Shown: positions 1 through 32,733 of the stretch, piece by piece | Position numbering within the stretch: position 1 is the stretch's first letter | How the letters are laid out: each line of letters opens with the position of its first letter | Source of the DNA: Pseudomonadota bacterium | Lineage (GTDB): Bacteria; Pseudomonadota; Alphaproteobacteria; Rhizobiales; JAKPQE01 | Assembly (NCBI GenBank): GCA_029572955.1 | Contig: JAKPQE010000060.1 | Location: 1 to 32,733, forward strand | DNA length: 32,733 nucleotides | Reading direction: 5' to 3' | Notes under the pieces: model-generated | What the model was told of the DNA's origin: nothing | Seen by the model: only the letters and a program-made list of their open reading frames with translations | Database searches by the model: none | Made by a program: the position numbers and the translations under genes

Positions 1-1073
1 ACGGCGCCTTCGTCGACCTCGGCGGCATCGACGGCCTCCTCCACGTCACCGACATTGCCTGGCGCCGCATCAACCACCCGTCCGAGGTGCTCTCGATCGG
101 CCAGACCGTCCGCGTGCAGATCATCCGCGTCAATCACGAGACGCACCGCATCTCGCTCGGGATGAAGCAGCTCCAGCCCGATCCCTGGCAGGGCATCGAG
201 GCAAAGTATCCGGTCAGCGCCAAGTTCACCGGTCGCGTCACGAACATCACCGACTACGGTGCGTTCGTCGAGCTCGAGCCGGGCATCGAAGGCCTGATCC
301 ACGTCTCCGAGATGAGCTGGGTCAAGAAGAACGTCCACCCGGGCAAGATCGTCTCCACCTCGCAGGAGGTCGACGTGATGGTGCTCGAGGTCGATCCGGT
401 CAAGCGCCGCATCTCCCTCGGCCTCAAGCAGTGCCTGGCCAATCCGTGGGACGTCTTCGCCGAGAAGTACCCGTCCGGCACGGTTGTCGAGGGCGAGGTC
501 AAGAACAAGACCGAGTTCGGCCTGTTCATCGGCCTCGACGGCGACATCGACGGCATGGTCCACCTCTCCGACCTCGACTGGAACCGTCCGGGCGAGCAGG
601 TCATCGAGGAGTACCATCGCGGTGACATGGTGAAGGCCGTCGTCCTCGACGTCGACGTCACCAAGGAGCGCATCAGCCTCGGCATCAAGCAGCTGGCCGG
701 CGATCCGTTCGCCGACGCCGGCGAGGTCAAGCGCGGCGCGGTCGTCACCTGCGAGGTTCTCGAGGTCAAGGAGAACGGCCTCGAGGTCAAGATCGTCGAC
801 ACCGACCTCACCGCCTTCATCCGCCGCTCCGAGATCGCCCGCGATCGCGCCGAGCAGCGTCCGGACCGCTACGCCAAGGGCGAGCGGGTCGACGCGCGGA
901 TCACCCAGTTCGACAAGAAGAGCCGCAAGGTCGCCGTCTCCATCAAGGCCCTCGAAATGGCCGAGGAGAAGGAGGCGATCGCCCAGTACGGCTCGACCGA
1001 CTCGGGTGCTTCGCTCGGCGACATCCTCGGCGCGGCCCTCAAGGCCCGCGAGGAGTCCGACAAGGAAGACTGA
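1..1073 (+). CDS. rpsA: 30S ribosomal protein S1, 5' end outside window (partial)
   Basis: RpsA binds mRNA on the small ribosomal subunit and helps load structured or weak-SD messages. The reading frame is open from base 3, so the start lies upstream; 356 residues are visible against roughly 560-570 in the usual alphaproteobacterial protein. Tandem S1/OB-fold repeats are clear: a partial one at the window edge (GAFVDLGGIDGLLHVTDIAW), then repeats beginning near YPVSAKFTGRV, YPSGTVVEGEV and KRGAVVTCEV. The repeated 'YGAFVEL...GLIHVSEMSW' and 'RISLG(L/I)KQ' signatures mark repeat cores and ends. The C-terminus (ALKAREESDKED) is acidic and Lys-rich, as in rhizobial S1. It is followed directly by a strong terminator. 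The internal ATG at 87 is not the start, because the S1 repeat continues upstream of it. Confidence 0.97.
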   Translation, partial: GAFVDLGGIDGLLHVTDIAWRRINHPSEVLSIGQTVRVQIIRVNHETHRISLGMKQLQPDPWQGIEAKYPVSAKFTGRVTNITDYGAFVELEPGIEGLIHVSEMSWVKKNVHPGKIVSTSQEVDVMVLEVDPVKRRISLGLKQCLANPWDVFAEKYPSGTVVEGEVKNKTEFGLFIGLDGDIDGMVHLSDLDWNRPGEQVIEEYHRGDMVKAVVLDVDVTKERISLGIKQLAGDPFADAGEVKRGAVVTCEVLEVKENGLEVKIVDTDLTAFIRRSEIARDRAEQRPDRYAKGERVDARITQFDKKSRKVAVSIKALEMAEEKEAIAQYGSTDSGASLGDILGAALKAREESDKED

Positions 1074-1098
1074 CCGGTCTTTCCCGCATGGGACTTCG

Positions 1099-1128
1099 GA
1101 AGGCCCGCTTCGGCGGGCCTTCTTTTTT
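1099..1128 (+). terminator. Rho-independent terminator of rpsA
   Basis: A perfect 10-bp stem (GAAGGCCCGC, 1099-1108, with GCGGGCCTTC, 1113-1122) closes on a TTCG tetraloop and is followed by six T residues (1123-1128). It begins 26 bases after the rpsA stop. This is a textbook intrinsic terminator and separates rpsA from sppA. Confidence 0.95.
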
Positions 1129-1177
1129 GACCGATCGGCTTTCCCCGCAAACTCCGTCGAGCTTGCGACGAAGCGAC

Positions 1178-1206
1178 TTGCCGCCGTCGCAAAGCCCTGA
1201 TATTCC
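1178..1206 (+). promoter_or_regulatory. possible sigma-70 promoter for sppA-ihfB
   Basis: TTGCCG (1178-1183) and TATTCC (1201-1206) are separated by 17 bases, between the rpsA terminator and sppA. The -10 match is weak (three of six), so this is only a candidate. The sppA ribosome binding site AGGAG (1226-1230) lies 6 bases before its ATG. Confidence 0.3.
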
Positions 1207-1236
1207 TCACAGAACCAGCGAACCTAGGAGAACCCG

Positions 1237-2238
1237 ATGGAAGCCGACGTCATCGTCGACCGGCGCCGGATGCGCCGCCGTCTCTCCTTCTGGCGCGTCG
1301 TCGCCTTCGCCGCGATCGCCGCGGCCGCCCTGTTCGCCATCACTGCCTTCAGCGGCGGCGAGGGCCTCTTCGAGGCGCACCGCCCGCAGATCGCCCGCGT
1401 CAGCGTCACCGGCGTCATCCTCACCGATCGCAAGCGCGTCGAGATGCTGAAGAAGATCGGCAAGAGCGACGCCGTGAAGGCGGTGATCCTCTCGCTCGAC
1501 ACGCCCGGCGGCACCACCACCGGCGGCGAGGAGCTCTACAAGGCGCTGCGCGAACTCGCCGAGAAGAAGCCGCTCGTCGCGACCGTCAACACCATGGCCG
1601 CCAGCGCCGGCTACATGGCCGCCATCTCGGCCGAGCGCATCTTCGCCCGCCAGACCTCGATCACCGGATCGATCGGCGTCATCTTCCAGTTCGCCGAGGT
1701 GACGAAGCTCGCCGAGACCATCGGCGTCGACGTCGAGGCGATCCGCTCCGGCAAGCTGAAGGCCCAGCCTTCGCCGTTCGAGCCGGCAAGCGAGGAATCG
1801 CGCAGCCTCATCAAGGAAATCGTCGCCGACAGCTACACCTGGTTCGTCGACCTCGTCGCCGAGCGGCGCGGCGTTTCGGCCGACGACATCCGCGCCGCCG
1901 AGGGCCGCATCTTCACCGGCGCGCAGGGCCTGAAGGCCGGCCTCGTCGACGAGATCGGCGGCGAGGACGAGGCGGTCGCCTGGCTCGAGACCGAAAAGGG
2001 CATCGAGGAGGACCTGCCGGTCCGCGACTGGAAGCCCGAGCCCATCATAGAAAGCCTGTCCTTCGGCGATGCGGCGCTCGCCTTCATCGCCGACCGGTTT
2101 GGCATTTCAGGACAGTTCGCCAGACTGCGCGTCGCGGAAAAGCTCATTTCCGACAAGCTGCTGCTTGACGGCCTTCTGTCAGTTTGGCACGCTCCTGCCA
2201 TTGCCGCCCGGGACAACCTCGAGGGAGCCGACCGATGA
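1237..2238 (+). CDS. sppA: Signal peptide peptidase SppA, S49 family (short, single-domain type)
   Basis: A membrane-anchored serine protease that degrades cleaved signal peptides. It has 333 residues, so it is the short form with one catalytic domain rather than the roughly 600-residue duplicated E. coli protein. An N-terminal cytoplasmic Arg-rich stretch precedes one transmembrane segment (about residues 17-39). The expected Ser/Lys dyad is visible: Ser123 in '[11 protein letters not shown]' and Lys175 in '[11 protein letters not shown]', 52 residues apart as in the Bacillus enzyme. The ATG at 1237 has AGGAG 6 bases upstream. The stop codon overlaps the ihfB start (ATGA), implying translational coupling. 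The rpsA-sppA-ihfB order is usual in Rhizobiales. Confidence 0.93.
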
Positions 2239-2516
2239 TCAAGTCGGAATTGGTGCAGCGTATCTCCGCGGCAAACCCGCACCTCTATCAGCGCGACGTC
2301 GAGAACATCGTCAACGCGATCCTCGACGAAATCACCGGAGCGCTCGCCCGTGGCGATCGGGTCGAGCTGCGCGGCTTCGGCGCATTCTCCGTCAAGAACC
2401 GGCCGGAGCGTACCGGCCGCAACCCGCGCACCGGCGAGCCGGTCGCGGTCGACGAGAAATACGTGCCCTTCTTCAAGACCGGCAAGGAAATGCGCGAGCG
2501 CCTGAACGGCGACTAG
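2235..2516 (+). CDS. ihfB: Integration host factor subunit beta
   Basis: A DNA-bending nucleoid protein that pairs with IhfA in replication, recombination and transcription. It has 93 residues, the normal length. It begins [19 protein letters not shown] and carries the HU/IHF signature [18 protein letters not shown], whose Pro tip intercalates DNA. An upstream in-frame start exists at 2184, but it lies inside sppA and adds residues unlike the family; the ATG at 2235 overlaps the sppA stop and gives the canonical N-terminus. The gene sits between sppA and lapA, the standard alphaproteobacterial context. Confidence 0.96.
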
Positions 2517-2562
2517 GCCGCATTCGCCGGCAACGGCCGATCAATCGCTTCTGGAGGCAAAG

Positions 2563-2931
2563 GTGCTGCGTATCCTCAGCTATCTCGTGACGGTGCCGCT
2601 GGCGATCCTGTTGATCGCCCTCGCCGTCGCCAATCGCGGCCCGGTTACCCTGTCGCTCGACCCGCTGTCGCCCGAGACCCCGGTGCTGACGGTCACCATC
2701 CCGATCTATCTGGCGCTGTTCGCGGCCCTCGGCCTCGGCATCTTCATCGGTGGCATGTCGACCTGGTTCAGCCAGGGCAAGTGGCGCAAGGTGGCGCGCG
2801 AGCGCCGCTTCGAGGTCGCCAAGTGGCGCCGCGAGGCCGACCACTTCAAGGCGACCGCCGAGAAGGCGAAGACCGTGGCGACCGGCGCTCCGGCCCTCGC
2901 CGCCCCCGAAAGCCAGCGCCCGGCCGCCTGA
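2563..2931 (+). CDS. lapA: LapA-domain (DUF1049) inner-membrane protein
   Basis: A 122-residue protein with two hydrophobic segments (about residues 4-23 and 45-66) around a short periplasmic loop containing 'NRGPVTLSLDPLSPE', the LapA/DUF1049 hallmark. A basic cytoplasmic tail follows (WFSQGKWRKVARERRFEVAKWRREAD), probably helical, then a low-complexity Ala/Pro end. In E. coli the family works with LapB in controlling LPS synthesis through LpxC/FtsH; the alphaproteobacterial role is less established. The start is GTG at 2563, preceded by GGAGG (2553-2557). It commonly follows ihfB in this group. Confidence 0.85.
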   Translation: MLRILSYLVTVPLAILLIALAVANRGPVTLSLDPLSPETPVLTVTIPIYLALFAALGLGIFIGGMSTWFSQGKWRKVARERRFEVAKWRREADHFKATAEKAKTVATGAPALAAPESQRPAA

Positions 2932-2966
2932 GGCGGCTCCGGGCCGCGCCGAAGGATCACCCGAGG

Positions 2967-3920
2967 GTGCGCGTCCTTACTGCCTCCGAGATCGACGGGA
3001 TTCTCGACTTCCCGGGCCTCGTCGCGGCGCTCGGCGAAGCCTTCACGGCCGACATCGAGACGCCGCTGCGCCACCACCACACCATCGCCCGCCCGCCCGG
3101 CGCCGACGCGACGCTGCTGCTGATGCCCGCCTGGACCGGCCCCTCGGTGGCGGCCGGCGGCCATGTCGGCGTCAAGATCGTCTCGGTCTTCCCGGACAAC
3201 GGCGCCCGCGGCCTGCCGAGCGTGATGGGCGCCTATCTGCTGATCGACGGGGCGACCGGTGCGCCGCTCGCGGTGATGGACGGCAGCGCCCTGACGCTCT
3301 GGCGCACCGCCGCCGCCTCGGCCCTCGCCGCATCTTTCCTCGCCCGGCCCGAGGCCGCCCGCCTCGTCATGGTCGGCACCGGGTCGCTCGCCCCGTTCCT
3401 CGTCGGGGCCCACGGCGCCGTGCGGCCGATCGCCGACATCGCCGTCTGGGGCCGTGATCCGGCAAAGGCCGCCGCGCTCGTCGAACGCCTGTCGCGGGAG
3501 GGCATCGCCGCCCGTGTCGCGACCGATCTCGAGGCTGCCGTGCGCGATGCCGACATCGTCTCCTGCGCCACCCTTTCGAAGGCCCCGCTCGTTTGCGGCG
3601 CCTGGCTGAAGCCCGGCGCCCATCTCGATCTCGTCGGTGCGTTCCGCCCCGACATGCGCGAGAGCGACGACGCCGCCGTGCGCCGCGCCAGCCTCTTCGT
3701 CGACACCCGCGCCGGCGCCCTCGAGGAGGGCGGCGACCTCGCCGATCCGATCGCCCGCGGCGTCGTTTCGGCGGCCGATATCCGCGCCGATCTCGCCGAT
3801 CTCGTCGCCGGCCGCCATCCCGGCCGCAGCGCTGCGGAGGAGGTCACGCTCTTCAAGTCGGTCGGCACCGCGATCGAGGATCTCGCCGCCGCCCGCCTCG
3901 TCTTCTCCCGCCTCGGTTGA
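2967..3920 (+). CDS. Ornithine cyclodeaminase / mu-crystallin family NAD(P)-dependent enzyme
   Basis: The family includes ornithine cyclodeaminase, alanine dehydrogenase, lysine cyclodeaminase and ketimine reductases, so the exact substrate cannot be read from sequence. The 317-residue protein has the family landmarks: 'GVKIVSVFPDNGARGLPSVMG' near the N-terminus, 'ALTLWRTAAASALAA' (substrate Arg), a Rossmann motif 'MVGTGSLAP' with a degenerate GxGxxA, 'DLVGAFRPDMRE', and the C-terminal 'VTLFKSVGTAIEDLAAA'. The open frame runs upstream into lapA, but only the GTG at 2967 lies outside lapA, with a GAAGGA-type site about 10 bases before it. It lies 35 bases after lapA. It interrupts the ihfB-lapA-trpF order I expect in relatives. 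Confidence 0.85.
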   Translation: MRVLTASEIDGILDFPGLVAALGEAFTADIETPLRHHHTIARPPGADATLLLMPAWTGPSVAAGGHVGVKIVSVFPDNGARGLPSVMGAYLLIDGATGAPLAVMDGSALTLWRTAAASALAASFLARPEAARLVMVGTGSLAPFLVGAHGAVRPIADIAVWGRDPAKAAALVERLSREGIAARVATDLEAAVRDADIVSCATLSKAPLVCGAWLKPGAHLDLVGAFRPDMRESDDAAVRRASLFVDTRAGALEEGGDLADPIARGVVSAADIRADLADLVAGRHPGRSAAEEVTLFKSVGTAIEDLAAARLVFSRLG

Positions 3921-4055
3921 ACCGTCCGCAAATCGAAAGTCACCGGCCAAAAGGCGATGGACAGCACCGGCGCCGCATGCGACCTATCCGCCCGGACCGG
4001 CGGGGTCGATGACAGCCGGGTTCCACCAGTGAGCGACGTCCGGCAACGAGGCGAA

Positions 4056-4738
4056 ATGGGGTTCAAGGTCAAGATCTGCGGCATCAATTCCGCCGTCGCT
4101 CTCGACGCGGCGCTCGAAGCGGGCGCCGATGCGGTCGGCTTCGTCTTTTTCGAAAAGAGCCCGCGTCACATCGGCCTCGAGGACGCCCGGGCCTTCGCTG
4201 ATTTCGCCGAGGCCCGCGCCGAGAAGGTCGCCCTGACGGTCGATGCCGACGACGCGACGCTCGCCGCCATCGTCGCGGCCCTGCGACCCGATGTCCTGCA
4301 GCTCCACGGCCACGAGACGCCGGCCCGGATCGCCGAAATCCGGGCCCGGTTCGGCCTGCCGGTGATGAAGGCGCTCGGCATCGCCACGCGGCAGGATCTC
4401 GAAAGCGTCCCGGCCTTTGCCGCGGTCGCCGACCGCCTGCTCTTCGACGCCAAGCCGCCGAAAGGCGCGACCAGGCCCGGCGGCCTCGGCGTTCCCTTCG
4501 ACTGGACACTGATCGCCGGGCTTGACGTTGGCCGGCCCTTCATGCTTTCCGGGGGGCTCGATCCGGACAACGTCGCCGAGGCGATCCGGCTGACCCGGCC
4601 GCCCGGCGTCGACGTGTCGTCCGGCGTCGAGAGTGCGCCGGGGATCAAGGATCCGGATCTCATCGAACGTTTCGTGGCCGAGGCGCGCCGAGCCGCCGCC
4701 GAGATCGGCCAGACGAGCAAGGACGAAAGGGTATCCTC

Positions 4739-4742
<4 letters not shown>
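4056..4742 (+). CDS. trpF: Phosphoribosylanthranilate isomerase
   Basis: Catalyses the Amadori rearrangement of phosphoribosylanthranilate in tryptophan synthesis. The protein is a TIM barrel of 228 residues. '[10 protein letters not shown]' holds the catalytic Cys at the end of the first strand, '[16 protein letters not shown]' is the family signature, '[10 protein letters not shown]' follows, '[10 protein letters not shown]' carries the general acid Asp, and '[15 protein letters not shown]...[17 protein letters not shown]' is the phosphate-binding end. The frame is open back to 3957, but homology begins at [12 protein letters not shown] at 4056 has a purine-rich ACGAGG upstream and gives the usual length. 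The stop overlaps the trpB GTG (GTGA), so trpF and trpB are translationally coupled. Confidence 0.95.
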
Positions 4743-5953
<1,211 letters not shown>

Positions 5954-5954
5954 G

Positions 5955-6383
5955 ATGAAAGTGTTACAGACGCTTGGACGGACTGCGGGTTCATCTCCGG
6001 CCCGCCCCTCTGCGTTCTATTATCAAAGAACGCAGAGGGGTATCCAGATAGAAGGGATTTTTGGCGGAGATCCAATTGAAGTGCTTATCGAGCATGGTCA
6101 GTGGATGCGAATCTTGCAAGAGATCGATAAGTCAAAGCTTCGGTTGTTTAGTATTTCGAGCGATCAAGACGACACCGCCGCACCGCAGTCTTTGCATGAC
6201 TTGATTCGTAAAAGTCTCAAAGAGAGTGGTTTTCCAGGGCAGATCGATCCTTCTTTGCTTGGATATGTCACGGCAATATTGCTCAACGAGGGAACCATCG
6301 AGCTCTTTCAAGGCAAGACGGGAGATGGTCGCCGTCATCGCATCTCCGTTCGGGCTGCCCCCAAAAACGCAGCAGCTGAATAA
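5955..6383 (+). CDS. Unrecognised low-GC gene inserted between trpB and trpA
   Basis: A 142-residue open frame, soluble, with no family I recognise. Hand count gives 150 G+C in 300 bases (6061-6360), 50%, against 67% in a sample of neighbouring trpB. Codons are unlike the neighbours: many TTG, plus TTA, AGT, AAA and ATA. The ATG is one base after the trpB stop, with GGAG (5944-5947) 7 bases upstream, so it probably uses the site that once served trpA. Residues 1-29 are encoded across a perfect inverted repeat and look unprotein-like; the convincing part begins around 'GIQIEGIFGGDPIEVLIEHG'. The rest reads as a small alpha/beta protein: 'DPIEVLIEHGQWMRILQEI', 'SLHDLIRKSLKESGF', 'GYVTAILLNEGTIELFQG', 'RHRISVRAAP'. 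There is no signal peptide or membrane segment. Transfer into the operon is inferred from composition and position. Confidence 0.6.
   Translation: MKVLQTLGRTAGSSPARPSAFYYQRTQRGIQIEGIFGGDPIEVLIEHGQWMRILQEIDKSKLRLFSISSDQDDTAAPQSLHDLIRKSLKESGFPGQIDPSLLGYVTAILLNEGTIELFQGKTGDGRRHRISVRAAPKNAAAE
6005..6040. repeat. Perfect 14-bp inverted repeat near the 5' end of the low-GC gene
   Basis: CCCCTCTGCGTTCT (6005-6018) and AGAACGCAGAGGGG (6027-6040) are exact reverse complements around an 8-base loop ATTATCAA. As RNA this is a very stable hairpin. There is no T-run directly after the stem (a TTTTT lies about 18 bases further on), so it is not a standard terminator. It could be an mRNA stability or attenuation element in the trpB-trpA interval, or a remnant of the inserted DNA's end. 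Confidence 0.85.
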
Positions 6384-6404
6384 TCCGAACACAATTCGAT
6401 CGGT

Positions 6405-6418
6405 CCAATAGGTATTGG
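6405..6418. repeat. Palindrome directly upstream of trpA
   Basis: CCAATA (6405-6410) and TATTGG (6413-6418) form a perfect 6-2-6 palindrome 8 bases before the trpA ATG, inside the low-GC stretch. It overlaps the region expected to hold trpA's ribosome binding site (AGGGA, 6420-6424), so a hairpin or a bound protein there could affect trpA translation. Function unknown. Confidence 0.6.
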
Positions 6419-6426
6419 TAGGGAAA

Positions 6427-7281
6427 ATGGAAACGCCGACGACCCGCCTCACGCGCCGCTTCGCCAGGCTTGCCGCCGAGGGCCGTCCGGCGCTCGTCAC
6501 CTTCACCATGGCGGGCGATCCCGACTATGCGGTCTCCAGCGAGATCCTGATGGCGCTGCCGGCCGCCGGCGCCGACGTCATCGAGCTCGGCATGCCGTTC
6601 TCCGATCCGATGGCCGACGGCCCGGCGATCCAGATGGCCGGCCAGCGGGCGCTGAAGGCCGGCCAGACGCTTGCCATCACCCTCGAGATGGTGCGCGCCT
6701 TCCGCGCCGGCGACGACGAGACGCCGATCGTCCTCATGGGCTACTACAACCCGATCTACTCCTACGGCAACGAGCGCTTCCTGAAGGATGCCGCCGCCGT
6801 CGGCGTCGACGGCCTGATCATCGTCGACCTGCCGCCGGAGGCCGACGACGAGCTCTGCATCCCGGCGCTCTCGGCCGGCATCAACTTCATCCGCCTCGCC
6901 ACTCCGACGACCGACGACAAACGCCTGCCGACGGTACTGCAGAACACTTCGGGCTTCGTCTACTACGTATCGATCACCGGCATCACCGGCACGGCCGCCC
7001 CCGATACGGGCAAGGTCGCCGCCGCCGTCTCGCGCATCAAGCGGCTCACCGACCTGCCGGTCGCCGTCGGCTTCGGCGTCAAGACGCCGGAGCAGGCCGC
7101 CGCCATCGGCGCCAATGCCGACGGCGTCGTCGTCGGCTCGGCCCTCGTCGAGGCGGTGCGCACCAGCCTCGACGATGCGGGTGCGGCGACCGACGCCACC
7201 GTCGCCGCGGTCTCGGGCCTCGTCTCGGCCCTTGCCGAGGGCGTGCGATCGGCTCGCCCCAAAGCCGCCGAATTGCGCTAG
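6427..7281 (+). CDS. trpA: Tryptophan synthase alpha chain
   Basis: Cleaves indole-3-glycerol phosphate to indole, which is channelled to TrpB. The 284-residue protein is a TIM barrel. The catalytic pair is visible as Glu53 in '[11 protein letters not shown]' and Asp64 in '[10 protein letters not shown]' (E. coli Glu49/Asp60). '[10 protein letters not shown]', '[12 protein letters not shown]-like' and '[11 protein letters not shown]' are family motifs, and '[13 protein letters not shown]' and 'GVVVGSALV' bind phosphate. I chose ATG at 6427; an in-frame TTG at 6415 lies within the palindrome. It is separated from trpB by 473 bases of low-GC DNA, unusual for a pair normally translated in step. 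Confidence 0.95.
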
Positions 7282-7320
7282 GATATTGCAATACCCCGAC
7301 GCGGGCGGCGTCGGACTCGG

Positions 7321-7423
7321 GAGCGTTTCGAGGCGGGATGGACATCGGTTCGCCGGCGGCAAACGCGACAAGACAACAACTGGGAGCCGTTCATCGATTC
7401 CGGAAAGAGATGAGCGGCTCTAG
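7321..7423. repeat. RIME-like intergenic mosaic element, copy A (trpA-accD gap)
   Basis: The stretch from GAGCGTTTCGAGG through CGGTTCGCCGG, GCAAACGCGACAAGACAA and a terminal hairpin has the layout of the rhizobial intergenic mosaic elements. It aligns along its length with 30731-30837. The terminal hairpin pairs GAGCCGTTCAT (7384-7394) with ATGAGCGGCTC (7410-7420), 11 bp with one G-T pair. It sits within the 190-bp gap between trpA and accD. The family name is from memory. Confidence 0.7.
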
Positions 7424-7471
7424 GCAAACGAACCGGCGGGCCTGTCCGCCCGCGATCCGAGGACACACGCG

Positions 7472-8380
7472 TTGAACTGGATCAACAATCTCGTCCGACC
7501 GAAAATCCGCAGCTTCCTCAACAAGCGCGAAACGCCCGAAAACCTCTGGATCAAGTGTCCCGAGACCGGCGAGATGGTGTTCCACCGCGATCTCGAGGCC
7601 AACAATTTCGTGGTGCCGGGCTCCGGCTATCACATGCGCATGAACAGCCGGCGCCGTCTCGCCATGCTGTTCGGCGAGGACGGCTACGAACTCGTCGATC
7701 TGCCCGAGGTGGTTGCCGATCCGCTGAAGTTCCGCGACGAACGCCGCTACAGCGATCGCATCAAGGACGCCCGCGCCAAGACCGGTCTCGACGACGCCAT
7801 CCTCGTGGCGACCGGCGATCTAGAAGACCAGCCGGTCGTCGTCGCCGTCCAGGATTTCGACTTCATGGGCGGCTCGCTCGGCATGGCCGCCGGCGAGGCG
7901 GTGGTCACCGCCGCCGGCACCGCGCTGATGCTGAAGCGCCCGCTGATCCTCTTTGCCGCCTCCGGTGGCGCCCGCATGCAGGAAGGCATCCTGTCGCTGA
8001 TGCAGATGCCGCGCACCACGGTCGCCATCCAGGCGCTGCGCGAGGCCCGGCTGCCCTATATCGTCGTCCTGACCAACCCGACCACCGGCGGCGTCACCGC
8101 CTCCTACGCGATGCTCGGCGACGTCCACATCGCCGAGCCCGGCGCCCTCATCGGCTTTGCCGGTCCGCGCGTCATCGAGCAGACCATCCGCGAGAAGCTG
8201 CCGGAGGGCTTCCAGCGCTCCGAATACCTGCTCGATCACGGCATGGTCGACATGGTGGTGCATCGCCAGGAACTCGGCGCGACGCTGGCACGGCTCTGCC
8301 GCATCCTGATGGGCGGCAACCGCATCCAGACGCCGGTCGCGGGCAGCGCCACGCCGCAGCTCACCCCGGCGGCCGACTGA
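7472..8380 (+). CDS. accD: Acetyl-CoA carboxylase carboxyltransferase subunit beta
   Basis: With AccA it transfers the carboxyl group from biotin to acetyl-CoA, giving malonyl-CoA for fatty acid synthesis. The protein has 302 residues. The crotonase-type core is intact: '[17 protein letters not shown]', '[22 protein letters not shown]', '[23 protein letters not shown]' and '[11 protein letters not shown]'. The N-terminal zinc ribbon is not: of four expected Cys only Cys29 remains ('[11 protein letters not shown]...VVPGSGYHM'). I recall the same loss in other Rhizobiales. The start is TTG at 7472, with GAGGA (7459-7463) 8 bases upstream. folC follows 26 bases later, the common accD-folC pairing. 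Confidence 0.95.
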
Positions 8381-8406
8381 GCGGGGCCCGACGGGCCGGA
8401 GCAATC

Positions 8407-9729
8407 ATGGAATCCTCGCGCGTTATCCTCGAACGCCTGCTCTCGCTGCATCCAAGGAAAATCGATCTGTCGCTCGGCCGCATCGAGCGGCTGCTCGCCG
8501 CCCTCGGCCATCCCGAGCGCCGGCTCGCCCCGCTCGTCCACGTCGCCGGCACCAACGGCAAGGGCTCGACCGTCGCCTTCCTGCGCGCCATGCTGGAAGC
8601 GGCCGGGCTCGGCGCCCACGTCTACACCTCGCCCCATCTCGTCCGCTTCCACGAGCGCATCCGCCTTGCCGATCGCGGCGGGCCCGGCGTCCTCGTTACC
8701 GACGATCTCCTCGCCGAAACGCTCATCCGCTGCGAGGCGGTGAATGCCGGCGAGCCGATCACCTTCTTCGAGATCACGACGGCCGCCGCCTTCGAGCTTT
8801 TCGCGGCAAGGCCGGCCGACTACGTGCTCCTCGAGGTCGGCCTCGGCGGCCGGCTCGACGCCACCAACGTCGTCGCCCGTCCGGCGGTCTCGATCGTCAC
8901 CTCGGTCTCGCACGATCACGCCGGCTTCCTCGGTGACGAGCTTGCCGGCATCGCTTTCGAGAAGGCCGGCATCCTGAAGAGCGGGGTGACCGCCGTCATC
9001 GGTCGCCAGGCGGACGAGGCGATGGCGGTGATCGAGCGCGAAGCTGCCCGCCGCGGCGCGCCGCTCCTCGTCTGGGGCGAGGATTTCATGGCCCACGAGG
9101 AACGCGGCCGCATGGTCTATCAGGACGAGCGCGGCCTCATCGACCTGCCGCTGCCGCGCCTCTATGGCCGCCACCAGATCGAGAATGCGGCGCTCGCCAT
9201 CGCGGCGCTGCGCCGGATCGCCGATCCGCGCGTCACCGACGCCGCGATCGAGACCGGCCTTGCCGACGTCGTCTGGCCGGGCCGCCTGCAGCGCCTCACC
9301 GGCAAGCTCGCCTCGATCGCCCCGAAGGGCGCCGAACTCTGGCTCGACGGCGGCCACAATCCCGATGGCGGCCGCGTCGTCGCCGCGACGATGGCGGAAC
9401 TGGAGGAACGGGTGCCGCGACCGCTGGTGCTCGTCGTCGGCATGCTGACCAGCAAGGCGGCGGATGGCTTCCTCGAGAATTTCGAGGGCCTTGCGACCCG
9501 CGTCTTCACCGTCGGCATGGCCGAGGCGGACGCGGCCTACTCGCCCGGCGAACTTGCCGGCATCGCCCGGTCGGTCGGCCTCGACACGGTGCCGCTGCCG
9601 CGCCTTCGCGATGCGCTCGCGGCGATCGCGGTAGAGGATTGGGGCGACATGCCGCCGCGCATCCTCGTCTGCGGCTCGCTCTATCTGGCCGGCGAGGCGC
9701 TTGCCGAAAACGGAACGCCGCCGGAGTGA
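8407..9729 (+). CDS. folC: Dihydrofolate synthase / folylpolyglutamate synthase
   Basis: Adds glutamate to dihydropteroate and to folates, using ATP. The protein has 440 residues and belongs to the Mur-ligase superfamily. The P-loop is 'VHVAGTNGKGSTVAFLRAML' (residues 44-63). 'YTSPHLVRFHERIR', 'EITTAAAFELFA', 'LLEVGLGGRLDATN' and 'SIVTSVSHDHAGFLG' follow in family order, and 'LWLDGGHNPDGGR' marks the C-terminal domain. The frame is open far upstream across accD, but the true start is ATG at 8407, after the accD stop, with GGAG (8398-8401) 5 bases before it. It is the last gene of the rightward cluster and converges on trxA. Confidence 0.95.
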   Translation: MESSRVILERLLSLHPRKIDLSLGRIERLLAALGHPERRLAPLVHVAGTNGKGSTVAFLRAMLEAAGLGAHVYTSPHLVRFHERIRLADRGGPGVLVTDDLLAETLIRCEAVNAGEPITFFEITTAAAFELFAARPADYVLLEVGLGGRLDATNVVARPAVSIVTSVSHDHAGFLGDELAGIAFEKAGILKSGVTAVIGRQADEAMAVIEREAARRGAPLLVWGEDFMAHEERGRMVYQDERGLIDLPLPRLYGRHQIENAALAIAALRRIADPRVTDAAIETGLADVVWPGRLQRLTGKLASIAPKGAELWLDGGHNPDGGRVVAATMAELEERVPRPLVLVVGMLTSKAADGFLENFEGLATRVFTVGMAEADAAYSPGELAGIARSVGLDTVPLPRLRDALAAIAVEDWGDMPPRILVCGSLYLAGEALAENGTPPE

Positions 9730-9742
9730 TCCGACGGCGTTC
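9713..9742. terminator. Candidate bidirectional terminator between folC and trxA
   Basis: GAACGCCG (9713-9720) pairs with CGGCGTTC (9735-9742), and CGG/CCG extends the stem inward past one mismatch. The folC stop codon lies in the loop. There is no clear T-run on either strand, so efficiency is uncertain, but the position between two convergent genes is right. Confidence 0.45.
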
Positions 9743-9768
9743 GGGGTGTCCGGCTGTGAACGCGAAGG

Positions 9769-10098
9769 TCAGGCAGTCGCGATCGTGCCGGTAATCCAGT
9801 CCGCGAGGCGGCTCTTCGGCTGCGCACCGACCTGCATCGAAGCGGGCTTGCCGTTCTTGAACAGGATCAGCGTCGGGATCGAGCGCACGCCGTACTTCAC
9901 GGCGGTCTGCGGGTTCTCGTCGATGTTCAGCTTGGCGATCGTCACCTTGCCGGCCATCTCATTGCCGATCTCTTCGAGCGCCGGCGCGATCATCCGGCAC
10001 GGGCCGCACCAGTCCGCCCAGAAGTCGACGACCACGGGCTCCGCCGACTTCAGGACGTCGGCCTCGAACGAACTGTCGGTCACTTTCTTAGTGGCCAT
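9769..10098 (-). CDS. trxA: Thioredoxin
   Basis: A small cytoplasmic disulfide reductase, reduced by TrxB, that supplies electrons to ribonucleotide reductase and other enzymes. It has 109 residues, the normal length. The active site '[10 protein letters not shown]' gives Cys31 and Cys34, and the cis-Pro loop is in '[14 protein letters not shown]'. An upstream in-frame start (10149) adds 17 residues unlike thioredoxin; ATG at 10098 is preceded by GAGAGG about 6 bases away. It is downstream of addA on the same strand, with a 78-bp gap that may hold its own promoter. addB-addA-trxA is a frequent alphaproteobacterial order. Confidence 0.97.
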
Positions 10099-10151
10099 TT
10101 TCAACCTCTCGGGAGTTGTGGGCGCTCTCGCCCATTCGAATATTCTCATGG

Positions 10152-10180
10152 AAGGTAAGAAGCCGGCCCGGCCGCGTCAA
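10152..10180 (-). promoter_or_regulatory. Possible trxA promoter
   Basis: On the minus strand TTGACG (10180-10175) overlaps the addA stop codon, and TACCTT (10157-10152) follows after 17 bases. The -35 is good and the -10 is poor. It would let trxA be transcribed independently of the long addAB message. Confidence 0.35.
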
Positions 10181-10192
10181 GCCGGGCTTTTT
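10166..10192. terminator. Hairpin with T-run overlapping the addA 3' end
   Basis: GCCCGGC (10166-10172) and GCCGGGC (10181-10187) form a 7-bp stem. On the + strand it is followed directly by TTTTT (10188-10192), so it would stop transcription coming rightward antisense to trxA and addA. On the minus strand the stem lies at the addA stop and is followed by a pyrimidine-rich stretch without a clean T-run. Confidence 0.45.
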
Positions 10193-13100
10193 CGCGCGAT
10201 CTCGGCAAGCGTCGCGTCGAGACTGTCGTCAGCAATCTGCATCAGCCGCGGCCCGGCCGTCCACAGCAGGGCGCAGCCGATCCGTTTGTCCGGATAGACC
10301 TCGGCAACGAGGCGCCGGTAGAGCGCGAGCTGGGCGACATGGGCCGGCGGCACCGCCGCGGCGGTCGCGGGCACCGCCCGGCCGGTCTTGTAATCGACGA
10401 TGAGGACGTCGTTTTCACCGATGACGAGGCGATCGATCCGGCCCTCGACGCGGAACCGCCGGCCGTCGATCTCGACCTCGCCGTCGACCGGCACCTCACC
10501 CCGGCTCGTGGCGGTAAAGAGCGGCGCGAACGCCGGGGCGTCGAGGACGGCGAGCGCCTCGGCCGCGATCGTGCCGGCGTCCGGGCCGGTCTCGCCGAGG
10601 ACTTCGAGAACCCGGGCGGCCATCGCCGGCCGGTCGGGCGCCCCGATCGGCGCCAGCGATTCGAGTAGCCGGTGGACGAGTTCGCCGCGCCGCGCCGCGG
10701 CGCCGCCACCGCCGGTAAAGGCGATCGGCGCCGCGCCGATGTCGGAGGGGCTGAGGCGCCGGGACGGCCGCCGCGCGGCAGGCGCCGGCCGGGCGGTCCA
10801 GTCGGGCAGGGCGATCGTCTCGGCCTTGCCGGCCGCCACCTCGATCCGCTCGCCGGACGCAGCCGCGCGCGCCCGCACCAGCACCGGCTCGTCGAGGCCG
10901 GGCATTGCCTCCTCGACCGAGGTCGGCTCCAGGGCACCCCGCACCATGGCGTACCAGGAGCCCTCGGGCACGCCGGTCTTGCCGGCATGGGCCGAGATGT
11001 AGAGCTCGTCGCCGGCCCGCGTCATCGCGACATAGAGCAGGCGATGATACTCCTCCTCGGCCCGGGCGTGTTCCGTCTCGAGCGCGGCGACATGCGCGGC
11101 GGTCCGCTCGGCCTTGCGCGGATTGAAGACGAGCGCCGGCGCCGCATCCGGCGGCGTCTGCGGCCGTTCGATCGCCAGCACCGCCGGATCGTGCCGCGCG
11201 CTCGGCACCGAGGCGGTGTCGGCGAGGAAGACGACCGGTGCCTCGAGGCCCTTGGCGCCGTGCACCGTCATCACCCGGATTTCGTCGCGGGCGATGTCCA
11301 TGTCGCGCTTGATCTCCGGTTCGGCGCTGGTCAGCCGGGCAAGGAAGCCCTGCAGCGTCGCCGGCCCGGCCCGTTCGGCGTCGAGCGCCTGGGCAAGGAA
11401 CTCGTCGAGCGCCTCGTTCGCCTCGGCGCCGAGCCGCGCCTCGAACGCCTTGCGCCCGCCACCCGGGCCGAGCACCTCGGCGAAGAATTCGAAGGGCGGC
11501 ACGAAATCGGCGATGCGCCGCCAGGCGGCGAGCCGGTCGAGCGCGGCGCCGGCGCGCCTGTCCGTCGCCGCCGCCCGTTCGAGGCCGGCGAACAGCGGCC
11601 GGCCCGGCTCGGCGGTGAAGCGCACGAGGTCGTCGTCGGAAAAGCCGAAGAGCGGGCTCTTCAGCACCACCGCGAGGCCGTAGTCGTCCGGCGGCAGCAG
11701 GCAGAAATCGGCGAGCGCCATCAGATCGGCGACGGCGACGTGCTCGGTCAGCACCAGCCGGTCGGCACCGGCGACCGGCAGGCCGCGTTCCTTCAGCGCC
11801 CGCAGCATCTCGTTGGCGAAGGCGCCGCGCTTGCGCACGAGGACGAGAATGTCGCCGGGGCTAAGCGGCCTCCCGTCGATCGCCCGCCGCGCCGGCCCCG
11901 CGAACCAGCCGGCGATCCTGTCGGCGATCGCCGCCGCGTGGCGCCGCTCCGGGCTCGCCTCGCCGAGACTGTCGACCGGGTCCCACCAGTTCTCCGGCTC
12001 CTCGGTGCCCGGCGCCTTGAGGAACGGCGGCCAGATCTCGACCCGGCCGGCGGCGGTCTGGCGGATCGCCTCGTGCACCGTCGGCTCGGCGACCTCCGAA
12101 AGCCCGTAATAGCGGTCCGGCTCGGAGAACACCGTGTCGACCGCGTCGAGGACGTCGCTCGTCGAGCGGAAGGAGAGGGTGAGCCGCACCGGCTCGAAGG
12201 CGGCCTCGGCGTTCCGTGCTCGCGCCTCGAAGCTGCGCTTCATGCGCTCGAAATAGGCCGGGATCGCGCCCTGGAACGAGTAGATCGACTGCTTCTCGTC
12301 GCCGACCGCGAAGATCGTGCGGGTGAGGCGTCGCGCCGTTTCGCCGGCAAAAAACTCCCCGGCCAGGGCCTCGATCACCTCCCACTGGCGCGGGCTGGTG
12401 TCCTGCGCCTCGTCGACGAGGATGTGGTCGATGCCGCGGTCGAGCTTGTACTGCACCCAGAGCGCCGCATCGCCGCGCTTCAGGAGCCGCGCCGTCCTGA
12501 CGACGAGGTCCTCGTAGTCGAGCAGCCCGCGCCGCGCCTTGGCCCGCTCGTAGCGGGCGATCACCGCCTCGCCGAGGCTGACGAGCGCGCCCGTCGCGGC
12601 AAGGGCAAAGGCGGCGCGCCGGCGATCGAGAAGGTCGATGAGCCGGCTCGTTTCCGTGGCGATCCGTGCGGCAAGGTCGGGGAAGAGGGTGTTCATCGCC
12701 CCGGTCACGACGCTGCTGCGCGGCTTGTCCTCGGTGGTCAGGAGGAACAGCTTCCAGGCCAGAGCCCGCTCCTCCCGCGACGTCGCCGCGGCGAAGGCGA
12801 CGAGGCGTCCGGCCGCGTCCTGGTTCTTCTTCGACGAGGCGGCGAACGCCTCGACGAGCCGCGCCCGATAGGCCGCCGGAAACTCGGGCGGATCGATGAT
12901 CTCGTCGAGAAGCGCGTCGGGGTCCTCGTCGACCGCGACGCCGAGGACGATGGCGGCGGCCGCTGCGATCCCGCCCGCCTCCCGCGTCTCGGCGGCGAGG
13001 CGTGAGAGAGCGTCGCGCTTGGCGACGAGTTCCTCGAGGGCCTCGCGCAGGCCGTCTTCCGAGCTTGCCTCGACCAGTCGCGTCAGCGCCCGGCCCCAGG

Positions 13101-13638
13101 CGCTGTCGGGTTCGAGCACGGCGCGCTCGAACACCTCGGCCCGCGCCTCGGCGAGAAGCTCGGCGGCGGTCGTCTCGTCGAGCACCTCGAAATGGCCCGA
13201 GACCCCGGCCTCGAACGGGAAGGCGTGCAGCAGCCGGTCGCAGAAGGCGTGGATCGTCTGGATCTTGAGGCCGCCCGGCGTCTCCAGCGCCTCGGCGAAG
13301 AGCCGCCGCGCCCGCGCCCGCTCCTCCGGCGCGATCGGCCGGCCCTCGATCGCCGACAGCGCGGCTTCGAGATCGTCGTCGCCGGCGACCGCCCATTTCC
13401 CGAGTTCCTTGAAGACCCGGTTCGACATTTCGGCCGCCGCCGCCTTGGTGAAGGTGAGGCAGAGGATCTTCGCCGGATGGGTGCCGGCGAGCAGCAGCCG
13501 CTCGACCCGCTGGGCCAGCACATGGGTCTTGCCCGAGCCGGCATTGGCCGACACCCAGGCCGAGCGGCGCGGGTCCGAGGCGGTCCGCTGCCGGGCGATC
13601 GTCGTCTCGGGAATGGCGGGGAGTTGCTTGCCGCTCAT
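10177..13638 (-). CDS. addA: Double-strand break repair helicase-nuclease AddA
   Basis: The motor subunit of AddAB, which resects double-strand breaks and loads RecA. It has 1153 residues. Superfamily 1A helicase motifs are intact: Walker A 'SANAGSGKTHV' (Lys37), 'ILCLTFTKAAAAEM' (motif Ia), 'ILVDEAQDTSPRQW' (motif II, about residue 408), 'FAVGDEKQSIYSFQGA' (III), 'LTLSFRS' (IV), 'VMTVHGAKGLEAPVVFL' (V) and 'YVAMTRAGDELYI' (VI). The C-terminal RecB-type nuclease is present: 'VEGRIDRLVIGENDVLIVDYKTGR' near residue 1080. The start ATG overlaps the addB stop by 4 bases; the frame upstream of it lies inside addB and is not AddA. Confidence 0.96.
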   Translation of the reverse strand: MSGKQLPAIPETTIARQRTASDPRRSAWVSANAGSGKTHVLAQRVERLLLAGTHPAKILCLTFTKAAAAEMSNRVFKELGKWAVAGDDDLEAALSAIEGRPIAPEERARARRLFAEALETPGGLKIQTIHAFCDRLLHAFPFEAGVSGHFEVLDETTAAELLAEARAEVFERAVLEPDSAWGRALTRLVEASSEDGLREALEELVAKRDALSRLAAETREAGGIAAAAAIVLGVAVDEDPDALLDEIIDPPEFPAAYRARLVEAFAASSKKNQDAAGRLVAFAAATSREERALAWKLFLLTTEDKPRSSVVTGAMNTLFPDLAARIATETSRLIDLLDRRRAAFALAATGALVSLGEAVIARYERAKARRGLLDYEDLVVRTARLLKRGDAALWVQYKLDRGIDHILVDEAQDTSPRQWEVIEALAGEFFAGETARRLTRTIFAVGDEKQSIYSFQGAIPAYFERMKRSFEARARNAEAAFEPVRLTLSFRSTSDVLDAVDTVFSEPDRYYGLSEVAEPTVHEAIRQTAAGRVEIWPPFLKAPGTEEPENWWDPVDSLGEASPERRHAAAIADRIAGWFAGPARRAIDGRPLSPGDILVLVRKRGAFANEMLRALKERGLPVAGADRLVLTEHVAVADLMALADFCLLPPDDYGLAVVLKSPLFGFSDDDLVRFTAEPGRPLFAGLERAAATDRRAGAALDRLAAWRRIADFVPPFEFFAEVLGPGGGRKAFEARLGAEANEALDEFLAQALDAERAGPATLQGFLARLTSAEPEIKRDMDIARDEIRVMTVHGAKGLEAPVVFLADTASVPSARHDPAVLAIERPQTPPDAAPALVFNPRKAERTAAHVAALETEHARAEEEYHRLLYVAMTRAGDELYISAHAGKTGVPEGSWYAMVRGALEPTSVEEAMPGLDEPVLVRARAAASGERIEVAAGKAETIALPDWTARPAPAARRPSRRLSPSDIGAAPIAFTGGGGAAARRGELVHRLLESLAPIGAPDRPAMAARVLEVLGETGPDAGTIAAEALAVLDAPAFAPLFTATSRGEVPVDGEVEIDGRRFRVEGRIDRLVIGENDVLIVDYKTGRAVPATAAAVPPAHVAQLALYRRLVAEVYPDKRIGCALLWTAGPRLMQIADDSLDATLAEIARKSPA

Positions 13639-16600
13639 GGCTCGCCCTCCTCGCCGTCGGTCGCCGTCCACTCGGCGACCCGCGCCAGCCGGTCGTAGTC
13701 GCCGGCCTCGCGCGCCTTCATCGGTCGCGCCCTGGAGAGGTAGCCCCGGTCGGGGTCGCGATAGGCCCTGGCGAGCCCGACGAGCTGGTCGAACGCGGCA
13801 TCGATCACCTCGTCGGCGGAAAGCCCGGACTTCTTGTCGAGCGCCGGCTTTTCCTCGCCGGCCGGGTCGCGGCCGCTGATCTGCACCCATTTGAGCTCGG
13901 AGACGGAGCGCCCCGCCGCGACGCCGGCGAAGGCGCCGGCCCGCGCCATCGCGCCTTCGAGGGCGAGCTGCGGCGCGAACCCGGCAAGCACCCGCCTGGC
14001 GCTCGGCGGCGTGCCGGTCTTGAAGTCGAGAATGGCGAGCGTGCCGTCGGCGAGCTCGTCGATGCGGTCGGCCCGGCCGGTGAGCGCGAAGGGACCGTCG
14101 GCGAGCGAAATTTCGAGCCGGCCGCCGATCTCGGCGTGGCGCGCGGCGACGGCCGCGTCGCGCCCCGCCTCCCAGTCGACATACCAGCCGGCGATCCGCT
14201 CGAAGCGGCGCCACCACAGCGCATGGGTCTCGGGAAAGGCGGCGAGCGGCGCGAAGAGCTCGGCGCCGATGTCGAGGAGCCGGGCCCGTGCCGTCGCGTC
14301 GAAGGCGCCCTGCCACTCGGTGGCGAAGCGCCCGAGCACCTCGTGATAGAGCGTGCCGCGCGTCGAGAAGTCCGGCTCGGCGCCGATCGGATCGAGCGGG
14401 TCGAGGCCGAGCACGTGGCGCGCGAAGATCGCGTAAGGATCGCGGACGAGCTTCTCGATCTCGGTGACCGAGAGCTTCTGCGGCCGCCGGTCGAGCGGCG
14501 GCTTCGGCGCCGGCCGCGCTGCCGGCCGCGGCGGCCCCGCCGCCCGGTCGATCGCCCGCGCCCGGTCGAGATGGCGCTTGCCCGCCGCGCGCATCGCCGC
14601 GGCGGCGGCGGGTCCGGCGACGGCGAGAAGCCGCTGCAGCCAGCGCGAGGGAACGCTCGGTGCGCCGCCGACCCGGTCGGCCCGGCTGACGATGACCGCC
14701 GGCATGCCGAGGCCTTGCGCGAAGTCGTGGGCGGAAAGGCCGATCCGCCGCTCCGGCGGCTCCAGCCCCATGTCGCGGCGCATCGCCCGCGACAGCCAGG
14801 GATCGGTGCGCGTGTCGGCCGGCCAGACGCCCTCGTTGAGACCGGCGAGAACCAGGAGGTCGACGCTCTGCAGGCGCGCTTCGAGCTGCCCCCAGATGTG
14901 GACGCGCGGCGCCTCGTGCCGTGGTCGGCGCACGACATGGCCGGCAAGGAGCGCCTCGAAGACGGCGCCATAGTCGCCGGGGCCGACGGCAAAGCCGGTG
15001 TCGTCGGCGCCGGTCGCTTCGAGAAGCCTGAGGAGCGCCGCGTCGGCGTCCTCGGCGAGGAGGCCGCCGGGCGCAGCCGCATCCTCGGTGGCGACGGCGA
15101 GGAGGGCGCCGAGATGGCCGGCGGCGAGTTCGCGGAGCGGCAGCTCGTCGCGTGTCGTGCCCAGCGCTTCGAGCGGGGCGAGCGCCCTGCCGAGGCGGGC
15201 GAGGATGTCGGCCGCCGCCTCCCAGTCGGCGTTGCCGAGGCGCGAGACCGGGCGCGCCACCCGCAGCGCCTTCCCGGAGATCGCCGCCCGCACGTCGGCG
15301 AGACTTTCGCGGAGGCCGGCGGTGCCCGGCCGCGGCCGGCCGTTGCGCAGGAGCGCCAGTTCGAGCGCCTGCGCCGCCCGCCGCGTTTCGGCCCGCCCCT
15401 GTCCGAGGCCGCAGAGCGGATGCTTCAGGAGCGACAGCACCGCGACGGGCTCGGCAGCCGAGAGCGCGACCTCGGCAACGAGCCGGGCGAGCACGGCGGC
15501 CGGCATTGCCGTCAGCGGCTGGCCGGCGGAATCGTCGAGGGCGACATCCCAGCGCCTCAGTTCCACCGCGACGCGGCGGGCAAGGCCGCGGTCCGGCGTG
15601 ACGAGGGCGGCGACGGCATCGGGCGTCTCGATCGCCTCGCGCAGGGCAAGGGCGATGGCGAGTGCCTCCTCGGCCTCGTTGCGCGCTTCCAGAAGGGCGA
15701 TGCCGGCGACCGCCTCGGTCCGCGCCTTGTCGCCGAGGCGCTGCGCGACATCGCTCCAGCGATCGGTCGTCTCGGCCGGGCGCATCGCCTCGGAAAGGAG
15801 GCCGGCGCGCAGCCGTGCGGCGCCTTCGGCCGGCGCCAGTTCCTCGACGTCGTCGCGGCTCGCGCCCATCGCCTCGATCAGCCGCTTCATGCCGTATTGC
15901 GGATGGGCGAAGGCCGGCTCGCCGTCGCTGATCGCCGCCCAGCTTTCGTCGTCGAGATGCCTGTCGAGGCCGGGCAGCACCACCGCGCCGCGGTCGAGAC
16001 CGGCGATCGCCGCGAGCAGCCGCGCCGTCGCCGGCACCGAGCCGGTCGAGCCCGCCGCGATCACCGGGCCCTGCGGTGGCGCGGCCCCAAGGCGGGCGGT
16101 CTCGGCCTCGATCAGCATGTTGCGCCGGGCCGCCGGGTCGCTGCGGCCATTGGCGGCGAGATAGTCCGGCCAGCGCTCCGTGGCGATCTTCAGGAAATCG
16201 AGGGTCAGCGCCCAGTGCGCGGCAAGCTCGGCCGGCACGAGCGTCGCAAGGCCCGCCCAGCCGACGCCCTCGATCTCGACGGCATCCATCAGCCGGGCAA
16301 GGTCGTCGGCGAGCCGTACCGCGTCGGCCGGCGACTGCGGCAGCGGGATCTGCGGCGCGGCACCGTCGGCGACCGCGAGGCGCTGCGTCCAGCCGCGAAT
16401 GAGGCGGGCGAGCGCCAGCCGGCGTTCGAGCACCGGCACGGCGGCCGGCAGCAGCAGGCGGTCCGTGGATGCCTCCTCGGCATCGATCAGGATGTCTTCC
16501 TCGTCGATGTCGCCGATCGGCCGGATCGCCGGCAGGATCAGGGCGGCGCGCCCGAGCCGCGCTCTCAGCGCATCGGCAAGGCCGCGCGCCGCGCGCCGCG

Positions 16601-16760
16601 TCGGCAGGTAGATCGTCGTATCGGCAAGGGCGAGCGGATCGGCGTCGAAGGCGACGCCGGGGATCAGCCGGCCGGAGACGATGGCATCGGCAAGGGTGGC
16701 GAGGAACGGAGCGGTCGCGGAGATCGAGAACAGGTTCGGCGCGCGCCGGGTCGTCGTCAT
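13635..16760 (-). CDS. addB: Double-strand break repair protein AddB (alphaproteobacterial type)
   Basis: The second subunit of AddAB, which supplies a nuclease site and, in the Bacillus enzyme, Chi recognition. The protein has 1041 residues. The N-terminal helicase-like part begins 'NLFSISATAPFLATLADAI', where a Walker A would sit, but has no GKT, so it should not hydrolyse ATP. The C-terminal nuclease is intact: 'YHEVLGRFATEW' and 'LTGRADRIDELADGTLAILDFKTG' (about residues 890-916). The region that carries the first Fe-S Cys in Bacillus AddB reads 'LVRDPYAIFARHVLG', and there is no Cys in the nuclease domain at all. ATG at 16760 follows an AGAAGG-type site; the open frame upstream runs into murU. 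Confidence 0.93.
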   Translation of the reverse strand: MTTTRRAPNLFSISATAPFLATLADAIVSGRLIPGVAFDADPLALADTTIYLPTRRAARGLADALRARLGRAALILPAIRPIGDIDEEDILIDAEEASTDRLLLPAAVPVLERRLALARLIRGWTQRLAVADGAAPQIPLPQSPADAVRLADDLARLMDAVEIEGVGWAGLATLVPAELAAHWALTLDFLKIATERWPDYLAANGRSDPAARRNMLIEAETARLGAAPPQGPVIAAGSTGSVPATARLLAAIAGLDRGAVVLPGLDRHLDDESWAAISDGEPAFAHPQYGMKRLIEAMGASRDDVEELAPAEGAARLRAGLLSEAMRPAETTDRWSDVAQRLGDKARTEAVAGIALLEARNEAEEALAIALALREAIETPDAVAALVTPDRGLARRVAVELRRWDVALDDSAGQPLTAMPAAVLARLVAEVALSAAEPVAVLSLLKHPLCGLGQGRAETRRAAQALELALLRNGRPRPGTAGLRESLADVRAAISGKALRVARPVSRLGNADWEAAADILARLGRALAPLEALGTTRDELPLRELAAGHLGALLAVATEDAAAPGGLLAEDADAALLRLLEATGADDTGFAVGPGDYGAVFEALLAGHVVRRPRHEAPRVHIWGQLEARLQSVDLLVLAGLNEGVWPADTRTDPWLSRAMRRDMGLEPPERRIGLSAHDFAQGLGMPAVIVSRADRVGGAPSVPSRWLQRLLAVAGPAAAAAMRAAGKRHLDRARAIDRAAGPPRPAARPAPKPPLDRRPQKLSVTEIEKLVRDPYAIFARHVLGLDPLDPIGAEPDFSTRGTLYHEVLGRFATEWQGAFDATARARLLDIGAELFAPLAAFPETHALWWRRFERIAGWYVDWEAGRDAAVAARHAEIGGRLEISLADGPFALTGRADRIDELADGTLAILDFKTGTPPSARRVLAGFAPQLALEGAMARAGAFAGVAAGRSVSELKWVQISGRDPAGEEKPALDKKSGLSADEVIDAAFDQLVGLARAYRDPDRGYLSRARPMKAREAGDYDRLARVAEWTATDGEEGEP

Positions 16761-16767
16761 CGCCTTC

Positions 16768-17493
16768 TCATGCGGTGCTCTCGGCAAGGCAGGTCTCGGC
16801 AAGGCCGATGGCATCCGGCGTGCCGACATGCATCCAGGTGCCGTCGAGGCGCAGGCCGAACAGCCGCCCGGCCTCGATCGCCCGGTCGAAGAGGACGTTG
16901 AGTGAGAACGGTCCCGCCGGCGCGCCCTCGAACAGGCGCGGATGCAGGATCGCCGCGCCGGTATAGACGAACGGCGCGATCCGCCGCTCGATCCGCCGGG
17001 TCAGGCGGCCGTCGCCATCGAGCACGAAGTCGCCGGCGCCGTCATAGCCGACGCTGGAGACCGTCGAGGCAAGGAGCAGCAGCCCGTCCATCCGCTCCGG
17101 GTCGTAGGTCTCGGCGAGGCGCAGGAGGTTCGGGCGCGGCCCCTCGATCCAGATCGAATCCGTGTTGAGTACGAAGAACGGCTCGGTGCCGATGAGCGGC
17201 AGCGCCTTGGTGACGCCGCCGCCGGTCTCCAGAAGCTCGGCGCGCTCGTCGGAAATCGTGATCTCGGGCTTCGTCCGCCGCCCGACGCGGACCTCGACGA
17301 GGTCGGCGAGATAATGGACGTTGACCACCGCCCGCGGCACGCCGATCTCGACGAGGCGGTCGAGCACCTGGTCGATCAGCGCCCGGCTGGCGACCTCGAC
17401 GAGCGGTTTCGGCACGGTCGCGGTGATCGGGCGCATGCGCTTGCCGAGGCCGGCGGCGAGCACCATGGCGGTCTGAGGTCTGGAGCCAGTCAT
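16768..17493 (-). CDS. murU: Nucleotidyltransferase, MurU type (MurNAc-1-phosphate uridylyltransferase)
   Basis: In the peptidoglycan recycling route of Pseudomonas and Caulobacter, MurU turns MurNAc-1-phosphate into UDP-MurNAc, bypassing GlcNAc. The 241-residue protein has the sugar-nucleotidyltransferase signature 'AMVLAAGLGKRMRPITATVP' followed by KPL, then 'ISDERAELLETGGGVTKALP', the metal-binding 'FFVLNTDSIWIEGP', and C-terminal 'WMHVGTPDAIGLAE'. The substrate call leans on context: it is 21 bases downstream of the amgK domain, the kinase that makes MurNAc-1-phosphate. addB starts 7 bases after its stop. Mannose-1-phosphate guanylyltransferase annotation is the main alternative. Confidence 0.85.
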   Translation of the reverse strand: MTGSRPQTAMVLAAGLGKRMRPITATVPKPLVEVASRALIDQVLDRLVEIGVPRAVVNVHYLADLVEVRVGRRTKPEITISDERAELLETGGGVTKALPLIGTEPFFVLNTDSIWIEGPRPNLLRLAETYDPERMDGLLLLASTVSSVGYDGAGDFVLDGDGRLTRRIERRIAPFVYTGAAILHPRLFEGAPAGPFSLNVLFDRAIEAGRLFGLRLDGTWMHVGTPDAIGLAETCLAESTA

Positions 17494-17514
17494 GCCGGAC
17501 CCTGTCGAGAGGTT

Positions 17515-19041
17515 TCAGAGGTCGCCGGACGCGATTTCCGGCAGATGCGTGTCATACCAGACCGCGAGCGGCTGCAACACCGGGTGTCGCAGCGACTTGG
17601 CGAGATAGCGGGCGACCCGTGGCATGTGGGCAAGGTAAGCCGGCTTGCCGTCACGCTTGTCGAGGCGTGCGAAGATGCCGAGCACCTTGGTCGCGCGCTG
17701 CGCCGCCATGATCGCATAGGCCGCGCGGAAGGCGGTCTCGTCGAAATCTCCGGCCTTGGCCCGCGCCGCCGCGTAGCGATCGAGAAGCGCCGCCTCGAGA
17801 TCGTCGGGGACGGTGACGCGCGCGTCCTGGAGCAGCGAGGCGACGTCGTAGGCCGCCGGGCCGACGACGGTGTCCTGGAAATCGATGATGCCGATGCGGC
17901 CGACGCCGACACGGGTCTCGAGCCAGATGAGGTTCGGCGAATGGTAGTCGCGCAGCACCCAGCTGTCCTCGGCGGCGACGAGGCGCACGAAGGCCGCCCG
18001 CCACAGCGCCCGGAACTCCTCCTCGGCGGCCGCGTCGAGCCGGCGGCCGTGCCGGTGCGGCGCGTACCAGTCGATGAGCAGCTCGACCTCGATCGTCATC
18101 GCCGCGGCGTCGTAGGGCGGCACCTCGTAGCCGCTGCCGTCCGGCAGCGACACCCGCCGCGGCCACTGCCGGCGGTGCAGGGCGGCGAGGCAGTCGACGG
18201 CGACGCCGTAGCGCTCGGCGATCGGGCCGGCGGCGTCGACGACCTTGTCCTCGCCGAGGTCTTCGAGCAGCAGGAAGCCGGCGTCGAGGTCGATGCCGTA
18301 GAGCGCCGGGGCGGAAAAGCCGCTCTCGAAGAGCGTCCAGCCGATGGCGACGAAGGCGCGGACGTCCTCGGCGAGCCGCGCCACCTGCGAATAGGGCTTG
18401 CCGTAGCGCGGCACCACCGGCCCGTCCGGCTGGCGCGGCGCGTTCATCAGCAGCGCCCGGCGCCGCGGCTCGCCGACGCGCTCGTAGGCGCGGGCCGAGG
18501 CGTCGCCCTGCAGATGGCGCCGGGTGGCATTGCCCCAGCCGTTGCGGGCAAGGAAGGCACGCGCCGCAAAGCTGCGGGAAAAGCGCGAAGCGGCCGATTC
18601 CGGCACGGTGATCCGCGCCTGGCGCAGGTTCGATCCGGCCGCGATCGAGAGGCCGATGCGGATCGCCGCGCCGGGCATGCGGTCGCCGCCCTTCTGCGGC
18701 CATTCGACGAGCACCGCGCCGCCGTCGAGGGCGTCCTCGAGGCCGAGTTCGTCGAGTTCTTCCGGGTCTTCGAGCCGGTAGAGGTCGAAATGCGAGACCG
18801 TGAGCCGCGCCGTTTCGTAGGTCTGCACCAGCGTGAAGGTCGGGCTCGGCACCTCGAGCGCATCGTCGTCGGCGATCGCCCGGACGATTCCCCGCGCCAG
18901 CGTCGACTTGCCGGCGCCGAGGTCGCCGTCGAGAAGCACCGCGTCGCCGCGCCTGAGGGCCGCGGCGATGTCCTCGCCGAGCCGCACCGTCGCGGCCTCG
19001 TCGGCAAGCTCGAACGACCACTCCATCGCCGCCGGCTCCAT
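17515..19041 (-). CDS. Fused TsaE ATPase and AmgK-type sugar kinase
   Basis: One 508-residue frame joins two unrelated enzymes. Residues 1 to about 155 are TsaE, the ATPase that supports t6A37 tRNA modification: P-loop 'DGDLGAGKSTLARGI' (Lys45), 'SPTFTLVQTYE', 'HFDLYRLEDPEELDELG' and 'VLVEWPQKGGDRMP'. The rest is an aminoglycoside-phosphotransferase fold matching AmgK, the anomeric MurNAc/GlcNAc kinase: 'LLLEDLGEDKV', catalytic 'WVLRDYHSPNLIWL' and metal-binding 'IGIIDFQDTVVGPAAYDVASLLQD'. The fusion is known in Rhizobiales from memory. Start choice is unsure: ATG 19041 is used; GTG 19050 (overlapping the kinase stop as GTGA) and ATG 19026 (GGAG 9 bases before) are alternatives. murU follows, completing the recycling pair. 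Confidence 0.9.
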   Translation of the reverse strand: MEPAAMEWSFELADEAATVRLGEDIAAALRRGDAVLLDGDLGAGKSTLARGIVRAIADDDALEVPSPTFTLVQTYETARLTVSHFDLYRLEDPEELDELGLEDALDGGAVLVEWPQKGGDRMPGAAIRIGLSIAAGSNLRQARITVPESAASRFSRSFAARAFLARNGWGNATRRHLQGDASARAYERVGEPRRRALLMNAPRQPDGPVVPRYGKPYSQVARLAEDVRAFVAIGWTLFESGFSAPALYGIDLDAGFLLLEDLGEDKVVDAAGPIAERYGVAVDCLAALHRRQWPRRVSLPDGSGYEVPPYDAAAMTIEVELLIDWYAPHRHGRRLDAAAEEEFRALWRAAFVRLVAAEDSWVLRDYHSPNLIWLETRVGVGRIGIIDFQDTVVGPAAYDVASLLQDARVTVPDDLEAALLDRYAAARAKAGDFDETAFRAAYAIMAAQRATKVLGIFARLDKRDGKPAYLAHMPRVARYLAKSLRHPVLQPLAVWYDTHLPEIASGDL

Positions 19042-19046
19042 CCCCG

Positions 19047-21563
19047 TCACTCGGCCGCTTCTTCCAGCGTCTCGCCGGGGCGCAGCGGGAAGCGGCAGAT
19101 GACCGTGGTGCCGACTCCTTCGGCCGAGCGGATCTCGACCCGGCCGCCATGCAGCTCGACGAAGCTCCTGACGATCGACAGGCCGAGCCCGGCGCCGCGC
19201 CGCCGGCCCGTCGACGACCGGCTCTCGAAGCGCTCGAAGGCGGCATCGATGAACTCGCTCGGCATGCCGCAGCCGTGATCGGCGACCGAGAAGCCGACCG
19301 ACCTGCCCTGGCGCCAGGCATTCACCTCGACCTTGCCGCCCTCGTCGGAGAAGGCGACGGCGTTGGACAGCAGGTTGAAGAGCACCTGGCGGATGCGTTT
19401 TTCGTCGCCCTCGAAGGTGCCGATGTCGTCGGGCACGGAGGTGACGATCTCGATGCTCGATTCGACCAGCCGGTCCTGGATGCCCTCGATGGCGGCGTCG
19501 ATCGTGCCGGCGACGTCGACCGTACCGACGTCGATCTCCATGATGCCCGCATCGATCGTCGCGAGGTCGAGAATGTCGTTGATGATGGCGAGCAGCGCCT
19601 TCGACGAGCTCATGATGTAGCCCGTGTATTCGCGCTGCTTGTTGTTGAGCTCGCCGATCTTGGCGTCGGACAGGAGCTGGGCGAAGCCGATGATGTTGGT
19701 CAGCGGCGAGCGCAGCTCGTAGGAGACGTGGTGGACGAAGGCGTTCTTCAGATGCGCCGCGGTTTCCAGCGCCTCGTTCTTCTCGGCGAGCATGCGGGCG
19801 ACGGCGACGCTCGCCGAGACGTCGAGGAAGGTCAGCATCGTCGCGCCGTCCGGCAGCGGGATCGCCGCGAAGTCGACGACGCTCTGGTCGGCGCGCTCCA
19901 TGCGGCCGGCGATCGGCTCGCGGCTGTCGGCAAGGCCGGTGACGGCCGCCTTCAGCCGGTCCCAGACGGCGCCGTCGTCGTGCAGCCGCCGGCACAGGGT
20001 CGTGATCTCGCCGAAATGCGGATTGCCGTCGAGATCGCCGGCCGAGAGGTGCCAGATGCCGGCAAACGCCGGGCTGAAGAGCCGCAGCTTGCCGTCCGAG
20101 CCGAACACCGCGACGCCCTCGGCGAGGTGATCGAAGCTCTCGCGCTGCACCCGGTCGAGCGACTTGTAGCGGCTTTCGAGGTCGAGCCGTTCGGTGACGT
20201 TCTCGTAGATCCAGATGACGCCGCCCTGCGGATGCGGGCTGGCAAGGACGCGCAGCGTCTGGCCGTCCGGCAGGTGCCAGTAGTCCTCGACGGTCTCGAC
20301 CGAGCGATAGGCTTCCTGCAGCGAGGCGCGCCATTCCCGGTAGTTGGCCTGTTCGGGCAGCTTGTGATTGACCCGGAGCTTGTCGAGAACGACGGCCTCC
20401 TCGGGCGCCCCGTCGAGGAAGGCCGGGTCGACACCGAACAGCTTGCGATAGGCGGCGTTGTGGAAGTGCAGGCGCTTGTCGGCGCCGAAGATCGCGACCG
20501 CGCTCGCCAGTTCGTCGAGCGTGCGGGCATGGAAGTCGATCGTCCGTTTCAGTTCGGCCTGGGCCCGCTCGACCTCGCTGACGTCGGTGGCGATGCCGGC
20601 GCTGCCGCTGTCCGAGGCGACGTCGATGATGTCGAAGATCCGGCGCTGGCCGGCGACGACCAGCGGCTGGCGGAAACGCGCATCCGCCGAGCCCTTGTGG
20701 CTGCGCGCGAGGTTCTCCCGCCCGGCGGTGTCGAGGAGTTCCGTCCCGGCGGCGACGGCCGCCTCGGGATCGGCGGCATCGACCGCCTTGGCATAGGCCG
20801 CGTTGACCCAGGCGAGGGCGCCGTCGGCGTCGCGCAGCCAGACCGGCATCGGCAGCGCCTCGAGCAGCTTGCGGATGCCTTCGACGTCGCGCTGCAGGGT
20901 GGCGTGGCGGCGGGACGTCGAGGCGAGCTCCAGCCGGTCGCCGTCGAGGTCCTCGATCCACAGGATCGCCCGCCCGCCGGCGGTGCAGCCGCGCGCCTCG
21001 ACGAGCGCGCCGCCCTGCGTCGCGAGATCGATGCGGAACGCCTCGCCGCGGTTCCGGAGCAGCGTCACGGCCTCGTCGAGCACCTGCGCCCCGTCCGGGT
21101 GCAGCCAGCTGCCGAAGGCGAGGAGCCCGGCCCGTTCGGCCGGCACGTTCGAGCCGGTCCGCGCACGGCCGCCAAGCACGCTCGGGGCCGCGTCCGATCC
21201 CGACCAGACGATGACGGTGCGGTCCTCGGCGTCGAGAATGGCCTCGGTTCGGTCGACCGCGGCGCGCAGGTCGGCGATCTCGCCGCGCTGGCGCGCCTCG
21301 ACCTCGTTCGCCCGGTTGCGCACGCGGATCAAGGCGACGGCGGCGATGACGGCGAAGGCGACGAGGCCGATGTCGAGGGCGAGGATGGTGGCCTGATGGC
21401 GGCCGATGAAGCGCGACGCCTCGGCGATCGGCGGCGACAGCGCCGCATCCTGCGCCCGCGCCGCGACCGAGGCGAGCGGAATCGCCCCTGCCGCCAGAAC
21501 GGCTTTCAGGCTCGCCAGTCGGGACTCTCGTTTACGCGCACGCCACAGCTGGTGGTCGGGCAT
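19047..21563 (-). CDS. divL: DivL-like multi-PAS sensor kinase with Tyr at the phospho-acceptor site
   Basis: An 838-residue membrane sensor. It has a hydrophobic N-terminal stretch (about 17-38) and a transmembrane helix (about 58-80), then several PAS-like domains (about 225-330, 340-460, 470-590), a dimerisation helix pair (about 605-672) and an HATPase domain (about 715-828) with N box 'NLLSNAVAFSD', G1 'VADHGCGMP' and G2 'GAGLGLSIV'. The H box reads 'FVHHVSYELRSPLTNII': Tyr615 replaces the His of the usual SHELR. That substitution is the hallmark of Caulobacter DivL, which regulates CckA and hence CtrA through DivK. Orthology is inferred from this motif and architecture. ATG at 21563 has GGAAGGA upstream. 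The C-terminal end abuts tsaE-amgK. Confidence 0.78.
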   Translation of the reverse strand: MPDHQLWRARKRESRLASLKAVLAAGAIPLASVAARAQDAALSPPIAEASRFIGRHQATILALDIGLVAFAVIAAVALIRVRNRANEVEARQRGEIADLRAAVDRTEAILDAEDRTVIVWSGSDAAPSVLGGRARTGSNVPAERAGLLAFGSWLHPDGAQVLDEAVTLLRNRGEAFRIDLATQGGALVEARGCTAGGRAILWIEDLDGDRLELASTSRRHATLQRDVEGIRKLLEALPMPVWLRDADGALAWVNAAYAKAVDAADPEAAVAAGTELLDTAGRENLARSHKGSADARFRQPLVVAGQRRIFDIIDVASDSGSAGIATDVSEVERAQAELKRTIDFHARTLDELASAVAIFGADKRLHFHNAAYRKLFGVDPAFLDGAPEEAVVLDKLRVNHKLPEQANYREWRASLQEAYRSVETVEDYWHLPDGQTLRVLASPHPQGGVIWIYENVTERLDLESRYKSLDRVQRESFDHLAEGVAVFGSDGKLRLFSPAFAGIWHLSAGDLDGNPHFGEITTLCRRLHDDGAVWDRLKAAVTGLADSREPIAGRMERADQSVVDFAAIPLPDGATMLTFLDVSASVAVARMLAEKNEALETAAHLKNAFVHHVSYELRSPLTNIIGFAQLLSDAKIGELNNKQREYTGYIMSSSKALLAIINDILDLATIDAGIMEIDVGTVDVAGTIDAAIEGIQDRLVESSIEIVTSVPDDIGTFEGDEKRIRQVLFNLLSNAVAFSDEGGKVEVNAWRQGRSVGFSVADHGCGMPSEFIDAAFERFESRSSTGRRRGAGLGLSIVRSFVELHGGRVEIRSAEGVGTTVICRFPLRPGETLEEAAE

Positions 21564-21824
21564 GCCGTCTTCCTTCCGCAGATTTTTCTTTCGGCACGCC
21601 CCGAATGACGCCCGCCGCCGTGGGGCCCCGCCGCGCGGAGCCGAATCACCTGACTTTACCCCGATCGGGAATCGGGCAGAAGGAGTACAAAACGCGGCCT
21701 CCACCGCCCGGCATCGGCCAGCGCCCGGCGGCTTGCCGAAACCGCCAGGAATTGCAGCGGCTTGACGTCTGTACGGGAAGTGGTGGAGAGACGGTCGCCC
21801 TGGCGGCGCCTGTCCTTGGCTCGA
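21564..21824. other. Upstream region of the divL-like gene
   Basis: Together with the two terminators to its right, this is the only stretch above 300 bases without a gene (21564-21914). No open frame here has family features. It holds two GANTC sites (listed separately), the palindrome CCCGATCGGG (21660-21669) and no convincing -35/-10 pair. No TTAA-N7-TTAA CtrA box is visible. Confidence 0.5.
21643..21673. promoter_or_regulatory. Two GANTC (CcrM methylation) sites upstream of the divL-like gene
   Basis: GAATC occurs at 21643-21647 and again at 21669-21673, 80 and 106 bases before the divL-like start. GANTC is the target of the alphaproteobacterial cell-cycle methyltransferase CcrM, and GcrA acts at promoters carrying it. 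Whether these sites regulate the gene is inference. Confidence 0.4.
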
Positions 21825-21846
21825 CAGGGCCGTGGGTCCGGCCCTG
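21825..21846 (-). terminator. Second hairpin of the ahcY terminator region
   Basis: CAGGGCC (21825-21831) pairs with GGCCCTG (21840-21846), a perfect 7-bp stem with an 8-base loop. On the minus strand it follows the T-rich tail of the main terminator and probably serves as backup. Confidence 0.5.
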
Positions 21847-21890
21847 AAAAGAGAAGGGGGCCGCGCTCCGGGCGACGGAACGCGGCCCCC
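21846..21890 (-). terminator. Rho-independent terminator of ahcY
   Basis: On the minus strand GGGGGCCGCG (complement of 21890-21881) pairs with CGCGGCCCCC (complement of 21865-21856), a perfect 10-bp stem with a short inner TCC/GGA pairing, and is followed by CTTCTCTTTT. It lies 24 bases past the ahcY stop. Confidence 0.85.
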
Positions 21891-21914
21891 AACCGGACTG
21901 AACGAAAGGGGAGC

Positions 21915-23312
<1,398 letters not shown>

Positions 23313-23463
23313 CGCCTGATCTCCGGGTGAGGCGCCATCGCGCCGCCCCGGTCCCTTCGTTCCGGAATGACGGGAAGCGGGGCCTCGGGTCCGGTCGATG
23401 CCGGGGGCGCCCGCCGCTTTGCCGGCATGCCTCCCATGGTCGGGAGCACGCCGAAGACGCGCC

Positions 23464-23492
23464 TCTATAACAAACCCGCCGCAAGCGGGCAA
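23464..23492 (-). promoter_or_regulatory. Promoter of ahcY
   Basis: On the minus strand TTGCCC (23492-23487) and TATAGA (23469-23464) are exactly 17 bases apart. TATAGA matches the -10 consensus at four of six positions and stands out in GC-rich DNA. The leader to the ahcY ATG would be about 145 bases. A short CCCGC/GCGGG hairpin lies in the spacer and could instead be part of a moeB terminator. Confidence 0.6.
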
Positions 23493-23499
23493 CCGAGAC

Positions 23500-23515
23500 A
23501 TAAAGAAATCTTTAT
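23500..23515. promoter_or_regulatory. AT-rich palindrome upstream of the ahcY promoter, likely operator
   Basis: ATAAAGA (23500-23506) and TCTTTAT (23509-23515) form a perfect 7-2-7 palindrome, 8 bases upstream of the ahcY -35. Sixteen bases with two G/C is striking here. It resembles the operators I recall for ArsR-family methionine-cycle regulators (SahR/SamR type); that link is inference. Confidence 0.6.
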
Positions 23516-23563
23516 TCTTCCATGTCCGAACGGAAGACTGGCCGGAGGCGGCGTCTGGCGCCG

Positions 23564-24343
23564 TCAGGCGGCGCCGGTTCCCGACAGCGGGTTCTTCGGG
23601 TTCCAGCGATAGCGGATGGTCTCGAAGCGCATCGCCTTGCCGTCGACGAGGAGGAGGCGACCGATCAGCGGCTCGCCGATGCCGGCGACGAGCTTGACGA
23701 CCTCGAGCGCCTGCATCGAGCCGATGATGCCGGTGAGCGCCCCGAGAATGCCGGCCTCGGCGCAGGTCGGCAGCAGCCCCTCCGGCGGCGCCGCCGGAAA
23801 GAGGCAGCGATAGCTCGGGTTCGGCTTGCCCTCGGCGTCGCTCCCGTGCGCGACGATGGTCGTCACCGAACCGTCGAAGCGGCCGACCGCCGCCGTGACC
23901 AGCGGCTTCTTCTCGTGAAAGCAGGTATCCGAGACGAGATAGCGGGTGCCGAAATTGTCGGTCGCATCGACCACCACGTCGTAGCCGCGGACGATCCCGG
24001 CGGCGTTCGCCGCGTCGAGCCGCAGCGCATGGCCTTCGACGGTGACGTTCGGGTTGATGCGGGCGACCGCCGTCGCCGCGCTTTCCACCTTCGGCAGGCC
24101 GACATTGCCGGTGTCGTGGATCACCTGGCGCTGCAGGTTGGAAAGCGAGACGACGTCGTCGTCGACGATGCCGATCGCGCCGATGCCGGCCGCCGCGAGA
24201 TAGGCGATCACCGGCGCGCCGAGACCGCCGGCGCCGACGACCAGCACCCGGGCCGCCTTCAGCCGCTGCTGGCCCGGCCCGCCGACCTCGGCGAGCACGA
24301 TGTGGCGGGCATAGCGTTCGAGTTCTTCCTCGGTGAGCATCAT
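23564..24343 (-). CDS. MoeB/ThiF/HesA-family E1-like adenylyltransferase
   Basis: The family adenylates the C-terminus of ubiquitin-like sulfur carriers such as MoaD or ThiS. The protein has 259 residues, with no rhodanese domain. '[19 protein letters not shown]' and the ATP-binding '[13 protein letters not shown]' (residues 34-46) are present, as are '[16 protein letters not shown]' and '[18 protein letters not shown]'. The zinc site is degraded: the usual CxxC reads 'SYRC', and the second CxxC near the C-terminus is absent ('WNPKNPLSG'). The crossover-loop Cys in '[11 protein letters not shown]' is kept. The partner carrier cannot be told. It follows cysK by 47 bases on the same strand, while relatives, as I recall, have it near dut. 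Confidence 0.85.
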
Positions 24344-24390
24344 GCCGCGATCAATGCCCTGTCACGCCGCGTCCGTCAAAGGCCTTCGGC

Positions 24391-25359
24391 TCACAGTCCT
24401 TCGAAGAGGGCCGTCGACAGATAGCGCTCGGCGAAGGAGGGAATGATGAGGACGATGTTCTTGCCCTTCATCTCCGGCCGCTTGCCGATCTCGACGGCCG
24501 CCGCGATCGCCGCGCCCGAGGAGATGCCGACCGGGATGCCCTCGATGCGGGCGACCTTGCGGGCAAAGGCGAAGGCGGTGTCGTTGTCGACGCGCAGGAT
24601 CTCGTCGATCACCGAGCGGTCGAGCACGCCCGGCACGAAGCCGGCGCCGATCCCCTGGATCTTGTGCGGACCGGGCGAGCCGCCCGAGAGCACCGGGCTC
24701 GCCTCCGGCTCGATCGCGACGACGCGAAGCGCCGGATTGCGCAGCTTCAGCGTCTGGCCGACGCCGGTGATCGTGCCGCCCGTGCCGACGCCGGAGACGA
24801 AGACGTCGACCTTGCCGGCGGTGTCGTTCCAGATTTCCTCGGCCGTGGTCACCCGGTGGATCGCCGGGTTGGCCGGGTTCTCGAACTGCTGCGGCATGAT
24901 CGCGTCGGGATTCTCCGCGACGATCTCCTCGGCCTTGGCGACGGCGCCCTTCATGCCCTTCTCGGCCGGGGTCAGCACCAGCTCGGCGCCGAGCAGGGCG
25001 AACATCTTGCGCCGCTCGATCGACATCGATTCCGGCATGACCAGCATCAGGCGGATACCGCGCGCCGCCGCCGTGAAGGCGAGCGCGATGCCGGTATTGC
25101 CCGAGGTCGGCTCGACGAGGACCGTGTTCGGTCCGATCTGGCCGCTCTTCTCGAGCGCGTCGATCATCGCGACACCGATGCGGTCCTTGACGCTCGCGAG
25201 CGGGTTGAAGAACTCCAGCTTGGCAAGGAGGCTGGCGCCGACGCCCTCGGTCTCGGCGATGCGGTCGAGACGGACGATCGGCGTGTTGCCGATGGTCTCG
25301 GTGATGGACGAATAGATGCGGCCACGGCCACGGCCGGGGCGGGCGGCGTCATTGCTCAT
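24391..25359 (-). CDS. cysK: Cysteine synthase A (O-acetylserine sulfhydrylase)
   Basis: Makes cysteine from O-acetylserine and sulfide, using PLP. The protein has 322 residues. Lys58 in '[11 protein letters not shown]' is the PLP Lys, '[13 protein letters not shown]' is the substrate loop, '[12 protein letters not shown]' binds the PLP phosphate, and '[15 protein letters not shown]' is near the end. '[11 protein letters not shown]' fits CysK better than CysM. ATG at 25359 is preceded by GAGGAT. The gene is followed by the moeB-like gene and preceded by a weak terminator-like hairpin after dut. Confidence 0.95.
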
Positions 25360-25391
25360 GAAACGAGATCCTCGATACGGCAGCTCGGACG

Positions 25392-25415
25392 GGAAAGGGG
25401 CCGCTGCGGCGCCCC
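25392..25415 (-). terminator. Weak terminator-like hairpin after dut
   Basis: On the minus strand GGGGC (25415-25411) pairs with GCCCC (25401-25397), with partial inner pairing, followed by TTTCCC. It would separate dut from cysK, but the stem is short and the T-run only three bases. Confidence 0.35.
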
Positions 25416-25473
25416 GATCAGATGCGCCAGCCTATCGCCACAGGATGCCGGCGAAAAGGCACGGGATACTCGG

Positions 25474-26061
25474 TCATTTGTCGGGGGAGCGGAAAATTTC
25501 TCCCAGGAAATGCTTCACCCGTAGAACGAATTGGCTGCCCGCTCGGGAAATCTCCTCGACGGGCGAAATACCCGTTCTCTCCGCGCTGTCGGTACCGGTC
25601 GAGCCGAAGCCACCCTCGCCGCGCTCGCTCGCCGGCAGTTCGGCGACTTCGGCGAGCACGGCCCGCGTCACCGGCGCGACGACGAGCTGGGCGATGCGCA
25701 TGCCGCGGCTGATCGTGAAGAGGTCCTTGCCGAGATTGACGAGGGCGACGAGCACCTCGCCGCGATAGTCGGCATCGATCGTTCCGGGCGCGTTGAGCAC
25801 GGTGATGCCGTGCCGGATGGCGAGCCCGGAGCGCGGCCGCACCTGGCCCTCGAAGCCGGCCGGCAGGGCGATCTTGAGGCCCGTCGGCACGAGCGCCCGC
25901 CCGCCCGGCGGCATCTCCACCGGTTCGTCGGCCGGCACCGCGGCGACGAGGTCGAGCCCGGCCGCGTCCGCCGTCTGATAGGCCGGCAGCGCCAGTTCTT
26001 CGGCGTGGTCGAGGCGCACGACGGCGACCTCGATACGGGTTGGTGTCGGATCGAAGCTCAC
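25474..26061 (-). CDS. dut: dUTP diphosphatase with C-terminal extension
   Basis: Hydrolyses dUTP to dUMP, keeping uracil out of DNA and supplying thymidylate synthesis. The trimeric dUTPase motifs are present in order: '[12 protein letters not shown]' (I), '[11 protein letters not shown]' (II), '[11 protein letters not shown]' (III), '[10 protein letters not shown]' (IV) and '[10 protein letters not shown]' (V, residues 147-156). Family members usually end within a few residues of motif V; this one continues for 39 more residues to 195, ending '[17 protein letters not shown]'. The extension DNA is less GC-rich (34 of 60 at 25501-25560, 57%). The start is GTG at 26061, overlapping the coaBC stop (GTGA). 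Confidence 0.93.
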
Positions 26062-27275
26062 GAATCGCGCTCCTCGATGAGTTCTGCGATACGCGCCACG
26101 AGCCGGCGCGCGACGTCGGTCTTGCCCATCTTCGGCCAGTCCTCGACATGGCCGGGAAAGACCAGATGAACCGTGTTGTCGGCGCCGCCCATCACCCCCG
26201 AGGCCGGGCTGACGTCGTTGGCGACGACGAGGTCGCAGCCCTTGCGGGCGAGCTTGGCGGTGGCGCGCTCGACGACCTTCGAGGTCTCGGCGGCGAAGCC
26301 GACGACGAGCCGCGGCCGGGCGCCCGGATGGCGCGACAGCGTCGCGAGGATGTCCGGGTTCTCGGCGAGCTCGAACGCCGGCACCGTGCCGCTCGCGTCC
26401 TTCTTGATCTTCTCGGCCCCGGCTCCGACGACGTGCCAGTCGGCGACCGCCGCCGCGCAGATCGCGATGTCGGCCGGCAGCGCCGCTTCGGCCGCCGCCA
26501 GCATCTCGCGCGCCGTCTCGACATGGATGGTGGTGACGCCGGCCGGATCGGGGATCGTCACCGGTCCGGAAATCAGTGTGACGCGGGCGCCGGCCGCCGC
26601 GGCCGCGGCCGCGATCGCGTGGCCCTGGCGGCCGGACGAGCGGTTGGCGATGTAGCGGACCGGATCGATCGGCTCGTGTGTCGGCCCGGAGGTGACGAGC
26701 ACGTGCCGGCCGGCGAGAGCCTGCCCGGCCGGGGCGAGCAGCGCCGCGATCGCGGCGACGATCTCGGCCGGCTCGGCCATCCGCCCGGGTCCGAACTCGC
26801 CGCACGCCATGTCGCCGGCGTTCGGGCCGACGAAGGCGATGCCGTCGGCGGCGAGCGCCGCGACATTGCGCCGGGTCGCGGCGTGTTCCCACATCCGCAC
26901 GTTCATCGCCGGCGCGACGAGCACCGTCTTGTCGGTGGCGAGCAGCACGGTCGAGGCGAGGTCGTCGGCATGGCCGCCGGCCATCTTGGCCAGGAGATCG
27001 GCGGTCGCCGGCGCGACGACGAGGAGATCGGCATCGCGCGACAGCTCGATATGGCCCATCTCGGCCTCGTCGGTGAGGTCGAAGAGGCTCTGGTAGACCT
27101 TGTCGCCGCTGAGCGCGCCGAGCGACAGCGGCGTGACGAACTCGGCCCCGGCGCGGGTCAGGACCGCGCGCACCGTGGCGCCGCGCTCGCGGAGGCGCCG
27201 CACGAGCTCCAGCGACTTGTAGGCGGCGATGCCGCCGGCGACGATGAGCAGGATCTTCCTGTCAGCCAGGGTCAT
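26058..27275 (-). CDS. coaBC: Bifunctional phosphopantothenoylcysteine decarboxylase / phosphopantothenate-cysteine ligase
   Basis: Carries out two steps of coenzyme A synthesis: CoaB adds cysteine to phosphopantothenate and CoaC decarboxylates the product with FMN. It has 405 residues. In the CoaC part '[10 protein letters not shown]' binds flavin, His75 ('MGHIELSRD') and Asn125 ('APAMNVRMW') are catalytic, and Cys158 sits in the flap '[13 protein letters not shown]'; these numbers coincide with E. coli. The CoaB part starts about residue 190 with '[20 protein letters not shown]' and has 'AEKIKK' around Lys289 and 'VANDVS'. ATG at 27275 has GGAGG 5 bases upstream. It lies 17 bases after ubiB and overlaps dut. 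Confidence 0.97.
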
Positions 27276-27292
27276 ATCGGCCTCCACAGGCT

Positions 27293-28873
27293 CTAGCCCG
27301 AGAGCGACGCGAAGGCGAGGACGGCGAGCGAGATCGCGCCGATCCAGATCGCCAGCCGCGTTGCCCGGCCGCGCCGCGCTTCCTCGCGGGCGATGGCGCG
27401 CACCGTGTCGAGATCGAGGCGCAGGCCCTCGCGCGCCATGTCGGCAAAGCCCGCCGACAGGCGCTCGGCCCGCGCGATGAGATCGGGAACCGTGGTGACG
27501 AGCTGGCCGATCGCCGAGACGCCCTCGGCCGCGTCGGCGAGCTTGCCGCTCGGCCCGAGGTGGGATTCGATCCAGTCGCGGATCACCGGCTCGGCCGTCG
27601 TCCACATGTTGAGCTCGGGATCGAGGGTGCGCGCGACGCCTTCCACCACCACCATCGTCTTCTGCAGGAGCAGCAGCTGCGGCTGGGTGTGCATGTCGAA
27701 CAGCTCGGTCACCTCGAAGAGCTGGGTCAGCAGCCGCGCCATCGAGACGTCCTTGGCAAGGCGCCCCTGCAACGGCTCGCCGATCGCCCGGATCGCCTGC
27801 GCGAACACCGCGACGTCCTGGTAGTCCGGCACGTAGCCGGCCTCGAAATGCACCGCGGCGACGCGGAAATAGTCGCGCTTGATGAAGCCGTAGAGGATCT
27901 CGGCGAGGTAGCGCCGCTCCTTCGGCCCGAGCCGACCCATGATGCCGAAATCGACGGCGGTGATCTTGCCGGCCTCGTCGAGGAAGAGATTGCCGGGGTG
28001 CATGTCGGCGTGAAAGAAGCCGTCGCGCACCGCGTGCCGGAGGAACGACTGGATCAGCACCTTGGAGAGGGCGATGAGATCGTGGCCGTCGGCCTCGATC
28101 GTCGCGACGTCGGAGAGCTTGGTGCCCTCGATCCATTCGAGCGTCAGCACGTTGCGCGCCGTGCGCTCCCAGATCACGCCGGGCACCCGGAAGCCCGGAT
28201 CCTTCGCCGTGTTCTCGGCCATCTCGGACAAGGCCGCCGCCTCGAGGCGCAGGTCCATCTCGAGATTGACCGACCGGGCGAGCGTGTCGACGATGGCGAC
28301 CGGCCTGAGGCGCCGCGACGCCGGCGCGAAGCGCTCGGCGAGGCGCGCGGCGAGATAGAAGCTCTCGAGGTCGCGGGCGAAGCGGTGGTGCACGCCGGGC
28401 CGCAGCACCTTGACGGCAACGTCGCGGGTGCCGTCCTCGGTCTCGACCGTGGCGCGGTGCACCTGGGCGATCGAGGCGGCGGCGAGCGGCTCGCTGAACG
28501 AGGTGAAGAGCTCCTCGACCGGCCGGCCGAACGAGGCCTCGACGCGGGCCCGCGCCGCATCCATCGGGAACGGCGGCAGCCGGTCCTGCAGCGTTTCGAG
28601 ATCGCGCGCGACGACATCGCCGACGACGTCGCGCCGCGTGGCGAGAAACTGGCCGAGCTTGATGTAGGAGGGGCCGAGCCGGTTGAGCGCGTGCGAGAGG
28701 CGGGCGGCGGCGTCGCCCTCGACCCGCGGCTTTTCGAGGAGCCGCACGAGCCGCAGCAGGAGCCGGCCGGAGGGCGGCACCATTTCCGGATCGACGAGGC
28801 GCGGCACGCCCTCCCGGGCAAGCACATAGCCCGCCCGCATGAGCCGGATGAACGCGCTGACCGGAATGCCCAT
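27293..28873 (-). CDS. ubiB: UbiB/ABC1/ADCK-family protein of ubiquinone biosynthesis
   Basis: An atypical membrane-associated kinase-like ATPase needed for ubiquinone synthesis. It has 526 residues. The family KxGQ motif is 'YIKLGQFLATRRD' (Lys72). The Ala-rich nucleotide loop is 'AAASIAQVHRA', 'VAVKVLRPGV' follows, and the catalytic segment 'FFHADMHPGNLFLDEAGKITAVDFGIMGRL' is intact. The C-terminus has one hydrophobic anchor (about residues 503-522, 'LAIWIGAISLAVLAFASL'). The start is ATG at 28873, 17 bases after the ubiE stop; the open frame continues upstream only across ubiE. It is the second gene of ubiE-ubiB-coaBC-dut. Confidence 0.95.
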   Translation of the reverse strand: MGIPVSAFIRLMRAGYVLAREGVPRLVDPEMVPPSGRLLLRLVRLLEKPRVEGDAAARLSHALNRLGPSYIKLGQFLATRRDVVGDVVARDLETLQDRLPPFPMDAARARVEASFGRPVEELFTSFSEPLAAASIAQVHRATVETEDGTRDVAVKVLRPGVHHRFARDLESFYLAARLAERFAPASRRLRPVAIVDTLARSVNLEMDLRLEAAALSEMAENTAKDPGFRVPGVIWERTARNVLTLEWIEGTKLSDVATIEADGHDLIALSKVLIQSFLRHAVRDGFFHADMHPGNLFLDEAGKITAVDFGIMGRLGPKERRYLAEILYGFIKRDYFRVAAVHFEAGYVPDYQDVAVFAQAIRAIGEPLQGRLAKDVSMARLLTQLFEVTELFDMHTQPQLLLLQKTMVVVEGVARTLDPELNMWTTAEPVIRDWIESHLGPSGKLADAAEGVSAIGQLVTTVPDLIARAERLSAGFADMAREGLRLDLDTVRAIAREEARRGRATRLAIWIGAISLAVLAFASLSG

Positions 28874-28890
28874 CGCCGTCGTCCGCGCCT

Positions 28891-29664
28891 TCAGATCCGG
28901 TAGCCGGAATGGATCGCGGCGATGCCGCCGGTGAAATTGCGATACTCCACCCGCGAGAATCCGGCCTTGCGGATCATCTCGGCAAAGCGCTCCTGATGCG
29001 GGAACTTGCGGATCGATTCCACGAGATAGCGGTAGCTGTCGGCGTCGTTGGCGACGAGCTGGCCGAGCGGCGGGATCACGTTGAACGAATAGAGGTCGTA
29101 GATCCTGTCGAGCACCGGCACGTCGACGGCCGAGAATTCGAGGCACATGAAGCGGCCGCCGGGCCGCAGCACCCGGTAGGCCTCCTCGAGCGCCCGCTGG
29201 ATGCGCGGCACGTTGCGGATGCCGAAGGCGATCGTATAGGCGTCGAACCGGCCGTTCTCGAACGGCAGGTCCTCGGCATTGCCCTGCACGAAGCGGATCT
29301 TGTCGGAAAGCCCGCGCGCCGCCGCCCGGTCCTTGCCGACGCCGAGCATCGAGCCGTTGATGTCGCAGACGATGGCGCGGGCATGGCCCTGTGACGCATC
29401 GACGATGCGGGTCGCGACATCGCCCGTGCCGCCGGCGACGTCGAGCACCTCGAAGGCGCGCCGGCCGCTGCGCGGCGGCGCCATCCAGGAGACGAGCGCG
29501 TCCTTCCACAGCCGGTGCAGGCCGCCCGACATCAGGTCGTTCATCAGGTCGTAGCGCGAGGCGACGCGATGGAACACCTCGTCGACGAGCGTCTGCTTGT
29601 CTTCGAGCGCCACGTCGCGAAATCCGAAGGAGGTGGTCGCGCTCCTGTTGCCCTCTGTCGTCAT
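28891..29664 (-). CDS. ubiE: Ubiquinone/menaquinone C-methyltransferase
   Basis: SAM-dependent C-methylation in ubiquinone (and menaquinone) synthesis. It has 257 residues. The family N-terminal motif is '[25 protein letters not shown]', the SAM motif is '[15 protein letters not shown]' (about residues 73-87), and 'TIAFGIRNV' with '[15 protein letters not shown]' are the two UbiE signatures. The C-terminus '[17 protein letters not shown]' is canonical. ATG at 29664 has ACGAGG upstream; an in-frame ATG at 29724 would add 20 residues unlike the family. It heads the leftward ubiE-ubiB-coaBC-dut unit and is divergent from mutM across a 196-bp gap in which I see no clear promoter. Confidence 0.96.
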
Positions 29665-29860
29665 GCCTCGTTCCGTACCCTGTCCTCGGCCCGCCGGCGC
29701 GGGAATGTCGGCGATCGAACGCAATAATTCCGGCCCGGCACGTTACCCGTACCGGACCGCCGCAACTGATTGCGCCGCAGCATAGCGGACCCGATCCGTT
29801 CGCGCTATCGTCGCCGCCATCTTTCCCGCCGCGTCGTTACCGCCGGAGGAGCAGCCGCCG

Positions 29861-30733
29861 ATGCCGGAATTGCCCGAAGTCGAGACCGTGCGCCGCGGCC
29901 TGCAGCCGGCGCTGGAAGGTGCGCGGATCGTCGCGGTCGAGAAGCGCCGCGACAAGCTGCGCTTCGCCTTCCCCGAGCGCTTCGTCGAGCGGCTCGAAGG
30001 GGCGACCGTCACGGCGCTCGGCCGGCGGGCGAAATACCTCCTCGCCGACCTGTCGACCGGCGAGGTGCTGATCGCCCATCTCGGCATGTCCGGCTCGTTC
30101 CGCATCGAGGGCGAGGCGGCGATCGGCGATTTCCACTTTCCAAGGAGCAAGGACGCCGCCCACGACCATGTGGTCTTCCACCTCGGGAGCGGCCTGCGCG
30201 TCGTCTACAACGATCCGCGCCGCTTCGGCCTGATGGACATTGTGCCCCGTGCCGACCTCGACGCCCATCCGCTCTTGGCCGGCCTCGGCGTCGAGCCGAC
30301 CGGCAACGCACTCGACGCGGCGCTGCTGGCGCACCTCTTTTCCGGCAAGGCGGCGCCCCTCAAGGCCGCGCTGCTCGACCAGCGCCTGATCGCCGGCCTC
30401 GGCAACATCTATGTCTGCGAGGCGCTCTCGCGCGCCGGCCTCTCGCCGCGCCGCGCCGCCGGCTCGATCGTGAAGAAGGACGGCGGACCGACGAAACGCG
30501 CCGAACGCCTCGCCACCGCCATCCGCGAGGTCATCGCCGAGGCGATCGCCGCCGGCGGCTCCTCCCTCAACGACTACATCCATGTCGACGGCGAGCTCGG
30601 CTACTTCCAGCATTCCTTCCGCGTCTACGACCGCGAGGGCGCGCCGTGCCCGACGCCCGGCTGCCGCGGCACCGTCGCGCGCATCGTCCAATCCGGCCGC
30701 TCGACCTTCTGGTGCCCGGTGTGCCAGCGCTAG
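29861..30733 (+). CDS. mutM: Formamidopyrimidine-DNA glycosylase (Fpg)
   Basis: Removes 8-oxoguanine and formamidopyrimidines and cleaves the abasic site. The 290-residue protein begins [10 protein letters not shown]; after Met removal Pro becomes the catalytic N-terminus and Glu follows. '[27 protein letters not shown]' carries the catalytic Lys. '[10 protein letters not shown]' and the helix-two-turn-helix '[14 protein letters not shown]' follow, then a complete C-terminal zinc finger 'CPTPGC...FWCPVCQR' with all four Cys. ATG at 29861 has GGAGGA 10 bases upstream. It is divergent from ubiE, an arrangement common in Rhizobiales. Confidence 0.97.
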
Positions 30734-30882
30734 GGCGTTTCCGGGCGAGGCGGACGCCGGTTCGCCGTCCGCAAACGCGATCGAACAAAGACCGGAAGCC
30801 ATTTCGCGTTTCGACGACAAAGTGAAAAGGCTCCAGCGCATCCTGCGAAAAGGCCGGAACCGGTGTTTCGCGAGAAACCCGG
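30731..30882. repeat. RIME-like intergenic mosaic element, copy B (after mutM)
   Basis: Starting at the mutM stop codon, 30731-30837 aligns with copy A at 7321-7423: shared blocks include GCGTTTC, CGGTTCGCCG, GCAAACGCGA and the closing hairpin (GGAAGCCATTTC with GTGAAAAGGCTCC). A further module, GCATCCTGCGAAAAGG followed by an imperfect CCGG...CCGG hairpin, runs to about 30882 and is absent from copy A, consistent with a mosaic build. Confidence 0.7.
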
Positions 30883-30992
30883 GTGCGCCCCTCGACGGCC
30901 GGCGGGGTTGCGTGGGCCAGCCGGCTCGTTTACGCCTTTTGCGTCCGCCGGCACGCTGCTGCGCGTCCGACAAGCCCTGACGAGGAACCCAA

Positions 30993-31766
30993 ATGGCCTA
31001 CAACACCATTGTCGTCGAGACCCGTGACCGTGTCGGTCTCGTCACGCTCAACCGCCCGAAGGCGCTGAACGCGCTCAATTCCGAGCTGATCGGCGAACTC
31101 TCCGAGGCCCTCGACGCCTTCGAGAAGGACGAGCGCATCGGCTGCATCGTCATCACCGGTTCGGAGAAGGCCTTCGCGGCGGGCGCCGACATCAAGGAAA
31201 TGGCCTCCCTCGATTTCATCGATGCCTATGTCGGTGATTTCATCTCGTCCTGGGACCGGGTCGCGCGCAATCGCAAGCCGATCGTCGCCGCGGTCGCCGG
31301 CTATGCCCTCGGCGGCGGCTGCGAGCTCGCCATGATGTGCGACTTCATCATCGCCGGCGAGAACGCCCGCTTCGGCCAGCCCGAGATCACCCTCGGCGTC
31401 ATGCCCGGCGCCGGCGGCACCCAGCGCCTCACCCGTTTCGTCGGCAAGTCGAAGGCCATGGACATGTGCCTCACCGGCCGCATGATGGACGCCGCCGAGG
31501 CCGAGCGGGTCGGTCTCGTCTCGCGCGTCGTGCCGGTCGCCGATCTGCTCGAGACGGCCCTCGATGCCGCCAACAAGATCGCCTCTTTCTCGCTGCCCTC
31601 GGTCATGATGACCAAGGAGACGGTGAACCGCGCCTACGAGATGACGCTCGCCGAGGGCATTCGCTTCGAGCGCCGCATGTTCCACGCGCTCTTTGCCACC
31701 GAGGATCAGACCGAGGGCATGAACGCCTTCGTCGAGAAGCGCTCGCCGCAGTTCAGAAACAAGTGA
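30993..31766 (+). CDS. Enoyl-CoA hydratase (crotonase family)
   Basis: Hydrates trans-2-enoyl-CoA in beta-oxidation. The protein has 257 residues. Both catalytic Glu are present, 20 residues apart as in rat crotonase: Glu111 in '[12 protein letters not shown]' and Glu131 in '[20 protein letters not shown]'. The oxyanion-hole stretch '[10 protein letters not shown]' is intact and the C-terminal '[24 protein letters not shown]' is typical of short-chain enoyl-CoA hydratases. GAGGA lies 6 bases before the ATG. In many Rhizobiales, as I recall, this gene follows mutM and precedes rpsT and dnaA; here SRP RNA and dnaX follow instead. It is often labelled fadB1 or paaF, but the pathway is not settled by sequence. 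Confidence 0.93.
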
Positions 31767-31768
31767 GC

Positions 31769-31792
31769 AGGCGCATCGGGCGCGCCTCTCTT
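31769..31792 (+). terminator. Weak terminator-like hairpin after the enoyl-CoA hydratase gene
   Basis: AGGCGC (31769-31774) pairs with GCGCCT (31782-31787), a perfect 6-bp stem with a 7-base loop followed by CTCTT. It begins 3 bases after the stop codon. The short T-run makes it a tentative call. Confidence 0.4.
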
Positions 31793-31819
31793 GCGTCCCG
31801 GGCCTGAACCTGCCATATC
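31791..31819 (+). promoter_or_regulatory. Promoter of the SRP RNA gene
   Basis: TTGCGT (31791-31796) and CATATC (31814-31819) are 17 bases apart, and the predicted RNA 5' end at 31826 is 7 bases after the -10. The agreement of spacing and start supports the call although each hexamer is imperfect. Confidence 0.55.
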
Positions 31820-31825
31820 GAGGCC

Positions 31826-31921
31826 GGGAGGTTGGCGGCGGGCGAGCCCTTCGCCAACTGGGTCAGGTCCGGAAGGAAGCAGCCCCAACGAATCCGGTTC
31901 GGGTCGCATGTCCAGCCTCCC
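31826..31921 (+). ncRNA. ffs: Small signal recognition particle RNA (4.5S RNA)
   Basis: The RNA core of the signal recognition particle; it binds Ffh and takes signal-anchored proteins to FtsY. The near-invariant domain IV apex GGTCCGGAAGGAAGCAGCC is at 31866-31884, with the GGAA tetraloop and the asymmetric AGCAGCC side. The ends pair (GGGAGG 31826-31831 with CCTCCC 31916-31921), giving about 96 nt of a single long hairpin with no Alu domain, as in Gram-negative bacteria. Ends are set by pairing and by the promoter, so they may be off by a few bases. It precedes dnaX, a common alphaproteobacterial neighbourhood. Confidence 0.95.
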
Positions 31922-32025
31922 ACCTGCGCCTTCCCCGCCTCGCTGCGGGTGCCGAGGGCGCCATTCCGGTCGCGTATCGACCGGTCGGTGACCGACTACC
32001 AGCTTACCGTAAAAAGGGCAGGGCG

Positions 32026-32733
32026 ATGGACGGCACGAGCACGACCGACGCCGGCGGACGGCCCGCCGCCTACCGGGTGCTGGCGCGCAAGTATCGGCCC
32101 CAGACCTTCGACGATCTCATCGGCCAGGACGCCATGGTGCGGACGCTGAAGAACGCGTTCGAGACCGGCCGCATCGCACAGGCCTACATGCTGACCGGCG
32201 TGCGCGGCATCGGCAAGACGACGACCGCCCGCATCCTCGCCCGCGCCCTCAACTACGATATTCCCGGCAAGGTCGACCGGCCGACCATCGACATGCCCGA
32301 GCTCGGCACCAACTGCCAGGCGATCATGGAATCGCGCCATGTCGACATCATCGAGATGGACGCCGCCTCGCACACCGGCATCGGCGACATCCGCGAGATC
32401 ATCGAGGCGGTGCGCTATCGCCCGGTCTCGGCGCGCTACAAGGTCTACATCATCGACGAAGTGCACATGCTCTCCGGCGCCGCCTTCAACGGCCTGCTGA
32501 AGACGCTCGAGGAGCCGCCCGAGCATGTGAAGTTCATCTTCGCCACCACCGAGATCCGCAAGGTGCCGGTGACCATCCTGTCGCGCTGCCAGCGCTTCGA
32601 CCTGCGCCGCATCGAGGCCGACGTGCTCGTCGCCCATCTGCGCCGCATCGCCGACGCCGAGGGGGTGGCGATCGACGACGAGGCGCTTGCCCTCGTCGCC
32701 CGCGCTTCCGAGGGCTCGGTGCGCGATGCCCTG
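32026..32733 (+). CDS. dnaX: DNA polymerase III subunits gamma/tau, 3' end outside window (partial)
   Basis: The clamp-loader ATPase of the replicase. The frame is open from ATG 32026 (AGGGCAGGG just upstream) to the window end: 236 residues, with the C-terminus missing. The N-terminal signature 'YRVLARKYRPQTFDDLIGQD', Walker A 'LTGVRGIGKTTTARILA' (Lys64), 'EMDAASHTGIGDIREI', Walker B 'VYIIDEVHMLSGAAFNGLLKTLEEPP' and 'FIFATTEIRKVPVTILSRCQRFD' (sensor 1 and the SRC motif) are all present. The zinc module, four Cys in E. coli, is replaced by 'IDMPELGTNCQAIMESRH' with one Cys left. Programmed frameshifting for gamma could not be assessed as that part lies outside. Confidence 0.97.
   Translation, partial: MDGTSTTDAGGRPAAYRVLARKYRPQTFDDLIGQDAMVRTLKNAFETGRIAQAYMLTGVRGIGKTTTARILARALNYDIPGKVDRPTIDMPELGTNCQAIMESRHVDIIEMDAASHTGIGDIREIIEAVRYRPVSARYKVYIIDEVHMLSGAAFNGLLKTLEEPPEHVKFIFATTEIRKVPVTILSRCQRFDLRRIEADVLVAHLRRIADAEGVAIDDEALALVARASEGSVRDAL

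Follow-up and report, generated by a model that had tools for sequence, protein, structure and literature searches.

The window, by which we mean the whole 32,733-nucleotide stretch that was analysed, carries on its minus strand a gene for a multi-PAS pseudo-histidine kinase within a tightly packed set of neighbours. The genes and features discussed here are listed below in order of position.

10177..13638, minus strand: addA, with UvrD helicase and PD-(D/E)XK domains; start chosen by spacing
13635..16760, minus strand: addB (TIGR02786, 1107.3 bits, cut-off 486.5); start chosen by spacing
16768..17493, minus strand: MurU-like nucleotidyltransferase (NF045697, 273.9 bits, under the 370-bit cut-off)
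17515..19041, minus strand: fused tsaE-amgK ORF; the tsaE part passes TIGR00150, and AmgK is the best family for the remainder, under its cut-off
19047..21563, minus strand: divL, a multi-PAS pseudo-histidine kinase of 838 aa, with its ATG at 21563
19080..19409, minus strand: HATPase_c domain, residues 719-828 (Pfam PF02518, 98.8 bits, cut-off 26.4)
19545..19748, minus strand: HisKA (DHp) domain, residues 606-673 (Pfam PF00512, 62.3 bits, cut-off 26.9)
19719..19721, minus strand: codon TAC for Tyr615, which replaces the phospho-accepting His and aligns with Tyr550 of Caulobacter DivL
20181..20519, minus strand: best PAS_7 stretch, residues 349-461 (Pfam)
21915..23501, minus strand: ahcY, the upstream neighbour (TIGR00936, 609 bits, cut-off 497.6), with the ORF as listed

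Some of these starts have alternatives: an in-frame GTG lies upstream of the divL start at 21704, tsaE-amgK could also begin at 19050 or 19026, and the true ahcY start is probably further in, since the family match begins at residue 69. Upstream of ahcY lie cysK (24391-25359) and dut, coaBC and ABC1/ubiB-like ORFs. Long plus-strand ORFs (16942-19278 and 19149-21608) oppose tsaE-amgK and divL, and are probably shadow frames of high-GC coding sequence. The divL product has the domain order of DivL, PAS followed by HisKA and HATPase_c, with two PAS_7 stretches in all and a partial PAS_8 match at residues 230-259 (Pfam). The translation shows a hydrophobic run near residue 60.

The original prediction placed this gene with tsaE-amgK, murU and addAB in one transcription unit that would link cell-cycle control, wall recycling and break repair. 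These neighbours are present as claimed, tightly packed and often conserved, with amgK and murU scoring below the NCBIfam cut-offs. One possible tsaE-amgK start (19041) is 5 bases past the divL stop, murU starts 21 bases past the tsaE-amgK ORF, the addB ATG (16760) is 7 bases past murU, and the addA ATG (13638) overlaps the addB stop. Among the matches listed, 69 of the 74 named loci with enough flank have tsaE downstream of divL and on its strand; the corresponding figures are 69/73 for amgK, 65/71 for murU and 54/64 for addB. Where both tsaE and amgK-like matches occur, they form a single open frame in 73 of 77 loci, the window's included. The corresponding genes of Brucella abortus belong to the 16-gene bvrR/bvrS operon (PMC9491525). 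Tight spacing, conserved order and the Brucella operon make it likely that the predicted unit from divL to addA is transcribed as one, a prediction that is not new; shared position alone is no proof of a regulatory link between the cell cycle, wall recycling and repair.

The ORF at 19047-21563 (minus strand, 838 aa) includes AFVHHVSYELRSPLTNIIGF, and its H box reads VSYELRSPL. The predicted replacement of the phospho-accepting His by Tyr was borne out: the residue is 615, encoded by TAC, inside the interval 19680-19760 to which it had been assigned. At the same site His is present in the other 28 of the 29 HisKA matches of this genome (profile matches read by eye; four of the 28 score under Pfam's cut-off), three of which read HQ, HG and HA there. 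The accompanying claim of a full set of ATP-binding boxes is broadly correct (N box NLLSNAVAFS, G1 DHGCGM, G2 GAGLGLS), although the window protein has Ala where DivJ and the PleC-like kinases have the N-box Lys (NAxKFT). Tyr was found in all 30 of the loci L030-L059 (the window and 29 loci of the same taxonomic order, with 41 genomes searched) and in all of the best 80 named loci. The latter were the best 80 kept from a scan with the patterns VSY[EQ]LR[STA]PLT and LDL[AT]T[IV]DAG, which leans to Tyr because one pattern contains it. The recurrence of Tyr in both sets rules out a one-base sequencing error (TAC for CAC).

We also read the site in a class-level set, obtained by a full-length profile search of 192 genomes and comprising 113 loci from 111 genomes. 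Tyr was present in 87 loci, another residue in 19 (His 5, Phe 3, Gln 3, Thr 2, Leu 2 and Val, Ser, Gly and Lys 1 each), and seven had no kinase domain. DivL has been described as conserving Tyr throughout the Alphaproteobacteria except for Ala in Magnetospirillum magneticum (PMC4211667), and the spread of residues is wider here than PMC4211667 and PMC2877005 describe; no mention of the Tyr was found in the passages of PMC5189948. Phe occupies the Tyr position in L145 (G098) and L162 (G198), two loci from genomes of the window's own taxonomic order, and both genomes have a DivK match.

Clustering with DivL in a tree of multi-PAS kinases had been proposed as confirmation of the assignment. In the tree of 86 kinase domains (21 from this genome, 27 from the Caulobacter genome and 38 DivL-like), the window protein clusters with Caulobacter DivL, apart from DivJ and the PleC-like kinase. 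Before filtering there were 29 loci from this genome and 30 (of 43 matches) from the Caulobacter reference G308, and rows covering fewer than 180 kinase-profile positions were dropped; it is a quick tree in which 41 of the 83 inner forks, about half, are open, i.e. unsupported. G308, found among 119 genomes of one family, contains a segment that matches 4Q20 at 100% and was therefore taken as Caulobacter. The starred clade (SH-aLRT 99) has 41 rows: the window protein, the 38 DivL-like rows, Caulobacter DivL (L283) and L286 (G308:C10:4809-5012), a long-branched Caulobacter kinase whose placement there may be a long-branch artefact. Caulobacter DivJ and the PleC-like kinase fall outside it and pair with this genome's L004 and L005, with support values of 92 and 89 that do not reach the star. 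The DivJ label comes from NF050805 (1072.2 bits, cut-off 1000), while CAUL_L266 is presumably PleC-like, judging by its length, and matched no PleC model in the family search. The best PDB match of the window protein is the DivL kinase region 4Q20 (6.3e-38), and no DivL-specific NCBIfam model was among the best 25 of the 77 families matching. This genome has a single full-length DivL match, the next (3.9e-45) covering the kinase region alone. Many Rhizobiales have two divL homologues (PMC8116508); a second was not seen here. The 19047..21563 protein is almost certainly a DivL orthologue, from a bacterium that the nearest named relatives place probably in Hyphomicrobiales. Its role as an inactive reader of DivK~P, which in studied relatives serves to time cell division, would follow that of relatives in published work.

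How else might the Tyr be explained? The protein might be a kinase of the DivJ, PleC or PdhS type that recently lost its His through mutation or sequencing error, and its kinase region is indeed distantly DivJ-like. Its NF050805 score of 130.4 bits is, however, far below the 1000-bit equivalog cut-off, the tree groups it with DivL, and this score and the tree together rule out membership of DivJ, PleC or PdhS. A recent loss also sits badly with the Tyr in all 30 loci L030-L059, and the window neighbourhood is that found at divL in most named loci among the matches listed; we consider this explanation practically untenable. The original prediction further raised the case that His611 or His612, beside the Tyr, is the true phospho-site, which would make the protein an active histidine kinase. 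Close to the window His612 is common (76/80 best named loci, 22/29 same-order loci), but the position is Asn in 59 of the 87 Tyr-bearing class-level rows, and 611 is variable across the aligned DivL-like loci. The His of the aligned DivJ and PleC-like kinases moreover falls in the Tyr column. Both residues were rejected as the alternative phospho-site on these counts, and an active kinase using either is very improbable.

A tyrosine kinase was reportedly an early proposal for DivL, and the retained ATP-binding domain would suit autophosphorylation on Tyr615. Against it, 14 of the 113 class-level loci carry Phe, Val, Ser, Thr, Gly, Lys, Gln or Leu at this position. DivL is also inactive in vitro, and its Y550F variant still binds DivK~P (PMC4211667); a tyrosine kinase is accordingly most unlikely.

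The same genome encodes a DivK homologue (1m5t, 5.9e-58) followed by a PleD-like ORF (read by eye), CckA (L017; equivalog NF046020, 1291.1 bits, cut-off 1000; PDB match 5idj) and one ChpT-family protein (PF10090, 8.5e-35); PF10090 was found in one of 14 control genomes, that of Caulobacter. Another locus, L003, was ruled out as CckA, its best PDB matches being other kinases. Caulobacter DivL is without kinase activity in vitro and binds DivK~P through its DHp-CA region (PMC4211667), and the mechanism described for DivL is that of an inactive kinase whose free form activates CckA (PMC4211667, PMC11500502, PMC7200025). By analogy with these relatives, the window DivL would not autophosphorylate and its DHp-CA region would bind phosphorylated DivK. 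Free DivL would keep the CckA kinase on, and its withdrawal by DivK~P would turn CckA into a phosphatase, so that CtrA~P falls.

Seven positions for DivK~P binding or allostery were taken from PMC4211667. The window protein is identical to Caulobacter DivL at four (Y550, R553, T557 and A601), as it is at the E adjoining the Tyr, and changed at three (Y562F, H579Y and D595N). In Caulobacter, Y562A and H579E weaken DivK~P binding (PMC4211667); the Phe, Tyr and Asn at 562, 579 and 595 are also the residues of the aligned DivJ and PleC-like kinases. In Hyphomonas neptunium DivL is essential and DivK dispensable (PMC7200025), which means that DivK is not necessarily the chief input here.

Across 112 class-level loci (the window counted once, through L140, and the second copies L173 and L245 dropped), those with Tyr had a strong DivK match in 78 cases and none in nine, while those without Tyr, meaning another residue or no kinase domain, had one in 10 and none in 15 (Fisher p about 1e-6, kinship ignored). 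A strong match was defined by a threshold of our own (E <= 1e-40) in one sequence search. Among seven independent pairs, the averages were 1.6 in the same direction, 0.1 in the opposite direction and 5.3 with no difference (median p 1, a comparison with no power). The link between DivK presence and Tyr is suggestive only.

The window protein is a Tyr member within this survey, and the other forms are of interest in their own right. L205 (G181), L211 (G073) and L160 (G118) are full-length and DivL-like, carry His at the phospho-site and retain every catalytic motif: all three have HELRTPLN, the N-box Lys (NSIKFT in L205 and L211, NAIKFT in L160) and both G boxes intact. G181 and G073 share the window's arrangement, with ahcY upstream of divL and tsaE, amgK, murU and addB following it; none of these five was found in the 14 kb read beside the G118 locus. 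Of the remaining His forms, L229 (G211) has the neighbourhood and a degenerate ATPase domain, and the fifth, L244 (G081), has its His in a kinase piece whose alignment is separate from that of the ORF's DivL part. The G181/G073 pair is sister to two Tyr-bearing rows (support 99 in one tree, 89 in another), so a His/Tyr change occurred near there, in one direction or the other. The AU test (p 0.211) did not reject one origin of the His rows L160, L205, L211 and L229. D_L160 and the pair D_L205/D_L211 stand at the unresolved base of the DivL clade in the kinase-domain tree, a position compatible with an ancestral as well as a regained His. Changes between Tyr and not-Tyr across the class number at least seven on starred branches and 12 on the best tree, kinase-less forms counted.

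A tentative reading of these sequences, which we hold to be possible but would not favour, is that Tyr is no fixed state of DivL: in at least one lineage with His in the standard neighbourhood, DivL may be a real kinase or phosphatase acting on DivK, and the pseudokinase state may be reversible or the His partly ancestral. Counting against an active role for the natural His forms, the Y550H change in Caulobacter supports viability but leaves growth and cell shape defective, and the altered protein needs stimulation by DivK~P to autophosphorylate (PMC4211667). We found no report of a His-bearing DivL in the open-licence literature searched.

Kinase-less DivL-like proteins were seen at L243/L332 (G202), L241/L331 (G103), L245, L248, L249, L250 and L251, whose frames, 560-648 aa long, stop short of the kinase domain. 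In G202, assembled into about 160 contigs, ahcY still lies upstream and DivK is strongly matched (4.7e-53); its 16 kb contain a single further kinase ORF, which sits several kb upstream. Kinase-less DivL has been described as always occurring in genomes without DivK (PMC2877005), and G202 therefore argues against that rule, as one case judged from sequence.

The result confirms that a DivL input is present in the organism's CtrA control circuit, and it names the gene correctly. The survey matters slightly more than the window gene, as His, other-residue and kinase-less DivL are natural variants with which to ask what purpose the kinase fold of DivL serves and how a kinase turns into a sensor.

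Among known systems, Caulobacter DivL (4Q20; L283) shares with the window protein the Tyr at the H-box site, R553, T557, A601 and its clade, whereas residues 562, 579 and 595 differ as given above (Y562F, H579Y, D595N). In contrast to the window, tsaE, amgK, murU, addB, addA and ahcY are all unmatched beside Caulobacter divL (L320, 20 kb read). Sinorhizobium meliloti DivL is a close known system, likened here by description (PMC11500502). The Brucella bvrR/bvrS operon resembles the window in carrying ahcY, divL, tsaE, a nucleotidyltransferase gene, addB and addA in the same order, and differs in that a gene of unknown function separates ahcY from divL and that bvrR/bvrS and PTS genes lie upstream (PMC9491525). 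The Tyr, inactivity and DivK~P-sensing role of DivL are already published (PMC4211667), as is an operon with divL and such neighbours for Brucella (PMC9491525). The window DivL is an ordinary orthologue of a known pseudokinase, the observation being correct and already well described, and the spread of non-Tyr forms across the class is the less familiar side result.
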